Shown here one piece after another: positions 1 through 64,000 of a stretch of DNA of 64,000 nt; the first letter of the stretch is position 1; each line of letters starts with the position of its first letter. The stretch comes from Myxococcales bacterium. GTDB lineage: Bacteria > Myxococcota > Myxococcia > Myxococcales > Myxococcaceae. The position numbers were made by a program, and so were the translations under genes. The stretch is from positions 1 through 64,000 of the forward strand of contig JACPVI010000080.1 of NCBI GenBank assembly GCA_016191815.1. Reading direction: 5' to 3'. The notes beneath the pieces were generated by a model, which saw nothing but the letters and a program-made list of their open reading frames with translations, did not search any database and was not told where the DNA came from.

Positions 1-99
1 CCGGCGAACGCCGAAGACCGGGCTCCGCCCAAAACGACCGCATGCAGGCCGTCTCGTCGATTCCCAGCAACTCGGACTGGATCTCCCTGACCGCCGAAA

Positions 100-477
100 G
101 TGGATCAGTTTCAGACCACCGCCGAAGAGGTGTCCGCTGGAAGCTCTCACGGCTTCACGAGCTTCGGCGAGTTGTTTGATGCCGCCGACCCCGAGACCGA
201 GTCGGATCGGGTCCTGGTGGCGGCGTACTGGCGCCAGGTCGCCGAGGGCGCTTCGGAATTTGCGTCCTACCCCGTCAACACGCTTCTGAAGGAGACGGGA
301 AACACGGTCAGCAACATCACTCGAGCGTTCGATACCCTGATCGCGCAGAGTCCTCGCCTCGTGCTGCAAATCAAGAAGGCCGGTCGCAGCAAACAGGCCC
401 GTAAGACCTACAAGATCACGCGTGAGGGACTCAGGCGGGTTGAAACGATGCTTACCGGTGGAGTGAAGCGCTCATGA
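100..477 (+). CDS. Hypothetical protein with C-terminal winged-helix-like region (island gene 1)
   Basis: A 125-residue protein of unknown function with a GTG start; an in-frame stop lies just upstream at 88-90. The first 35 residues are acidic. From about residue 37 the sequence is helical and ends in a region that reads like a winged helix: a helix with VNTLLKETGNTVSNITRAF followed by a basic wing and the phrase KTYKITREGLRRV. That ending resembles transcription-regulator-like or DNA-binding domains in general, but I do not recognise the family. Its stop overlaps the start of the next gene (ATGA), so the two are very probably translated together. It belongs to a three-gene operon at the end of an apparent integrated element. 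No conserved catalytic residues are visible. Confidence 0.6.
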   Translation: MDQFQTTAEEVSAGSSHGFTSFGELFDAADPETESDRVLVAAYWRQVAEGASEFASYPVNTLLKETGNTVSNITRAFDTLIAQSPRLVLQIKKAGRSKQARKTYKITREGLRRVETMLTGGVKRS

Positions 478-923
478 GGAGGAAGACAAGCCGGCCGCTC
501 TCCGAAGTAGTTGCAGAAGCGGAGGTCGCGGTAGCAGCAGTAAAGGACCCTGAGTTGCGGCGCGTCGCCTTTGAGAGGGTTCTGTCCTCGCTTCTTGAAC
601 GGTCGATTCCTGATGCGGCGGAGATTACTCATCGAAGGACAGCCTCCGTCCAGGCCACACCAACTTCGAAGCGCGGAGGAGCAAGTCGAGCTGGTCCCAA
701 GGCCAGGGTTGAAGAGCTTGTCGAGGATGGATTCTTCGCCAAGCCCAAGACGATTGCCCAGGTCAAGGCGGAATTGGCCAACCGGGGGCATCACATTCCT
801 CTGACGAGCCTGAGTGGCCCACTGCAGACGCTGACCCAGGCTCGAACGTTGCGCCGCTCACGACTTTCTGCACCAGGCGAAACGAATGGCGGCAAGGCCA
901 GCTACGCCTACTCGAATTGGTGA
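474..923 (+). CDS. Hypothetical protein with C-terminal winged-helix-like region (island gene 2)
   Basis: A 149-residue protein starting inside the stop codon of the preceding gene (ATGA overlap). Residues 1-45 are predicted helical and charged. A low-complexity linker at about 55-75 contains THRRTASVQATPTSKRGG. The last 75 residues look like a second winged-helix unit, with a helix at KTIAQVKAELANRG, a recognition-like segment TSLSGPLQTLTQ, then a basic LRRSRL and a YAYSNW end. I know no name for this family. The layout (helical head, linker, winged helix) suggests a DNA- or protein-binding partner for the third gene of the operon rather than an enzyme; that is inference. Confidence 0.6.
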   Translation: MRRKTSRPLSEVVAEAEVAVAAVKDPELRRVAFERVLSSLLERSIPDAAEITHRRTASVQATPTSKRGGASRAGPKARVEELVEDGFFAKPKTIAQVKAELANRGHHIPLTSLSGPLQTLTQARTLRRSRLSAPGETNGGKASYAYSNW

Positions 924-933
924 TCAGGGTCCT

Positions 934-1710
934 ATGGCGAGCGACGTTGGCCCTCATGGCAAAGGAAAGACCCTGACGGCACAAGGTGTCCTCGGGAGCG
1001 TGACGAAGCAGGCCTTGGGCGTGGCCAAGAAGGCCGCGCGCCATCGGAAATCGCTGGTTGGGGTAAACTACTACGCAGACAAGATGGCGACACTTCGAGC
1101 CGATGCGACCAACGCGTTCGCTAGGCTCGGCGGCAGCAACGTCGGCAACACTGCCGCCCTCGCGGAGCTTGTCTCCAAGGTGTTCGGCGGGAGCACTCCT
1201 TCGAAGGAGCGAGCGCAAGCCGCACGTGACGTTCGGTTCGCTCTGAGCACGACTTTCGCCGACGTGTCCGGAGCCTCCTACGCCGAGGATTCCGGTGTGT
1301 TCCCGCTCTCCAAGTTGACCCAAACAAGACGGGGGTATCTCATTTCTGTGGGGCGACAAGCCAACGGTGCGTACTCCGCGGGCTGGTATGACGCGTGCGC
1401 CGTGATGATGAGGCGTCTCATGGAGTCCTCGATCATCGAGGCGTTCGAGGCCCTGAAGCTCGACGCGAAGATCAAGGAACCGTCGAGTGGCGACTTCTTT
1501 CAACTGACCGAATTGATTCGGTGTGCGCTCGCCGAGAGCACATGGAACCTTCCGCGCACGGTCAGAAAAGAGCTTCCCAACCTTCGGGACTTGGGGCACC
1601 GCTCTGCGCACAACCGGTACTACCTGGCTACCAAGAGTGACATCGACAAGCTGGCGAGCCCATTTCGGGAGACGATTGAGGCGTTTCTACACCTCGCCAA
1701 GTTGGTGTAG
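934..1710 (+). CDS. DUF4145/HEPN-like protein (island gene 3)
   Basis: The likely protein has 258 residues. An ATG at 886 would add 16 residues, but it lies inside the previous gene. The ATG at 934 has an AGGG four bases upstream and follows the preceding stop by 10 bases. The C-terminal half carries the pattern of DUF4145-type helical domains: an amphipathic helix ending RRLMESSIIEAFEAL, then LRDLGHRSAH. In this family arginine, glycine and a terminal histidine sit at fixed spacing, and the family is distantly related to HEPN domains. The N-terminal third is basic and polar. DUF4145 proteins often occur in restriction and other defence-type loci. A role in defence or stress for this operon is therefore plausible but unproven. 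A terminator hairpin lies about 90 bases downstream. Confidence 0.6.
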   Translation: MASDVGPHGKGKTLTAQGVLGSVTKQALGVAKKAARHRKSLVGVNYYADKMATLRADATNAFARLGGSNVGNTAALAELVSKVFGGSTPSKERAQAARDVRFALSTTFADVSGASYAEDSGVFPLSKLTQTRRGYLISVGRQANGAYSAGWYDACAVMMRRLMESSIIEAFEALKLDAKIKEPSSGDFFQLTELIRCALAESTWNLPRTVRKELPNLRDLGHRSAHNRYYLATKSDIDKLASPFRETIEAFLHLAKLV

Positions 1711-1796
1711 CGGCCGTGAGACCAGCGTCATCGTGTTAGATCCGACCCGCACCTGACCCGTCCCTCGCGTGCCGCGCCGGGAGGGAACACCGATGG

Positions 1797-1819
1797 AAGA
1801 AGGCCCCCGCGGCCTTCTT
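1797..1819 (+). terminator. Hairpin terminator after the island operon
   Basis: AAGAAGGCC (1797-1805) pairs perfectly with GGCCTTCTT (1811-1819) around a five-base loop, and a short T run follows. It sits between the rightward operon ending at 1710 and the leftward gene ending at 1878. Because A residues precede the other arm it could stop transcription from both sides. Confidence 0.6.
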
Positions 1820-1838
1820 TCCGTCGAGAACTGCATGT

Positions 1839-1865
1839 GACGCTGCCGGGATTCGAACCTGCGCC
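1839..1865 (-). other. tRNA T-arm-like sequence, probably a remnant
   Basis: Read on the minus strand this segment contains GGTTCGAATCC, the typical T-stem and loop of a tRNA, within about 27 bases that look like a tRNA 3' end. I could not fold a complete tRNA: the T stem has mismatches and no matching 5' half or anticodon arm is found upstream. It lies just after the excisionase-like gene, as a phage or island attachment core might. It may be a decayed attachment site or chance similarity. Confidence 0.3.
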
Positions 1866-1877
1866 AAAGCTGCGAAC

Positions 1878-2156
1878 TCACCGTGGACCGCAGGTTGGCG
1901 TTGCCTTCAGAAAAGCCTCCAACCCGTCCCGCTGGATGCGGATGCTGTTCCCGATCCTCGAGTTCTTGAGCTCGCCGCTCGCGCAGAGCCGGTACACGGT
2001 GGCGCTCGACACCCCGAGCAGGCGCGCGGCGTCGGCCACCGCGATCAGCAGCAGGCCGACCCCGGATTTGTCGAACCCATGGCCTTTGGGCCAATTTCGA
2101 AAATCGATTTCGGGTAACTTCTGGGTAACCTTTTTCGTGAAAACCGGTGTCGGCAT
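1878..2156 (-). CDS. Excisionase-type helix-turn-helix protein
   Basis: A 92-residue protein. The C-terminal half, from about residue 36, is a MerR/excisionase-type DNA-binding domain: VADAARLLGVSSATVYRLC is the helix-turn-helix, followed by a wing with SRIGNSIRI and a final helix DGLEAFL. Small proteins of this kind direct site-specific excision by tyrosine recombinases or act as local regulators. The N-terminal 35 residues are not conserved-looking, and the ATG chosen has no clear ribosome-binding site, so the true start may be further in. It lies about 95 bases from a tRNA-Arg 3' fragment, which suits an excisionase at the edge of an integrated element. No integrase is in the window; it would lie beyond the left edge or is lost. 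Confidence 0.6.
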   Translation of the reverse strand: MPTPVFTKKVTQKLPEIDFRNWPKGHGFDKSGVGLLLIAVADAARLLGVSSATVYRLCASGELKNSRIGNSIRIQRDGLEAFLKATPTCGPR

Positions 2157-2249
2157 ATGTGGGCCAATGCAATCCGGCGGCGCACACGGGCTCAACGAAT
2201 CCGAAGGCTTGCAAGCGGGTGTGACCCCCTGTTGGCGGGCCAAAGCCCT

Positions 2250-2291
2250 CTCCGGAGCCAAAGGCCGAGGGTTCGAATCCCCCATCGCGCG
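2250..2291 (+). other. 3' half of tRNA-Arg(CCG): probable attachment site
   Basis: This segment matches a tRNA from the anticodon loop to the discriminator base. It has loop CTCCGGA (anticodon CCG), 3' anticodon stem GCCAA, a five-base variable loop, T arm GAGGG-TTCGAAT-CCCCC (one A-C mismatch) and acceptor strand ATCGCGC. The matching 5' acceptor (GCGCGAT) and D arm are absent upstream, so the gene is not complete here. Tyrosine integrases commonly recombine in exactly this part of tRNA genes, leaving the displaced native 3' end and its terminator at one side of the element. The intact tRNA should therefore lie at the other end, left of this window. Confidence 0.6.
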
Positions 2292-2303
2292 CTGAGAATC
2301 TCA

Positions 2304-2330
2304 GGCCCTCTCGGCGACTGCCGAGGGGCC
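2304..2330 (+). terminator. Terminator following the tRNA-Arg 3' fragment
   Basis: GGCCC-T-CTCGGC (2304-2315) pairs with GCCGAG-GGGCC (2320-2330) around a GACT loop: 11 base pairs with one bulged T, followed by TTT. It lies 13 bases after the tRNA fragment, as expected for the native terminator of the interrupted tRNA gene. Confidence 0.65.
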
Positions 2331-2426
2331 TTTGAGGGTTCCCGTCGTCGGTTGCTCCGTCCCCGGCGCCGGATGCGAGGAGAACTGCCCCGCGTTAGGG
2401 GAATCTGCGTATTCTCCCCGCCCCAC

Positions 2427-3662
2427 ATGTCCTCCCCGGTCCCCAAGCAGCTCGCCGAGCCAGCTCGCACCAGCCCCGACGAGGCGCGCAAGCGCGCGCT
2501 GCGCCGGCTGTGGTGGCGAGAGGCGATGCTCAGCCCGTGGACTCCAGTCGTCTTCTTCGCGCTGGTCCTCCTGCCCTACATCGCCCTCGTCGAGCTGCAC
2601 ACGCCCGCCCACCTGTGGGCGCGACCGCTCCTCAAGTCCTTCGGTCTCGCCATGTTCGGCTGGGTTTTGGGCCTCTTCGCCTGGAAGCTCGTCTCGCGCC
2701 CGCACCGCCGCGCGCTCCGCAGCCGCGCCGAGGCCCGCGACCAACACCGCGAGGTGAGCGGCCTGATGGCCAAGCACGGCGGCAAGCTGGAGCCCAAAGC
2801 GGCGCGGAAGATCTCCGAAGCCCTAGACACCGTCGAGGAGCAGCGCCTGGCCGGCGATATCGGAAAGCTCGCCGCCGAGACCTCCCGCCTCGCCGAGCTG
2901 GCGGACAAGCACCTCTCGATCCGCCGGCCCAACCGCACGGTCGCGTTCGCAGTCGGGATCGCCAAGGCGCTGGCGATCGCGCTCGCCATCCGCACCGTGT
3001 TCATCGAACCGTACCGGATCCCGAGCGGGTCGATGATCCCCACGCTCGAGATCGGCGACCAGATCTTCATCAACAAGTTCATCTACGGCGTCCGCATCCC
3101 CTTCACCAACTGGGTGCCGTTCGTCATCGTCCGGGAGCCGCGCCGCGGAGACGTGGCGGTCTTCGAGAACCCCACCAACTCCTCGGTGGACATGGTCAAG
3201 CGCATCGTCGCCGTCGCCGGGGACAAGGTCGAATTCCACGGCAAACAGCTCTTCCTCAACGGCGAACCCCAGCCGCTCCGCGAGATCGATCGCTCGTACG
3301 TCTTCTACGACCACGAGGACGGGGTGGGCTGGAAGCCGACCGACGGCGTCCTCTTGGAGGAACAGCTCGACGGCCGGCCTCACCCCGTCATCCACCTCCC
3401 CAGCCGCAGCGCGAACCCCGAGCACCTGGAGGCGGTGGTCCCCCCCGGCCACGTGTTCGTCCTCGGCGACGACCGCGACAACAGCGACGACAGCCGCACC
3501 GGGCTCGGCGACGGCTCTCAGAGCGTCCGCTTCCTGCCGCTCGGCCGCGTCAAGGGCAAGGCGATGATCATCTGGCTCAGCCTCGGCTACGACGGGATCG
3601 GCGGGGCGCTGTTCGGCGGCACCGGCCTCCGCACCGATCGCCTTTTCCTTCCGGTGCGCTGA
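2427..3662 (+). CDS. lepB: Signal peptidase I
   Basis: A 411-residue inner-membrane serine protease (family S26) that removes signal peptides from exported proteins. Two hydrophobic segments near the N-terminus (about 38-57 and 70-88) are followed by a charged, helical, coiled-coil-like stretch (about 95-165). A third hydrophobic segment (about 170-190) leads into the catalytic domain. The motif SGSMIPTLE places the nucleophile at Ser202. The general base is Lys258 in VKRIVAVAGD. The GDDRDNSDDSR box near residue 350 is the conserved C-terminal motif. The ATG is the only methionine before the first membrane segment. Enzymes of this family are often 250-330 residues; the helical insert before the catalytic domain makes this one long. 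It is a single gene starting about 135 bases right of the tRNA remnant. Confidence 0.92.
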   Translation: MSSPVPKQLAEPARTSPDEARKRALRRLWWREAMLSPWTPVVFFALVLLPYIALVELHTPAHLWARPLLKSFGLAMFGWVLGLFAWKLVSRPHRRALRSRAEARDQHREVSGLMAKHGGKLEPKAARKISEALDTVEEQRLAGDIGKLAAETSRLAELADKHLSIRRPNRTVAFAVGIAKALAIALAIRTVFIEPYRIPSGSMIPTLEIGDQIFINKFIYGVRIPFTNWVPFVIVREPRRGDVAVFENPTNSSVDMVKRIVAVAGDKVEFHGKQLFLNGEPQPLREIDRSYVFYDHEDGVGWKPTDGVLLEEQLDGRPHPVIHLPSRSANPEHLEAVVPPGHVFVLGDDRDNSDDSRTGLGDGSQSVRFLPLGRVKGKAMIIWLSLGYDGIGGALFGGTGLRTDRLFLPVR

Positions 3663-3692
3663 GTCAGCTCTTCCTACCGATGCGCTGAGTCA
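3645..3692. repeat. Imperfect 22-bp direct repeat across the lepB stop codon
   Basis: Two 22-base copies (3645-3666 and 3671-3692) differ at two positions and share the core TGCGCTGAGTCA. The first copy includes the lepB stop codon. It looks like a small local duplication. Confidence 0.7.
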
Positions 3693-3765
3693 CCGCTGCA
3701 CCGGAGGCGCCCTGCGCGCCGCCGGCCGCCCGTGATCCGCGCCTCGGCCGAAGGCGGGACTGAAT

Positions 3766-5265
3766 TCAGCCACGGACGCCGAGGATCCGCCGCGCGCAAG
3801 TCCTGGCGAGCGTGATGATCGCAGTCTGCGGATTCACCCCGGTGTTGGAGGGGAACGCGCTCGAATCGGCCACGAACAGCCGATCGACCGCGTGGTGCCG
3901 GAAGTCCGGCCGCAGCACCGATCGATTCGGATCGGATCCGAGCCGACAGGTGCCGAACATGTGCGTCACGGCCATCGAGTAGGCGCGCGGATCGAGCGGT
4001 CCCTCCTCCTCGAAGCGGGCCATCACCGCCCGGTCGGCGACGCGCTCGTGCCAGCCAAAGACGCCGGGCGCGACGTACTCCGCTCCCGCGGCCAGCATCA
4101 TCTCCCCGAGCACCCGCACCCCTCGCCGCACCTTCCGCATGTCCTCCGGCAGGAGCGCGAAACGCACCGAGGCCTTCGCCCCGGCTGGGCGGACGGTGCC
4201 GCGCGCAGCCGCCCGAATCGCCGCTCCCCAGTTCAGCCAACGGTCCAGCGAGGAGATCTCCCGGGACAGCTCCCTCCCCACACCCTTGAGCCGCGCCGCG
4301 AGAATGGCGAGATCGTACCCGAGCGCCTCGAACTTGATGCCCTCGCCGCGGAGCCCGATCACCTCGTGCCCCTGGGTGGCGCCTTCCCAAGCTCGGACCG
4401 GCTGGGGGAAGCGGCCGGCCATCGAGACCCCCGGGTGACACTGGAAGCCCTCGCCGGTCGGTCCGTGGCGGATGCCGCTCGCGAGCAGGAGCGCGGGCGT
4501 CTGCACCGCGCTCGCCGCCAGCACCACCGCCTGCGAGGCCGCAAGCTGCACGCGCGCCCCTCCCGATGAGAGCGCTTCGATGCCGGTGGCGCTCCCGCGC
4601 TCCTCGCAGACGCGCCGCACGCGGACCGAGCTGTAGATCCGCGCCCCGCGCTCGCACGCGAGCGGCAGATAGGTGACGTCCATCGAGGTCTTGTTCCCCT
4701 CGGGGCACCCCTGCAGGCAGCGCCCGAGCCCGCGGCAGCCGCGCACGTTCCGCCGGATCGGCCGGTGCTCGAGCCCGAGCGCCTGGGCGCCCTTGGCCAG
4801 GAGCAGGTTCTTGGGCCCGGCCACCGCCTCCTCGGTGGGGCCGATGCAAAGCTCTTGCTCCACCGTTTTGGCGGTGCGCTCCAACTCCTCCCAGGGAAGC
4901 GCCTGCGAGAGCGGAGGATCCTCCGACACCCATTCGTCCCACACCTCCCGCGGCAGCCGCCAGGAGATCGCCCCGTTCACCAGCGAGGTCCCTCCCACGG
5001 CGCGGCCCTGGACGATGGGCATCGGGGCGCGGCCACGGGTGAGGTTGGCTCCGAGGTCGCGGTAGAGCCTCGCCATCGCCGAGAAGCCGTCCTCGGGCAG
5101 CTCGGACCGCCGCACCAGCGGGCCTTCCTCGACGATCGCCACCCGGGCGCCCGAGCCGGACAGCTCGAGGGCCACCGCCGCGCCGGCGGGGCCGCTGCCG
5201 ACCACCACCACGTCGAACGACGCCTGGTAGGAGCCGCGAAGGTCGGCTCCCTCGATGACGTTCAC
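3766..5265 (-). CDS. GMC-family FAD oxidoreductase
   Basis: A 499-residue flavoenzyme of the glucose-methanol-choline family, which oxidises alcohols or sterols using FAD. The N-terminal FAD site is VVVVGSGPAGAAVALE (GxGxxG at residues 23-28). A cysteine-rich motif GCRGLGRCLQGCPEG precedes TYLP, as in long-chain alcohol or sterol oxidase-like members. The C-terminal domain contains THMFGTCRLGSDP, LFVADSSAFPSNTGVNPQ and the catalytic-type His and Asn. The start is GTG inside GTGA, overlapping the stop of the upstream gene, so it is translationally coupled to the two genes before it. The substrate cannot be read from the sequence. Confidence 0.85.
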   Translation of the reverse strand: MNVIEGADLRGSYQASFDVVVVGSGPAGAAVALELSGSGARVAIVEEGPLVRRSELPEDGFSAMARLYRDLGANLTRGRAPMPIVQGRAVGGTSLVNGAISWRLPREVWDEWVSEDPPLSQALPWEELERTAKTVEQELCIGPTEEAVAGPKNLLLAKGAQALGLEHRPIRRNVRGCRGLGRCLQGCPEGNKTSMDVTYLPLACERGARIYSSVRVRRVCEERGSATGIEALSSGGARVQLAASQAVVLAASAVQTPALLLASGIRHGPTGEGFQCHPGVSMAGRFPQPVRAWEGATQGHEVIGLRGEGIKFEALGYDLAILAARLKGVGRELSREISSLDRWLNWGAAIRAAARGTVRPAGAKASVRFALLPEDMRKVRRGVRVLGEMMLAAGAEYVAPGVFGWHERVADRAVMARFEEEGPLDPRAYSMAVTHMFGTCRLGSDPNRSVLRPDFRHHAVDRLFVADSSAFPSNTGVNPQTAIITLARTCARRILGVRG

Positions 5266-5639
5266 GACGCTCTCCGCGCCACGCGCCCGCGCAGCTCGGG
5301 CTGGCGAAAGAAGGCGAAGCACGCGACCGCCTTCGCCACCGACACCATCTGGCGCAGGAGGTAAGAGCGGGAGCCTCCGGCTCGCCTGAGAAAACCGTCG
5401 CGATCTCCCTCCGGCAGCCGGTGGAGCGGCCTTTTGAACGTGAATGCCGGCAGCCAGGTGAGCACCCACACCGTGGCGCGAAAAGCGGCCCGCAACAGCG
5501 GCGGCGCCGCGGCGAGAAAGTCGGCGAAGAACGGTTCCAGATCCACCTCGCCCAGGCCCGGGTGCCGTTCAGGATCCGGTGGAAGCACGGCTCTGAGGAG
5601 GGCGTCCCGCCAGCGCCGCTCGGCGGCGGTCCAGCTCAC
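5262..5639 (-). CDS. Small helical companion of the GMC oxidoreductase
   Basis: A 125-residue protein translated between, and overlapping, its neighbours: its GTG start lies in the upstream stop (GTGA) and its stop lies in the downstream GTGA. The sequence starts with ALLRAVLPPDPERHPGLGEVDLEPFF, then a hydrophobic stretch AFRATVWVLTWLPAF and a basic tail with SYLLRQMVSVAKAVACFAFF. This resembles the helical region that precedes the FAD domain in some fused long-chain alcohol oxidases and small accessory subunits of GMC dehydrogenases. I infer it is the second subunit of the oxidase encoded next to it. No cofactor motif is visible. Confidence 0.6.
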   Translation of the reverse strand: MSWTAAERRWRDALLRAVLPPDPERHPGLGEVDLEPFFADFLAAAPPLLRAAFRATVWVLTWLPAFTFKRPLHRLPEGDRDGFLRRAGGSRSYLLRQMVSVAKAVACFAFFRQPELRGRVARRAS

Positions 5640-6139
5640 GAAGCCGCACCCAACGGACGAGGAACCAAGGATTCTTCGGACGCCCCGCGGATCTCCCGGT
5701 GAGCGCGGCGGGCGAAGAAGACGAAGGCGGCGCTGGTGAGGTAGTCGAAGATCGCCACCGCGAGCAGCGCTCGAAAGCCTGGAGCGGCCAGGAAACCGAA
5801 GAGGAACAGCGTGGCGTTGTAGGCCTTGAGGAAGGTGAGTGGCCAAAGGACCACGTAGAAGCGCCGCAGGTTGAGCTGGAGCAACAGGCACATCAGCGCC
5901 AACGTCATCACGTTGGCCGCTCCGAGGTAGCGCCAGAACCGATTGCCGGCCTCCGGGAATTCGATCGCCACCCCGCCCAGCAGCTCGTTGATCCGCCCCA
6001 TCTGCTCGGCAGCGATCTCGGGCGTCAAGACGTAGGAGAGCGCAGGGAAGAAGAAGTTGGCGGTGAGCAAGGTGAAGACGAGCTGGAAGTCCCGATAGCG
6101 TCGGTTCGGCTGGAAAAGAAACCTGCGCACGATTCGCAT
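5636..6139 (-). CDS. Multi-pass membrane protein of the GMC operon
   Basis: A 167-residue integral membrane protein with about four hydrophobic segments: LVFTLLTANFFFPALSYVL, ANVMTLALMCLLLQL, FYVVLWPLTFLKAYNATLFLF and the segment ending LTSAAFVFF. The tail is short and cytoplasmic-looking. It is the first gene of a three-gene operon joined by two GTGA overlaps. It may anchor the oxidoreductase complex or pass electrons to the membrane, but I see no haem-binding histidine pattern. The family is not recognised. Confidence 0.6.
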   Translation of the reverse strand: MRIVRRFLFQPNRRYRDFQLVFTLLTANFFFPALSYVLTPEIAAEQMGRINELLGGVAIEFPEAGNRFWRYLGAANVMTLALMCLLLQLNLRRFYVVLWPLTFLKAYNATLFLFGFLAAPGFRALLAVAIFDYLTSAAFVFFARRAHREIRGASEESLVPRPLGAAS

Positions 6140-6278
6140 CCGTCTGTCCCTCGGTCCCGGGCCGCACCAGATACTTCACGTCGCACCGCGGCACCACTCC
6201 GCCACGTCACCACAGGTGGGCGCAACTCCCATTCTCACCGCACGAGAATCACCTAGGAGCACCTGCGAGGCGACCGAC

Positions 6279-7682
6279 ATGCAAGTGAGAGCGCGCCCGG
6301 CGATCAGCCGGTCCAGCCTTCGTACACCCTCAGCACCGAGCACCGTCCGGGCTACGGCGGCTCGGCCCACCGATACCTTCAGCCCGGCGCCGGCCGCCGG
6401 CAACCGGCTTCCCCAGGTCGATCTGCGGCGGGGAGACTCCGGCGCGAGCGTGAAGGCCCTGCAGGATGCGCTGGTGTCGCTCGAATACATGACTCGCGAG
6501 CAGGTGGCCACCGGCCCGGGCATCTTCGGGCCGCGGACGGAAGCGGCGGTCCGCGCCGCTCAGGCGAAGCACGGACTGCCGCAGACGGGCCTGTACGACG
6601 CCGCGACTCGCGCCGCACTGGCCCGCGAGCTGGCTCCGCCCGTCCGTCCGCCGCCCGGATCCGCGCAGTTGCCCGGGGCGGGCCTCGCGCCTGGCTCCAG
6701 GGGCGATGAGGTGAAGGCGCTTCAGGACGCCGCGGTGAAGCTCGGCTACATGACCCAGGCCCAGGTGGACACCGGGTACGGCAACTTCGGGCCGAGGACC
6801 GAGAACGCGGTGCGGATGCTGCAGGTCCGCAACGGGCTGCCGTCGACCGGGAAGTTCGACGAGGCGACGCGCGCCGCGATGGCCAAGGAGCTGCAGCAGC
6901 ACGAACGCCCGGAGTTGATGGTGAAGGAGACCTACCAGCGGCTCCTCAACCGCGAGCCCACGCCGGCCGAGCTGGCCTCGGCGGTCTCGAGGGCGGTGGC
7001 GTCGCGCGAGGGAGGAGGCTCCCTCCGCGACATGCGCAGCGAGCTGGTGGCCCAGGTGCGCAACACCGACGAGTTCCGGCAGCTCCACCCGCTCGGGTCC
7101 GGCACGGTGGGCACCACTGAAGAGGCGGATGCCTATTTCCTCACCCAGTGGGGACCGACCCCATACAACAGCGGGGGGGCGCCCTACGGCTATAACGACT
7201 GCGGGCCGACCTCCGCGGCGATGGCGCTCGCGTCGCTTGGGCTGATCGAGCGGCCCGAAGCGGCGGATGCCTCCAAGATGATCGACGCACTTCGCGACGC
7301 GGCGCTGGGCTACGACTCCACCAACTCCAAGCGGATGGGCTTCGGCTCGCTCGAGCGGGCGCTCGGACAGCATGGAGCGCAGACCCAGATGCTGCCTCCT
7401 CCGGCCATCGACTCCATCGACGGGGCGATCGAGAGAGGCAACCCGGTCATCCTGGGAGGAAACCCGTGGTCCGCCTGGGGGCGCGATCTGTCGCGGGCAG
7501 GCAACTACCTCAACGGGAGAGACCCGGGCGGGCACTTCGTCACCGTCCTCGGCAAGACGGCCGACGGCCGCTACGTCGTCGGGGACCCCCTGGTGAAGAA
7601 CGGCACCATCGAAGTCACCGCGGACCAGCTCAAGACGTTCCTCGGCCAGGGCTTCGGCGCGATGGAGGTCTCCCGGCCATAG
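6279..7682 (+). CDS. Peptidoglycan-binding C39-like cysteine peptidase
   Basis: A 467-residue protein with two peptidoglycan-binding (PG_binding_1) repeats at about residues 50-115 and 135-205. Each has the pattern GDSGASVKALQDAL / FGPRTEAAVRAAQ. A DUF4214-like helical stretch follows (YQRLLNREPTPAEL, about 220-260), then a papain-like C39-type domain. Its likely catalytic residues are Cys308 in YNDCGPTSAAM, His419 in GGHFVTVLG and Asp436 in VVGDP. It probably cleaves peptides or peptide crosslinks at the cell wall. No classical signal peptide is present: the first 40 residues are Ser/Pro/Arg-rich without a hydrophobic core. Export by another route, or a start further upstream (a GTG at 6216 is in frame), should be considered. 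Confidence 0.75.
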   Translation: MQVRARPAISRSSLRTPSAPSTVRATAARPTDTFSPAPAAGNRLPQVDLRRGDSGASVKALQDALVSLEYMTREQVATGPGIFGPRTEAAVRAAQAKHGLPQTGLYDAATRAALARELAPPVRPPPGSAQLPGAGLAPGSRGDEVKALQDAAVKLGYMTQAQVDTGYGNFGPRTENAVRMLQVRNGLPSTGKFDEATRAAMAKELQQHERPELMVKETYQRLLNREPTPAELASAVSRAVASREGGGSLRDMRSELVAQVRNTDEFRQLHPLGSGTVGTTEEADAYFLTQWGPTPYNSGGAPYGYNDCGPTSAAMALASLGLIERPEAADASKMIDALRDAALGYDSTNSKRMGFGSLERALGQHGAQTQMLPPPAIDSIDGAIERGNPVILGGNPWSAWGRDLSRAGNYLNGRDPGGHFVTVLGKTADGRYVVGDPLVKNGTIEVTADQLKTFLGQGFGAMEVSRP

Positions 7683-7802
7683 CGCAGTGAGTCGGGCAGG
7701 GACGCCCAAGTAGTCGCCGGACACACCTCCGCGCCTATTTCGTCCGATAATTAGCTGGCGTGTTCGCCGGGCGCGCATTCCGGAGACCGGGAGGAGGACC
7801 TC

Positions 7803-9491
7803 TTGCGCAACCATCGGGACGTTTTCTTCGCTCTGCTGGCCGGCATAGGCGTGGCCGCATGCGGTGGTAGCAAGGACAAGTGTGCCAAGGTGCAGTGTCC
7901 GGCCGGGCAAGCGTGTGAGCCGGCCAGCGGGACCTGCAAGGGCACGGACGGCGGCTCCGGGGGAGGCGGCGCGGGCGGAGGATCCGGCGGAGGCGGAGGC
8001 GCGGATTGCACCCCGGCCTGCTCCGGCGCGACGCCGATCTGCGACTCCACCACCAAGACCTGCAAGACCTGCACGGCCAGCCAGGGCTGCTCGGGGACGG
8101 CCCCGATCTGCGATGTCGCCGCCAACGGCGGAGCGGGCGCCTGCGTGCAGTGCCGTACCGAGGCCGACTGCTCGTGCCCGACGCCGATCTGCAACGCTAC
8201 CACCAAGAATTGCGAGGCGGAGAGCACCGGCTTCGATGCGGGCGTGTCGGCCGACGGAGGGATCTTAGGGGAGACCTGCTCCGAGGCCGTGCCCCTCCCC
8301 CTGCCACTGTGCGCTCCCAAGCTGACCTTCGAGGTGGACACCTCGCGCGCGGCGAACGACGCCGAGGGAAGTTGCGCCTCGAGCACCGGCCCGGAGGTGG
8401 TCTACCGGCTGCAGCTCGCGGCGGCCCGCGACGTGACGATCACCTCGCAGGCGGCCGCAGACGCGGGCAGCGACCCGGTCATCTACGTGCGGTCGGCGCC
8501 CTGCGACTCCGACGGCGGCACCGAGCTGGCTTGCCGCGACAGATACAGCGAGCCGGAGGTGATTCGCCTGCGAAACCTTGCCCCCGGCGAGTACTACCTG
8601 TTCGTGGAGGGCTACGGCAGCTTCGGCGCCGGCCCGACGGAGGTTTCCATCGAGGTGGGCCCGCCCACTCCGCCTCCCCCGAACGACACCTGCACGACCG
8701 CCCAGCCGCTGATTCTGGGCACCAACGGCACGGTGGACTTCGTGGCCGACACCAGCGGAGCGCGCGACGACCACCAGGGGAGCTGCAACAGCTTCCAGCC
8801 AGACAGCCCGGAGCTGGTCTACCGGCTGACCCTCACCGCGACCAAGGACGTGCTGGTGACGGCTTCGGAGGTCGGCGATGCCGGAGTGGTCGATCCGGTG
8901 ATCTACCTCACCACCGCCTGCGGCGACGCCGGGGTCGAGCTGGGCTGCGAGGACATGCCGATGGGCGACCCCGACGTGCTCAAGGCAAGGCGCCTGCAGG
9001 CCGGCGACTACTACCTCTTCGTCGAAGGGTACAGCGATGATCGCACCGGGCCCACCGCGGTCAACGTGACCGTGACCGACCCGCCGCCCCCGCCGTCGAA
9101 CGACCTGTGCTCCGGTGCCCAAGCCCTGACGATCGGCAGCGGCGGCACGGTGAGCTTCACCGTGGACACCGGCCCGGCCGCCGACGACTACCAGGGCTCC
9201 TGCAACTTCAGCTCGGACAGCCCCGAGGTCGTCTACAGCGTGGCGCTGCCCGGCACGAAGAGCATCACGGTCACCACCAGCGCCGACGGCGGCTCGGTGG
9301 ATCCGGTCGTCTACCTCACCGAGTCACCCTGCGGGACCGGGACGGAGCTTGCCTGCGACGACGCGCTCCGCGGCACGCCGGACAGCATCTCGGTGAGCGG
9401 CCTCGATGCCGGCGTCTACTTCATCTACATCGAGGGCTATGGCAGCGCCGGCGCCGGTCCGACGGATGTGACGGTGACGGTCGGGCCCTGA
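7803..9491 (+). CDS. Lipoprotein with cysteine-rich head and three PPC-like domains
   Basis: A 562-residue predicted outer-surface lipoprotein. The start is TTG with a strong GGGAGGAGG upstream. The signal peptide ends in GVAAC, so Cys20 would be lipidated. A cysteine-rich segment (about 27-140) broken by a Gly/Ser linker precedes three similar beta domains of about 125 residues. Each contains the sequences PExVYRLxL, DPVIYL and a final GxYYLFVEGYxSxxxGPT, the pattern of bacterial pre-peptidase C-terminal (PPC-like) domains. Pro-rich linkers with PPPPxND join them. Such lipoproteins are common in myxobacteria and are thought to act in surface binding; no enzyme domain is seen. Confidence 0.75.
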   Translation: MRNHRDVFFALLAGIGVAACGGSKDKCAKVQCPAGQACEPASGTCKGTDGGSGGGGAGGGSGGGGGADCTPACSGATPICDSTTKTCKTCTASQGCSGTAPICDVAANGGAGACVQCRTEADCSCPTPICNATTKNCEAESTGFDAGVSADGGILGETCSEAVPLPLPLCAPKLTFEVDTSRAANDAEGSCASSTGPEVVYRLQLAAARDVTITSQAAADAGSDPVIYVRSAPCDSDGGTELACRDRYSEPEVIRLRNLAPGEYYLFVEGYGSFGAGPTEVSIEVGPPTPPPPNDTCTTAQPLILGTNGTVDFVADTSGARDDHQGSCNSFQPDSPELVYRLTLTATKDVLVTASEVGDAGVVDPVIYLTTACGDAGVELGCEDMPMGDPDVLKARRLQAGDYYLFVEGYSDDRTGPTAVNVTVTDPPPPPSNDLCSGAQALTIGSGGTVSFTVDTGPAADDYQGSCNFSSDSPEVVYSVALPGTKSITVTTSADGGSVDPVVYLTESPCGTGTELACDDALRGTPDSISVSGLDAGVYFIYIEGYGSAGAGPTDVTVTVGP

Positions 9492-9561
9492 TGATGACAG
9501 TCCCGGCCAGTCGAGTCGCGGCCCTGCACACCATTCGGGCCCAGCGGACCAATGGGCTCGC

Positions 9562-12500
9562 CTACGGGCCCGAGGACGTCCCGCGGAGCGCGTCGAGCCG
9601 CCGGCGGGCGAGGACCCTCACGTGGTCCGCCCGCTCTCCCGGCACGTCGCGCACCCGGAGGTAGCCCGCCCGGGCCACCTCCTCGAGCCCCAGCCCCTCG
9701 GCGAGCCGGCCGTAGGCGTACCAGAAGTCGTCCGAAGGCGCCCCTCCGGGGCTCCGCTCCAGGAAGCGGAGCAGCGCCGCACGCGACTCCGCCCACTTTC
9801 CCGCCTCCGCGAGGTGCACCGCGTGGGTGTGGAGGGCGCTGGCCGAATGAGGACCCTCCAGCCGGACCGCCGCCGCCGACCAGCCGAGCCCTTGGGCGAA
9901 CGGCGGGCCCTTGAAGAGGGAGATCCACGCCATCGCGTTGAGCAAGGCTCCGCTCTTGGCACCCTTCGCCAAGAGCTTCCTGCCGGCCTGCTCGGCGGCA
10001 TCGAAATCCCGGTGGGCGCCCACGGTTTCTACCACCAGCCCCAGCGCCACCGGATCGCCGGGCGATCGCGCCAACTCGGCTCGGAGAACGCCCAGAAGCT
10101 CCCTCCCTTGCTCCAGGCCGATCATCGCCTTGGCCCTGAGCTCCAGCGCGCGGCGGCGTTCCAGTCCCTCTCCCTCCAGCACGTCGAGGTGCAACAGCAG
10201 CTCGCGCCAACTTCCGGCGGCCTCGTAGCCGACGGCGATCGCTTCGTCGAGCGTCCGCGCCAGCGCCGGCGCGACCACCAGCCGCCGCTCCTGGGCGAGG
10301 ATCTCCATCGCCCGGTCCGTCCCCACCTCCATCGCGAGGCACGCCGCCCCCACCCTCGCCTGGCGCGGCGAGCGCTCGCCACCTGGCGGCCAGCTTGCCA
10401 GGAAGGCGGCGATGGCCGGGGCCGCACTTCCCTCGCCGCCCACCGCCTCCGCCCGTGCCCAGTCCAACAGGCGCGCCGCGCGGCCGAAGTCGTTGCGCTC
10501 GGCCCAGGAGAGCGCCTCGAGCCCGAGCCGCCAGAGCCGGCGCCGGGAACCGAGGATCCGGTACTGCCCGCCGTCGCGAGCGACGAACCACACCTCTTCG
10601 CCTGCGACTCCGGGAAGCTCCACCCGGTAGCCAGTGAGCTCGCTGCCGTCGACCTGCGCCGAGATCCCGCCCAGCACGAGGTCCGCGTGCACCTGAGGCG
10701 CGGCACCGCGGTGGGCGAGCGCTCGGGACAGCTCCTCGCCCCGGGGAACGTCCCGGATTTCCTCCAGCGCGGACTCGGCGCTCCGCGCCGCGAACAGCGG
10801 GATCAAGTCCTCCTCGCGCACATCGGTGAAGACGCCGGCCAGCAAGCGCCGCACCGGAACCTCCGGGCGATCGGCGGGGGATTCAGAAAGCTCATGGCGG
10901 GCCACCGACCGCGACTGGAGCTTGGCGAGGGCGGGATCCGACGAGTTGGCCGCGGCGGCGAGCTGCCCGGCTTGCGGGAACAAGCGCACCGCCAGCAGCC
11001 GCCTGGCCGCCTCCTCGAGCACCTGGTCGGCGTCGCGGGCGAAGCGAGACCGCACGTGGGAGATGGCCTGGGCCGGCCCGTCCGAGGCGGCGATCGCGGC
11101 GACGAGCAGTCCGTCTCGCGCCGGGGACGCGGCGAGCTGCGGCGCCAGCTCCCGCAGCTCGGGGTAGCGCCGCGCGTGCAAGAGCGCGAAGAGCAGGTCC
11201 AGGTCGAGGTCCGTTCGGCCAAGCTCGGACCGGAGCGCGAGGTACTCCTCGATCGCTCCGGCCAGGCCGGCCCCGGGGCCGTAGCGCCGGCCCAACGGAT
11301 CGTCCTCGAGGGCGCGGGCGAGCTGCGCCCGGGCATCGAAGTCGCGCGGGTCGAGTGATTTCGCCCAGCGGAACACGGCGATCGCGCCAGGCAAGTCGTA
11401 CGCGCGGGGCCCGCGGCGGCCGAACTGGTCTCGCTCCAGCACCGAGCCGAGCTGGCGCGCCGCGACCGAGGAGGTGAGGTCGGACACCGCCGCGCGATAG
11501 GCGAGGCTGCGCCCCTCGTCGCCGAAGCCGATCCGCGAGAGCGCCCGGCCCAGCAGCGCCCGGTGCAGGGCTTCGCCCGGGTGCTTTTCCACCAGCACCC
11601 GGTGCACCTTGAGCCCGTCGTAGAGGCGCCCGGAGGCCAGGTATCTCTCGGCGGTGCGGTCGAAGACCACTGCGAGCGGCGCGGCGGCGAGCTTGGCGAG
11701 GCCGGCCCGCAGCTCCTCCACCTCGGAGGCGGAGAGCCGGGGCTTGCGCAGCTCGAATCTGAGGACAGCCGTCACCTCGCCGGTGTTGCCGATGGAGAGC
11801 GATCGGGACAATCGCGCCGGCCCGAGCGTGCCGCTCACCTCTCCTCGCTGGAAGGGACGGGCCTCGAAGCCGACCGCGGGCACGATGGTGGCGCGCAGCT
11901 CGGCGCCGTAGGGCTCGGGCAGGGCGAGCGGGTGCACCCGGCCTGCGCGCTGCCCCGGTGGGAAAAGCGCCTCCGGGAGGTACTCGAGCAGCGGAAGCAA
12001 GCTGAGCCTCACGGCCGCCGCCTGATCTCCGGCGGAGCCCCGATCTGACTCCGAGAGCTCGAGCCGGACCCGGAAGGGCCGGGAGAAGTCGTCGGGGACC
12101 GACTGCTCGGCCAAGACGAGCTGGGCGCGGTGGTCCTCGCCCGCGTAGGCGGCGAGGAGAGCGTGCCGCTGCGCCTCGGGCGCCGCGCGGAGGTGATCGC
12201 GCAGCCTGGCCGCGAGGGTGCCGCCGATCTCCCGCGTTTCCTCGACCCGCGCCCGCCCGTACTCGGGCAGGGTGTAGCGCTGGGTCACCAGCACGCGGTT
12301 GGTCCCGAGATCGGCTCCGGGCGCGCGCACCAGCCCTCGCGTCGACGCGGAGGCCACCAGCGCCTGACGGAGGCGGGCGGGCGGCGGCGGGGCGTTCAGC
12401 CAGGCATTGGGATCGGCGGGGTCGATCCACAGCTCCGGCTTGCCTCCGACCACCACCATCGGATGCGTGAGCATGCCGAGGCCGGGAAGGTCCGGCGGGA

Positions 12501-13602
12501 GATCGTGAAGCCCGAGCCCCACCAAGGCCACGTTCGCCTTGAGCCCGGCGGCCCTGAGCAGCGCCACCAGGAGCACCGCGGCGTCCTTGCGGTCGCCACT
12601 GCCGCGCTCCAGCGTCTCCCCGGGCGGGCTCGGCTCGAACGGCGCCTCGCCGAGCTCCACCTCAAAGATGCGGATGTGGCGGCGCAGCCAGGCGAGGCAA
12701 CGCGCCGCGACGACCTCGCGGATCGACTCGTTGCCGGCGAGCTGCTTGGCGCGCTCGCGGACGTCCGAGGCGGCGATCTTCGCGTCCACCAGATCCGAGT
12801 AGGCCTTCGCCACCGCCGGCCAGGACTTGCCGGTGGAGAAGACGAGGTGCGGAGCGAGGATGACGTCTGGTGGAGTCAAGGCCTCGGGAGAGCCGAGCGG
12901 AGGCAATGGCCCCAGCTCCACCGAGCTCGTCCGGAGCGCTCCCCGCTTGGATTGTTTCAGCGGAGCCTTGGCGCCTCGGACGGTGAGCTTGAGCGGCACC
13001 GACGCCGGCAGCTCGAAGGTGATGCGGGAGCGGAAGACGGGGGCGCGCCCCCCGAAGTAATAGGTCCCGAGGACCCCGGAAGAGAAGAGCGGCACCCTCT
13101 CTCGGAGGGTGACGGTGTGCTCGACGATCGAGCCTGGCCCGATCGCGGGCAGCGCCACCGGGTCGATCCGCCGGCCGGGCTCCTCCGGGTTGCCGGAAAG
13201 CGACTCGATCGCGGAGGGCGAAAGCTCGTGCACCTCGCCGGCGGAGGTGATCACCCGGGCGCGCACTTCGGGCCGTTCGTCGCGCCACGGCACCCAGTCG
13301 ACCTTCAGGGCCGCGCTGCGCGCGCCCTCCTCGGTGTGCACCCGGAAGACGACCCGGGCGCGGGTGCGGGCGTGACCGTCGGCGTCCAGGGTGATCAAGT
13401 TCTCCTTGAGCAGCACCTCGATGTCGGCGCGGACCGAACGCGGCACCTTGTCGCTCACCGCGAGGAGCACCTTGGGATCGGCAGAGAACGGCTCCCCGTC
13501 CCAGGGCAGCCCCGCGCTGGCGGCCGGCAGTGCGACGGCCACGAGCAGGGCCCAAGGGGCCCCCCGGCGATCCTTCGTCCTGATCGGTCGGCGCCCGGTC
13601 AT
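9562..13602 (-). CDS. DUF3857 / transglutaminase-like protein with TPR-like C-terminus
   Basis: A 1346-residue exported protein. A signal peptide at the start (WALLVAVALPAASA) is followed by a DUF3857 domain (about 60-280), recognisable in its VRADIEVLLKENLITLDADGHARTRARVVFRV-type beta strands (described, not quoted in full). Next comes a transglutaminase-like domain with RCLAWLRRHIRI, GSGDRKDAAVLLVALLRAAG and HPMVVVGG. In canonical members the second motif holds the catalytic Cys; here it is GDRKDAA, with no cysteine, so the triad is incomplete. The C-terminal half is helical and TPR-like. It overlaps the upstream membrane gene by ATGA, and its stop lies 71 bases from the convergent lipoprotein. 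Function is unknown; the missing Cys argues for a structural or binding role. Confidence 0.7.
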   Translation of the reverse strand: MTGRRPIRTKDRRGAPWALLVAVALPAASAGLPWDGEPFSADPKVLLAVSDKVPRSVRADIEVLLKENLITLDADGHARTRARVVFRVHTEEGARSAALKVDWVPWRDERPEVRARVITSAGEVHELSPSAIESLSGNPEEPGRRIDPVALPAIGPGSIVEHTVTLRERVPLFSSGVLGTYYFGGRAPVFRSRITFELPASVPLKLTVRGAKAPLKQSKRGALRTSSVELGPLPPLGSPEALTPPDVILAPHLVFSTGKSWPAVAKAYSDLVDAKIAASDVRERAKQLAGNESIREVVAARCLAWLRRHIRIFEVELGEAPFEPSPPGETLERGSGDRKDAAVLLVALLRAAGLKANVALVGLGLHDLPPDLPGLGMLTHPMVVVGGKPELWIDPADPNAWLNAPPPPARLRQALVASASTRGLVRAPGADLGTNRVLVTQRYTLPEYGRARVEETREIGGTLAARLRDHLRAAPEAQRHALLAAYAGEDHRAQLVLAEQSVPDDFSRPFRVRLELSESDRGSAGDQAAAVRLSLLPLLEYLPEALFPPGQRAGRVHPLALPEPYGAELRATIVPAVGFEARPFQRGEVSGTLGPARLSRSLSIGNTGEVTAVLRFELRKPRLSASEVEELRAGLAKLAAAPLAVVFDRTAERYLASGRLYDGLKVHRVLVEKHPGEALHRALLGRALSRIGFGDEGRSLAYRAAVSDLTSSVAARQLGSVLERDQFGRRGPRAYDLPGAIAVFRWAKSLDPRDFDARAQLARALEDDPLGRRYGPGAGLAGAIEEYLALRSELGRTDLDLDLLFALLHARRYPELRELAPQLAASPARDGLLVAAIAASDGPAQAISHVRSRFARDADQVLEEAARRLLAVRLFPQAGQLAAAANSSDPALAKLQSRSVARHELSESPADRPEVPVRRLLAGVFTDVREEDLIPLFAARSAESALEEIRDVPRGEELSRALAHRGAAPQVHADLVLGGISAQVDGSELTGYRVELPGVAGEEVWFVARDGGQYRILGSRRRLWRLGLEALSWAERNDFGRAARLLDWARAEAVGGEGSAAPAIAAFLASWPPGGERSPRQARVGAACLAMEVGTDRAMEILAQERRLVVAPALARTLDEAIAVGYEAAGSWRELLLHLDVLEGEGLERRRALELRAKAMIGLEQGRELLGVLRAELARSPGDPVALGLVVETVGAHRDFDAAEQAGRKLLAKGAKSGALLNAMAWISLFKGPPFAQGLGWSAAAVRLEGPHSASALHTHAVHLAEAGKWAESRAALLRFLERSPGGAPSDDFWYAYGRLAEGLGLEEVARAGYLRVRDVPGERADHVRVLARRRLDALRGTSSGP

Positions 13603-15716
13603 CGGCGTCCGGATACTAGCTTGCGGCCGAGGAGAGGCGGCCCCCGAAAGAGCAGCACCGCGCAGAGCGCGCCGCCCAGGCCCATCGCCCCAAGGGCCCA
13701 CCAGAGCATCGGGAAAGACATCGAGAGTACGACTCGATGCCGGCCGGGCGGCACCACGCAGCCGACGAGGGCGTGGTGCGCTCGGTGGACGGGGACCTCG
13801 GCGCCGTCGACCAGCGCCCTCCAACCGGGGTACCAGATCTGGCTCAGGACCACGAACATCCGCCCATCGCCCTCCACCTCGTACTCGTACACGTTGACGC
13901 CGTTGCGGACCAGGCGCGCCTTTCCGCCGCGGGCGTCGATCGGCTCCGGCGCCGGGCCGAGCACGGCCACCTCCTCTAGCGCGCGGGGGGAGGCAAGCGC
14001 GCGGAGGGACTCCTCCTCCGTCGCGACTGCACGCACCGACGTGGCGACGATCGCCCCGCCGATCGGGCGGCGCTGCCTCCACACGTGCACCGGCACCGTC
14101 CGGTTCCCCTCGTAGAAAGAAGGAACCACCACCGAGGGGTGGACGGCCACTTCCTGGTAACCCAGGTCCTCGACCGGCACCGGAGCGTTGGCGACCACGT
14201 GGGTGACGTTGAGCAGGGAGAGCAGCTCCGGGCGGGCCAGGCTCTCGAGGTCCGTCCACACCTTCGGGCCACGCGGGGCGCGCGCGGCGTCGCCGTACTT
14301 GAGGACGGAGAGGAAGTCGACGTAGTGCTTGAGGTTCAGCGAGGCGTAGCCGTTCACCAGGTCCACGCCGTAGTGCGCCGCCATGCCGTAGGGAACCGAG
14401 GTCCGGCCGATCGCCGCCACCCTGCCCATGGTGCGCTCGCGCCTGAGCTCGGCGTGGAGCGCATGCTCGGGGAAGGCTTCGGCCATCGGCGAAGTGCCCA
14501 GGCGCGGCAGCATGCGGACAGCCGAGTCCAAGAGCGCTCCGGCGATGGCCACCGAAGCCACCAGCACGGGTTTCCGGAAGAGCGAGGCCAGCTCGTCCAG
14601 CCCCCTCCCCGCGAGCAGCACGGTGAAGAGCTGGGCCACCAGGAGCATCCGCCCGGGGATCCGAAAGAGCGAAAACCCCGGCAGGTAGTCGAACGAAAGC
14701 CTGAGGAGCGGGGTGTCGAAGCAGAGGAGCACTGGCACCAGCACCCCCGCCACAGCGAGCGGGCGGCTGGCTCGGACCAGGGCCAGCGCGGCCAAGGGGA
14801 GGGAGACCAGGCCGAAGTAGAAGTTGTACTCCCAGTACTCCGGCTGGGCCCCGGCCGAGTCGAGAGGATCGAGCAGGGTGAGGAGCCGGCCCAGGCCCGG
14901 CGGCCGATAGAGGAAGAACGAGTAGCTCGGCTCGGCCCGAGTGCTGAGGGCGGCCAGCTCGATCCTCGGCAAGAGCACCGGGCAGGCCAGCAGGACTCCG
15001 GCGACGGCGCCCAGGGCCAACCAGCCAAGTCTGCCCGAGGCGCCGCTGGCTCTCCCCTTCCACGCCAGGACGGCGGCGTAGGTCCCCGCCGCCAGGGCCG
15101 AATAATACAGCTGCTGCATGTCTCCCTGCGCCAGCCCCAGCGCCACCACCAGCGCCAGCAGTGCTGACCTGCGGCCACCGCCCTTGCCGACCGCCTCCCC
15201 TACCGCCCACAAGAGCAGCGGCGCCAGGGCGAGCATGCTCATCTTGGGAAGCCACCCCGAGTGCACCATCGCCAGCGCGCGGTGGCTGAGCATGTAGGCG
15301 GTCGCGCAGAACAGCGCGGTGGCGGGATGCCTCACCCGCCGCCAGCAGAAGAGAAGCATCCCCAGCCCGCCTGCGAGCAAGTTCAGCGCCACCACCAGGT
15401 TGGTCGCGCGGTGCACCGGCAGGAAGAGGTAGAGCAGGTCGAAGGGGAAGACGTACATCGACTGGGGGTTGGCGAAGGCCGGCGCCCCCGAGTTCATGGA
15501 GGGGTTCCACAGAGGGAAGCGGCCTTCCTCCAGCACCGACTTCCGGAAGATCGTCTTCACCCCGACGTGCTCGAAGACGATGTCCGATTTGTCCGAGCAG
15601 ACGATGCCCTTGCCGGCCCAGATCGGCGCCAGGAAGCCGAGCCCCACCGCGAGAAGCAGGCCGCAGCACACCGCGCCAGCTCGTCTGTCGCGCGCGGGCG
15701 GAGGCAAGTCGGCCAT
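13599..15716 (-). CDS. YfhO-like multi-pass membrane protein
   Basis: A 705-residue integral membrane protein resembling the YfhO family (GT-C-fold proteins linked to lipid-linked sugar transfer). It has an N-terminal membrane segment LLLAVGLGFLAPIWAG, then the characteristic first-loop pattern RFPLWNPSMNSGAPAFANPQSMYVFPFDLLYLFLP. About ten more membrane segments follow, then a C-terminal soluble domain with SQIWYPGWRALVDG and VVPPGRHRV, also typical of the family. The start ATG lies 8 bases after the stop of the upstream glycosyltransferase, and its own stop overlaps the next start. It probably acts in the same glycan pathway as that neighbour. Confidence 0.75.
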   Translation of the reverse strand: MADLPPPARDRRAGAVCCGLLLAVGLGFLAPIWAGKGIVCSDKSDIVFEHVGVKTIFRKSVLEEGRFPLWNPSMNSGAPAFANPQSMYVFPFDLLYLFLPVHRATNLVVALNLLAGGLGMLLFCWRRVRHPATALFCATAYMLSHRALAMVHSGWLPKMSMLALAPLLLWAVGEAVGKGGGRRSALLALVVALGLAQGDMQQLYYSALAAGTYAAVLAWKGRASGASGRLGWLALGAVAGVLLACPVLLPRIELAALSTRAEPSYSFFLYRPPGLGRLLTLLDPLDSAGAQPEYWEYNFYFGLVSLPLAALALVRASRPLAVAGVLVPVLLCFDTPLLRLSFDYLPGFSLFRIPGRMLLVAQLFTVLLAGRGLDELASLFRKPVLVASVAIAGALLDSAVRMLPRLGTSPMAEAFPEHALHAELRRERTMGRVAAIGRTSVPYGMAAHYGVDLVNGYASLNLKHYVDFLSVLKYGDAARAPRGPKVWTDLESLARPELLSLLNVTHVVANAPVPVEDLGYQEVAVHPSVVVPSFYEGNRTVPVHVWRQRRPIGGAIVATSVRAVATEEESLRALASPRALEEVAVLGPAPEPIDARGGKARLVRNGVNVYEYEVEGDGRMFVVLSQIWYPGWRALVDGAEVPVHRAHHALVGCVVPPGRHRVVLSMSFPMLWWALGAMGLGGALCAVLLFRGPPLLGRKLVSGRR

Positions 15717-15724
15717 TGCGTTCC

Positions 15725-17692
15725 TCAGGGAATGCGGTAGGCGAGGATCGAATCCCCGGCCCGGCCGATCGGACGCAGGTTGTCGCGGACGCCGGCGAGC
15801 CAGCTCGTCAGGAGCCTCGAGGCGGCCTCGTCGACCTCCTCGCGCTCCGCGAGCCTGTTCCGGACGAGCCAGTCCGCCAGGCGGGGGAACCGTTCCCCGC
15901 CGCGGGTACTCTGCTCCCTCTGTCGATCGAACTCGCGCAAAGCGGCCGGCGACACCCGGCCCCGAGCGTACAGCACCATGCCCAGATCGAAATCGTGCTC
16001 GAGGTACAAGCCCTGGAGGAGGTTCACGCTCACCGCGAGGACATCTCCCGAGCGCGGGCGCCGCTGCGGCTCCTCGGGGCGGAGGTCGGGCACCATCGCC
16101 ACCTTCTGGTAGCGGACTCCGTGGGCGCGCGGGTCCGCGGTGCCGAAATACGCGAGGTAAACCTCGGGTATCCCGTTGTCCTCCATCCACTGCTTGAGCC
16201 TGGGCAGGTCCTGGCCCCAGTCCACGTTGGAGTCGCACAGATGCCGCCACCCATTGGCGGACCCTCCGGCGAAGGAGTTGAAGTACGACAGGTAGCGGGG
16301 CGTGGCAGCGGCGAAGGAGCCGGCGTAGGCCGAAAGCAGGAGCGCCACCGCCGGATAGGCGAACCGCCTCGCCCTCGCCAGCTCCGCCACCCGGCCGCAA
16401 AGGACGAACAGCAGCGGGTAGAGGGGCGCCAGATGGCGGTGGCCGATGTTGAACCGGGTGGCGACGGAGAAGGCGAAGTAGAGAGCGGCCGGCCCGAGGA
16501 GGTACCAGAGATCGAAACTGCGCCTGCGGTCGCGGACGAGGCTCGACAGCGCCCAGGCCAGGAGCAGCAGGAGCGCCGGAGGGCTTTTCAGCGCGAAGGC
16601 CTCCGGGAAGTACGACCACCAGCCAACCTCGGAGACCTCCCCGTCGAGGAAGGCCGCCCGCCTTCCGGTGGAGGCGACGAACGCCATCCCGTACAGGTAG
16701 GCCTCGGGCAGCAGGCCTGCCTCCCGCGCCACCCTCACCGCCGGCGAGAGGCCGCCGGGGATTTTCTCCAGCGCCTTCCAATCCAGCTCGTACGCCGGGT
16801 CGGAAGAGGCCTGCCGGCGAAAGCCGTAGCCGGCCCACAGCACCGCGAAGGCGACGAGAGCGGTCGCGACCCAGCCAAGGGCGAGCACCGCCGCGCGCCG
16901 GCGGGGACGAACGCCAGCCGAACCGGAGGAGAGCGCCCACGCGAGCCCGCCCGCGAGGAGCATCGGTCCGAGCAGCAGCGCCGAGAACTTCGCGAGCAGA
17001 GCCGCGCCGGCCGCGAGGCCGCACAGCGCCAGCCATAAGGCCCCGGGCCGGACGAGGAACTGGCGGAAGGCAAACAGGGCCGCGACCATGCCGAGCGCCG
17101 CCGCGAGATCGGTGGTCACCAGCCTCGTGTGCGCGAGCATGGTCGGGCAGAGGGAATAGAGGAACAGGGACACGAGCGAGCCCGGGACGCCGAAGAGAGC
17201 CCGCGCCCACGCGTACACCAGGAGGCCGAGGAAAACCCCGAGCAAGAGCATCGCCAGCCGCGCCGGGACGAGCATCGCGAACGGGTCGCGCCGCTCGGCG
17301 GCAGAGACCTTCCCGTTCAGCAGCTCGAAGCCGTACAGCCACTGGTCGGCGGCGGTGCGGGGCCGGCCCAGAGCTCTCGCGCGGCCCCGCCAGGCCGGGG
17401 AGTCGTAGTCGCCCCGCATCCCCAGGGCGTACACCGGCAGCGCCGCCCAGAGCTTCGCCAGCGGCGGGTGCTCGGGGTTGAGCCGGAAGTCCCAGCGCTC
17501 GAGGTAGCTGAGCCCGGCCGGCAGGTGGGCGGTTTCGTCGTAGGTCGCCGATTCCTGGCCGAGCGACCAGGTCCCGCTCGCGGCGAATGCCGCCAAGAGC
17601 AAGACGACGACGAAGCCGTGCGGAACGCGAGAGGCCAAAAGCGCCAGCCGGCGGAGAATGGCCAGTGACTCATCGCTCATGCCTGGGAGCAT
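15725..17692 (-). CDS. GT-C (family 39-like) membrane glycosyltransferase
   Basis: A 655-residue multi-pass protein resembling dolichyl-phosphate-mannose-type glycosyltransferases. The first periplasmic loop has the acidic motif YDETAHLPAGLSYLERWDFRLNPEHPPLAKL, of which DE is the expected catalytic pair (loop named, not a single quoted run). About ten hydrophobic segments follow, then a large soluble part with CDSNVDWGQDLPRLKQW and VYLAYFGTADP. Both motifs recur in this subgroup. The product would transfer a sugar from a lipid carrier to a protein or glycan outside the inner membrane. ATG codons at 17692 and 17680 are both possible starts; neither has a strong ribosome-binding site. The gap to the diguanylate cyclase upstream is only 34 bases. 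Confidence 0.75.
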   Translation of the reverse strand: MLPGMSDESLAILRRLALLASRVPHGFVVVLLLAAFAASGTWSLGQESATYDETAHLPAGLSYLERWDFRLNPEHPPLAKLWAALPVYALGMRGDYDSPAWRGRARALGRPRTAADQWLYGFELLNGKVSAAERRDPFAMLVPARLAMLLLGVFLGLLVYAWARALFGVPGSLVSLFLYSLCPTMLAHTRLVTTDLAAALGMVAALFAFRQFLVRPGALWLALCGLAAGAALLAKFSALLLGPMLLAGGLAWALSSGSAGVRPRRRAAVLALGWVATALVAFAVLWAGYGFRRQASSDPAYELDWKALEKIPGGLSPAVRVAREAGLLPEAYLYGMAFVASTGRRAAFLDGEVSEVGWWSYFPEAFALKSPPALLLLLAWALSSLVRDRRRSFDLWYLLGPAALYFAFSVATRFNIGHRHLAPLYPLLFVLCGRVAELARARRFAYPAVALLLSAYAGSFAAATPRYLSYFNSFAGGSANGWRHLCDSNVDWGQDLPRLKQWMEDNGIPEVYLAYFGTADPRAHGVRYQKVAMVPDLRPEEPQRRPRSGDVLAVSVNLLQGLYLEHDFDLGMVLYARGRVSPAALREFDRQREQSTRGGERFPRLADWLVRNRLAEREEVDEAASRLLTSWLAGVRDNLRPIGRAGDSILAYRIP

Positions 17693-17726
17693 CGCGAGAC
17701 GAAGCCTGCGGTTTGCACCGCGGCGC

Positions 17727-18647
17727 CTACTTCGGGCCTGCCACCACCCGGTTCCTACCGGACCGCTTGGCCTGGTAGAGGTTCCGGTCCGCGGCGGCCA
17801 CCAGATCCTCCGCGGTGGGGATCTGGCCCCCGGGCGACGCGCAGGCGACGCCGATGCTGATCGTCACGGGGAGCTTCGTTCCGCCGAACTCGAAGGAGGT
17901 GGCGGCCAGCGAGGCGCGCAGCCGCTCGGCGCAGATCGCCGCCTGCTCGAGCGTGGCCTCCCGCAGGATGACCGCGAACTCCTCCCCGCCGTAGCGGGCG
18001 GCCAGGTCGTCGGCGCGCAGGGCCTCGCCTAGCTTTGCTCCGAGCGTCTGGAGGACATAGTCGCCCGCGGGATGGCCGTAGGTGTCGTTGACCTTCTTGA
18101 AGTGGTCCACGTCCAGCATCAGCAGCGCCAGGGGCGCCTGGTGGCGTAGGGCGTGGGCAAACTCCTTGGCCAGCGCCTCGGTGAAGTACTTCTTGTTGTG
18201 AAGCTGGGTGAGGCCGTCGCGGGTCGCGGACTCGTAGAGGTTCTTCTGCACTGCCTCATCGAGCGCGTCCTGGTAGGAGAACTTGAGGATGGTCGCCGTC
18301 CCGACCTGAATCTTGTCCCCGTCCTGGAGCGCCTTGGTGGCCACCCGCTCCCCGTTCAGGAAGGTGCCATTGGTCGATCCCATGTCCGAGACGATCACCG
18401 AGCCGTCGGGCCCGATCGAGACCTTGGCGTGGCGCCGCGAGATGCCGTCATCCGCCAGGTGCACGTCGGTGTCGTTGCCGCGGCCGATCACCATCTCTCC
18501 GGAGATCTTGAACATCTTCCCCACCGAGCTGCCGCCTCCAATGACGATTAGGTAGGCGGCGTGCGGCTCCGACTTGGCGCGCACCAGCTGCGATACGTGT
18601 TGGATGGTCGTGACGTCGTCCAGCCCGTCGTCGTGATCATCGATCAT
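17727..18647 (-). CDS. FHA-domain diguanylate cyclase
   Basis: A 306-residue cytoplasmic protein joining a phosphothreonine-binding FHA domain (about 30-125; GRGN at 56, SRRHAKV at 70, STNGTFLNG at 91) to a GGDEF domain (about 135-300). The active-site motif is GGEEF at 220-224, and DVDHFKKVND is intact, so it should make cyclic di-GMP. An inhibitory-site motif RADD (RxxD) lies five residues before GGEEF, so product feedback is expected. The FHA domain suggests control by a Ser/Thr kinase. It heads a tight leftward run with two glycan-related membrane proteins and is divergent from the selenosugar synthase gene. Confidence 0.88.
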   Translation of the reverse strand: MIDDHDDGLDDVTTIQHVSQLVRAKSEPHAAYLIVIGGGSSVGKMFKISGEMVIGRGNDTDVHLADDGISRRHAKVSIGPDGSVIVSDMGSTNGTFLNGERVATKALQDGDKIQVGTATILKFSYQDALDEAVQKNLYESATRDGLTQLHNKKYFTEALAKEFAHALRHQAPLALLMLDVDHFKKVNDTYGHPAGDYVLQTLGAKLGEALRADDLAARYGGEEFAVILREATLEQAAICAERLRASLAATSFEFGGTKLPVTISIGVACASPGGQIPTAEDLVAAADRNLYQAKRSGRNRVVAGPK

Positions 18648-18884
18648 CGCCGCCGGATTCTACGAAACAGACGGCCTTCGTGCACGGGAAGCTCGCGTGA
18701 CCCCTCCCGGTAGCGACTCGGGGCGCGGGGGTGCCTTCGCAGAGCCCCCGGAGACTGCTCCAAATAGCTGGCAGAATGGGCGTGCGAGGTGGGGCGCGGT
18801 CGGATCTTCGTGCCACGCGGCCGATGGAGTAGAGTGGGCGTGCCTCGGAAAGGGCTGCGACTGCGCGCGAGTGCACCCAACTGC

Positions 18885-19850
18885 GTGAAGATCGTCCTCG
18901 TCACTCCCGCTCCTCCGGGCTCAGTGTCCGGCAATCGCGTGACCGCGCAGCGCTGGGCGCGGCTCTTGACCGATCTGGGGCATTCGGTCGAGGTCACCGA
19001 GCAGTGGAGCGGAGCCGAATGTGACGTATTGGTCGCCCTGCACGCGCGGAAGAGCTTCGCCTCGATCGAGCGGTATCGCCGGGAGCGCCCCGACGCGCCC
19101 CTGGTGCTGGCCCTGACCGGGACGGACCTGTACGCGGACCTCCGGGTCAGCGCCGAGGCGAGAAGCTCGCTGGAGATGGCGACCCGCATCGTCACGCTCC
19201 AGCCGCTCGCCGCGGAGGCCGCACCGCCCTCTTCTCGCGCGAAGATCCGGGCCATCGTGCAGTCGGCGCGGTCGCCGTCCTCCTTGGGCGAGCCGGACCG
19301 GCTCGGATTCCCGGTCTGCGTGCTCGCCCATCTGCGATCGGTGAAGGATCCGCTGCGGGCGGCGGAAGCCGTCCGCTCTCTGCCCGACACCTCGTCGATC
19401 CGGGTGAGCCACGCCGGGGCACCGCTGGAGCAGGCTCTGCGAGTGTCCGCCTGCGCCGAAGAGGAGCGCAACCCGCGCTACCGCTGGGTGGGCGAGCTGC
19501 CCCACGCCGAGGCGCAGCGGCTGCTGGCCGGCTCGCGCCTCCTGGTGGTCTCCTCGCGGTCCGAAGGGGGTGCCAACGTGGTGAGCGAGGCGATCGTCGC
19601 GGGAGTGCCGGTGCTCTCGTCGCGGGTGGACGGCTCGGTGGGAGTCCTGGGCGCCGACTACCCCGGGTACTTCGAGGTGGGGGACACCGCGGGGCTCAGG
19701 GAGCTGCTCCTGCGCACGGAGTCGGACGCGGCGTTCTACGAGGTGCTGCGCCGGCGCCTCGAGGCCCTAAAGCCACTGGTCGACCCGGCCCGAGAGCGCA
19801 GGAACTGGGAGGAGCTGCTCTCCGAGCTCTGGGCTACGGCTCGCAGGTAG
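18885..19850 (+). CDS. senB: SenB-like selenosugar synthase (glycosyltransferase)
   Basis: A 321-residue GT-B glycosyltransferase. The GTG start begins [21 protein letters not shown], and the body has [32 protein letters not shown] and, near the C-terminus, [17 protein letters not shown] and [13 protein letters not shown]. These phrases mark the group that includes SenB, which joins selenophosphate to a UDP-sugar to make a selenosugar for selenoneine. The usual partners, SenA (EgtB-like) and the SelD-type SenC, are not in this window, so a different role or a scattered pathway is possible. Its last 17 bases overlap the end of the convergent Cys/His-rich gene. The family assignment is from remembered sequence patterns. 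Confidence 0.7.
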
Positions 19851-20196
19851 TGGTGTAGTGGTGGCACTTGCCCATGCTGGCGTGGGCGCACTTCTTGTGA
19901 GCGCCATCCGCCGGGTCGAACATGCAGGCTGGCTCGCAGGTGGTGGTGTAGTGGTGGCACTTCCCCATGCTGGCGTGCGCGCACTTCTTGTAGGTCTTGT
20001 CCGCCGGGTCGTACATGCAAGCGGGCTCGCAGGTGGTGGTGTAGTGGTGGCACTTCCCCATGCTGGCGTGCGCGCAGTTCTTGTAGGCCTTGTCCGCCGG
20101 GTCGTACATGCACGGGCCCGAGCCGGAGCGCGCGGGGGCGGGAAGTATCAGCGCCAAGGCGAGCGTGGCGGCGGCGACGAGCTTCGGTTCTCTCAC
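19834..20196 (-). CDS. Secreted Cys/His-rich triple-repeat protein
   Basis: A 120-residue small exported protein. The GTG start has AGGAGGGG just upstream. A signal peptide ([19 protein letters not shown]) is followed by three nearly identical 31-residue repeats that fill the mature protein. Each repeat carries four cysteines and three histidines in the order [25 protein letters not shown]. Conserved Cys, His and Asp at fixed spacing suggest metal binding or a disulfide-linked surface protein. I do not know this family. It converges on the selenosugar synthase gene and overlaps its end by 17 bases. Confidence 0.65.
19837..20112 (-). repeat. Three tandem 93-bp coding repeats
   Basis: Two full 93-base units and a third short by one codon encode the Cys/His repeats of the preceding entry. 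The DNA copies are almost identical; most differences lie in the middle positions of each unit (KAYKN, KTYKK, GAHKK). This points to recent tandem duplication and possible copy-number change. Confidence 0.85.
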
Positions 20197-20311
20197 GGGA
20201 ATCCCCTCCTGTAGGTGCGCTCTATCGAGCTGCAGGCTCCGGTTCAAGCGGCAAGCGCCGTCGCCCCACGCGGCAGGTGTCCCCGGGCATCTCTTCGCGT
20301 ACACTTCCAGT

Positions 20312-20830
20312 GTGCGTTGGCTGCTCGTGCTCACCCTGGCCTGCGTGGCGCTGGCGGTCCACCAGGCGACCTTGGCGAAGAGCTCTTACTCGGCCTACTC
20401 GGCGAAGCAGCTCGATTTTATGCGGGCCGAGCTGGAGAGAGTCGACCGGGGCGAGGGGGAGGACTTCCAACTTGCGCTGCTTGGGGGTGAGACGCGCCGG
20501 AGGGTCCTGCTGCCGGTTTCCGCCGGCCTGTCGGTGGGTCTGGGGGCCGCGACGGTGCTCGCGTGGCGCCGGCGCCGGTCGGGGAAAATGACCGACGAGG
20601 AGCTGCGACTGCTCACCGCTGTCTCCCCGCCGCCCTCAGGCCAGGGCGAATTCCAGCGCGCCGCGGCGCTGCTCGGGGTGGCGGCGAATGCCCCCGCTCA
20701 TGTAATCGACGCCGCGCTGGCAGCGCAGATCCGCGCGCAGCCTCCGGAGGCACACCCAAAGCTGCTTCGGGCCAGGGACGTGCTCCTCAAGAAACACCCG
20801 CCTCCCGCACCGTCCGTCAGCTCGCAGTGA
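20312..20830 (+). CDS. Hypothetical membrane protein
   Basis: A 172-residue protein of unknown family. The first 18 residues (WLLVLTLACVALAVHQATLA after the GTG) form a membrane anchor or signal peptide. A charged stretch follows (about 30-60), then a second hydrophobic segment (VSAGLSVGLGAATVLAW) and a cytoplasmic-looking helical tail with many alanines and prolines. The start has no good ribosome-binding site, so it is less certain than most. It could be translated from its own promoter in the 115 bases after the divergent Cys/His gene. Confidence 0.5.
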   Translation: MRWLLVLTLACVALAVHQATLAKSSYSAYSAKQLDFMRAELERVDRGEGEDFQLALLGGETRRRVLLPVSAGLSVGLGAATVLAWRRRRSGKMTDEELRLLTAVSPPPSGQGEFQRAAALLGVAANAPAHVIDAALAAQIRAQPPEAHPKLLRARDVLLKKHPPPAPSVSSQ

Positions 20831-20995
20831 TGCCGTCCCCCTTTCCCGTCATAGCGGAGACTGGACGCGCCGGGGTGCTCCTCCAACTCGGAGAGCCCGA
20901 TCGTCGGAGAGGACCAGGAGTGGTCGTTCCTCACCGCGGGGCGCTGAGCGCACTGCCTGGTCGGTTCGTGCGGCGCCTTCCGGTATAACCGGGGG

Positions 20996-21349
20996 ATGGA
21001 AAGAGACCAGCTCTTTGCCTATCTCTCGTCGTTGCTGGCGCACCTTCCATTGCTGATCGCCTACGGAGTCGCGGTCAGCCTCGCCGTCGCGAGATGGCAT
21101 CGGCACCCCAGCGTCTCGGCGCTGGTTGTGATCGCCACGGCGGTTCTCCTGCTGGAGGCTCTCGTGGGCCGGTACCTTGGCATGTGGCTGCCCGTCCGCA
21201 TGCACCAGGAGGGCCGCTCCGCCGCCGAGGTCGGCTTGATGTTGGGCGCCTACTCCTTCGGCATGTCCGTGGTGGCCGCGGGGTGCTGGGGAATGCTGAT
21301 CGCCGCGATCTTCGGATGGCGGAGCAGCTCCGTGAACGATCCGCGCTGA
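20996..21349 (+). CDS. Small three-segment membrane protein
   Basis: A 117-residue protein with three hydrophobic segments: HLPLLIAYGVAVSLAVA, SALVVIATAVLLLEALV and SFGMSVVAAGCWGMLIAAIFG. GGGGG lies just before the ATG. The ends are short and polar. No family or motif is recognised. It stands alone, with about 165 bases before and 140 bases after it in which I see no other gene. Confidence 0.6.
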   Translation: MERDQLFAYLSSLLAHLPLLIAYGVAVSLAVARWHRHPSVSALVVIATAVLLLEALVGRYLGMWLPVRMHQEGRSAAEVGLMLGAYSFGMSVVAAGCWGMLIAAIFGWRSSSVNDPR

Positions 21350-21489
21350 CGGACGTTCGGCGGCCGCCGCGAGGCGGCGGAAAGGCCGGAAGACGAAACG
21401 CGCGGGTGACGCCCGAGGTGGACCGGGCGTGCGCGCGGGATCTCGGTGACGGCTAGGATGCGCCGTTTCGCGCGGGTACGGAGCTGTCG

Positions 21490-22626
21490 ATGATCACAGG
21501 TTGGGCCCGAATTCTCCTCGCCGCGACGGCCGCATCGGCTTGCGGGGTGCCGCCCGGGTCGGACTTCGCCGACGCCCTGGCTGAGCTACCGGATGGCGCG
21601 GCCGAACCCGCGGTCGACGGGGACGCCGGACTCCAGAATGATGCCGGCGCCGTGGATGCCGGCCCACAGGATGGGGGAACCGCCGATGCTGGGCTCGCCT
21701 GTCCCGCGGGCATGGTCTGCGTGGACAGCTTCCCCTTCCGCTCGAGCGCAGACACCAAGGCCTCCAACAGCCGGCGCTTCGACCGCTACGGCTGCGCGCC
21801 TACCATCGACGAGTCCGGGCCGGAGCTCGTCTATCGCGTGCCGGTGCCCTCCTCCGGCTTCCTCAGCGCCGCGGTCTCCGAGCAGGCGGGGGTGGACGTG
21901 GACGTGCACCTCCTCTCCGCCCTGGATGCGGCGGCCTGCCTGCACCGCGGAAACTTCGACGCGCGCGCCGACGTCGCCGCCGGAATCCACTACGTCGTGG
22001 TGGACACCTACTCCGGAGGCGGCGTCGAGCGCAGCGGCGCCTTCCGGCTGGACATCGGCTTCGTAGAGCCCTCCGTTGGCCCGTGTGAGATGCAATCGGG
22101 GTGGATGAGCCGCGTGGGCGACAACGGAAACTCCCTGCAGATGCCGGCCACTGGGCCGATCGTCCGGGAAGCGCACCTCGTCACCCAGGAAGAGCCCCCT
22201 CCCTACCCGAGTACTTCCACCGAAGAGCTGGAGGCCCACTACGAATTGTCCCAGTCACGAGGCTCCTTCGTGATGCACCGCCGGGAAGTTTGGGCGCCGC
22301 TCGAAGGCGGAACCTTCTACGGGGCGGGCATCGGTAGCCCCAGCTTGTTCCCGGTCCTCCACGAGGCCTGGTACGTCAACATGTACTGGACGAGCACTTC
22401 ACGGCCCGCGCGCGGCACGCGGATGATCCTCCGGGCGGCCGATGGCGGAACGCGGGCCGTGGTAGTCGCCGCCGGCTACGAGACCGGCCCCGGTGATCTC
22501 AACGCGGTTGGCGGCACCACCGAGGAATCCCACTTCTACATGGGCACCACTCACCGATCGCAGATGACGCTCGGCATCGCGGCGGACCAGGCCCTCCCGT
22601 TTGGACCACGGACCTGCTCCTTCTGA
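21490..22626 (+). CDS. Predicted lipoprotein of unknown function
   Basis: A 378-residue protein whose signal peptide ends TAASAC, so Cys18 is the probable lipidation site. A linker rich in Asp, Ala and Gly (about 30-70; repeated DAG-type steps) leads to two beta-rich regions. The first (about 75-195) contains ESGPELVYRVPVPSSG and GIHYVVVDTYSG, like a single PPC-like domain. The second is of unknown type. Its stop is only six bases from the stop of the convergent acyltransferase-like gene. Confidence 0.6.
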   Translation: MITGWARILLAATAASACGVPPGSDFADALAELPDGAAEPAVDGDAGLQNDAGAVDAGPQDGGTADAGLACPAGMVCVDSFPFRSSADTKASNSRRFDRYGCAPTIDESGPELVYRVPVPSSGFLSAAVSEQAGVDVDVHLLSALDAAACLHRGNFDARADVAAGIHYVVVDTYSGGGVERSGAFRLDIGFVEPSVGPCEMQSGWMSRVGDNGNSLQMPATGPIVREAHLVTQEEPPPYPSTSTEELEAHYELSQSRGSFVMHRREVWAPLEGGTFYGAGIGSPSLFPVLHEAWYVNMYWTSTSRPARGTRMILRAADGGTRAVVVAAGYETGPGDLNAVGGTTEESHFYMGTTHRSQMTLGIAADQALPFGPRTCSF

Positions 22627-22632
22627 CCGGCG

Positions 22633-23931
22633 CTATCGGCCCGTGGCGGCAGTCCGCAGCCTGGCGAGGGCCTCCTCGTGGAGCCGCTCGGCGCGCTCGG
22701 CGCGGATCAGCGGCTCGGCGTAGAGCAGCGTGAGGCTCATCCGCCCTCTGAACGTCTTCGCGACCAGGAACGGCGCGGGCCCGTAGGCCCCCGTGCCGGC
22801 GGCGAAGGAGAAGCCCTCGAGCGCGAACGGCCCCTGCCGAGGCGCGAGCGAGAGCGCACCGACGTTGGTGACCGCCACCGAGCCCCACATCGGGTGGCTC
22901 AACGCGGCTGCGGCAGTCTCGGGCGACAACCGCCTCGGACTCAGCTGGCCCAAGAGGCGGGCTACCGCACATGCGGCGGCCCCTTCGACCTGGGGACGAA
23001 GCGCGGCGCGAACCTCCCTCGCCAGGGCCCAGAAAGAGCCCTGCGGCCGGATGCGGTGGTAGGTCACCGCGGAGCCGACGAAGTATCCGACCGCGTCGCG
23101 AGCCTCCCCCTCGAGGAAGGGCCGCAGGTTCACCGGCGCAAGACAGGAGAGCCGCGCCTCGCCGGTCACCGCCTGGGTGGCCGTCAGCATCGCCGCGGTG
23201 AGCGCTCCCTGCACGGTGGTCTGCTCTTCGCGACAGCGCGACCGCAGGGCCGCCGTCTCCGCGGCAGAGAGCTCTCCCGAGCGAAAGCGGGGGCGCCGCA
23301 CGCCGAGCGCGGCTTCCTCGTCCGCATCGAGCTTTCGCGGGCGCCGGATCGCAAACGAGGCGACCTGCCGCAGCAGCGCCCCCGCTCCTCGGAAGAATCC
23401 GCGGAGGCCGCGGGCTTCCGGCGGGAATAGCGCTTCCAGTGCCCTCACCCGTGCGACCGGCGAAACCACCGGCGCCTTCCCGCTAGCCAGCACCGAAAGG
23501 TCGTCGACCAGGTCGCTGACCGCGCGGACCGCCGAGAAGCCGTCTCCGATGGCGTGGTGGAAGGTGAGCACCACGTCGCTCGCCTCCGTCGATGCAAGCG
23601 ACGACGCGCGCCAGAGCGGCCCCTCCCGCCAGCCGAAGGGCCGTCCCACCTCCTCGGTGGCCTCTCTTCGCCAGTCGTCCGGGTGAGCGCGCCGCAGCAC
23701 GCGCACCGGCGTGGGCGGAGTGCCCTGGAGGGTGAAGTGCGGCCAGCCCTCGGGCGACAGCTCGATCCGCGCCCCCAAGAGAGCGTGCCGCCTCCGCATC
23801 GCGGCCACGGCGCCGCGCAGCCATTCTTCCTCCACGCGCCCGCGCAGGTGAACGGCCACCACGAAGTTGAAGGAGCTGGCCTGGTCCAGACACCAGATGT
23901 TCCGCTCCAGTTTTCCCAACGGCCGATGCAC
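22633..23931 (-). CDS. Condensation-domain / PapA-like acyltransferase
   Basis: A 432-residue enzyme of the CoA-dependent acyltransferase or condensation superfamily. The active-site motif HHAIGDG sits at residues 125-131 (HHxxxDG, with His126 as the base). In the second half the pattern CLAPVNLRPFL and the closing region VTNVGALSLAP fit alcohol acyltransferases and PapA-like enzymes that esterify lipids. It stands alone, not beside a peptide-synthetase gene, which favours lipid or alcohol esterification over peptide assembly. The start is GTG; no strong ribosome-binding site is visible. Confidence 0.8.
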   Translation of the reverse strand: MHRPLGKLERNIWCLDQASSFNFVVAVHLRGRVEEEWLRGAVAAMRRRHALLGARIELSPEGWPHFTLQGTPPTPVRVLRRAHPDDWRREATEEVGRPFGWREGPLWRASSLASTEASDVVLTFHHAIGDGFSAVRAVSDLVDDLSVLASGKAPVVSPVARVRALEALFPPEARGLRGFFRGAGALLRQVASFAIRRPRKLDADEEAALGVRRPRFRSGELSAAETAALRSRCREEQTTVQGALTAAMLTATQAVTGEARLSCLAPVNLRPFLEGEARDAVGYFVGSAVTYHRIRPQGSFWALAREVRAALRPQVEGAAACAVARLLGQLSPRRLSPETAAAALSHPMWGSVAVTNVGALSLAPRQGPFALEGFSFAAGTGAYGPAPFLVAKTFRGRMSLTLLYAEPLIRAERAERLHEEALARLRTAATGR

Positions 23932-24023
23932 CAGGCCAGCCTAAAGCAGAGACCGCTCGAACTGCTCTAGCACTCCGCTCAGACCGGAGTCGAGGGTGAG
24001 GCTGGCACCAGGTGATCGCCGCT

Positions 24024-24338
24024 CTAGACGACCGGACATGGCTCTGATCGCGGAGGCTCGTTCGTCCCCAGCGCCTCTGGCACTGCGGCGCGAGCTCTCT
24101 CGCCGCGCCCGGCTTGCAGCGATTCTGGGCGTAGTTCGCCCCAGATTCCGAGGCGAAGTACGCCCAGAATGCCCGAGGCGCGGGGCTCCAGCCGGGCAGC
24201 CCCGAGCGAGAGGTTGCCCGAAGCCGCCACGAAGAATTGCGAATGGCCGGCGGGCAGCGTGCGGGCACTCGAATACGTGGTGAAGGAGGCGCAGCCCGAG
24301 GCGAGGAGCGCCAACGCGGCCAGCGCGCCGCGTTTCAT
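24024..24338 (-). pseudogene. Remnant of an outer-membrane lipoprotein gene
   Basis: The reading frame begins like a normal lipoprotein (MKRGALAALALLASGC, lipidated Cys16) and continues SFTTYSSARTLPAGHSQFFVAASG, as in small outer-membrane proteins that are normally far longer. At about residue 58 it runs into a 19-bp inverted repeat and then into arginine-rich out-of-family sequence, ending after 104 codons. Its ATG overlaps the stop of the upstream remnant (ATGA). I take it as the truncated 5' end of a formerly longer gene. Confidence 0.55.
24122..24170. repeat. 19-bp inverted repeat with 11-base loop
   Basis: The arms at 24122-24140 and 24152-24170 are complementary at 18 of 19 positions, and both contain the sequence ATTCTGGGCGTA or its complement. 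The hairpin lies inside the lipoprotein remnant and may be a small inserted palindrome. Confidence 0.8.
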
Positions 24339-24574
24339 CGCCCCACCTCCAGCGTGGCCAGGAGGCCCTTGTGATCGGAGGGCCAGAGCACCTCACAGAT
24401 GCCGGTCGGCACGTTCTTCACCACCACCCAGTCGTCCGCGGGCAGCTCGGGCTCGGGCACCTTCTCCAGCCGGAACGGCGACCACGCCCCGGCGTACGCG
24501 CCGGGGTGCAAAGCGCCCAGGATCTTCGCGGCCGCGAGCCTGGCGAGGCTGTAGCGAAAGACCAGCGCTTCCAT
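24335..24574 (-). pseudogene. Deletion fusion: alcohol-dehydrogenase start joined to a nuclease/phosphatase end
   Basis: A 79-codon frame. The first 58 residues match the start of zinc-type alcohol dehydrogenases: MEALVFRYSLARLAAAKI, then the PEPELPADDWVVV strand and the point GIC where the catalytic cysteine motif would begin. The rest, EVLWPSDHKGLLATLEV, matches the last strand of endonuclease/exonuclease/phosphatase proteins, in which SDHxGLxATL is the metal-site end. The gene thus appears to be the product of a deletion that joined two unrelated genes. It sits beside the lipoprotein remnant and tRNA-Leu. Confidence 0.55.
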
Positions 24575-24614
24575 GGGGGTGCCGGACCCTACCGGGGGGT
24601 GCCGGACCCTACCG
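24575..24614. repeat. Perfect 20-bp tandem duplication
   Basis: GGGGGTGCCGGACCCTACCG occurs twice in a row (24575-24594, 24595-24614), directly before the ATG of the fused remnant on the minus strand and 35 bases from the tRNA-Leu gene. It lies where the promoter or leader of the remnant would be. Confidence 0.85.
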
Positions 24615-24648
24615 GGCGCCGCCACCAGCCGCAATCCACCTGGGCAGT

Positions 24649-24733
24649 TGCACGAGCCGGGACTCGAACCCGGACGGCCTGCGCGGCCCGCGGATTTTAA
24701 GTCCGCTGCGTCTACCGGTTCCGCCACTCGTGC
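24649..24733 (-). tRNA. tRNA-Leu(UAA)
   Basis: An 85-base class II tRNA. The acceptor strands GCACGAG and CTCGTGC pair fully. The D region holds TGGCGGAACCGGTAGACGC. The anticodon arm has loop sequence ACTTAAAAT (anticodon TAA). The long variable arm GGGCCGCGCAGGCC is typical of leucine tRNAs. The T arm is CCGGG-TTCGAGT-CCCGG and the discriminator base is A. CCA is not encoded. Confidence 0.93.
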
Positions 24734-24913
24734 ATCAGCCTCTCCATACCACCCGCCGACGCGCTCTTCACCGCCGGCCACCCCCGCCGGGCCATCGAGC
24801 CAGCCGGCAAGGCGCCCGAGCGCCCGCCACACCCTTTGCCGCCAGCCTCGCAGCCGTGCTAACCGTGGTCCGAAAAATCCCTGCTCGTCCGGAGGCCCCA
24901 CCGGGGTCGACGC

Positions 24914-25762
24914 ATGACAACCTGGTCGCAACACTTCGAGCTCGTCGATCGCCAAGACCTTGCGCCCAAGGTGACGCTCTACCGACTGCGCGCTGCCCAG
25001 GTCGCCACCTCCCGGAAGGCCGGGCAGTTCGTCATCGTCCGGGTCCGCGAGGGCGGCGAGCGCATCCCCCTCACCATCGCCGACGCCGACCCCCAGGCCG
25101 GCACGATCACCCTGGTGGTGCAGGAGGTCGGCAAGACCACCGCCCTGATGACCGGCGTGAAAGTCGGCGAGACCTTCGCGGACGTGGTGGGCCCGCTCGG
25201 CTCGCCCACCCACCTGAAGCGCGTGGGCACCGTGGTGTGCGTGGGCGGCGGCATCGGAATCGCCCCGATCCACCCCATCGCCCAGGCGATGCGCGCCGCC
25301 GGGAACCGGGTCGCCTCGGTATTGGCCGCCCGGGACAAGGACCGGCTCTTCTTCCGCACCGAGATGCGCCGCGCCTCGGACGAGATCCGCATCTGGACCG
25401 ACGACGGCTCCGAGGGGAAGAAGGGGCTCGCCACGGACGCCATCCGCGAGCTTCAGACCGAGCTTGGGCGTATCGACCAACTGGTCGCCATCGGCCCGGT
25501 GCCGATGATGAAGGCCGTCTCCCAGCTCACCCGTTCGCTCGGCATCCCCACTCTGGTCAGCCTCAACCCGGTGATGGTCGACGGCACCGGGATGTGCGGA
25601 GGCTGCCGCGTCACCGTGAACGGCCAGAGCAAGTTCGTCTGCGTCGACGGCCCCGAGTTCGACGGGCACCAGGTCGACTTCGATGAGCTCTCGCGGCGCC
25701 AGGCCCTCTACCGCGAGGACGAGCGGCTGGCCTACGCGCGGCACCAAGAGGGCCCCCGATGA
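24914..25762 (+). CDS. nfnA: NfnA-like ferredoxin:NADP oxidoreductase, small (FAD) subunit
   Basis: A 282-residue cytoplasmic subunit resembling PyrK/SudB/NfnA. The FAD-binding barrel at the start has AGQFVIVRV and RIPLTIADAD. The nucleotide-binding part has VCVGGGIGIAPIHPIAQAM. The C-terminus holds a [2Fe-2S] site in VDGTGMCGGCRVTV and FVCVDGPEF: three cysteines plus a nearby Asp, which suits NfnA, where three Cys and one Asp bind the cluster. With the next gene it would form the enzyme that couples NADH and reduced ferredoxin to NADP reduction, or act as sulfide dehydrogenase. It overlaps the next gene by ATGA. Confidence 0.8.
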   Translation: MTTWSQHFELVDRQDLAPKVTLYRLRAAQVATSRKAGQFVIVRVREGGERIPLTIADADPQAGTITLVVQEVGKTTALMTGVKVGETFADVVGPLGSPTHLKRVGTVVCVGGGIGIAPIHPIAQAMRAAGNRVASVLAARDKDRLFFRTEMRRASDEIRIWTDDGSEGKKGLATDAIRELQTELGRIDQLVAIGPVPMMKAVSQLTRSLGIPTLVSLNPVMVDGTGMCGGCRVTVNGQSKFVCVDGPEFDGHQVDFDELSRRQALYREDERLAYARHQEGPR

Positions 25763-27189
25763 GCGACCGGCCCCCTCCACCCAAGGATCTCAAGCTCCGC
25801 TACAAGACGCCGAGGCAGCAGATGCCCCGGCAGGACGCCGCCGCCCGCGGCCGCAACTTCTTCGAGGTCGCCCTCGGGCTCGCCGAAGAGAGCGCCAAGC
25901 GCGAGGCCTACCGCTGCATCTACTGCAAGGAGCCGGACTGCATCAAAGGTTGCCCGGTGACCATCGACATTCCCGGTTTCTTGCACGAGGTCGAAAAGGG
26001 AGATTTCCGCGCGGGCGTGCGGGTGCTCAAGCGCACCAACCTCCTGCCGGCGATCTGCGGCCGGGTCTGCCCCCAGGAAGAGCAGTGCGAGCTGGTCTGC
26101 AAGGTCGGCAAGGGCAAGAACGGAGTCCCGGTCGCCATCGGCCGGGTAGAGCGCTTCCTCGCCGACTGGGAGCGCGCGAACGGCACCGAGCCCCCTGCGA
26201 TCGCGGCGACCACCGGGAAGAAGGTCGCGGTGGTCGGCTCGGGGCCGGCGGGGCTGACTGCCGCCGCCGACCTCGCCCGGCTCGGCCACCAGGTCACCAT
26301 CTTCGAGGCGCTCCACAAGCCGGGCGGCGTCTTGGTCTACGGCATCCCGGAGTTCCGGCTGCCGAAGGAGATCGTCGCCTACGAGATCGACAACCTCCGG
26401 AAGATGGGAGTGGAGATCGTCTGCAACTTCGTGGTCGGGCTCACCCGCACCGTGGACGAGCTGCTCAGGGAGTTCGACGCCATCTTCCTCGGCACCGGCG
26501 CCGGGCTTCCGTACTTCATGGACCTGCCGGGAGAGAACCTGGGAGGCGTCTACTCCGCCAACGAGTACCTGACCCGGGTGAACCTGATGGGCGCCTTCGA
26601 GCCCTCGAGGAACGACACCCCGGTGGTGCGCGGCAGGAACGTGGTGGTGGTGGGCGGCGGCAACGTGGCGATGGACTCCGCCCGCACCGCGGTGCGCCTG
26701 GGCGCGGAGAAGGTCCGCCTCGTCTACCGGCGCTCCCTCGAGGAGATGCCCGCCCGCGAGGAGGAGATCCACCACGCCCAGGAAGAGGGCATCGACTTCA
26801 CCCTCCTCACCAACCCGGTCCGCTACCTGAGCGACGAGAAGGGCCGGGTGCACGAGGTGGAGTGCCTCCGCATGGAGCTGTCCGAGCCCGGGCCGGACGG
26901 CCGCCGCAAGCCTTTGGAGGTGAAGGGCAGCGAGCACCGCTTCCCGGCGGACACCGTGGTGGTGGCGATCGGCAACGGGCCCAACCCGCTGGTGCCGCGC
27001 TCCACCACGTCGATCGAGACCAGGAAAGGGAAGATCCTGGTCCGCGACGAATCGGGCCGCACCTCGCTCAAGGGCGTGTTCGCCGGGGGAGACATCGTGC
27101 TCGGGGCCGCCACCGTCATCCTGGCCATGGGGGCCGGGCGAAAGGCCGCCGCCTCGATTGACGAGTACCTTCGCACCGGCGTCTGGTAG
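25759..27189 (+). CDS. nfnB: NfnB-like / GltA-type large subunit
   Basis: A 476-residue FAD protein resembling the glutamate-synthase small subunit, SudA and NfnB. The N-terminal domain has the cysteines for two [4Fe-4S] clusters: YRCIYCKEPDCIKGCP and later CGRVCPQEEQCELVCK. The FAD Rossmann motif VAVVGSGPAGLTAAADL begins at about residue 156, and the NADPH motif VVVVGGGNVAMDSAR at about 295. Its partner is the NfnA-like gene, with which it overlaps. There is no large glutamate-synthase subunit beside it, so a stand-alone NfnAB complex is favoured. Do not confuse this with the unrelated gliding-motility glt names. Confidence 0.8.
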   Translation: MSDRPPPPKDLKLRYKTPRQQMPRQDAAARGRNFFEVALGLAEESAKREAYRCIYCKEPDCIKGCPVTIDIPGFLHEVEKGDFRAGVRVLKRTNLLPAICGRVCPQEEQCELVCKVGKGKNGVPVAIGRVERFLADWERANGTEPPAIAATTGKKVAVVGSGPAGLTAAADLARLGHQVTIFEALHKPGGVLVYGIPEFRLPKEIVAYEIDNLRKMGVEIVCNFVVGLTRTVDELLREFDAIFLGTGAGLPYFMDLPGENLGGVYSANEYLTRVNLMGAFEPSRNDTPVVRGRNVVVVGGGNVAMDSARTAVRLGAEKVRLVYRRSLEEMPAREEEIHHAQEEGIDFTLLTNPVRYLSDEKGRVHEVECLRMELSEPGPDGRRKPLEVKGSEHRFPADTVVVAIGNGPNPLVPRSTTSIETRKGKILVRDESGRTSLKGVFAGGDIVLGAATVILAMGAGRKAAASIDEYLRTGVW

Positions 27190-27222
27190 GCCAATACCCC
27201 GGGGGTTATAAGACCGACCGCC

Positions 27223-28857
27223 ATGCTCGAGACGGTGTCCAAAGGCTTCCGCGCCGCCAAGAACCGCCTGGCGGGGAAGACCGAGATCGGCCCGGAGGCG
27301 GTGGACGAGTCCCTCCGCGACATCCGGGTTTCCCTGCTCGAGGCCGACGTGGCCTTCGAAGTGGTGAAGAAGTTCGTCGCCCGGGTGAGGGAGAAGGCCA
27401 TCGGCGAGGTGGTGAAGACCACCATCACCGACAAGCATGGGCGCCGGATCCGGGTCACGCCGTCGGACCACTTCGTCAAGATCTGCCACGACGAGCTGGA
27501 AGCCCTGATGGGGCCGGTCGACGCCACGCTCAAGCTCAAGCCCAAGGGCCAGGTGAGCGGGGTGATGATGGTGGGCTTGCAGGGCTCCGGGAAAACCACC
27601 ACCGCCGGGAAGCTCGCCAACTACTTCCTCAAGCAGGAGAAGAAGCCCCTGCTGGTCGCGGCGGACATCTACCGGCCCGCGGCGGTGGAACAGCTCCGCG
27701 TCCTGGGCGAGCGGCTGGGAGTGCCGGTGTTCTTCGAGCCGGACACTTCCCCGCCGGAGCTGGCGAAGAAGGGGTACGCGGCGGCGCGGGAGAAGCGCTG
27801 CGACGTGGTGATCATCGACACCGCCGGCCGGCTGGCGATCGACGAGCAGCTGATGCAGGAGCTGGAGGCGATCAAGTCGGCGGTGGCGCCGGACAACGTC
27901 GTGCTGGTGGTGGACGCGATGATCGGCCAGGACTCGGTGCGCACCGCCGCCGAGTTCGACCGCCGGCTCTCTTTGGACGGCTTCATCCTCACCAAGCTCG
28001 ACGGCGACGCGCGCGGCGGGGCGGCGCTCTCCATCAAGGAAGTCACCGGCAAGCCGATCAAGTTCCTCGGCATGGGCGAGGCCCTGGACCGCCTCGAGGA
28101 GTTCCGCCCCGACGGGCTGGCCAGCCGGATCCTCGGCTTCGGCGACATCGTCGGGCTGATGAAGGACTTCGAGGCGGTGGTCGACGAGGAGAAGGCCGAG
28201 GAGGACGCCAAGAAGCTCCTCTCCGGCCGCTTCAACATGCGGGACTTCGTCGAGCAGATCCGCATGGTCCGCAAGATGGGGCCGCTCAAGGACCTGCTCG
28301 AGAAGTTCCCCATCTTCGGGGAGTGGACCGAGCAGCTGAACCCCGACGAGAAGGAGCTGGGGAAGATCGAGGCGCTCTTCGACTCGATGACCGAGAAGGA
28401 GCGGCTGGACCCCTCGCTCGTCGATGACGCGCGGATGAGCCGGATCGCCAAAGGCTCGGGGCGGAAGAAGCACGAGGTGGTCGAGCTGATGCAGAAGTTC
28501 GGGATGATGCAGCAGCTGATGGGCTCGATCGGCCAGAACCCGGGCCTTTTGGGGCGGATCCCCGGCTTCAGGCAGCTCGGGCAGCTCTCCCAGCTCAAGG
28601 GGCTGGACCTCAAGGAGATCTTCGGCAAGGACGCGAAGATGATGGAGCAGGCCCTGGCGCCCGAGCCGATGCAGCTCCCCCAGCTGGCGCCGGGCTACAC
28701 CGCGCCGATGGGGCAGTCGGCCATGGCCCGGGCGCGGCTGATGGGCTACTCCACCTCGCCCCAGGGAAAGAGCAAGACCGACCGCGAACGCGAGGCGCTG
28801 AAGGAGAAGCGCAAGCGCGAGCGGCAGGCGAGGAAGAAGAACCGCAAGCGCAAGTAG
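27223..28857 (+). CDS. ffh: Signal recognition particle protein Ffh
   Basis: A 544-residue GTPase that binds 4.5S RNA and targets membrane-protein ribosomes to FtsY. The N domain (1-105) is followed by the G domain with the P-loop GLQGSGKTTTAGKLA (118-132), the DTAGR box and TKLDGDARGG, then the methionine-rich M domain (about 320-470; KFGMMQQLMG, MMEQAL). Most Ffh proteins have 440-500 residues. The extra length here is mainly a basic C-terminal tail ending KRKRERQARKKNRKRK, as in several deltaproteobacteria-like proteins. It begins 33 bases after nfnB and may share its promoter. Confidence 0.95.
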   Translation: MLETVSKGFRAAKNRLAGKTEIGPEAVDESLRDIRVSLLEADVAFEVVKKFVARVREKAIGEVVKTTITDKHGRRIRVTPSDHFVKICHDELEALMGPVDATLKLKPKGQVSGVMMVGLQGSGKTTTAGKLANYFLKQEKKPLLVAADIYRPAAVEQLRVLGERLGVPVFFEPDTSPPELAKKGYAAAREKRCDVVIIDTAGRLAIDEQLMQELEAIKSAVAPDNVVLVVDAMIGQDSVRTAAEFDRRLSLDGFILTKLDGDARGGAALSIKEVTGKPIKFLGMGEALDRLEEFRPDGLASRILGFGDIVGLMKDFEAVVDEEKAEEDAKKLLSGRFNMRDFVEQIRMVRKMGPLKDLLEKFPIFGEWTEQLNPDEKELGKIEALFDSMTEKERLDPSLVDDARMSRIAKGSGRKKHEVVELMQKFGMMQQLMGSIGQNPGLLGRIPGFRQLGQLSQLKGLDLKEIFGKDAKMMEQALAPEPMQLPQLAPGYTAPMGQSAMARARLMGYSTSPQGKSKTDREREALKEKRKRERQARKKNRKRK

Positions 28858-28915
28858 CATCCCGGCGATCGGCCTTGCGCCCCCTCGTGAGCCGGTCGCG
28901 TTCGGAGCAACCCCG

Positions 28916-30046
28916 TCAGCTCGCCGGGGGCTTCGCCTCGCGCCGCCGCCGGGGCACCACCAGCCCGCGCGCGAGGCGCCGGAGCACCTGCCGCCGCTGC
29001 CGCTCCTTGTAGCGCTCGTGGGAGTTCTCCCCCACCTCGTTCTCCATCGCCGTCTGCTCGTCGCAGATCTGGAGCTCGCAAAGGGCGAAGACGATGCGGC
29101 TCTTGCGCGGCCGGTGGTCCTGCTCCGGCCGGGGGAGGTAGGCGTCGAGCCGGATGGGCACGTCGACCACGAAGTTCAGGATCCGGTAGCCGACCCCCGA
29201 GAAGCGGTTGCCCGGGCGCCGCCGGAGCCGGTCCTCGTAATCCATGTCCAGGTGCAGCTGCTCGGAGTAGTGCCGGAAGTGGGGGTGCTGCTCGAGCAGC
29301 CCCTGGAAGGACAAGAGCGAATTCTCCGTCTGTCCCGGCACCACGAAGTTGAACGGGAAGAGCCGCTGGGTGAGGAAGTAGAGCACCGGGAGGATGTCCT
29401 CCCGGGTGCGCGTCACCAGCCGGAAGCGGGTGCGGTCGTAGATCTGCGCCGCCAGCGTGTCCTTCTTGGCGAGCAGCTTGGTGATGACCGACTCGCGGGT
29501 CTTGATCGAGTCGGTGAACTCCACCACCGGCAGGCCCTTCTCCCGCATCTCCTCTGCCACCGCCATCACCTTCTCGGTCACCAGTTGCGCCAGCTCGGCC
29601 TCCGAGGCGGCGATGCGGAAGAGGAGATCCCGCCCCTCGATGTGCTGGATGACGTGCATCACCTTCAGCACCACGCAGGCGATCTTGCGGTACCTCTTCG
29701 GCTCCTTCGCGCCCGAGGCGTAGAGGAAGAGATCGTGGATCTCCTTCGGCTGGGCCACTGCCTCCGCCACCCGGTAGTTGAAGCTCCGCCGCAGGTACTC
29801 CACCGCATCCGAGAGCACCACCCGGGCCCACTGCTCGTCGTACGGATTGGAGGGGTCGATCTGGCAGAGCCTGAGGAAGCGGTCGACCTCCTCCCGAGTC
29901 ATGAAGTGCAGCCGCCGCCACTCGATCACCGAGCCGCCGCGGAGGATGAGGCGGACTCGCTCCAGCTCCTTGAGCCCCATCTGCTGCACCGTCCGCACGG
30001 GCAGGTCGGGCAGCCTCGGCTGGAGCGGATTGGCGAGCACCTTCAT
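28916..30046 (-). CDS. RelA/SpoT-synthetase-like protein
   Basis: The most likely start is the ATG at 30046 (376 residues), because a terminator lies just upstream; a TTG at 30088 is also in frame. The middle and C-terminal part lines up with RelA/SpoT (p)ppGpp synthetase domains. SVITKLLAKKDTLAAQIYDRTRFRLV (residues 186-211, cited by position) corresponds to the SIWRKM...DVRAVRIV region and keeps the catalytic Asp (D204). GYRIL (286-290) stands for the GYxSIH motif, with the histidine missing. ELQICDEQTAMENEVG (324-339) with SHERYK (342-347) stands for EIQIRT...HWKYK, with the catalytic Glu324 kept but RT replaced by CD. Possible alternatives are a (p)ppGpp-like, NMP-transferring or inactive regulator. 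The family looks myxobacteria-specific to me. The gene converges on ffh. Confidence 0.65.
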   Translation of the reverse strand: MKVLANPLQPRLPDLPVRTVQQMGLKELERVRLILRGGSVIEWRRLHFMTREEVDRFLRLCQIDPSNPYDEQWARVVLSDAVEYLRRSFNYRVAEAVAQPKEIHDLFLYASGAKEPKRYRKIACVVLKVMHVIQHIEGRDLLFRIAASEAELAQLVTEKVMAVAEEMREKGLPVVEFTDSIKTRESVITKLLAKKDTLAAQIYDRTRFRLVTRTREDILPVLYFLTQRLFPFNFVVPGQTENSLLSFQGLLEQHPHFRHYSEQLHLDMDYEDRLRRRPGNRFSGVGYRILNFVVDVPIRLDAYLPRPEQDHRPRKSRIVFALCELQICDEQTAMENEVGENSHERYKERQRRQVLRRLARGLVVPRRRREAKPPAS

Positions 30047-30094
30047 CGGCACCCGAGGTTTTACCGTGAAGCCCCGCTGGCCCACCAACAGAAA

Positions 30095-30123
30095 GGCCCT
30101 GCCACCCCGGAGGCGGCAGGGCC
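30095..30123 (-). terminator. Terminator after the Cys-rich lipoprotein gene
   Basis: GGCCCTGCC (30095-30103) and GGCAGGGCC (30115-30123) pair perfectly, with further G-C pairing inside the loop. On the minus strand the hairpin is followed by TTTCTGTT. It lies 23 bases after the lipoprotein stop and before the RelA/SpoT-like gene. Confidence 0.75.
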
Positions 30124-30145
30124 CAAGCTCTGCCTTCTTGGCGGC

Positions 30146-31213
30146 CTAGTTGGCCGAGATGGTCGAGCAGACCTCGTTGCCGTCGACGAAGTGCAGCGCC
30201 GCGGTGTAGCCGGAGGTCGAGGTGGAGCAGAAGTTCACGTAGAAGACCGTGTTCTTCCCCCCGTTGGTGGTGTTCACGCACTGGATGTCGCCCGCGCCCG
30301 AGGTGACTTCGTTCCCCTGCGGGTCGACGAGATGGAGCTTGGCGCGCATCGAGCTCTCCGGAGCGCCCGCCGCCGCCCCCGGGTTGGTGCAGCTACCCGC
30401 CGGGAAGCCGCCGGCCGGGTCGTACGCCTCGATCTTCGCCTTGTACCGGTTCGGTCCAGGCGCGCCGGAGCAGAAGCCGGAAGCGACGGTGTACGACTCC
30501 TTGAGGACGTTGTGGATCACCGCTCCGTTCTTCCCGGGGCCCCAGCTGATGCCGTGGGTGCTGCCGGTGAAGCCCGAGCAGGCCGCCTTGGCGACCTCGG
30601 AGCAGCTCGTGCCGGAGCAGAACTGGCCGTAGGTGCAGGCGTCAGGCTGCGGGTTGGTGGAGACGCAAGCCTTGGGCGCCTCGCAGACGCCGGTGGCGAA
30701 GTTGCAGACCTTCCCGGTGCCGCAGGTGCCCTGGCCGCACTTGTTCACGCAGGCCGGCGGGCTGGCCGAGGTGTCGCAGACCTGGGTGCCGGCGCACGCC
30801 GGGCTGCAGGTCGTCGCGGCAGTCTTGCACTGCCCATTCTCGCACTTGCGGCCGGTGCCGCAGGCGGCGTCGGTCGAGCAGGCCACCACGCAGACCTTGC
30901 TCTCCACCGAGCACACCGCCGAGCTGCCCAGGCTGCCGCCCTTGCAGAGCTGATCGGTGGCGCACCGGCAGACCTTGGTGGTGCCGCCATCCACGCCGAC
31001 GCCTACCAGCGTGCCGCAGTCCTTGGCGCTGTCCGGGCAGTCGGCCCCGGCGCTACAAGTTCTCACGCACACCTTCTCCACCGGGTGACAGATCTCGTTG
31101 GTCGCGCATGCGGCGCAACCGGTGGGCGGCGTTCCGTCGTCCGGGCCGCAGCCGACAAACCACAGCGCCAGGGCCGCCGACGAGACGGCCAGACCGATCC
31201 TCTTGAGCTGCAT
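30146..31213 (-). CDS. Cysteine-rich lipoprotein
   Basis: A 355-residue lipoprotein. GGGAGG lies upstream of the chosen ATG. The signal peptide ends ALWFVGC, so Cys22 is lipidated. Residues 30-200 contain about 35 cysteines in short repeated steps (CxxxExC-type, such as NEICHPVEKVC, GTGKVCNFATGVC), typical of myxobacterial surface lipoproteins. The last 150 residues are a beta-rich domain with NRYKAKIEAYDPAGG and a closing NEVCSTISAN. No catalytic motif is seen. It lies 273 bases downstream of gltJ, on the same strand, with two hairpins in the gap. Confidence 0.65.
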   Translation of the reverse strand: MQLKRIGLAVSSAALALWFVGCGPDDGTPPTGCAACATNEICHPVEKVCVRTCSAGADCPDSAKDCGTLVGVGVDGGTTKVCRCATDQLCKGGSLGSSAVCSVESKVCVVACSTDAACGTGRKCENGQCKTAATTCSPACAGTQVCDTSASPPACVNKCGQGTCGTGKVCNFATGVCEAPKACVSTNPQPDACTYGQFCSGTSCSEVAKAACSGFTGSTHGISWGPGKNGAVIHNVLKESYTVASGFCSGAPGPNRYKAKIEAYDPAGGFPAGSCTNPGAAAGAPESSMRAKLHLVDPQGNEVTSGAGDIQCVNTTNGGKNTVFYVNFCSTSTSGYTAALHFVDGNEVCSTISAN

Positions 31214-31261
31214 CGTTCCTCCCTTCGAATCCGGGCCGGCCCAGGCCGAGGGCCAGCCGAA

Positions 31262-31326
31262 TGACCCCACGGCAAGCGGGGTCAGCGTTTAGCCCTTCGA
31301 GATCCGGCGTGTCAACGAAAGTTGAC
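31262..31326. other. Two short hairpins between gltJ and the lipoprotein gene
   Basis: TGACCCC and GGGGTCA (31262-31284, nine-base loop) form one palindrome. GTCAAC-GAAA-GTTGAC (31311-31326) forms a second with a GNRA tetraloop. They lie in the 273-base gap that follows gltJ on its strand, so they may end gltJ transcription or hold operators for the lipoprotein gene. Neither has a T-run. Confidence 0.4.
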
Positions 31327-31486
31327 CCCCGGCCTGAGGCAAGAACCGGACCCCGAAGAGCCCCGACGGAGCAGCGCATCAGCCCGTGCGGACTGCGCTT
31401 TTCGAGCCCGGCGAAGCTGGAGCGAACCTGTCCCGGCCAAGTTGAGGCACAACAGCCCTGGCGCCGAAGTCAGAGCGGCCGAGGAG

Positions 31487-33526
31487 CTAGAACTTGAAGG
31501 GGAAGGTGACCGGATCCCCCGCCTTCTTGTGCTTGGGGAAATTCCAGCTCTTCACCAGACCGCCGATGCAGGCAGCCATGTAGGTCGCCTTGAACTCCTG
31601 CGACACCACCGAGACGTTGGAGGTGCGCCCGCTCGGCTGCACAGTCCAGCGCATCACCAGCGTGCCCGAGACTCCAGGCTCCTTCTTCCGGTGCTCCTCG
31701 GCGCACCTTGCCAGCGCCGACCGGTTGGAGAGCACCACCTGCATGATGTCCGACTGGCCGAGCGACTCGGGGACGTCTCCGCCGCCGCCGGGCTCGGGCG
31801 GAACCCAGACCTTCCGGGAAGGCTTCTCCTCCTTGGTCTTGGCCTTCGGCTCCGGCTTGGAAGTCCCCCCGAACTCCCGCGCGAAGTCGTCGTCGTCTCC
31901 GCCCACCGGCTCCTCGATCGGCTTGGGCGGCTTTCGATCCGCCGCGCTATCGCTGCTGCTCGATCGATCCGGCTTCTCCGTCCGCTCGGTGCGCTCGCGG
32001 CGGTCCACCCCGCCGATGCGCGTGGGCTTCGACCTCACGCCGGAACCAGTCTCCCTCGAGGTGACTCCCTCGATCTTGCTCGGCGCCGCGGGCGCCGACG
32101 GAGCAGGTGCCGCAGCCGCCGCCGGAGCCGAGGGAGCAGCCGCCGCGGGAGCCGCGGCCGCCGGCTGGCTGGGAGCGGCCGGCGACGCAGGCTGCGCCGC
32201 AGAGGCAGGGTGAGGCGCCGCCACCGGCACCGGCTGAGGCTGCGGGCGCAACAGCAGCACGAGGATGACCGTGATCAGCGCGATCAAGAGCACCCCGCCC
32301 CCCACCGCGAACCCGACGATGAGCCCGGTGCGCGAAGGCGGCTTGTAGGTGGTGAAGCCGGGCGAGGTCTGGAACCCCGCCATCGGGTAGTGGCTCGGCA
32401 TCCGGGCCCGAGGCTCGGTGTCCTCGCGCATCGCCGGCGCGCGCGCCACCGCCCCGTTCGACTTCCCGTTGGAGGCCGGCTTCTCCTCGAGCGGTGGCAG
32501 GTCCAACAGCCCGTGGCTCGGGGCGGGCTCCTCGGGGGGCGGCGGCGGAGCCTTGGGAGCCGGCTTGGTGAGGGCCTCGATCTCCTCCTGGACCAGCGAG
32601 GCCAGCGCGGAGGCGGCCGAAGGCTTCCAGCCCCCCGAGGTATCCTCCACCGGCGCGGCGGCCAGCGGCACCTGCACCTCGGATCTCACCGCCTGCCCTA
32701 CCCCTCCCGCGTTGAAGGCGGACTCCACCGGCACGCTCACCACCGGAGCCACCGTCGCGGGCGCCACCATCACCGGCTTGGCCGGACGAGGCGCCAGCAC
32801 CGAACCCAGCTCGCCGACCTCCGAAAGCGGCATCCAGTCGGAGAAGCCCGCCCGCCAGCACAAGGAGTCGGGGCCGATCTCGCCCTTGTTCCAGTGGTCC
32901 TTGAGCTTGTCCATCGACATCGGCCCGACCTGCTTGTCGTCGATGGCCACGAACCAGTCGTGCTGGGCCTCGCCGTTCTTCGGCTTGGCGCCTTCGGAAG
33001 GAGCGGCGCCGGATTCCCGGGCGAGCTTCTTGACCGTCTCCGCGTCCAGCACGCGGGTGCTCATCCGGTCGTCGTCTTCATCGATGCCCAACGCCCCGGG
33101 AGGGCTGGCCGCCCCATTGCCCGGCTCCGGCGGCACGGTGTGCGCTCCGGAGTTGAGCACCTGATCGAACACCGCGCCGATCTCGTCCTCGCCCACGCCC
33201 CCCAAGAGCCGGTTCGCCTCCTGCCGCTTACCGGCGGGCGCACGAGGCGCATCGCCAGGGTGGGTGGCGTCCAGGTCCGAGCTCGCAGCTCCCCCCTGCT
33301 GCTCGAAGGGGTGCTGCATCACCTGGGTGGCGCCCTCGTCCTCGGCCTCCTTGGGCGGCGGAGGTGGCTTCGCCGCGTCGATCACCGGCATCGGAGCCGC
33401 CGCCTCCGGCCTCCGGACCAGGATCACATAGCCACACTTCTTACAGCGGACCTTGACGCCCTTGGCCCCGACCTTCTCGTCGGAGATCATGTACTGCGCG
33501 CGGCAGCTGTCGCAGACGAAGCGCAT
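31487..33526 (-). CDS. gltJ: Gliding motility protein GltJ (AgmX)
   Basis: A 679-residue inner-membrane component of the gliding machinery. At the N-terminus is a zinc ribbon with Cys5, Cys8, Cys28 and Cys31. A GYF_2 domain follows at about 190-240 (DWFVAIDDKQVGPMS, FSDWMPL). Next come a proline-rich cytoplasmic linker, one membrane segment at 401-426, a Pro/Ala-rich periplasmic linker and a TonB-like C-terminal domain from about 590, ending VTFPFKF. In M. xanthus the ribbon and GYF domains bind the polarity switch proteins MglA and MglB and so control assembly of focal adhesions. It lies 185 bases after the stop of gltI and is the last gene of the cluster. Confidence 0.9.
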   Translation of the reverse strand: MRFVCDSCRAQYMISDEKVGAKGVKVRCKKCGYVILVRRPEAAAPMPVIDAAKPPPPPKEAEDEGATQVMQHPFEQQGGAASSDLDATHPGDAPRAPAGKRQEANRLLGGVGEDEIGAVFDQVLNSGAHTVPPEPGNGAASPPGALGIDEDDDRMSTRVLDAETVKKLARESGAAPSEGAKPKNGEAQHDWFVAIDDKQVGPMSMDKLKDHWNKGEIGPDSLCWRAGFSDWMPLSEVGELGSVLAPRPAKPVMVAPATVAPVVSVPVESAFNAGGVGQAVRSEVQVPLAAAPVEDTSGGWKPSAASALASLVQEEIEALTKPAPKAPPPPPEEPAPSHGLLDLPPLEEKPASNGKSNGAVARAPAMREDTEPRARMPSHYPMAGFQTSPGFTTYKPPSRTGLIVGFAVGGGVLLIALITVILVLLLRPQPQPVPVAAPHPASAAQPASPAAPSQPAAAAPAAAAPSAPAAAAAPAPSAPAAPSKIEGVTSRETGSGVRSKPTRIGGVDRRERTERTEKPDRSSSSDSAADRKPPKPIEEPVGGDDDDFAREFGGTSKPEPKAKTKEEKPSRKVWVPPEPGGGGDVPESLGQSDIMQVVLSNRSALARCAEEHRKKEPGVSGTLVMRWTVQPSGRTSNVSVVSQEFKATYMAACIGGLVKSWNFPKHKKAGDPVTFPFKF

Positions 33527-33711
33527 CGAATCCCCGCGTGGGCGCTCAGGGCTCTAGCACGAGGTGGGACAACTCTAAAATCGTAGAGGTCACCGGTAGG
33601 GGGGTCAAGGATCGCACCGCTTCCGACGCCCGCTATGGGTCGCCGGTTCCCCCCGGGGTGCGTGGATGTGTGCCGGGCTGAACTTCCGCCCTTCCCCGGC
33701 GCCTGGGCCGC

Positions 33712-36700
33712 CTACCCCTTCCGCTGATGCACCTCGACCTGGGTGCCCACCGCGACCCGCAGCGCGTGCAGGTCCTCGGAAAGCGCGAAAACCATGAGGT
33801 CCCTGATTTTCGAGCGAACCTGGACTCGGTGGGAAGCGCCGCTCTCCCCGAGGACCATCTTCTTCACCGGCTCGATCTCCCCCGCCACGAAGAGCCCGGT
33901 GCGGACCGCCGACAGCTCGGCGCCCTCGAGGTAGTTGCGCAAGTCGTTGGAGGTGGCGGAGCGCACGTACTCGCGGGTGACGCGGGCGAGCGGATCCCGT
34001 GCTCGCTCGGGCAGGATCCGCTCCAGCGCCTTTCGCTCGGTGTCGATCGCGCGCGGGTCGGCGGTGAAGCGGAACTTCTCCACCGAGAGACTGATCGCCG
34101 CCTGGAAGACCGCCTCCAGCCGCTCGGCCGACAGCCAGTGGGAGAGCGCCAGCTCCGGCCTGAGCAGGGCCATGGTGCGGCCGAGGAGGTAATAGACCTC
34201 CTTCTGCCCGGTCTCGCCGAAGAACTTTCCGCCCACCTTCAGGGACAGCGGGTGGGTGTGGCAGATCTCCACCCCGAGCAGCGGGTCCGGTGCGGGCTCG
34301 TTGGAGCGCTTGGCCATCCGCTCCCGGGTGGCCAAGAGGAAGGGCGAGAAGAGGGCCACTGCCTCCATGCCCAACAGCCGAGCCACGTAGCGGAAGTGGT
34401 GGATCTGGTACTCCTGCGCGCCGCCCACGTCGATGAGGTGGCGCTTGGGGTTGATCTGGTACTTGGCGTACTCCTCCTTGTAGAGGTGGCCCGCCTGCTC
34501 GAAGAGGATGGCCATGAGCTGGGAGATAGGCCCGCGGATCTTCGGGTGGAACAGGTGGGTCTCCCACAGCCGTTCGGTGAGCGGCCGCTGGGCCACCTCC
34601 TTCTTCCTGGCGTACGGAGTGAGCTTGGTGAGGATCTCCCGCTCGCCGGGGCCGGCGTCGCCGATGAGCCCGCTCACCACCTGCGCGGCGAGGTAGGCGG
34701 AGTCATAGTCCTTCCTCCGCGCGGCCAGCTCGGCGAGCGCCGAGGCCACCTTGCCGGGGTTGGTGGTCTGCGGCAGCGCGCGCCGGTAGGCCTCCACCGC
34801 CTTCTCGTCCTGGCCCGCGGCGGCGGCCAGCTCGGCGAACTTCTCCTGCACCGGTGAGTCCTCGGGCAGGCCCGCCGCCACCACCTGGTAGGCCATCAGC
34901 GCGTCCTGCGGCTGCTTGAGCACCCTGAGGTAGAGATCTCCCAGCGCCCGCCAGAGGGTGAGGCGGGCGGCGTTGGTGTCCTCCACCTTGGGGAGCCGCT
35001 GGAGCATCCGGGTGTAGTTGGCCTCCAGCGCCTTCCACTTTTTTGCCCGGACCAGCATGGCCTCGATGGCGCTGAACGCCTCGATGAAGCGGTAGTCGGT
35101 GTCCAGGGCGGCATTGAAGGCGGCAGCGGCGGCCTCGAGATCTTTCAGCTCGTCGCGGCTGATCTCCCCGAGCGCGAAGAAGACGCGCTTGGCCTTCTGG
35201 GGCTCCTTCCGCAGCGCCGGCTGCTCGAGCATCTTGCGCAGCACCTCGGCGGCCTTCTGCCCCTGCTTGCTCTCGCGGTAGAGGACGTAGAGGGCGTCCA
35301 TCACCTCGAGCGAGTCCGGCTTGAGCTTGTGCGCGGCGACGTAGGCGTCGATCGCCATGTAGGCGTCGGAGAGCTTCTCCTTGGCGAGCTTCCCCAGGTC
35401 CAGGCACACCTGGAACTTGGCGTCGCCGTCGAGGATCTGGAGCAGGCTCTGCCGGTACTCGGCGGACTTGTCGAACTTCCCCGCCAGGTCCGAGAGCGAG
35501 ACCAGCGCCCGGAGCGAGGGCTCGTGGCCGGGGTCGATCCCCAGCGCCTTCTCGAAGTGGTTCTGCGCCCGATCGGGCTGCTTGAGCTGGACGTGGACGT
35601 CGCCGAGCTGCCAGTAGATCTCCACCACCTCCAGGTCGGTGAGATCGTCGCGGTGGTGGAGGAGGATGGTCTGGTAGACCTTCAGCGCCTCGTCGAAGCG
35701 CTTGGCCTGCACCAGGAGATTCCCCAGCCCCTCGAGCGCGGGCAGGTAGGTGGCGTCGAGCTGGTAGGCCTTCTCGTAGCTCTTGAGCGCCTTGTCCTTC
35801 TTCGAGCGCTTCTCGCCGACGTAGCCCAGCCGGTAGAGCTGGCGGCACAGCTCCTTGGCGACCTGCTCGTCCTGCTGCTGCACCGCCTGCTGGGCCATCT
35901 TGAGGGCGACGACGTCGAGCATCCGCTCGGCGCCCTCCCAGTTCTCCTTGGCGATGTAGATGTCCGCCAGGGGCCGGGCAGCCTCGAGGAGGTCCGGGGC
36001 CAGCTTCAGCGCCTCCTCGTACCACTGGGTGGCGCCGTCGCGGTCCTCCTTCCGCTCGGCGCAGTAGCGCGCCACCTCCAGGAGGGCCCGGGCCTTGGCC
36101 TCGGGCTCCTCGGTCTGCTGGGCCTCCTGGACCAGCGCCTTCTCGTAGGAGCCCCAGTCCTTCTCGATCTCGTGGATGCCCTTGAGGGCGCGGATGCAGG
36201 GCAGGTATCCGGGGTCGATCTTCAGCGCCTCGAGGTAGCAGCCCTTGGCGCTGCCGGGGTCGAGGAGCATGTCCTCGTTGATCTTCCCCATCCGGTGGTA
36301 CAGCTCGACCGCCTCGGAGGTCGGCCCGGCGACCCGCGCCTCGCGCTGGAGCATGTCCAGGGCGAAGGGCCAGTTGCCGCTGCGCTCGTAGAGGGTGCCG
36401 AGGGCGTGCATCGCCGGACGGCAGCGCTGATCCAGCTCGAGGGCCTGGTGGTAGGCGGTGACCGCGCGGTCCACCTGCTTGAGCTCGTTGTGGAAGATGT
36501 CACCCATCTCCACGCAGAGCCCGGCCTGCTCGGTCGGGTCGTGGAGCAGCTGGATGTGGCGGTCCACCACGCCGATCAGCTCGTCCCACCGCCCTTGCGT
36601 CTTCCGCAGCCGCTCCAGGGCCTTGATCGCCTGGAGGTTCTGCGGATCGATGGTGAGCACCCCGTCGATGCAGGCGTCCGCGTTGGCAAGGTTCTCGTAG

Positions 36701-39700
36701 CGCTCCTCCCAGATCGCGGCGCTCTTGAAGAGCACCTTCACCCGCTCGCGGTAGTCCGGCGATAGCTCGAGCTGCCGCTCGTAGACCTGCAAGAGCTCGG
36801 CGGGACGATCGAGCTTGGTGTAGAGCCGCTCGAGCGCATCGAGGGCCGCGCGGTTGGTGGGGTCGAACTCCAGCGCCTGGCGGTAGGCCTCGATCGCCGC
36901 CTCGTCGTCCTCGACCTCGCGCTCGTAGAGGAGCGCCACCTCGGCCTGGATCTGCGACCTTTGCTCGGGGGTGGGAGCGAGATCTCGCGCCCGAAGCAGC
37001 GTGCCGGCGACGTTGGCCCACTCGTTCTGCCGCCGGTAGAGCGAGGTGAGCACCTCGAGGGTGCGCGGGTCGGGCTCCAGCTCGAGGGCGCGCAACAGCG
37101 CGCTGGCGGACTCCTGCGGGTTCGAAAGCTTCTCGTCGTAGACCCGGGCGATCTCCCTAAGGATGTCCTTCCGCCGCTCGATCGAGCCGGCCGCCTCGAG
37201 CTTCTGCTCCAGGGCGACCACGTACTCCCGGTCGCGGCCCCTCCGGGCGAACATCGCGGCCAGCGCGTCGAGCGCCGCCTCGTTGGTGGGATCGAACTCG
37301 AGGATGCGCCTGAGCGCCGCCTCCGCCTCCGGCGCGTCGTCGAGCTTCTGGTCCTGCACCCGGGCGAGGACCAGGTACATCCGCTCGGCCAGCGGGCCCC
37401 GGGGGAGCGCGTCCGCCACCTCCTCGTAGACCGCGGCCAGCTCCTCGTACGAGCCGGTCTCGTCGGCCAGCCGCTCCACCTCCGACCGCACCTCGTCGTC
37501 CGAGGGGTTGAGCTGCAGGGCGCGGCAGTACTGCAGGAAGGCCACGTCCTTCTGGCCGAGCCTGGACTCCTGCACCCTCCCCAGCTCGCGCAGGGCGGCG
37601 AGCTTCTCCTCCTCCGTCACCAGGTGGGGGAGGTAGCGGTCCATCACCTGGGCGTAGGCGCGCCAGTCGTTGTGCTTGGCGTACAGCTCCACCGCCTGCT
37701 CGTAGGCCTTGCGGTTGGCGGGGTCGAGCTCGAGGATCTTCTCCAGCGCTCCGCCGGCGGCCTCGGTCTTCCCGGCCGGCCCGCGCCAGAGGTCGGCCAC
37801 CTCGAACATCGTCGCCACCGCCGCCTCGCGGTCCTCCTGGGCCAGCTCCGCCTGCGAGCGCAGCTCCAGCGAGCGCACCGCGTCGCCGAAGGCCCGCAGC
37901 TTCACGAAGACCGCGAAGACGCGGTTCATCTCCGGCTGGGAGTGCGGCTCCACCTCCAGCGAGCGGCGGCCGGCGTCCAGCGCCTCCTCGCGCCGGCCCA
38001 TCTCGGAGAGCACCTCGGCCAGTCGGATCCGGAGCGCCTTGACGCCCTCGGCGCTCTCCTGCAGCGGGATGAGCCGCCGGAGCACGATCACCAGATCGTC
38101 CTGGCGCGAGAGCTGCTCGTAGATCTCCTTCAGGCTCTCCAGCGCGTCCCTGTGGCGGGCGTCGCGCTCGAGGGCGGCCTTGAAGTGGGGGATGGCCTCC
38201 TCCGGCCGCTCCAGCATCCGGAACAGCACCCCGCCCAGCCGGTCGTTCAGCCGCACCAGCTCGCGCGGATCGATGGTGTGGGCCAGCTTGCCCAAGAGCA
38301 GCTCGCGCAGCTCGTCGAACCGGCCGCCCTTCTCCAAGAGCCCGTCCATCGCCGCGAAGGCCTGCTCGTTGCGCGGGTTCTTCTGGAGCAGCTCCCGGTA
38401 GATCTCGATCGAGTGGGAGACGTCGGAGAGGCCCTCCGCCGAGACCACCGCCATCCTGGAGAGGATGCGCTCGCGCTCCGGGCCGGAGACCAGATCGCGC
38501 TGGGCCTTGAGGACCGCGTAGAGCTTATCGCTCTTCTTCGCGGCCTCGTACAGCCCCTCGAGCAGCCGCATCGAGGGAAGGTGCTTGGGGTCCAGCTCGA
38601 GCAGCTTCTGGTAGGCCTCGGCGGCGCGGTCGGGGCTGTCCAGCCGCTCGGCGCAGAGCTGCCCCAGCCTGAAGAGGAAGCCCACCTGCTCGCGCGGGTC
38701 GGTGCCAAGCGCGGCCAGGGCCTCGAGCACCCTCGCCAGCTCGGCTGGGCGGTCGAGCTGGTTGTAGAGCCGGTCCAGCGCGGGGAGCGCGCGGCCGTAG
38801 ACGCCGGAGTCGAGCTGGTGGGCCTTCTCGTAGAAGGCGGCGGCCTTGGAGGGCTCGGCGAGCTTCTGGTCGAGGACGAAGCCCAGCTTGAGGCAGACCT
38901 CGGCGGCGTCCTGGGCCTCGGCGATGCGGGGCAGCTCCTCCTCGTAGGCGCCGGCCAGCTCGTCGTAGGTCTTCGCGGCGTCGGCGGCATTCTCCAGCTT
39001 CTTGCGCAGCTCGGCGTCGTTGGGGTCTTCCTTGAACGCCCGGTAGAACGCGAGGTACGCCATCTCCGCCTCTTCCTGGCTCTCGCGCAGCCCACCCAGC
39101 TCGAGCAAGAGCGCCTTCCGCTCGAAGGGATCGGCGGAGACCGACACCCGCGATTCGATCAGCGCGGCGAGCTTGGGCAGCTCCCCGTTCTGCCGGTAGG
39201 CGCGCATCAGCACCTCGCAGGCGGGGCCGTTCTGCGGCTCCCGGGCGGCGATGGCCTCCATCCGGCCGAGGGCGCCCGAGTGGCGGGGGTCGGCCGCCAA
39301 CAGCTCGGTGTACAGCTCGATGCCGCCGAACTTGTCCAAAAGCTTCGACTCGCGGAGCAGCCCCAGCCGGAGCTTGAGCGCCGGATCTCCCTGGGTCCCC
39401 TGGAGCGCGAGCCTTTTGGCCAGGACGTCGGCCAGCTCCGGCCAGCGCTCGAGCTGCTCGCAGAGCTGATCCATCCGCTCCAGCGCGGCCGGATCATCGG
39501 GCTTGAGCTCGATCAGCCGCCGGAAAGTAGCCAGGGCGCCGGGAGCGTCCTTCACCTGCTCGTGCTGGAGCGAGCCGATCTGGAAGAGGAGCGCCGCCCT
39601 GCGCGATGGCTCCTCGCACAGAGAGAGCTGGCGCCTCAAGACCTCCAACAGCTCGCTCACCTTCCCCTGCTTGCCCAACAATCTCCCGATGGAGTCCAGG

Positions 39701-42700
39701 GCCTCGGCGTCGGAGGGGACCACCTCGAGGACCCGCTTCCAGCTCTCCACCGCCTCGGCGTGCTCCTGGTGGTCCACTTGAAGTCGCGCCAGGGCGCGGA
39801 AGAGCGAGGCGCGGGCCTTGTCGTCGGAGGCCTTGCTGGCGACCTCGGAGAGCAGCGCGGACAGCTCGTCGGCGGCGTCGGCGGCGTCCACCAGGAACAG
39901 GCACAGCTCGAGCGAGCGCTCGTCGTCCGGCACCTCGCGCAGCGCCCTGGTGGCGGCGACGAAGGCCATCTCCGGGTTGTCCATCTGCTGCGCGTAGAGA
40001 TCCGCCACCTTCCTGAGCAGCGCGGCGCGGTTTTGCGGGACCGGCTCGGTCGAGGCGCGCGACTCGAGCATCTGCACCAGCTTCAGGTGCTCGCCCACCG
40101 AGCTGAACACCGGCTCGAGCATGGTCGCCGCCTCGCCGCGCAAGGGGCTCTCGGAGCGGGCCATCTCCTCGAGCGCCCCCACCGCGCCGGGCTGGGCCGG
40201 ACGCCGCTTGAGGATGGCCGCGAAGGTGTCCAAAGCGCCGCGCCCGTCGGAGAGCCGGGTCAGCTTGAGCCGGCCGAGCCGCACCAGGAGATCCATCGCC
40301 TCCTCGGTGGCCCCGCGGGCCTCGGCCAGCTCCGCCTCCCGGGAGATGAGCTGGGCCAGCTCGGGGTAGCGCTCGGCCTCCGAGAGCACCCGCCCCAAAA
40401 ACTTCACCGCGTTGGCGTCGTCCGGCTTCCGCTCCAGGATCGCCTGGTAGCACTCGGCCGCCAGCGCCTTGTCCGAGAGCACCTCCTCGGCCAGGTTGGC
40501 CAGCTCGAAGAGCAGGTTCGTCTGCTCTCGCACCTTTGGCTCGAGGGCGATCTGCTTGCGCATCACCAGCGCGAGCTCCTTGAACGCGTTGGCCTTCCGG
40601 AAGATGCGGGCCAGGTTGTCGAGCACCGGGAGGTTCTGGGGATCTCGCCGGTGGACCTCGCCAAAGGCGCGGGCCGCCAGCTCCGGCCTGGAGAGCCGGT
40701 CGCCGTAGATCACCGCCAGCCGCCGCCACAGCTCGCCGGCGGTCCTCTCCGAGACACCCCGCTCGAGCTGGTCCTCGTACGCCGCCGCCAGCTCCTCGAA
40801 GGAGCCGGTGTCCGCCGCCAGCCGCTCCAGCTCCTCCTGGACCTCGGTGTTCTCGGGATCCTCGGCGAAGGCGCGCAGCCGGGCGGCGAAGGCGAGCGCC
40901 TTCTGCCCCAGCATCTCGCGGATGATGGCGATCTCGTTGAGCAGCGCCCCGCGGAGGCTCGGCTCCGCGAGGGCGAGCCTCATGTCCAGGACCTCCACCA
41001 GCCGCTTGAAGTCGTTCTGCTTGCGGTAGATGGGCTCGAGCAGCCGCGCCGCCTCCGGGCGGCCCTGGTCGGTGCCCAAGAGCCGCTCCAGCCCGCCCAC
41101 CGCCACCGGCTCGCCCACCGACAGCTCGAGCACCGCCCGGTAGGTATTGATCGCCTCCGGCACCTGCATCTCCCGCTCGAGGAGCTGCCCGCGCCGGAGC
41201 AGGTAGCCCTTCCTCCCGGCCTCGTCGGGGCGCATCTCCGCGAGCTGGTCCAACACGTCGGCCTGCTCGGTGAAGCGGCGCGCCTTGCCGAACAGCCGGT
41301 CCAGGGCGGTGAGGGCGTCGGCTCCCTTCTTGATCGCCAGCACCGACTTGAAGACCTCGATCGCGAGGGCGTCCTCCCCGGCCGCCTCGTAGGCCTGGCC
41401 GGCCTTCATCAACAGCTCGCGCCGCTCGGCCGGCTCGGACGCGAGCTGTGCCTGCTTGGCGTACACCTCGGAGAGCTGCCGCGCGTTCTGCGATCGCTCG
41501 TAGAGCTTCCCCAGGTTCTCCAGGGCCTGGCGGTCTTGCGGCGCCTCGCCCAGCAACGACTTCCAGGCCCGGATCGCCTCCTCGGTCTGGCCGAGCTGCT
41601 CTCTCAGCTCCGCCGCCCGCCTGAGCAGCGCCACCGCCTGCTCGTCTCCCGGGAGGCACTCGCCCGCCGCGGTCTCGTAGATCTCCGCCAGCTCCTCGAA
41701 CGAGCCGGTCTCCCGCGCCAGGCGCTCGAGGTCGGGGCGGATGCCCTCGCGGTCCAGCCCTTCGCTGAACGCCCGGAGCGCGGACATGAAGGCCGACTGG
41801 GATTGTCCGAGATCCCGCTCGTAGATGGCGCGGATCTCCGCTCCCAGCCGGGCGCGCTCGCTGGGCGAGCCGGTGGCCATCCGCGCCTCGCGCAGGGCGA
41901 TCCGCCGCTGGTGCTCGCTGGAGTGCGCCAAGACCGGGTCCAGGATTTCCATCGCCGCGCCGCTCTCGGGCTGCTCGGAGCCGGCCCAGGCCTCGAGCGC
42001 TTCCCGCGCGCCGCCGTGGCTGGGATCCTCGTCGAGGATCTGCCTCAGGAGCTGCAGCGCCCCGGGGCCGTCCTCGAGCCGGGACTTGCGAAGCTGCGCC
42101 AGGCGGAAGGCCAGCTCGCGGCCCTTGGGGCTTTGGCCCTCCTGGTTTCGCCTCAGCTCGAGGGCGAAGGCCAGCTCCTCGGGCCGATCCAGCTCGCCGT
42201 AGAGGCGGTCGAGTGCGGCGGCGGCCTCGCGGTCGAGCACGTCGCGCGCGGCGATCTGCCGGAAGGCGGCAGCGGCGCGCTCCTTGTCCCCGAGCTTCTG
42301 CTCGTGGAGCACCGCCGCCTCGCGCCAGAGGGCGATCTTCTCCGCCGGCTCCGGCTCGACCTGGGCCAGCCGCTCCACCACCGCCGCCAGCTCCGGCCAC
42401 TGCTCGTCGGCGCGGTGCAGCCTCTGGAGGGCCCTCAGCGCCTCGGAGTTCTTCGGCTCCAGCTCCAACACGCGCGCGAGCTGGGCGACCGCGGACTTGC
42501 GGTCGTTGAGCTTCCGCTCGTACACCTCGGCCAGCTCGCGGCGGAGCGCCTGCGCCACCGGGCCGGCCTGGCCTTCCAAGAGCTCCGAGACCACCTCGGC
42601 GTAGCTGTCGACGGCGTCGGCCTCTTCGGCCGCCTGGCGGGTAGCGGCGCGCACCGATGCGTCTCCGGGCGAGAGCCTGAGCGCCTGCGCCAGCGCGGCG

Positions 42701-45700
42701 AACGCCTGCTCCGGTTGCCTGAGGTGGTGGGTGTGGATGTACGCCGCCTGCTTGAGCGCGAGGACCTTCTCCAAAGAGTCCTGGGCCGCGTCGGCGATCA
42801 CCGCGAGCGCCGCCACCAGCTTCCGGTGGTCCTTCACCGTCTCATAGGCGGGGACCAAGGCCCGGGCGGCCTCCTCGCGGCAGGAGGGATCGGCGAGCAG
42901 GTGCTCCAGTGCCGCCAGCGCGTCGGGATCCGAGGGGCGGGCCTGCAAGACCTCGGAGTACCTCTTCACCGCCTCGGCGCGGTCGCCCAGCGAGGCCTCG
43001 AGGAGCTGCGCGCGCTTGAGCGAGAGGTTGGAAGCGCGCTCCCGATCGCCCTCGGCCTCCGCCAGCTCGATCATCCTCCCCAGGGCGGAGGACAGCTCGC
43101 TGGTCCGCCCTCCCGCCTCGAGCAGCTGGCACAGCCTGGGCAGATTCGTCTTCTCGTCCGCTCCTGCGCGGATGGCCTCCTGCACCGCTTGCGCCGCCTC
43201 CCTCGGGCGGCCCAGGTCGGCGCTCACCTCTGAGAGCGCGAGGTACAAGGATGCCTTCTCGGCCGGATCGGCCACCAGGATCCGCCGGCGCAGCGCCTGG
43301 TCGCAGTCGGCGTGGCGCCCGGCCCGGCGGTAGAGGGAAACCAGCCGCCCCAGAATCTCCGGGTCGTCCGGGCTCTTCTTGAGGGCGGCCAAGAGCGCGG
43401 CGGCGGCATCGTCGACCGCGGCGGCCTCCTCGGCCAGCTCGGAAGCGCCGACCAAAAGTGAGGTGGCCAGCGCCGGGTCGCCCACCTTCCCGCCGAGATC
43501 GACGAGCGACCGCGACAGCTCGATGCCGGCGGAGAGCACCCGGGAGAGCCTCACCGCCTCCGAGCGGAAGGTTGGATCCGATGGATCTGCCGCCAGCCCG
43601 CGAAGCCGGAAGTCGAAGGCGGCCCGGCTGTCCATCAGGTGCTTCTCGCTGGTCTCCGCGAGCAGGGAGAGCAGCCCCTTCTGCTCCTCGGCGCCTTGCA
43701 CGGTGGAGAGCTGCACCAGGAGCGAGGCCACCTGCCGCTGGTAGTCGCCCGATTTCGCGTAGTGCGGCGCCAGCGCCTTGGAGATCTCCGCCTGGCGCAC
43801 TCCCTGGGAGGCCAGCCGCTCGAGGCCGCCGACCACCGCGGCGGTGGTGATTCGTTCCTCGAGAAGGCCGAGGTAGAGGCGGGCCGCCTCCTCCTTGCGC
43901 CCCAGCCGCTCGGCGTAGAGCTGGGCCAGCCTGGAACGCCACTCCTGGCGGTCCGAGGGAGACTCGGACAGCTGCAGGAGCTTCTCCGCCACCTGGGCCA
44001 CCTCGTCCCACTGCGCGAGGGCGGCGCACGCGGCGCCCAGGTGGCGAAGGGCGGCGACGTCGTCCGGCCTCAGCTCGAGCATCCGCTGGTACACTTTCTT
44101 GGCGGCGGCGGGGTCGGCGGCGGTTCCCTCGAGCTTCTTCGCCTGAGCCTCGAGCTGGGCGGCCTGCGCGTCGGTACCCTCGTCTACCGCAGCAGTGCGC
44201 TCGAGCGCGGTGAGCGCCTCCTGTGCGGCGGCGTCGCCCGGGGACAGCCTCAACACCTCCTGCCAGGCGGCCTCGGCCTCGGCGGGGCGGGAGAGCGGGT
44301 TCTGGAGCACCGAGGCGAGGTTCCGGTAGATCAGCGCCGCCGCCTTGGGAGGGGCGACTTGGGCGGCGCGATGCAGCGCCACCGCCAGTTGCTCGAACGC
44401 GCCCGCCTTCTGGGCCGCCTCTACCACCGTCCCCAGGAGCAACGGCCGGGTAGGCTCGAGCTGGAGGGCGAGCGCCAGCGCCTGGAACGCCTGTGGGAGC
44501 TGCCCTCTCTCCTCCAGGCCGGCGGCGAGCCTCTCGCAGAGAGCGACCCGCTCGGACAGCGGCGCGGGAGCGGTGGTGGCGAGCTCCAAGAGCGGCCACA
44601 CCGCCTCCACCTCGCCCGCCTCGGCCACGAGCTTCGCCCACCCGAAGGCGGCGTAGGCGTTGGAAGGCTCGATCTCCAGGGCGGCTTCGAGGTGCCGCCG
44701 CGCGCGATCGGGATCCTTGGCTTCGAGCCGGCACAGCTCCGCGAGGCGGAGGTGCAGCGAAACTTGGCCAGGCCGGTCCTTCAAGGTCGACAGGTGCCGC
44801 TCGAGGACGGCGATGGCGTCGGCGATTCGCCCTTTCTCGATGCACAGCTCGGCGGCGAGGCTGCACGCGTCGGGCCGGGTGGAGTCGGCGGCCGCCGCGC
44901 GCTCGAAGGAAGCGAGGGCGCCGTCGGAGTCCTGGAGCTTGGTGAGCTTGAGGATTCCCGCCCGCATCCACAGCTCGACCTGAGCACCCCGGTCCTTGGC
45001 GTCGGTGGCCAGCTTCTCGAGCTGGGCCACCGCGCCGGCGGCGTCCCCCAGCTGGGCCGCCCGCCCTTCGATGAAGCAGAGGGCGTCGGGCATCGCGGGC
45101 CAGAGGAGGAAGCAGCGGTCGAGCGCGTCCTTCACCTTGGCCGAGCCGGTGCCGTCGTAGAAGGCGTGTAGCTTGGCGACCAGGAGTGACAGGCGCGCCG
45201 CGCTCTTCCGATCGCGCTCCTCGAGCGAGGCGGCCCTGAGCGAGCGCACCCGCTCCCGCCAGCCGTGCTCGTGCTTCTCGATGGCGGTCTGGACCTTCCC
45301 CAGTCGCTTGTGCTTGGGCTCGATCTGCTTGAGGGTGTCCAGGGCCGCGAGGGCGGTGGCGTGCTCGAAGGGATCTTCGGCGAGGCGCTCGGCGATCGCG
45401 GCGTACTCGTCGGCGAGGCCGTCTCCGCCGAGGGCGGCCCTCTCGCGTTCCAGGCACTCCAGGGCCGGCCGGAGGCGATTCTCCGAGAGGAAGAGCTGGC
45501 GCACTCGCTGGTAGGCGGCGCGCTCGCGGGGCTCGGCGCGGGAGGCGAGCTGGGCGCACACCGCCGCGCGCTCCTTGCGGCCGAGCTTCTGCTCGTGGAG
45601 ATCGGCGGCCTTGAGGTACAGCGCGGCCGCCTCGGGACCCGAGCTGGCGGCGGCCATGCGCTCCAGGACCTCGGCCAGGGCCGGGTGGTCCTGCTTCTGC

Positions 45701-45990
45701 TCGCAGAGGATCCGAAGGCCCTGCAGCGCCTCTTTGGCTTTGGGGGCGGCCGTCAATGCCCTCCGGAACAGCTCCTCGGCCCTGGAGTGGTTCTTCAGCC
45801 GGTCGCGCGCCACCTCGCCAGCGCGCACCAAGAGCACGGCGGCCTCTTGGGGGGCCGACAGCTCCTTGGAGCGAGCCTCGTACAGCCGGATGAGATCCTC
45901 GATCCTCCCCGCCTTCTCCAGGGAGGCCTCCATCTCGGCGAACGCTGTGTCTCCCTGGGCGCGGTTGGCGCGCTGCTTTGGCCTCGACAT
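33712..45990 (-). CDS. gltI: Giant TPR gliding motility protein GltI (AgmK)
   Basis: About 4092 residues, close to the M. xanthus protein (about 3800). No signal peptide or membrane segment is seen, which fits its cytoplasmic place in the gliding complex. Nearly the whole length is TPR repeats of 34 residues or near it. Recurrent phrases are ALxALxxLxxxxxRPxEL, LALCEKLALxxxP-like steps and YERxLEIDPxNxxALxALxRLY, one unit about every 36-40 residues. The last 400 residues form a separate domain with HPLSLKVGGKFFGETGQKEVYYLLGRTMALL. ATG at 45990 is preferred to the TTG four codons earlier; neither has a strong ribosome-binding site. It is the longest gene in the window. Confidence 0.9.
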   Translation of the reverse strand: MSRPKQRANRAQGDTAFAEMEASLEKAGRIEDLIRLYEARSKELSAPQEAAVLLVRAGEVARDRLKNHSRAEELFRRALTAAPKAKEALQGLRILCEQKQDHPALAEVLERMAAASSGPEAAALYLKAADLHEQKLGRKERAAVCAQLASRAEPRERAAYQRVRQLFLSENRLRPALECLERERAALGGDGLADEYAAIAERLAEDPFEHATALAALDTLKQIEPKHKRLGKVQTAIEKHEHGWRERVRSLRAASLEERDRKSAARLSLLVAKLHAFYDGTGSAKVKDALDRCFLLWPAMPDALCFIEGRAAQLGDAAGAVAQLEKLATDAKDRGAQVELWMRAGILKLTKLQDSDGALASFERAAAADSTRPDACSLAAELCIEKGRIADAIAVLERHLSTLKDRPGQVSLHLRLAELCRLEAKDPDRARRHLEAALEIEPSNAYAAFGWAKLVAEAGEVEAVWPLLELATTAPAPLSERVALCERLAAGLEERGQLPQAFQALALALQLEPTRPLLLGTVVEAAQKAGAFEQLAVALHRAAQVAPPKAAALIYRNLASVLQNPLSRPAEAEAAWQEVLRLSPGDAAAQEALTALERTAAVDEGTDAQAAQLEAQAKKLEGTAADPAAAKKVYQRMLELRPDDVAALRHLGAACAALAQWDEVAQVAEKLLQLSESPSDRQEWRSRLAQLYAERLGRKEEAARLYLGLLEERITTAAVVGGLERLASQGVRQAEISKALAPHYAKSGDYQRQVASLLVQLSTVQGAEEQKGLLSLLAETSEKHLMDSRAAFDFRLRGLAADPSDPTFRSEAVRLSRVLSAGIELSRSLVDLGGKVGDPALATSLLVGASELAEEAAAVDDAAAALLAALKKSPDDPEILGRLVSLYRRAGRHADCDQALRRRILVADPAEKASLYLALSEVSADLGRPREAAQAVQEAIRAGADEKTNLPRLCQLLEAGGRTSELSSALGRMIELAEAEGDRERASNLSLKRAQLLEASLGDRAEAVKRYSEVLQARPSDPDALAALEHLLADPSCREEAARALVPAYETVKDHRKLVAALAVIADAAQDSLEKVLALKQAAYIHTHHLRQPEQAFAALAQALRLSPGDASVRAATRQAAEEADAVDSYAEVVSELLEGQAGPVAQALRRELAEVYERKLNDRKSAVAQLARVLELEPKNSEALRALQRLHRADEQWPELAAVVERLAQVEPEPAEKIALWREAAVLHEQKLGDKERAAAAFRQIAARDVLDREAAAALDRLYGELDRPEELAFALELRRNQEGQSPKGRELAFRLAQLRKSRLEDGPGALQLLRQILDEDPSHGGAREALEAWAGSEQPESGAAMEILDPVLAHSSEHQRRIALREARMATGSPSERARLGAEIRAIYERDLGQSQSAFMSALRAFSEGLDREGIRPDLERLARETGSFEELAEIYETAAGECLPGDEQAVALLRRAAELREQLGQTEEAIRAWKSLLGEAPQDRQALENLGKLYERSQNARQLSEVYAKQAQLASEPAERRELLMKAGQAYEAAGEDALAIEVFKSVLAIKKGADALTALDRLFGKARRFTEQADVLDQLAEMRPDEAGRKGYLLRRGQLLEREMQVPEAINTYRAVLELSVGEPVAVGGLERLLGTDQGRPEAARLLEPIYRKQNDFKRLVEVLDMRLALAEPSLRGALLNEIAIIREMLGQKALAFAARLRAFAEDPENTEVQEELERLAADTGSFEELAAAYEDQLERGVSERTAGELWRRLAVIYGDRLSRPELAARAFGEVHRRDPQNLPVLDNLARIFRKANAFKELALVMRKQIALEPKVREQTNLLFELANLAEEVLSDKALAAECYQAILERKPDDANAVKFLGRVLSEAERYPELAQLISREAELAEARGATEEAMDLLVRLGRLKLTRLSDGRGALDTFAAILKRRPAQPGAVGALEEMARSESPLRGEAATMLEPVFSSVGEHLKLVQMLESRASTEPVPQNRAALLRKVADLYAQQMDNPEMAFVAATRALREVPDDERSLELCLFLVDAADAADELSALLSEVASKASDDKARASLFRALARLQVDHQEHAEAVESWKRVLEVVPSDAEALDSIGRLLGKQGKVSELLEVLRRQLSLCEEPSRRAALLFQIGSLQHEQVKDAPGALATFRRLIELKPDDPAALERMDQLCEQLERWPELADVLAKRLALQGTQGDPALKLRLGLLRESKLLDKFGGIELYTELLAADPRHSGALGRMEAIAAREPQNGPACEVLMRAYRQNGELPKLAALIESRVSVSADPFERKALLLELGGLRESQEEAEMAYLAFYRAFKEDPNDAELRKKLENAADAAKTYDELAGAYEEELPRIAEAQDAAEVCLKLGFVLDQKLAEPSKAAAFYEKAHQLDSGVYGRALPALDRLYNQLDRPAELARVLEALAALGTDPREQVGFLFRLGQLCAERLDSPDRAAEAYQKLLELDPKHLPSMRLLEGLYEAAKKSDKLYAVLKAQRDLVSGPERERILSRMAVVSAEGLSDVSHSIEIYRELLQKNPRNEQAFAAMDGLLEKGGRFDELRELLLGKLAHTIDPRELVRLNDRLGGVLFRMLERPEEAIPHFKAALERDARHRDALESLKEIYEQLSRQDDLVIVLRRLIPLQESAEGVKALRIRLAEVLSEMGRREEALDAGRRSLEVEPHSQPEMNRVFAVFVKLRAFGDAVRSLELRSQAELAQEDREAAVATMFEVADLWRGPAGKTEAAGGALEKILELDPANRKAYEQAVELYAKHNDWRAYAQVMDRYLPHLVTEEEKLAALRELGRVQESRLGQKDVAFLQYCRALQLNPSDDEVRSEVERLADETGSYEELAAVYEEVADALPRGPLAERMYLVLARVQDQKLDDAPEAEAALRRILEFDPTNEAALDALAAMFARRGRDREYVVALEQKLEAAGSIERRKDILREIARVYDEKLSNPQESASALLRALELEPDPRTLEVLTSLYRRQNEWANVAGTLLRARDLAPTPEQRSQIQAEVALLYEREVEDDEAAIEAYRQALEFDPTNRAALDALERLYTKLDRPAELLQVYERQLELSPDYRERVKVLFKSAAIWEERYENLANADACIDGVLTIDPQNLQAIKALERLRKTQGRWDELIGVVDRHIQLLHDPTEQAGLCVEMGDIFHNELKQVDRAVTAYHQALELDQRCRPAMHALGTLYERSGNWPFALDMLQREARVAGPTSEAVELYHRMGKINEDMLLDPGSAKGCYLEALKIDPGYLPCIRALKGIHEIEKDWGSYEKALVQEAQQTEEPEAKARALLEVARYCAERKEDRDGATQWYEEALKLAPDLLEAARPLADIYIAKENWEGAERMLDVVALKMAQQAVQQQDEQVAKELCRQLYRLGYVGEKRSKKDKALKSYEKAYQLDATYLPALEGLGNLLVQAKRFDEALKVYQTILLHHRDDLTDLEVVEIYWQLGDVHVQLKQPDRAQNHFEKALGIDPGHEPSLRALVSLSDLAGKFDKSAEYRQSLLQILDGDAKFQVCLDLGKLAKEKLSDAYMAIDAYVAAHKLKPDSLEVMDALYVLYRESKQGQKAAEVLRKMLEQPALRKEPQKAKRVFFALGEISRDELKDLEAAAAAFNAALDTDYRFIEAFSAIEAMLVRAKKWKALEANYTRMLQRLPKVEDTNAARLTLWRALGDLYLRVLKQPQDALMAYQVVAAGLPEDSPVQEKFAELAAAAGQDEKAVEAYRRALPQTTNPGKVASALAELAARRKDYDSAYLAAQVVSGLIGDAGPGEREILTKLTPYARKKEVAQRPLTERLWETHLFHPKIRGPISQLMAILFEQAGHLYKEEYAKYQINPKRHLIDVGGAQEYQIHHFRYVARLLGMEAVALFSPFLLATRERMAKRSNEPAPDPLLGVEICHTHPLSLKVGGKFFGETGQKEVYYLLGRTMALLRPELALSHWLSAERLEAVFQAAISLSVEKFRFTADPRAIDTERKALERILPERARDPLARVTREYVRSATSNDLRNYLEGAELSAVRTGLFVAGEIEPVKKMVLGESGASHRVQVRSKIRDLMVFALSEDLHALRVAVGTQVEVHQRKG

Positions 45991-46056
45991 TCCGAGCGGC
46001 AAGGACTCTAGCTTGCGGCCGGGCGAGCGTCGACGCTTCCGCGGCCGGGGCGTCCG

Positions 46057-48192
46057 CTACTGCCGCCCGAGCTCCCGGAGGTAGGGGGCCGCCTGTCGGG
46101 CCAAGGCCGGCGAGGCGCTCGCCGCCTGTTCGAGCCAGTGCCGTGCCTCGGCCCCCTCTCCGAGCTGGAAGTGGAAGGTTCCCAGGCCGAGCATCGCCTC
46201 GCCGTCTTTGGGGTCGACCTCCAGGGCCCGCTGGAGGGCGGCGATCGCCTCCTGGCGGCGGCGGCGGCTCCACTCCGCCGACGCGAGCCCTCGCCAGCAG
46301 GCGCCCGAGGCCTGCTCGAGTTGGAGACACTTGGCGTAGTACTCGGCGGCGAGCCGGGAGTCCCCCTCTGCCCGGGCCGCCTCGGCCACGTCGTAGAAGA
46401 GCTGCCAGGAGTGTGCGCCGCGCCGCTCCAGCTCCCGGTACTCGGCCAGGGCCGCTGGGCGATCGCCGATCCGGTGGAGCAGGAGCGCAAGCTCAACCCG
46501 GGGCCCGAGCGCCCCAGGATCCGCGGCGAGCTGGTCCCGGAACGAAGCAAGCTTCGGTTCGAAGGCGACCCGCAGCTTTTCTCGGCGGCCCCTCGCCTTG
46601 CCTTTGATCCCGGAACCATCCACCTCTCCGGACCGGAGCACCCGGTCGTAGAAGTCCATCGCCTCCTCGAGCCGGCCGAGCTGCTCGGCCGCGACGCCGC
46701 TCAGGTACAGGGCGTCCATGAAGTGCGGGCGGCCGGAGGTAGCCGCCTTCGAATGCTCCAGGGCGGCGGCGGGGTCGCCGCGCTTGAGGGCGAGGTTTGC
46801 GCGCGCGTAACCGACGTAGCCGATCCCGGGAGCCAGCGCCTCCGCTCGCCCGAAGTGCTCGAGCGCCCGCTCCGCATCTCCCGCCTTCAGGGAGAGAAAG
46901 CCAAGGTGTACCCACGGGCCCACAGACCCGGGCGACGCCTCGATGGTGCGGGTGAAGAGCGTGAGATCGTCCTTCCAGGCCGCGTTCCGGGCGACGGCGA
47001 GGGCGGACCACCCGGCGACGACGAGCGTGGTGAGCCCCAGCGCGGCGGCCCGCCAGCGCGTGCCGAGCATGGCCAGCACCTCCGCCACCGCGAGGCAGAA
47101 GCCGAATGAGCCGAGGAAGACGTAGCGGTCCGCCACCAGGCTGGCCGTGGAGAGAAGGCCAAGGACCGGGAACAGCGTCGCAAGGAACCAGCCGACAGCT
47201 ACGGCCTGGGCCGGGAGGCGCCGGCGCACGTAGGCCGCCGCGGCCGCGAGCGCGATCAACAAGAGTGCCCCACCCAGCGCCGCAGGCGACGCCAGCGAGC
47301 GGGGGAAGGCGACGTCGTACTCGGCCGACAGGCCGACCGGCACGGTGAGCTTGAAAAGGTAGAAGGCTGGGATCTGCAGCGCCGCCGCAGCCCGGCTGGA
47401 GAGGCTTGCCTCCCCCAAGCGGATGATCTCGTTGACCACACCGACCCGCCGGCCGATCTCCGCCGCGAGGACGGCGAAGGCCACGCCCAGGACCGCGAAG
47501 GGAATGAGTCCTGCCCAGCGGCGAAGTGACGCCCGCTCGCGGCTCGCGGCCTGGAGCACCGCGAGCACCGCCGGGAAGGCGACCGAGGTGGCTTTCGACA
47601 GCAGGGCCGCGAAGAAGAAGGCTAGCGAGGCGCCGTAGAGCACTACCCTTCCCCGGGAATCCTGCAGGTGACGCAGGTAGGCCCAGCAGGCCAAAAAGAA
47701 GAAGAGGCCGGAGAGCAGGACGTTTCGGCAGACGGCGAAGCTCGTCACCTCGCTGTGGATCGGGTGGACGGCGAACAGCAGCGCCGTCACCAGCGCGGCG
47801 CGATCTCCTTTGGTGGCGTCGGCCTCCGGCCGGAGCAGCCGCGCCACCCGTCTGCATACCGCGTACACCGCCAGCACCACGCCCAGGTAGAGCAGCGCGT
47901 TGACCAGGTGGATCGCCCATGCCCGCCAGCCGAAGAGGGCGAAATCGACCGCGAAGGAGAGATCCCGGAGCGGCTGGTACTCCAGCCGGTTTCCCAAACC
48001 GAAGAACATGGCGCGGAGGTCGAACTGCTCGTACACCGGGTTTCCGACCAGGATCTGGTGGTCGTCCCAAACGAAGCCGTTGGCCAAGGTGTTGGCGCAC
48101 ACCGCGACCGTCACGGCGGCCAACAGGGCCACGTGCAGGCGGGCAGCCCTCAACATCGGGAGAGCTCGGATCGCTCGGAGAGGGCCGACCAC
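46057..48192 (-). CDS. TMTC-like membrane glycosyltransferase with TPRs
   Basis: A 711-residue protein. The first 430 residues hold about ten membrane segments, with NGFVWDDHQILVGNP after the first (the acidic pair DD expected in GT-C enzymes) and SLVADRYVFLGSFGFCL later. That arrangement and the loop motifs match the DUF1736/TMTC group. The last 280 residues are TPRs. TMTC proteins O-mannosylate cadherin-type proteins in animals; the bacterial relatives have unknown targets. It lies between the TPR gene and gltI inside the gliding cluster, in the place of one of the two uncharacterised genes found there in M. xanthus. The start (GTG or the ATG at 48156) is uncertain. Confidence 0.7.
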   Translation of the reverse strand: MVGPLRAIRALPMLRAARLHVALLAAVTVAVCANTLANGFVWDDHQILVGNPVYEQFDLRAMFFGLGNRLEYQPLRDLSFAVDFALFGWRAWAIHLVNALLYLGVVLAVYAVCRRVARLLRPEADATKGDRAALVTALLFAVHPIHSEVTSFAVCRNVLLSGLFFFLACWAYLRHLQDSRGRVVLYGASLAFFFAALLSKATSVAFPAVLAVLQAASRERASLRRWAGLIPFAVLGVAFAVLAAEIGRRVGVVNEIIRLGEASLSSRAAAALQIPAFYLFKLTVPVGLSAEYDVAFPRSLASPAALGGALLLIALAAAAAYVRRRLPAQAVAVGWFLATLFPVLGLLSTASLVADRYVFLGSFGFCLAVAEVLAMLGTRWRAAALGLTTLVVAGWSALAVARNAAWKDDLTLFTRTIEASPGSVGPWVHLGFLSLKAGDAERALEHFGRAEALAPGIGYVGYARANLALKRGDPAAALEHSKAATSGRPHFMDALYLSGVAAEQLGRLEEAMDFYDRVLRSGEVDGSGIKGKARGRREKLRVAFEPKLASFRDQLAADPGALGPRVELALLLHRIGDRPAALAEYRELERRGAHSWQLFYDVAEAARAEGDSRLAAEYYAKCLQLEQASGACWRGLASAEWSRRRRQEAIAALQRALEVDPKDGEAMLGLGTFHFQLGEGAEARHWLEQAASASPALARQAAPYLRELGRQ

Positions 48193-48222
48193 AGGGCGGT
48201 TGCGGTGGGACGGGGGCTTAAG

Positions 48223-50130
48223 TTAACCCTCGGGCACGGCCGGCCCGCGGGTGACGTCGGGCTCGGCCTCTGCGGGGGGAGGCGCGGCAGGTGGTGCCGA
48301 GGGAGCGGGCTTGGGGAGCGCGGCCACTCGTTCGGCGTTCAGCTTGTCCCCGGCCCGGTGGAACAGCTCCACCGCCTTGTCGTACTGGCCGACGGCCTCG
48401 GCACACTCCGCCGCCCGCTGCCAGCTGCCGGCCTGCTCGAACATCCCCAGGGCCCGGTCCTTGCGTTCGGCGGCCAGCCACGCCTCGGCGGCGGCGGCGA
48501 AGTCCCCCAACAGCTCGAGCCACCGCGCCTTTTCCCCCGGCCGCTTTTGTTCCTCGGCGATGGCGATCTCCCTGTGAGCCAGCGAGAGAGCCTCCTCGTC
48601 GAGCTTCGCCTTCTGCATGAAGCGGAACGCCTTGCCGTGAGGCAGAAACATCAGCACTTCGACCGCCTTCGCCCGCTCCCCCGCGCCCGCCAAGAGCACC
48701 GCCGCGCTGAGGCGATCTCCGCGCTCGATGAGCTTCTTCACCTCGAGACCCTGTACCCTCGCCGCTGCCGCCTGGTCACCGGCGCGCTCGAATGCCTTGC
48801 GGGCCTGGCGCAGCTTCCCCGCCCGCTCCCAGGCGAGCGCCGCCTGGTCGAATTGCTTGGCCCGCTCGTAGAGCTGAGCGACGCCGTCGAAGTCCTGCGC
48901 CTCGACGCAGTGCTCCATGAGCAGCTCCCAGGCGTCAGCCTTCTCGAGAATCGGGCGAGCCTCAGCGGGCTTGAGCGACTTGAGGAGCCGGCGGGCGGTC
49001 TCGTTGTCTCTCCCCGCCAGAGCTGCGCGGAGGGAGGAGCGGTGGTCGCCCCCGGCCTCGAAAAGCCTCGCCGCGTCGGAGAACGACTTGTTCCGCTCGT
49101 GGATGCGGGCCGCGTCGCGAGTCTTCCCCGAGGCCTCGAGCACGGAGGCCTGCTCCCTCCAGTCGCCGGTGCGCTCGAGGGTCTTCACCGCCTCGACCCG
49201 GTCGGCGGATCGGCCGCTCGCCGCGAGGGCGAGCGCGGCCCTCCGCTCGTCTCCCACCGCGCGCCAGATCGAGCCCACGAGATACATCACCTCCTGGTAG
49301 GCGACGGCCTTCTCATCGACTTGCGCGGGCGGAGCAGACGGAGCCGGGGCGCCTGCTGGCCCAGCCGGTTCGCCGGCCGACTCGGCCGCGGCGGTCGGCG
49401 CGGCTGCGGGCGCTTCTTCCGCAGGGGCGGCTCCTGCTGGGCCAGCCGGTTCGCCGGCCGACTCGGCCGCGGCGGTCGGCGCGGCCGCGGGCGCTTCTTC
49501 CGCAGGGGCGGCGCCCTCCCCGGCCACGGGGGACTCGGGGCGAGCCTCCTTCGTGGCGCCTGCAACATCGGCGGGCAGGGTCTCCGCGGCAAGCTCTGGG
49601 CTCGCCGGCCGCGACTCATCCTGAGGTTGGCCGCTCTCCGCCGGCGGCGTCGCTGCGGCCGGCTCAGGAGCAGGAGTCGGCTCGACCTGCGGCGCGGCGC
49701 CCTCCGCCGCTTTGGCTTCTCCTGTGGTCGCTTCGACTTCTAGCTGTGCGGGTGGAGATGCGCCCTCGGGTTGCCCCTCGGCCTGGGCTCCCGGTTCCTC
49801 GGCGGCTTGAACGCGAGGCTTTGCTTGGCGGGGGGCACCCGGCTTCGCCTGGCGGCTCACCCTGAGCAGCGAGGTGATGAGCCGTCCCCGCGTTCCCAGG
49901 TCCAGCTCATCGATGGATCTCAGCTTCAGCGGGCGCAGCGCCTTGAGGATCGCCTCCAGCGGCCCCTTTTGCGCGGCGAGGTCCCCCTTGCTGAGCGGCT
50001 TTTCGAGAGCGGAGAGCTCCGCGACGATGCGGTAGGCGCCGCCGCCCTGGCCCTCGTCGCGCCGGCCGTGCCGTTGCCGGCCATCGCGGCGATCCGGGCG
50101 GCCTCCTCGGCTGCGTCTTTCCTTGTCCAC
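48223..50130 (-). CDS. TPR-containing protein of the glt cluster
   Basis: A 635-residue protein with a basic N-terminus (about 1-30), a conserved-looking helical segment (about 30-95; AYRIVAELSALEKPLSKGDLA) and a long Pro/Ala/Glu-rich linker (about 95-275). The linker contains an exact 27-residue duplication. Helical repeats fill the rest (about 275-600) with WREQASVLEASGKTRDAARI-type helix pairs. No signal peptide is present. It starts (GTG) four bases after gltH and stops 30 bases before the next gene, so it belongs to the gliding operon. It corresponds by position to one of the unnamed genes between gltH and gltI in M. xanthus. Function unknown. Confidence 0.7.
   Translation of the reverse strand: MDKERRSRGGRPDRRDGRQRHGRRDEGQGGGAYRIVAELSALEKPLSKGDLAAQKGPLEAILKALRPLKLRSIDELDLGTRGRLITSLLRVSRQAKPGAPRQAKPRVQAAEEPGAQAEGQPEGASPPAQLEVEATTGEAKAAEGAAPQVEPTPAPEPAAATPPAESGQPQDESRPASPELAAETLPADVAGATKEARPESPVAGEGAAPAEEAPAAAPTAAAESAGEPAGPAGAAPAEEAPAAAPTAAAESAGEPAGPAGAPAPSAPPAQVDEKAVAYQEVMYLVGSIWRAVGDERRAALALAASGRSADRVEAVKTLERTGDWREQASVLEASGKTRDAARIHERNKSFSDAARLFEAGGDHRSSLRAALAGRDNETARRLLKSLKPAEARPILEKADAWELLMEHCVEAQDFDGVAQLYERAKQFDQAALAWERAGKLRQARKAFERAGDQAAAARVQGLEVKKLIERGDRLSAAVLLAGAGERAKAVEVLMFLPHGKAFRFMQKAKLDEEALSLAHREIAIAEEQKRPGEKARWLELLGDFAAAAEAWLAAERKDRALGMFEQAGSWQRAAECAEAVGQYDKAVELFHRAGDKLNAERVAALPKPAPSAPPAAPPPAEAEPDVTRGPAVPEG
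49352..49513. repeat. Perfect-frame 81-bp tandem duplication
   Basis: Two 81-base units (49352-49432 and 49433-49513) inside the Pro/Ala linker of the TPR protein differ at only two bases that I can see. Each codes for a 27-residue unit; the copies are identical at the protein level. This suggests a recent slip or unequal exchange. Confidence 0.85.
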
Positions 50131-50134
50131 GGCG

Positions 50135-50770
50135 CTAGAAGGCGTAGCGGATCCCCGGGGTGAGGGCGAAGCCCCAGGAGGCGTCCGGCAAGAGGAAGAG
50201 CCCAGTCACCTCGATATTGATCGAGAAGTGGCGAAGTCGGGTGTAGTACTCGACTCCCGGACCGGCGAAGATCAGCACCTCGCCGTCGGGGATGAGCGGC
50301 TGGGGAGTGAACATCCCGTATCCGGCCCCGCCTCGTACGTAGACCCAGGTCCTCCGCACCTCCTGGCTGTCGTTGAAGCCGACCAGGTTTCCGCGCACGG
50401 TGACGCCGGGGATGATCGCCGAGAAGTCGCCCGAGGCGATGCCCTTGGACTTGCCGGTGTACTCGGCGCCCGCCCGGTTCGCGGAGCCGAGCAAGAACAC
50501 GCCTGCGGAGAGCCGGTCGCCGATGTCCATTCCCACCTCGACCCAGGCCGCCTGGCCGGGGGAGAAGGGGTTGGGCTGCCTCGAGGGAGCCGTCATCGGG
50601 AGATTGCCGAGGAACCAGCCGCCGGCGTTCACTCCAAAGTAGAAGCCCCGCTCGATCTCCTCGAAGGTGATGGCTTCCTTGTCCTTGGCGAGTGGTGCGG
50701 CGGCCTCCTGAGCCGAGGCGGCGAACGAAGCGAGGAGCGCGAGCGCAAGTCCCTGGCGGGTGCCGTTCAT
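50135..50770 (-). CDS. gltH: Outer-membrane gliding motility protein GltH (CglE)
   Basis: A 211-residue protein with a signal peptide (LALALLASFAASAQ) and a beta-barrel-like body of alternating strands. It ends GFALTPGIRYAF with the C-terminal aromatic typical of outer-membrane barrels. Its position, size and order between gltG and gltI match GltH of M. xanthus, an envelope component of the gliding complex that can be supplied by neighbouring cells (CglE). It begins 47 bases after the gltG paralogue and ends four bases before the TPR gene. Confidence 0.75.
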   Translation of the reverse strand: MNGTRQGLALALLASFAASAQEAAAPLAKDKEAITFEEIERGFYFGVNAGGWFLGNLPMTAPSRQPNPFSPGQAAWVEVGMDIGDRLSAGVFLLGSANRAGAEYTGKSKGIASGDFSAIIPGVTVRGNLVGFNDSQEVRRTWVYVRGGAGYGMFTPQPLIPDGEVLIFAGPGVEYYTRLRHFSINIEVTGLFLLPDASWGFALTPGIRYAF

Positions 50771-50817
50771 GCGCGGGGAAACTACCCCAAGCCGGCGGGC
50801 CGGTCACCACAGGCGCG

Positions 50818-52209
50818 TCATTCGCCTGACGGCTTGAACAGGAACGGGTAGGTGACGACCACCACGCCACCTCGCGGGCGCGGGAAGAGCCAGGTCCGGA
50901 CCCGGCCGGCGACGCACTGCTCCAGCGCCGGGTTGTCGACGCTCGAGTGAGCAACCTCGGACCTGGTGACCACGCCTCCCCCGCCGATGACGAAGCGGAC
51001 CGCGACCTTTCCGGCGAGGTGCGGAGTGCGGACCAGCTCCCGTTCATAGCAGTACCGGATCTGGTTGACGTTCCTCCGGATCACCTGCCGGATGAGGTCC
51101 TTGCTCACGCAGGCGCCGGTCTCGCCGTCCCGGCCGTAGCCGCCGCAGGTCACCACCGGGCCAGGATCCACTGCGATCAGGGGCTTCTGCGGCCCAGGGA
51201 GGGGAGGCAGCTGCGGGTCGCCCACGGTCCCCGGGCCTCCTCCGCGCGTGGGGATGGGGCCGATGCCCACGCCTTCGCTGAGACCCCCGCCTCCGTCCTT
51301 GCCACCGCGGAGCCCGAGACCATCGAGGCCGGCCGAGTTTCCGATCGAAGGGCCGGAGAGGCCGCCGAGAGCTTGCAGGAGGGCGCCGTCGAGCCCGCGT
51401 GGAGCGAAGACGCCGCTCATGCCCGGGCCGGCGAACAGGCCCTGGAGGGCGAGGCGCGGGGAATTGGGCGAGCCGCCGGAGCCGCGCCTGGCGGCCGCCG
51501 GCGCCGAGGGAGCCCCGGCCTTCCCTTCCGGGGATTTGTGCGCCCCCGCGAGCCGCCGTTCGGTGCTCAAAGCCACCCGCTCGCGAAGGGGGTTGGGGGG
51601 CGCCTCGGCGAGCCGCGCCTGGACCATGCGGATCTCGGCGCGAGCTTGTGAGAGGTCGTCGTACCAGGCCTCCTCGTTGCCGGCGCGGTTGACCGCGGCG
51701 ATGACGAACAGGGCGCCGGCGAAGAACGCGGCGAGGAAGGCGTTGAGGGCGGTGTAGTCCAGCCGATCGATCATCTCCGCGGCGACCAACGGAGGAGCGT
51801 GGCGCCGGGAAAGCTCGACGTCGACCCCGCCGAGCTCGATTCGGGCGGAGTCACCGGGGCGGAGCTCGACTTCCCATTCCCGCTCGTCGCGGTCGGCCAG
51901 CTCCTCTTCGACGGCGTCGCGAAGGGAGAGTGTCCGCGGGCCTCGGCGCAGCTCTCCCCGCATCCGCTCGCCGAAGTGGAGGAGGAAGCGCCGGCCGTCG
52001 GCGCGTACCAGGTCGAAGCGCCTTCGGGGGAGCGACCGGTCTGGGGTGGTGAAATCGACGCCCGCGCCAGAGCCGACGGAAAAGGAGGACGGGGCCCCGG
52101 GGCGGAGAAAGCGTTGATCGATGAGCCGCCCGCCCCAAGTCATTCTCAGGGCGAGTCCGAGCGGCGCTCCGCCGGCGGGTGCGAGCTGGAACGCATCATT
52201 CGGGTGCAT
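50818..52209 (-). CDS. FHA-less GltG paralogue
   Basis: A 463-residue inner-membrane protein. The ATG at 52209 has GGAGG four bases upstream and is preferred to in-frame starts further up. It lacks the FHA domain of GltG but has the same middle and end. A soluble region with LALRMTWGGRLIDQRFLRPG is followed by one membrane segment (about 155-175: LDYTALNAFLAAFFAGALFV), a Gly/Pro-rich linker with GIGPIPTRGGG, and a TonB-like domain with KDLIRQVIRRNVNQIRYCYERELVR. The last six residues (FKPSGE) equal those of GltG. It follows gltG by 175 bases and looks like an old tandem duplicate. Its separate role is unknown; it may offer a second, FHA-free periplasmic arm. Confidence 0.8.
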   Translation of the reverse strand: MHPNDAFQLAPAGGAPLGLALRMTWGGRLIDQRFLRPGAPSSFSVGSGAGVDFTTPDRSLPRRRFDLVRADGRRFLLHFGERMRGELRRGPRTLSLRDAVEEELADRDEREWEVELRPGDSARIELGGVDVELSRRHAPPLVAAEMIDRLDYTALNAFLAAFFAGALFVIAAVNRAGNEEAWYDDLSQARAEIRMVQARLAEAPPNPLRERVALSTERRLAGAHKSPEGKAGAPSAPAAARRGSGGSPNSPRLALQGLFAGPGMSGVFAPRGLDGALLQALGGLSGPSIGNSAGLDGLGLRGGKDGGGGLSEGVGIGPIPTRGGGPGTVGDPQLPPLPGPQKPLIAVDPGPVVTCGGYGRDGETGACVSKDLIRQVIRRNVNQIRYCYERELVRTPHLAGKVAVRFVIGGGGVVTRSEVAHSSVDNPALEQCVAGRVRTWLFPRPRGGVVVVTYPFLFKPSGE

Positions 52210-52384
52210 GGGTGCCTCCGCAGTCCGCAGGCACCAGACCACGCAAGGAGTCGACGGGTTCCGGAGGGCGCTGCTCACCTGCCAACCAAGGCAGTCGACG
52301 TCATGCCTCGACCGCCGACGGTCAGCCCCCGACGGCCGCTGGACCGGTCGCGCTCGACACTCGACGCTCGACTCTGGACCGCCG

Positions 52385-54289
52385 CTATTCGCCCGACGGC
52401 TTGAAGATGAACGGATAGGTGACGATCACCACTCCGCCGCCCTTCGGCTTGGGGAAGACCAGGGTCCGCATGCGCCCGGCCACGCAGGTCTCCAGCTCGG
52501 CGTTGTTCGCCGTGGACTGGGCCACCTGCGAAGAAGCGACGCTCCCGCTCGCGGAGATGACGAACTTCACCGCTACCTTCCCCTGAAGCTTCGGGAACCG
52601 GGTCAGCTGGCTCTCGTAGCAGTAGAGGAACTTCTGGCGGTTGGCCCTGATCACCTGGCGGATCAGCTCCTTGTCCAAAGAGCCCATCACCATCGGCTCC
52701 GAGGAGGTGATGCCGATGTCCACGCCCTTCTTCCCGCCCAAAACCCCCACGCCCGAGCCGTAGGAGCCGGTGCCGCCGCCGCGGCCTTTGGTGCCGATTC
52801 CGCCGATGCCGATGGTGTCCCCCACCCCGCCGCCGCCCGAGCCGGTGCCACGCAGGCCCAGGCCTCCGAAGCCGTGGGCGTCGCCCGGCGCCGCGCCGAA
52901 CATGTTGCCCATCGCCGCCTTCAGCTCACCGCCCAGCCCGTTGTGCCCGAAGATGGTGGAGATGCCTCCCCCACCGGAGCCGAAGATCTTCTGCGCCAGC
53001 ATCCGGGCCTGATCCTTGTTGTTGGGGTCGCCCTTCGGCGCCGCGTGGGCCGAGCGCTTGGGGGCGTCCTTGCGGCCCATCTGGCCCTCGTCCCCGCGGT
53101 GCTTGGCGGCCATCTCGCCCTGCTCTTGCTTCTGCTTGGCCAGCTTCTCGAGCAAGGGGTTCTTCTGGATCTCCGGCGGCTTGATGATCAGCTTGGCGAT
53201 CCGCGCGTGGTTGGAGGAAAGCTCGTCCAGGTACTCGTCCCCCTCCAGCTCGCGGTTGAGCGCGCTGATCACGAACAGCGCGCCCAAGAAGAACATCACC
53301 AGGAAGATGTTGAGCGCGGTGAAGTCGATGCTCTCGGTGAGCGGGACCAGCACCGGCTTGGGCACCGGCTGGAAGAACACCTCCAGGGTGACGCCGCCCA
53401 GGTCGACGCACGCGAAGTCGTCGGACTGGAGCGAGATGCCGTAGCCGTCCCCGTCGCTGGAGGCGATGCGGGACTCCACCGCGTGCCTCAGCTCCATCAC
53501 CTTGTCGCCGCGGTGCAGCTCGCCCTTCATCTTCTGGGTGAAGCGCAGCACGTAACCCTGCGCATCGGCCTTCACCACCTCGAACTTGGGCCCTCCAAAC
53601 TTGGAGTCGCCCATCAAGAAGTGGACCCCCGGGGCGGAGCCCACCGTGAAGGTGGCCGCCACTCCCGGCTTGAGGAAGTACTCGCCCACCATCTGGTCGC
53701 CCCACATGAAGCGGAGCTCCAGGCCCAAGGGCCCGCTGCCCTTTCGCCGCCGGGGCTTGGCGCGGGCTTTAACGCCGGTCTGCTCGTCCTGGACCCTCGG
53801 CATGGCCGGTTCGGTGTAGGCGGCCGGCGCCGGCACCGGGGCCGGAGCGTGAACCGCAGGGTGAACCGGGGCGGGCGCGGCCTGGGCGGCCGCCTGCAAG
53901 GACGCCGCGACGTTCGGGTCGGTGGTGACCTCCTCGGCCTTCACCACCTTGGTGGGCGCGTCGAAGCTGGCCGCGGCCGCCGCGGCGGCCTGGGGGCTCT
54001 CCAGCTTGATGGTGGTGTTGCCGACCTTGATCTCGTCGCCGAACGCGAGGGTGCCCTTGTTGACGCGCTTGCCGTTGACGTAGGTGCCCTCCACGCTGCC
54101 CATGTCGATGATCGACAGCGCGCCGTCGGCGCCGACCTCGATCACCGAGTGGATGCGGGAAACCTTGTCGTCATCCAGGCAGAGGTGCGCGGAGGAGAGG
54201 CGGCCAATCTTGATGATGTCCCGATCGTAGTCTTTGGTCGCGATCAGCTCGTCGCCCTTGTAAACCTTCAAGGTCAGTGGGACGGCCAC
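52385..54289 (-). CDS. gltG: Gliding motility protein GltG (FHA and TonB domains)
   Basis: A 634-residue inner-membrane protein of the gliding complex. GTG start, with GAGAGGAGG five bases upstream. An FHA domain fills residues 1-95 (GR at 29-30, SRIH at 44-47, VNG at 71-73) and would bind phosphothreonine. A cytoplasmic region follows, then one membrane segment at about 325-344 (LNIFLVMFFLGALFVISAL), a Gly-rich linker and a C-terminal TonB-like domain (about 545-634) with KELIRQVIRANRQKFLYCYESQL. It reaches across the periplasm towards GltF and GltH. Its neighbour downstream is an FHA-less paralogue. Confidence 0.88.
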   Translation of the reverse strand: MAVPLTLKVYKGDELIATKDYDRDIIKIGRLSSAHLCLDDDKVSRIHSVIEVGADGALSIIDMGSVEGTYVNGKRVNKGTLAFGDEIKVGNTTIKLESPQAAAAAAASFDAPTKVVKAEEVTTDPNVAASLQAAAQAAPAPVHPAVHAPAPVPAPAAYTEPAMPRVQDEQTGVKARAKPRRRKGSGPLGLELRFMWGDQMVGEYFLKPGVAATFTVGSAPGVHFLMGDSKFGGPKFEVVKADAQGYVLRFTQKMKGELHRGDKVMELRHAVESRIASSDGDGYGISLQSDDFACVDLGGVTLEVFFQPVPKPVLVPLTESIDFTALNIFLVMFFLGALFVISALNRELEGDEYLDELSSNHARIAKLIIKPPEIQKNPLLEKLAKQKQEQGEMAAKHRGDEGQMGRKDAPKRSAHAAPKGDPNNKDQARMLAQKIFGSGGGGISTIFGHNGLGGELKAAMGNMFGAAPGDAHGFGGLGLRGTGSGGGGVGDTIGIGGIGTKGRGGGTGSYGSGVGVLGGKKGVDIGITSSEPMVMGSLDKELIRQVIRANRQKFLYCYESQLTRFPKLQGKVAVKFVISASGSVASSQVAQSTANNAELETCVAGRMRTLVFPKPKGGGVVIVTYPFIFKPSGE

Positions 54290-54375
54290 GGAAGCCTCCT
54301 CTCAAGCTGCTCTTGCCTTGGACAATCGACCGCCCCCGGAGTTCCCCTGGGAGGGCGTACGGCGCACCATGACTG

Positions 54376-54624
54376 TCACAGCTCGCCGACCGACTGCATC
54401 ACCTTGTCTTTGAACTCCTCGCGGATCCGGATGAGGTTGGAGTGCTTCACCTTCTTCCGGGCCTCGACGTATTCGCCGTCGGGTTTGGTGAGGTCGCCCT
54501 CGATGGTGTCGTCTTCGAAGTTGATGGTCGTCTGCTTGGCGTAGCGGACGTTCCCCTCACCTTTGTCCTGCGCCAGCGCCGCGCCTGTGAAGGCCAGCGT
54601 CGCCAGCAGGAAAAGCCTGCTCAT
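54376..54624 (-). CDS. gltF: Small envelope gliding motility protein GltF (CglF)
   Basis: An 82-residue exported protein. AAGGAG lies seven bases before the ATG. A signal peptide (LFLLATLAFTGAALAQ) precedes an acidic and basic mature part with VRYAKQTTINFEDDTIEGDLTKPDG and a helical end with LIRIREEFKDKVMQSVGEL. Its size and place between gltE and gltG match CglF/GltF of M. xanthus, which is transferred between cells and needed for complex assembly. The name rests on those two points and general resemblance. Confidence 0.8.
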   Translation of the reverse strand: MSRLFLLATLAFTGAALAQDKGEGNVRYAKQTTINFEDDTIEGDLTKPDGEYVEARKKVKHSNLIRIREEFKDKVMQSVGEL

Positions 54625-54763
54625 GTCGGTCTCCTTGGCCGCACCACCTGGGTACGGCCGCAGACCCCCTTGTGCGTGGGTGTCATGCTAGCACAGCCGA
54701 GCCGGGGGGCGAGAGCCGCGCGGCGGGTGTAGGCGTCGAGCAACGTCAAGCGCTTGGCGCCGG

Positions 54764-56338
54764 CTACAGGCCGTCGTCCGGCTCGCCGGGCTCTGTGGTC
54801 TTCCCCTTGACAGGCGCCACCTTCTCTTCGCGCTTGGGGGCGGGCGCAGGCGGCTCCGGCTTATCGGGAGCAGGCGCCTTCACCGCCGCGGTCTCCACCT
54901 TCTCGCACTGGGCCCGTTCCTTCGCGGTCTTCGCCTTCTCCAGGCACTTCTTCCTCGCCCCTCCTCCCTCTCCGTCCTCTACCCCCTTCGCCGCCTCCTC
55001 CACCGCCTTGCCCTTGGCGTCGTGCTGCGCCTTCTTGAGCTCCTCCTCCTTCTTCTTCTTCTCCTCCGCCTGCTGCGCGGCTTCCTGGCGCTTCATCTCC
55101 TCCTCCATCCGCTTCGCCTCCTCCAGCGCCTGTTTTTCCTCCTGCCGCTTCTGGATCACGCCTTCCTGCTCGCGGATCAGCGCGAACACCTGGTGGTCCG
55201 CCGGCACCGCCACCTCTCCCCCCGCCAGGTTGACGAACTGCTTGAAGTGGTCGATCGCCTTCTCCGGCTCGCCCTTGAGCGCGATGATGATCCCCTTGTT
55301 CAGGTAGATCTGCGGCAGGTTGGGGCTGAGCTTGTGGGCGGTGTCGTACGCCTGCATCGCCTTGTCGAGCTGCCCCATGCCCTTGTAGGCCACGCCCAGG
55401 TTGAGGTGCGTCTCGGCGTTGTTCCCGTTCGCCTGGAGCAGCCGCCGCAACGACTCCTCCGCCCCCATGTAGTCCTCCTGCTTGAGGGCGATCTTCGCCA
55501 GCACCAGGTGCGCCGGGAGGTAGTCCGGCCGCTTCTCCACCGCCGTCTTGAAGTGCAGCCGCGCCTTGGCCGGCTCGTTCTCCGCCACGGCGATGAGCCC
55601 CAGGGTGTAGTAGATCTCCGGGTCGTTCTCGTCGAGCTTGGTGGCCCTGAGCGCGACCAGCTTCGCCATCGAGAGCTGCTTCTGACGGTAGTAGGCCTGC
55701 ATCATCACCTTGTAAGCGGTGAGCGTCTTCGGCTCGCGGAACAGGGCCTCCTTGGCCAGCTCGATCGCCCGCTCGGTCTCGCCCCGCCTGAGGAGGATCT
55801 CCGCAAGCCTCGCCCGGCTGGAGGCGTCGTCCGGGTACTTCTCCAGGATGTCCTGGTAGACCTCCACCGCGCCTTGCTCGTCGCCCTCGTTCTGGGCCAT
55901 CACCGCCAGGTTCTCCGCCGCCTGCTTCAGGGTGGGCTTCTTTCTCAGCGCGGTCTCGTAGTGCGCCTTGGCGGCCTTCTTGTCCCCGCGCCGCTCGGCC
56001 AAAACGCCCATGTTGTAGTAGGCCTCTCCGAAGCTGGGGTCCGCGTCGGCGGCGGCCTGGAACTTCCGCTCCACAGACGCGTAGTCGATCGCCTTCGCCT
56101 TCTTCTGCACCTCCAGCGCCTTGAGCGCGTCCTCGAAGAGCAGCTTCGCCCGCGGGGACACCTGGGGCACCTGCTCGGTCTCCACCGGAGCGACTGCGGC
56201 GGCCGAAGGTGACGCAGGCGGCTGCTCGCGCACCTTGGGCCCGGAGACCTCGACCCCGCCGCTCGCCCTGGGTCCGGCGCACCCAAGCACGCCTCCCAAG
56301 GCAGCCGAGAGGATGACCACGCCGATTCGCGTCTTCAT
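54764..56338 (-). CDS. gltE: TPR lipoprotein GltE (AglT)
   Basis: A 524-residue lipoprotein. The ATG at 56338 follows GGGAG at good spacing; another ATG at 56350 overlaps the end of gltD (TGATG) and would add four residues. The signal peptide ends GVLGC, lipidated at Cys20. Residues 75-360 hold about seven TPRs (AYYNMGVLAERRGDKKAAKAHY and similar). A helical, Glu/Lys-rich coiled region (about 375-440) leads to a Pro/Lys-rich tail. GltE is a periplasmic lipid-anchored partner of GltD in M. xanthus. The overlap with gltD shows coupled translation. Confidence 0.87.
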   Translation of the reverse strand: MKTRIGVVILSAALGGVLGCAGPRASGGVEVSGPKVREQPPASPSAAAVAPVETEQVPQVSPRAKLLFEDALKALEVQKKAKAIDYASVERKFQAAADADPSFGEAYYNMGVLAERRGDKKAAKAHYETALRKKPTLKQAAENLAVMAQNEGDEQGAVEVYQDILEKYPDDASSRARLAEILLRRGETERAIELAKEALFREPKTLTAYKVMMQAYYRQKQLSMAKLVALRATKLDENDPEIYYTLGLIAVAENEPAKARLHFKTAVEKRPDYLPAHLVLAKIALKQEDYMGAEESLRRLLQANGNNAETHLNLGVAYKGMGQLDKAMQAYDTAHKLSPNLPQIYLNKGIIIALKGEPEKAIDHFKQFVNLAGGEVAVPADHQVFALIREQEGVIQKRQEEKQALEEAKRMEEEMKRQEAAQQAEEKKKKEEELKKAQHDAKGKAVEEAAKGVEDGEGGGARKKCLEKAKTAKERAQCEKVETAAVKAPAPDKPEPPAPAPKREEKVAPVKGKTTEPGEPDDGL

Positions 56339-56349
56339 GTCGGCTCCCA

Positions 56350-59300
56350 TCAGATCGGCTCGGCCTCGTCGGAGGGCTCAGAGTCCTTGGTCTTCGGCTG
56401 CTTCCCCTTCACCGCCGGCGGAGGCGCCTCTTCTTCCTCGCGCGGCGGCCGGTCCTCGATCACCTCGCGGGCCACGTCCTGGCCTTTCGGCCTCTTGAGG
56501 TCCTGCCGCATCTCCTCCAGGCGCTCCCTGGACACCACCGGGACCGGCTGCACGGAGACCAGGATGTCGCCGCCGATGGCCTGCCGCTTGGCCTCGGCCT
56601 TCAGCTCCACCGTCTCCTCGGACATCTTGGGGAACTGCTCCGGCCGGTAGTTTTCCCGCAGCTGCTGGTAGGCGAGGTTGGTGCACTCGTTGAACACCGA
56701 CAGCTCCTGGCTCTTGGTGACCGCCGAGGCGAACGCCTCCGCCGCCTTGTCCTTGATCGGCTGGGCCTGCTGCTCCAGCTGGATGCGGAGCTCGGTCAGC
56801 AGCTCTTCGGGCATCCCCTTTGGAGTGGGTGCGTTGGTGAGCGACTTGGCGAAGTGGTCGTAGGCCAGGCCGATCTTGTGCAGGGCGCAGATCGCCGGAT
56901 CCGCGGACTTGTAACCCACGGTGACGGTGTAGAGCTTCTGGATCCCCTCCAGCGCCTTCGCCTTCTCCTTCACCGAGGTCTTGAACTCGTTCACGTTCTG
57001 GAGCTTGGTCCAGCGGAGCTTGAGGCCGGCGTACTTGCGGTACTCGTCCTCGCTGGTGACGAAGTGCGACCGCGCCACCGCGTCCAGCGCGGTGATCTCC
57101 AGCGCCTTCTTCGTCTTCGAAGGCAGCTTGTCGTAGTAGGACCAGATCCGCTCGTAGATGCGCCGGGCGGCCTTGGCGTTCTTCTGCCTGTCCTCGTAGA
57201 TCGAGGCGATCCGGCCCTCGGAGGTCAGCACCTTGTTCGGGTCCTTGTACTTCTTCTCGTATTCCTCGAGCTGCTTCATCGCCTTGCCGTAGACGCCGTT
57301 CTTCTCGTGCAGGTCGGCGATGGAGAGGAACACCTTCTCGGCGTCCGGCGAGTCCGGCCACAGCTCGAGGTACCGCTCGCGGTTTCTGAGCGCCTGCTTG
57401 TACTGGCCCAGCCCGTCGCGGAAGACCCCGGCGTTGAAGAGGGAGATCTGCGCCTTGCTCTCCTCCCACACCTGGGCGGCGGTGGGCGCCTTCGGCTCCA
57501 CCTTGCCCTTCTTCGCCGGCTTCTTCCCCTTGGGCGCCTTGCCGGTGCTGCGCTCGAACTCCCGGGCGTAGGCCTCGTAGTAGTTGGAGGCGTCCTCGAA
57601 GTCGGCGATCGCCTCGTAGCCCTCGGCCAGCGCGTAGACCGTCTGGGGCACGAACTGGGACTTGGGGTAGGACTGCACCAGGCGCTTGCGCGTCTCGATC
57701 GCCTTGTCCAGCATCCGGGCGTTGAAGAAGTCGATCGCCGCGTTGAACAGCGCCTTGTCGGCCAGCTCGGACTGGGGGAACTCCTGGACGAAGCCGATGT
57801 ACGCCTCGGCGGCCTTGGCGTAGTCCTTCTTCGCCTCGAGCTGGTTCACCAGCTTGAAGGCCGACTGCTCGATCAGCTTGGCGAGGTCCTCGCGGAACTT
57901 GCCCACCGCCAGCTTCTCGGAGGCGTAGAACTTCCGCGCCCACTCGTTCACCTTCGCCCAGTCCTGCTGGAGGTTGAACGAGTCCAGGACCAGGTTGGCG
58001 GCGATCTCCCCCGCGCGGTCGCCGTTCTCGAACTTGTAATCGGGGAAGTCGAGCGCGATGTGCGAGAAGCGCTGGACCGCTTCGTCCAGGTAGTTGTGGT
58101 CGTAGTAGATCTTCCCCGCCTTGAAGTTGATCTCCACCACCTTCTCGCCCTCGGGCACGTACTTCACGTAACGCTCGCAGGCCTCGAGCAGGGCTTGCTT
58201 CTCGGGAGAGATCTTCAGCTTCTTGCGGATGTCGGTGTTGGGCTCGGCCTTGAGCTTGCCGCTCTCCTCGGCCTTCTTGACCACCGCGTCGTAGGCCAGG
58301 ATGGCGTTGTAGGCGGCGTTCACCATCCACTTGCCGGGGCACTTGTGGGCGGTCTTCTTGTCCTTGTCCTCGCCCTCCTCCTCTTTCTCGCCCTTCTTTT
58401 TCTTGGCGGGCTTCCGGCTCTCCACCTCGGCCTTCTGGCCCTTGTCGGCGCAAGATGCGTCACGCATCAGCACCAGGGTGTACTGCTCGGCCGCCCGGGC
58501 GTAGTTCTGCAGGTTGTCGTTCAGAAGCTCCGCCCAGAAGAAGCGCAGGGAGTAGGACTTCGGGTTGTCCGGGAAGAGGGTGAGGTAATCGGCGTACACC
58601 TCGTTGGCGAAGCCGAAGGTCTCCTCGTCGCGGGTCTTCTTGCCCTCGTTGTGCCAGTTCACCGCCAGGTTGGAGATGGTGCGCTCTGACAGCTCCCGCG
58701 CCTCGTCCAGGGCCTTCTTTGCCTTCTCGTCCTTGTTCCCGACCCCGGACTTCACGACGTCGTCCATCACCTTCACCAGCCGGCGGACCTGCTCCACCGT
58801 CATCCGCTTGTTGCCGGCGCGAAGGACGCAGTCGACGATCTTCCCCTGGAAGCCGGGCGCCTCGGGGGAGAGCGGCTTCTCCTTGATCAGCATGTTGAAG
58901 GCGAGCGCCGCTTCCTTGTCCTTGCCGTCCTCGTAGTAGAGCGAGGCGAGGTTCTTCATCATCGTCCAGCGGTCCTCTTCCTTGGAGGCGAGCCTGGCGA
59001 ACTCGGAGCGCGCCTCGGCGGGCGAGCCGCCGCACCGGGCGAAGGAGCGCACGAAGTCGTTCCGCGCCTCGCGGACCAGGCCCGCCTTCCCGCCTTTGGG
59101 GCCGCCGCCGCCCTCGGCGACCTCCTTGCCGGCGATCTCCGCGTAGAGGACCACCGACTTGAACATGTCCATCGCCTTCTGGCAGTCGGTGAGGTTGTAG
59201 TAGCACCACCCCTGCTTGTAGAGAGCGAAGCCGTAGACCGCGCTGGAGGGATCGGAGGCGGCCTTCTTGTACGAATCCAGGGCCTTCTCCAGCATCTCCC

Positions 59301-60003
59301 GCTTGCCCTTGGAGCTGTTGAAGTAGTACTCGCCGAAGGCCAGGTGCGCATCGGAGAGGTACCTGGACTTGGGGTACTTCTCGATCAGCCGCTTGTAGGC
59401 GACCAGCGCCTTGCGGTCCTCGCCCGCCTCCATCAGGTTGTGGCCGAGGAAGTAGAGCACCTCGTCGGAGCGCTCGAAGTCCTTGTACTGCTGAACGATC
59501 TTCGAGTACTCCTCAACCGCGAGCCGGGAGTACTCCTTGCTCTTCTCGAGCAGCTCCTGCTTCTCCGCCTTGGACCGCTCCATCGCCGCCTGGTCCTTGC
59601 GGTTCATCGCCTGGATGTACTCGTCGTCCTTCCGGTTGGCCTCGAAGAAGAAGAACTTCGACTCTTCCCAATAGAGCTCGCCCAGCCGGAACAGCAGCTT
59701 GGGCATCTCTCCACGCTCGTCCCTGGTCTCCACCGTGTAAGCGATGATCCTCTTGAGGTCGTCGATCTGCGAGCGCCGCTTGCTGGCGACCTGGATCTCC
59801 ACCTGCAAGCGGAACTGGTCGTACTGCAGCGCCGGCGCCGCCTCGCCGCTCGTCTCCTTCTTTCGGGTCAGGTCTCCCGCCAGAGACTTGTCCGGCGCGG
59901 CCGAGGTCTCCTTCTTGCCGAGATCGGCGTCCCGGGCGGCCTTCTTCTCCTGCGCGGTGGAAGCGAAACTAAAGACCAGCGTGGCAACGAACAATCGGCG
60001 CAT
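56350..60003 (-). CDS. gltD: Large TPR gliding motility protein GltD (AgmU)
   Basis: 1217 residues, almost exactly the length of M. xanthus AgmU. AAGGAAAG lies upstream of the ATG. A signal peptide (LFVATLVFSFASTAQ) directs it to the periplasm. The body is helical TPR-like repeats, with YKRLIEKYPKSRYLSDAHLAFGEYYF and AYIGFVQEFPQSELADKALFNA as clear units. A long Lys/Glu stretch lies near residue 520 (KKKKGEKEEEGED). The C-terminus is Pro/Glu-rich. It is the first gene of the glt cluster; a 176-base gap before it contains the likely promoter, but I see no firm box. Confidence 0.9.
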   Translation of the reverse strand: MRRLFVATLVFSFASTAQEKKAARDADLGKKETSAAPDKSLAGDLTRKKETSGEAAPALQYDQFRLQVEIQVASKRRSQIDDLKRIIAYTVETRDERGEMPKLLFRLGELYWEESKFFFFEANRKDDEYIQAMNRKDQAAMERSKAEKQELLEKSKEYSRLAVEEYSKIVQQYKDFERSDEVLYFLGHNLMEAGEDRKALVAYKRLIEKYPKSRYLSDAHLAFGEYYFNSSKGKREMLEKALDSYKKAASDPSSAVYGFALYKQGWCYYNLTDCQKAMDMFKSVVLYAEIAGKEVAEGGGGPKGGKAGLVREARNDFVRSFARCGGSPAEARSEFARLASKEEDRWTMMKNLASLYYEDGKDKEAALAFNMLIKEKPLSPEAPGFQGKIVDCVLRAGNKRMTVEQVRRLVKVMDDVVKSGVGNKDEKAKKALDEARELSERTISNLAVNWHNEGKKTRDEETFGFANEVYADYLTLFPDNPKSYSLRFFWAELLNDNLQNYARAAEQYTLVLMRDASCADKGQKAEVESRKPAKKKKGEKEEEGEDKDKKTAHKCPGKWMVNAAYNAILAYDAVVKKAEESGKLKAEPNTDIRKKLKISPEKQALLEACERYVKYVPEGEKVVEINFKAGKIYYDHNYLDEAVQRFSHIALDFPDYKFENGDRAGEIAANLVLDSFNLQQDWAKVNEWARKFYASEKLAVGKFREDLAKLIEQSAFKLVNQLEAKKDYAKAAEAYIGFVQEFPQSELADKALFNAAIDFFNARMLDKAIETRKRLVQSYPKSQFVPQTVYALAEGYEAIADFEDASNYYEAYAREFERSTGKAPKGKKPAKKGKVEPKAPTAAQVWEESKAQISLFNAGVFRDGLGQYKQALRNRERYLELWPDSPDAEKVFLSIADLHEKNGVYGKAMKQLEEYEKKYKDPNKVLTSEGRIASIYEDRQKNAKAARRIYERIWSYYDKLPSKTKKALEITALDAVARSHFVTSEDEYRKYAGLKLRWTKLQNVNEFKTSVKEKAKALEGIQKLYTVTVGYKSADPAICALHKIGLAYDHFAKSLTNAPTPKGMPEELLTELRIQLEQQAQPIKDKAAEAFASAVTKSQELSVFNECTNLAYQQLRENYRPEQFPKMSEETVELKAEAKRQAIGGDILVSVQPVPVVSRERLEEMRQDLKRPKGQDVAREVIEDRPPREEEEAPPPAVKGKQPKTKDSEPSDEAEPI

Positions 60004-60179
60004 GGCTTTCCTTGTGAAGTCCTTCTGGCGCGGCACCGCATCCACCGTGCGCGGAGTCACCTGCCCTCTCCCTCGCACCCATCCGAGCAAGTAGGCAGGA
60101 CTCCTTGGGAATTTTTCCCTTTGGCGGACGAAATCATGCGCGCAAAGGGGCGCGGAGGTCAACCGGACAAACGGCCGCG

Positions 60180-61682
60180 CTACTTGGGGACTTTCATCAG
60201 CCGGCCGCTGCTGCCGCTCACCACCCAGTAGACGTGGGTCGAATCGAGGGCGATGCCGTAGGCGTTGAACTGTCCCGTCGCGAGCGTGCGCGTGCCGCCG
60301 TCGGCGTAGAGCGCGGAGAGCGCCCCGTTGCCGGAGTTGGTCCAGTAGACGCCGGTGTCGTCGGCGGCGATGTCGAAGGCGCTCCGGGAAGAGCCGACGA
60401 TCGAGGGGAAGCCGCCCGACTTGGGGAGCCGGTACACCGAGCCGAAGGTGGAGCTATTGGTCCAGACCAGGTTCTGGCTCTCCAGGGCGAGCGCGCGGGG
60501 CGTCGAGGAGAGGCTCGAGAGGCTCTGGGCAGGCGTGCCTCCGTCGATCGGGGCACGGTAGGCCTGGAAGCTGGAGAGCCAATAGATGTCGGTGGGATCG
60601 ATGGCGAAGTCGACCACCGTGCTCGAGGCGGTGGCCGCGAGCTGGGGCGTGCAGCCTCCGCCTCCGCAGCCGCCGTCCAGCGAAAGCCTCCAGACGGAGG
60701 GGCCGCCGCTCCAGTAGAGATGATCGGCGTTCACCGCCACGTCCAGGGGGCTGAGCTGGTTGGTTGCCCAGATCTCCACTCCCCCGCCCCCCTTCGAGAC
60801 GCGCTTCACGTAGCCGTTGGTGGAGAACGGGAGCCGTGAGGTGAAGTAGACGTGGGTGCCGTCGATGGCGATGTCTTGAGGCTGGTTCTCCCCACCGGCG
60901 ATGGAGACCGGAGTCCCTCCGGTCTTGGGGATCCTCATCACCTCGCCCGCGTCGGAGGTGAAGCCCTGGTTCAGCCAGTAGATGGAGTCCTGGTCGACCG
61001 CCAGCTTGCGAGGGTTGTTGAGCCCCTGGGCGAGCGGCACCGGTACGCAGCTGCCCGCGTCGCATGGGCCGCCGCAGGATCGGCCGCAGGCGCCGCAGTT
61101 GGTGGGGTCGCTCCTCAGATCCGCGCAGGTGGAGCCACAGCGGTTCTGCACCGGGCAGTCGCAGCTTCCTCCGTCGCAGGCGCCGCCGCTGCCGCAGCTG
61201 ATGCCGCAGCCGCCGCAGTTGGAGCGGTCGCTCTTCTTGTCCACGCAGGAGCCGCTGCAGAGGTTCTCCGGCAGGCAGAGGCACTGCGAGCTCTGGCAGG
61301 TCATGCCGGCCCCGCAGAGCGCGTCGCGGTCGATGAAGCCGTCGCAGTCGTTGTCCCGCCCGTCGCACAGCTCCCGGACCGAGGTCAGCGTGCAGACGCA
61401 GATCTTCCCCAGGCCCTGCTGCTGGGCGCAGGAGTACTCCGGCGGCGAGGGGCACTCCGAGCCGGAGTTGCACGAGCGCGTGCAGCGCCCGGCGAAGCAC
61501 ATGTTGGACTTGCAGTCGGAGTTCTTGGTGCAGACGTTGCCGAGGTCGGCGGTGCCCGCGGGAGGACAGCCGCTCAGTGCGGCCAGCGCCCCGGCCAGCA
61601 AGGCCCAGCTCCGGGCGACGGAGGCGGCTCGCGACCGCAGAGCGATCGGTAGGCGGCCGGGTCCAACGTGTTCCACCAGCAT
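60180..61682 (-). CDS. Cysteine-rich lipoprotein with beta-propeller-like body
   Basis: A 500-residue predicted lipoprotein. GGGGAGA lies upstream of the ATG. The signal peptide is long with a basic start and ends ALSGC (Cys39). Residues 45-210 contain many cysteines in MopE-like and other short repeats: CDGRDNDCDGFID, NCGGCGISC, NCGACGRSC. The second half (about 215-490) repeats an IYW/VYW motif about every 45 residues (SIYWLNQG, HVYFTSRL, HLYWSGGP, DIYWLSSF, GVYWTNSG, HVYWVVSG), the pattern of a six-bladed propeller. It probably sits on the cell surface. It ends 176 bases before gltD on the same strand. Confidence 0.7.
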   Translation of the reverse strand: MLVEHVGPGRLPIALRSRAASVARSWALLAGALAALSGCPPAGTADLGNVCTKNSDCKSNMCFAGRCTRSCNSGSECPSPPEYSCAQQQGLGKICVCTLTSVRELCDGRDNDCDGFIDRDALCGAGMTCQSSQCLCLPENLCSGSCVDKKSDRSNCGGCGISCGSGGACDGGSCDCPVQNRCGSTCADLRSDPTNCGACGRSCGGPCDAGSCVPVPLAQGLNNPRKLAVDQDSIYWLNQGFTSDAGEVMRIPKTGGTPVSIAGGENQPQDIAIDGTHVYFTSRLPFSTNGYVKRVSKGGGGVEIWATNQLSPLDVAVNADHLYWSGGPSVWRLSLDGGCGGGGCTPQLAATASSTVVDFAIDPTDIYWLSSFQAYRAPIDGGTPAQSLSSLSSTPRALALESQNLVWTNSSTFGSVYRLPKSGGFPSIVGSSRSAFDIAADDTGVYWTNSGNGALSALYADGGTRTLATGQFNAYGIALDSTHVYWVVSGSSGRLMKVPK

Positions 61683-61799
61683 CAGAGTCTCCCCTTTGGG
61701 ACCGACCTCGCCGGAGTGCGAAGGGATCTTCGCGCCCCGTCCGGCGCCGAGCAAGTCGCCTGCCGTCGGGGCAGGCTGGTAATAAGGGCCGGTCGCCCG

Positions 61800-62444
61800 A
61801 TGAGCCTGCTCCCCGACACCGCCAGCTTTGAGGAGCGCGTCCAGGACTGCTTCCTCGCCTACCGCGGCGCCGGAGTGATGCTCTCGCCGCTCGATGTGGA
61901 ACTGGTGGAGGCGTGGGCCAAGCTGGACGTTCCCTTCGAGGTCTTCGCCCGCGGCATCCGGCTCGCCGCCGAGGCTGCGCTCTGGGACGCGGCGCGGGGA
62001 CAGGGAGGCCTGAGATCGCTTCGCGCTTGCGAGCGCCAGGTCGAGGTGGAGGTCAAGAAGTTCCTCGGCCGCACCGCCGGGCGGACCGCAGAGGCCGGGC
62101 GCAAGACCGACCCGCCTCAGCTCTTCCGGCACAAGAAGCTCCTCGCCGGGCTGCGGAAGCTCGCCCGCGAGCAGCCCGCTGCTGCCGCCTGCGTCGGGAG
62201 GCTGATCGAGAGCGCGCTGTCGGCGCCTCCTTTCGACCTGGCGGAGACCTCCGCGCGAGAGGAGCGGGTCTACGCCGCGCTCCTCCGGGCACTTCCGTTC
62301 GGAGAACGCCTGGGCGTCCTGCGGCAGGCTGCGGAGCTTGCCGCTGGCTCGGGGGCGATCTCCGTCCGGGCCCGGAAGCTCGCGCGGCGGCTACATAGGA
62401 CCGCGGCGCTCAGGCGCCACCTCGCCCTGCCCGCCTTCTGGTGA
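61800..62444 (+). CDS. Helical protein next to the helicase-loader-like gene
   Basis: A 214-residue, Arg/Ala/Leu-rich helical protein. It begins MSLLPDTASFEERVQDCFLAYRGAG and has a central basic stretch (FLGRTAGRTAEAGRKTD, about 98-115). A second helical region ends with ARKLARRLHRTAALRRHLALPAFW. No known domain is visible. DnaD/DnaB-like replication-initiation helpers have similar size and composition, and it stands 156 bases before a DnaC-like ATPase gene, so a joint role is possible. Its ribosome-binding site is poor. Confidence 0.55.
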   Translation: MSLLPDTASFEERVQDCFLAYRGAGVMLSPLDVELVEAWAKLDVPFEVFARGIRLAAEAALWDAARGQGGLRSLRACERQVEVEVKKFLGRTAGRTAEAGRKTDPPQLFRHKKLLAGLRKLAREQPAAAACVGRLIESALSAPPFDLAETSAREERVYAALLRALPFGERLGVLRQAAELAAGSGAISVRARKLARRLHRTAALRRHLALPAFW

Positions 62445-62455
62445 AGGCGGCAGGA

Positions 62456-62503
62456 TTCTTTTCTGCAACACTCCGCACTTCTGCCCAGTTTTGCAGAAAA
62501 GAA
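62456..62503. promoter_or_regulatory. 13-bp perfect inverted repeat upstream of the DnaC-like gene
   Basis: TTCTTTTCTGCAA (62456-62468) and TTGCAGAAAAGAA (62491-62503) are perfectly complementary with a 22-base spacer. The AT-rich arms contrast with the surrounding GC-rich DNA. It lies in the 156-base gap before the ATPase gene, about 100 bases upstream of its ATG, so it is a candidate operator, or terminator of the gene before it. Confidence 0.6.
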
Positions 62504-62600
62504 ACGTGGGCTGGCGTGGGGAGAGGCCCCTTGCGCGGGATGCCCCGGTTGGCGCAGAAGGTGACCTGGCTCAGCGCCCCCCGAGCCCAAGGAGCAACGC

Positions 62601-63512
62601 ATGGAAGCCGTTCAGCCCTCGCGCGCCTGCCCCGAGTGCGAGGGGAGGATGTACCGGTTCCTCCGGAGGGAGGAACGCGCGGCCGCAGAGGCCTGCTCCT
62701 GCGTCCGGGCGTGCCAGCGTTGCTCGGGGACGGGCTACCTCTACGTCACCCGAGAGGAGACGTTCAGCCACAAGGTCGGACCCAGGACCTACCAGTCCTT
62801 GGCTCCGTGTCCCTGCAAGCTGCTCGAGCGCAGGCTGGCGCGCTTCGATCAGGTGGGCATCCCGGCGGTGCACGCGGGCGCCGACTTCGAGCGCTACCGG
62901 CCGGCTTCCTCCGAGCAGGCCCGGGCCAGAGAGCTGGCCGTCGACTTCGCCCACCGGTACCCGTCGGCCCGCGGCTTCGTCATCAGCGGACCGGTCGGCA
63001 CCGGCAAGACGCACCTGCTCGCGGCCGCTCTCGCCCACTCGGTGATCGAGTCGGGCGCGCGCGCGAAGTACGTGGAGATGTCGCTCCTGTACGCCACCAT
63101 TCGCCGCGGCTTTCAGGAGGGAAAGAGTGGAGGGGAGATCATCGGCCCCTTGTCGGAGGTGGACCTCTTGGCCATCGACGAGCTGGGGAAGGGGCGCGGC
63201 AGCCCCTTCGAGCTGGAGACGCTGGATGAGCTGATCGCCCGCCGGTACAACGCCGGCCGGACCACGCTCTTCGCCACCAACTACTCGCTCCGGCCGCCGG
63301 AGCAGAAGGCGCGCCTGGGCTACGAGTCGACCGAGGAGCGGAAGGAGGCCGGCAAGGAGTCACGGCTGCTCTGCGACCGCGTGGGGGACCGCATCTACAG
63401 CCGCCTCTTTGAGATGTGCGAATTCGTCGAGTTCCTGCTTGACACGCCCGACTTCCGGCGGCACCGGCAGGAGCTTGCGCCCGCCGCGACCCGGAAGCCC
63501 GCGCGGCGCTGA
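62601..63512 (+). CDS. DnaC/DnaI-like ATPase with zinc ribbon
   Basis: A 303-residue protein, AAGGAG six bases before the ATG. The N-terminal 75 residues contain cysteines at 10, 13, 32, 34, 38, 41, 70 and 72 (CPEC, CSC, CQRCSGTG, CPC), probably two zinc sites. The ATPase domain has Walker A GPVGTGKT (130-137), Walker B LLAIDELGKG (189-198) and the sensor-like TLFATNYS (asparagine in the expected place). This is the plan of helicase loaders and IstB-like proteins. There is no transposase beside it, so a helicase-loader role is preferred, perhaps with the helical gene upstream. Confidence 0.75.
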   Translation: MEAVQPSRACPECEGRMYRFLRREERAAAEACSCVRACQRCSGTGYLYVTREETFSHKVGPRTYQSLAPCPCKLLERRLARFDQVGIPAVHAGADFERYRPASSEQARARELAVDFAHRYPSARGFVISGPVGTGKTHLLAAALAHSVIESGARAKYVEMSLLYATIRRGFQEGKSGGEIIGPLSEVDLLAIDELGKGRGSPFELETLDELIARRYNAGRTTLFATNYSLRPPEQKARLGYESTEERKEAGKESRLLCDRVGDRIYSRLFEMCEFVEFLLDTPDFRRHRQELAPAATRKPARR

Positions 63513-63560
63513 CCCCGGCCGATGGAATGCCGCCCCTGGGTGCGAGCTCCCGCGGGGGTT

Positions 63561-64000
63561 TCAGGCCGCCCGCCGCAGCTCCGGGCGGACGCGGGTCTCG
63601 GCGCGCCGGCCCAAGCGCCACAGAGAGAGGCGAGCTTCGGGCGCACGGTCATACGCGAGAATCCGCTGGAGGTCGTCCACGCCCCTCAGCTCCTCGCCGT
63701 TGACCGACAGCAGCAGGTCCTCCTCTTTCAGCCCCCCGCTCGAGGCCGGGGTGCCAGAGCCGACGCCGAGCACCCGCACCCCGCGCAGCTGGCCGATCTG
63801 GCCGGCCAGGCCCGAGGGAAGCGACTCGCTCCTCGCGGCGATGCCGAGGTAGCGGCGCCGCACCGCCCCGTCGTGGATGAGCAGCGCCGCCACCCAGCTC
63901 ACCGTCGAGGCAGGGACCGCGAATCCGATTCCCTGCGCGAAGGGCAGCATGGCGGTGTTGATGCCCACCACCTCTCCGCGGATGCTCAGGAGCGGCCCTC
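63561..64000 (-). CDS. HtrA/DegP-type serine protease, C-terminal part (cut by window edge)
   Basis: The last 146 codons of a leftward gene; its start lies beyond the right edge. The visible part begins GPLLSIRGEVVGINT, the last beta strands of the trypsin-like domain of HtrA-type proteases (the catalytic Ser of GNSGGPL would be just off the edge). A PDZ domain follows (about 65-130 of the visible part: GVRVLGVGSGTPASSGGLKEEDLLLSVNGEEL). The Ser-containing box is outside the window, so activity cannot be judged. Confidence 0.8.
   Translation of the reverse strand, partial: GPLLSIRGEVVGINTAMLPFAQGIGFAVPASTVSWVAALLIHDGAVRRRYLGIAARSESLPSGLAGQIGQLRGVRVLGVGSGTPASSGGLKEEDLLLSVNGEELRGVDDLQRILAYDRAPEARLSLWRLGRRAETRVRPELRRAA

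What the first reader, a model, noticed from the sequence alone, without database searches (positions are those of the whole stretch)
28916..30046. Divergent RelA/SpoT-like nucleotidyltransferase opposite ffh
Motifs over 160 residues follow the RelA/SpoT synthetase order: SxxxK, DxxxxR, GYR, ELQI and SHERYK. The key Asp and Glu remain, but the histidine of GYxSIH and the RT of EIQIRT are changed. It lacks the hydrolase, TGS and ACT domains. This could be a new small-alarmone enzyme or toxin-like ppApp-type synthetase.
Basis: partly seen in the sequence, partly recalled or inferred. Interest (0 to 1): 0.65.

Follow-up and report, generated by a model that had tools for sequence, protein, structure and literature searches.

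The report
Divergent alarmone-synthetase-like enzyme beside gliding genes
This myxobacterial gene encodes an uncharacterised protein whose predicted shape and key residues match the enzymes that make bacterial 'alarm' nucleotides, but with a changed substrate pocket and an extra front domain, and it often sits beside genes of the gliding-motility machine.

Summary
The ORF at 28916-30046 (-) is a real 376-aa gene of NCBIfam's unnamed family TIGR04552 (1.8e-119), nearly universal and usually single-copy in the window's order of Myxococcota. Its C-terminal half (about 148-353) is predicted to have the RelA/SpoT synthetase fold. Foldseek's 50 listed PDB hits are all RSH synthetases; structural and sequence registers agree, placing K182, S186, K190, D204, R209, E324 on RelSeq K243, S247, K251, D264, R269, E323. 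Over 148 homologues K182, K190, D204, E324 and Q326 never vary. The acceptor- and adenine-side signature is rewritten: R241 to Ser, His of GYxSIH to Asn, IRT to I-x-Asp. Residues 1-147 form a helical domain with no matched fold; HD, TGS and ACT are absent. Most likely it is an active ATP pyrophosphokinase with a non-canonical acceptor. A toxin reading is poorly supported: no antitoxin-like partner, conserved chromosomal position. New here: the gene ends the minus-strand glt (gliding) cluster; a GltJ-type gene lies upstream, same strand, in 48/65 loci of the order and 5/15 outside it. No paper found links the family to RSH enzymes, but the 2011 subgroup 'bdRel' could not be excluded. Product and function are untested.

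The parts
28916..30046 (-). TIGR04552-family gene, 376 aa, divergent RelA/SpoT-synthetase-fold protein
29606..30046 (-). N-terminal all-helical domain (residues 1-147), no matched fold; conserved S39, C124, L127, K128, H131, H135
28988..29605 (-). synthetase-fold domain (residues 148-353)
29477..29503 (-). K182-x3-S186-x3-K190, the equivalent of RelSeq K243/S247/K251 (ATP-phosphate side)
29420..29437 (-). D204-RTRF-R209, the equivalent of RelSeq D264 and R269
29210..29317 (-). variable-length loop, about residues 244-279, low confidence in the model; partly missing in one genus
29174..29188 (-). Y287-R-I-L-N291, the equivalent of Y308-Q-S-I-H312 (His replaced by Asn)
29060..29077 (-). E324-L-Q326-I-C-D329, the equivalent of E323-I-Q325-I-R-T (RT replaced by x-Asp)
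30146..31270 (-). Cys-rich lipoprotein-like gene, same strand, directly upstream in Myxococcaceae relatives
31487..33526 (-). gltJ (zinc ribbon, GYF, TonB-like C-terminus), gliding-motility gene; conserved upstream neighbour
   Evidence: NF033761 9.9e-192
27223..28857 (+). ffh (SRP54), convergent neighbour

Best explanation
The protein is a cytoplasmic pyrophosphokinase built on the RelA/SpoT synthetase fold. It keeps the ATP-phosphate-binding lysines and the metal and catalytic acids, so it should move the beta,gamma-pyrophosphate of ATP onto a hydroxyl, as (p)ppGpp synthetases do. Its adenine-side Arg and its acceptor-side signature are rewritten, so the acceptor is probably not bound as GDP/GTP is in Rel; it may be another nucleotide or a nucleotide-bearing RNA end. 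The N-terminal helical domain probably recognises the substrate or regulates the enzyme. It is a conserved chromosomal, housekeeping-type gene, often downstream of the glt gliding/envelope-complex genes, and not a mobile toxin. Shown here by computation: family, predicted fold, register, invariance, distribution, synteny. Inferred: catalysis, acceptor, role.
For: Foldseek: all 50 listed PDB hits are RSH synthetases, best S. aureus RelP 2.9e-6. VIA-align: ranks 1-24 are all RSH synthetases, Z 13.5 to 8.7; best non-RSH is DNA polymerase lambda, Z 8.7. Structural end points give offset 61 to RelSeq at residue 148 and -1 at 342, equal to the sequence offsets at K182/K243 and E324/E323; E. coli RelA likewise (+72, +11). 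A profile of members from several phyla finds only YwaC and RelSeq in the PDB at E <= 1, with motifs in register. hhalign with Rel proteins gives the same register, P 0.0016. K182, K190, D204, E324, Q326, D329 and Y346 are invariant in 148 sequences, S186 and R209 hold in 146. Two distant members keep R-x-K and D-x-x-G-x-R. Distribution: 37/40 relatives, 157/195 Myxococcota genomes, all or most genomes of four small sets from other phyla.
Against: Sequence similarity is below Pfam's gathering score for the window protein and for the first cross-phylum member scanned (24.7 bits). The canonical R241, H312 and IRT positions are changed, so activity could be altered or lost. No activity, ligand or phenotype data exist in what I could read.
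Confidence: 0.6

Rival explanations
1. It is simply a (p)ppGpp (or ppGpp/ppApp) small alarmone synthetase with an unusual sequence; guanosine recognition has been re-solved with other residues.
For: Synthetase fold and catalytic core kept; the position of RelSeq Y308 is Tyr or Phe in all 148 sequences. The own genome has only one other RSH, a long Rel of 772 aa.
Against: His of GYxSIH, IRT and R241 are lost family-wide, and a different loop with invariant N280 and nearly invariant S283 precedes the Tyr.
Confidence: 0.25
2. It pyrophosphorylates an RNA 3' end (tRNA CCA), like FaRel2, PhRel2 or CapRel, in a regulated non-toxic way.
For: The RSH fold is known to do this (PMC11559606); a basic C-terminal tail and an extra domain could bind RNA (inference). 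CapRel is among the VIA matches (Z 8.2).
Against: No antitoxin-like partner; no PADLOC match; CapRel matches less well than Rel or SAS proteins.
Confidence: 0.12
3. It is a catalytically dead RSH-fold protein that binds a nucleotide or alarmone and acts as a sensor or scaffold, perhaps for the Glt complex.
For: Rewritten acceptor motifs; synteny with gltJ.
Against: The ATP and metal residues are invariant across phyla, which is unexpected for a pseudoenzyme.
Confidence: 0.12
4. It is a toxin of a toxin-antitoxin or secreted (ppApp-type) system.
For: Some RSH-fold proteins are such toxins (PMC11782079 abstract).
Against: Usually single-copy, near-universal and syntenic; same-strand neighbours are GltJ or a 374-aa lipoprotein-like gene, not a small antitoxin.
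Confidence: 0.04

Closest known systems
NCBIfam TIGR04552 / TIGR04562 ('TIGR04552 family protein')
   Same: The window protein is a full-length member of both overlapping models.
   Different: The models carry no function. The one paper found that names the family lists it only as an indel in evolved Bdellovibrio sp. NC01 (PMC9888234).
Small alarmone synthetases RelP and RelQ (SAS2/YwaC, SAS1/YjbM)
   Same: Predicted synthetase fold over about 145 residues, Z about 9.5-12; ATP lysines, Asp and Glu in the same places.
   Different: 376 aa instead of about 200; added N-terminal domain; R-x-K, GYxSIH and IRT changed; below the Pfam cut-off.
Long RSH (Rel, RelA, RelSeq synthetase domain)
   Same: Highest structural scores, Z 13.5-12, in the same register.
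   Different: No HD hydrolase, TGS or ACT; about 20% identity or less; no match of the N-terminal domain to the HD domain in the searches done.
toxSAS (FaRel2, CapRel, Tas1)
   Same: Same fold superfamily; CapRel Z 8.2.
   Different: No antitoxin neighbour, not sporadic, weaker structural match.
bdRel of Atkinson et al. 2011 (beta/delta-proteobacterial SAS subgroup)
   Same: Partly overlapping taxa (PMC3153485).
   Different: Could not be compared: its sequences are in supplements I could not open; identity with TIGR04552 is not excluded.

Membership tests
TIGR04552 (NCBIfam) | whole-protein score over the curated cut-off (125 bits) | tested here: met
   399 bits over model positions 3-352 of 352
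RelA/SpoT synthetase (RSH SYNTH) fold | predicted fold of the synthetase domain | tested here: met
   Foldseek's 50 listed hits all RSH; VIA Z 13.5-8.7 for ranks 1-24, all RSH
RelA/SpoT synthetase (RSH SYNTH) fold | catalytic Asp and Glu (RelSeq D264, E323) and ATP lysines K243/K251 | tested here: met
   D204, E324, K182, K190 in 148/148 sequences and in register
Pfam PF04607 RelA_SpoT | score at or over the gathering score of 27 bits | tested here: not met
   20.3 bits; a cross-phylum member reaches 24.7
canonical (p)ppGpp synthetase | GYxSIH and E[IV]QIRT guanosine-side motifs and R241 of RxK | tested here: not met
   H to Asn in 129/148 (His in 4), RT to x-Asp in all, R to Ser/Asn/Gly in 146/148
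canonical (p)ppGpp synthetase | makes (p)ppGpp | not testable with these tools
   needs an enzyme assay
long RSH | HD hydrolase, TGS and ACT domains | tested here: not met
   no such Pfam matches
toxSAS toxin-antitoxin module | adjacent antitoxin gene | tested here: not met
   neighbours are a lipoprotein-like gene, gltJ and convergent ffh
bdRel SAS subgroup (Atkinson 2011) | match to the subgroup model or sequences | not tested
   sequences only in supplementary files, which could not be opened

The most novel reading that the evidence does not exclude
A previously unrecognised RSH-superfamily branch, core to Myxococcota and some allied phyla, that makes a non-guanosine pyrophosphorylated signal (or marks an RNA) and is wired to the Glt gliding/envelope machinery, giving that machine its own nucleotide signal.
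Probability: 0.12. Interest if true: 0.85.

Novelty: new variant of a known kind. Interest (0 to 1): 0.55.

Why it matters
If active, it adds a second synthetase-fold enzyme with an altered acceptor site to myxobacteria that otherwise mostly show one long Rel. The acceptor and product can be found by a standard labelled-ATP assay. The conserved neighbourhood with gltJ makes a link between nucleotide signalling and the gliding/envelope complex directly testable by deletion in laboratory Myxococcus xanthus.

Tried and rejected
Single-sequence PDB search found nothing useful. PHROGs and PADLOC gave no meaningful match for the protein. Viral structures gave only weak RelA/SpoT-like matches, none at E <= 0.001. 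The N-terminal domain predicted alone (pLDDT 78) had no PDB match at E <= 0.001 and a best VIA Z of 4.7: unassigned, not proven new. A degenerate HD domain was considered for it; the H-D pair in 'IHDLFL' is not conserved in the alignment and no HD model matched. An ffh functional link was considered: ffh is the convergent neighbour in the order but was not found in the loci examined outside it, and on the opposite strand it cannot share a transcript. Obligate coupling to gltJ was rejected: family f7 members mostly have the gene without a GltJ match, and family f11 has GltJ-like genes mostly without it. Literature searches for the family gave one incidental paper; 'bdRel' could not be resolved.

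Full report
WHAT IS THERE. The ORF at 28916-30046 on the minus strand encodes 376 aa. The gene is real: 37 of 40 related genomes hold a same-frame homologue, up to 79% identical, and 157 of 195 Myxococcota genomes match NCBIfam TIGR04552, with none in 14 control genomes. A scan of GTDB genomes found 308 encoding loci, including Myxococcus, Corallococcus, Archangium and Anaeromyxobacter. The window protein scores 399 bits against TIGR04552 and 354 against the sister model TIGR04562. Neither model names a function. The family also occurs in a few other phyla: 7/9, 2/2, 28/28 and 1/1 genomes of four small phylum-level sets, and is annotated in Bdellovibrio sp. NC01 (PMC9888234).

IS IT AN RSH SYNTHETASE FOLD? 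Pfam RelA_SpoT is hit below its cut-off (20.3 against 27 bits). It is, however, the only family shared by homologues: 20 of 29 diverse members, best 7.2e-6, and 6 of 6 cross-phylum members. A profile of the diverse members finds YwaC first in the PDB (E 0.06). A cross-phylum profile finds only YwaC (0.0097) and RelSeq (0.037) at E <= 1, with the K-S-K, Asp and Glu-Gln-Ile...His-x-x-Tyr-Lys motifs in register.

STRUCTURE. The AlphaFold2 model from 54 window and locus sequences has pLDDT 85.1 and pTM 0.83. Foldseek's 50 listed PDB hits are all RSH synthetases, best 2.9e-6. VIA-align gives RelA Z 13.5 and RelSeq Z 13.2, rmsd about 3 A over about 130 residues, spanning model 148-342; the best unrelated nucleotidyltransferase is DNA polymerase lambda at Z 8.7. 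The aligned end points imply offsets of 61 (residue 148) and -1 (residue 342) to RelSeq. The same offsets follow from pairing K182 with K243 and E324 with E323, using numbering. E. coli RelA gives the equally consistent +72 and +11. D204 pairs with D264 and R209 with R269. hhalign against myxobacterial Rel proteins gives the same register with P 0.0016. This is a register argument; distances in the model were not measured.

WHAT IS KEPT AND WHAT IS CHANGED. Over 148 sequences, K182, K190, D204, N242, N280, E324, Q326, D329, Y346 and R357 never vary; S186 and R209 hold in 146; Y287 is Tyr or Phe. Changed positions: R241 is Ser, Asn or Gly (Arg in 2); the His of GYxSIH is Asn in 129, Gln in 13, His in 4; the RT of IRT is a hydrophobic residue plus an invariant Asp. 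Two distant members, L170 and L171, keep R-x-K and a D-x-x-G-x-R motif and so bridge to canonical RSHs. The assignment of these positions to ATP, metal or guanosine contacts is established knowledge of RelSeq, RelP and RelQ, not something tested here. A loop at about 244-279 varies in length and is low-confidence in the model.

N-TERMINAL DOMAIN. Residues 1-147 are all-helical and well conserved (S39 148/148, L127 148/148, C124 147, H135 144, H131 143). Predicted alone the domain has no PDB match at E <= 0.001 and a best Z of 4.7. No Pfam domain matches over its cut-off. It is left unassigned; substrate recognition or regulation is inference.

NEIGHBOURHOOD. The gene is convergent with ffh, a pairing conserved in the order. 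More telling, the window holds the glt gliding cluster on the minus strand: GltE (9.4e-172) and GltG (2.6e-296), a 4096-aa TPR protein resembling GltI in size and place (PMC3169522), GltJ (9.9e-192), a Cys-rich lipoprotein-like gene, then this gene. A zinc-ribbon/GYF GltJ-type gene lies upstream on the same strand in 48 of 65 loci of the order with enough flank and in 5 of 15 outside it, and in none of 5 from other phyla. The five outside the order (L062, L065, L066, L068, L069) are directly adjacent: the TIGR04552 match begins 38-77 nt after the stop of the GltJ-type gene. An independent family search shows the same, e.g. G033, G067, G006, G027 and G050. Related species share synteny by descent, so the counts are not independent events. 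The link is not obligate: most members of family f7 have the gene without a GltJ match, and family f11 mostly the reverse.

HOW IT LIKELY WORKS. An intact ATP/metal core with a rewritten acceptor side argues for pyrophosphate transfer to a non-canonical acceptor. The own genome has one other RSH, a long Rel of 772 aa with HD and synthetase motifs. A toxin is unlikely because the gene is near-universal in its order, usually single-copy, syntenic and without an antitoxin-like partner. A small indel in the gene arose in one evolved Bdellovibrio population and some reduced genomes lack the gene, so it is not essential everywhere.

LIMITS. No experiment bears on activity. The 2011 RSH subgroup bdRel could be the same family; its sequences could not be read. 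Only open-licence papers were searched. By Pfam threshold and motif tests the protein should not be filed as a canonical RSH or SAS; it is a divergent protein with the RSH synthetase fold that probably works like one.

Noticed in passing
31487-60162 (-): The window holds the glt G1 gliding cluster: GltJ, GltG and GltE by NCBIfam, plus a 4096-aa TPR protein (GltI-like); the 56350-60162 TPR protein may be GltD.
   Followed up: partly
30146-31270 (-): Cys-rich lipoprotein-like protein without Pfam or NCBIfam match between gltJ and the RSH-like gene; similar genes lie in the same place in Myxococcaceae relatives.
   Followed up: partly
22633-23931 (-): Condensation/PapA-type acyltransferase-like gene (Pfam PapA_C 2.7e-15).
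   Followed up: no
25759-27189 (+): Glutamate-synthase-small-subunit-like FAD oxidoreductase directly before ffh.
   Followed up: no
genomes G094 and G096 (genus g16): Three to four TIGR04552 matches per genome: possible paralogues, split genes or contamination.
   Followed up: no
genomes G038, G078, G079, G080 (genus g38): TIGR04552 found as two matched pieces; in G038 in one open frame of 339 aa lacking the loop around residues 246-275.
   Followed up: no
genomes G019, G153, G154 (genus g20): Reduced genomes of the same family lack TIGR04552; G019 and G154 keep a RelA_SpoT match (G153 not searched for it).
   Followed up: partly
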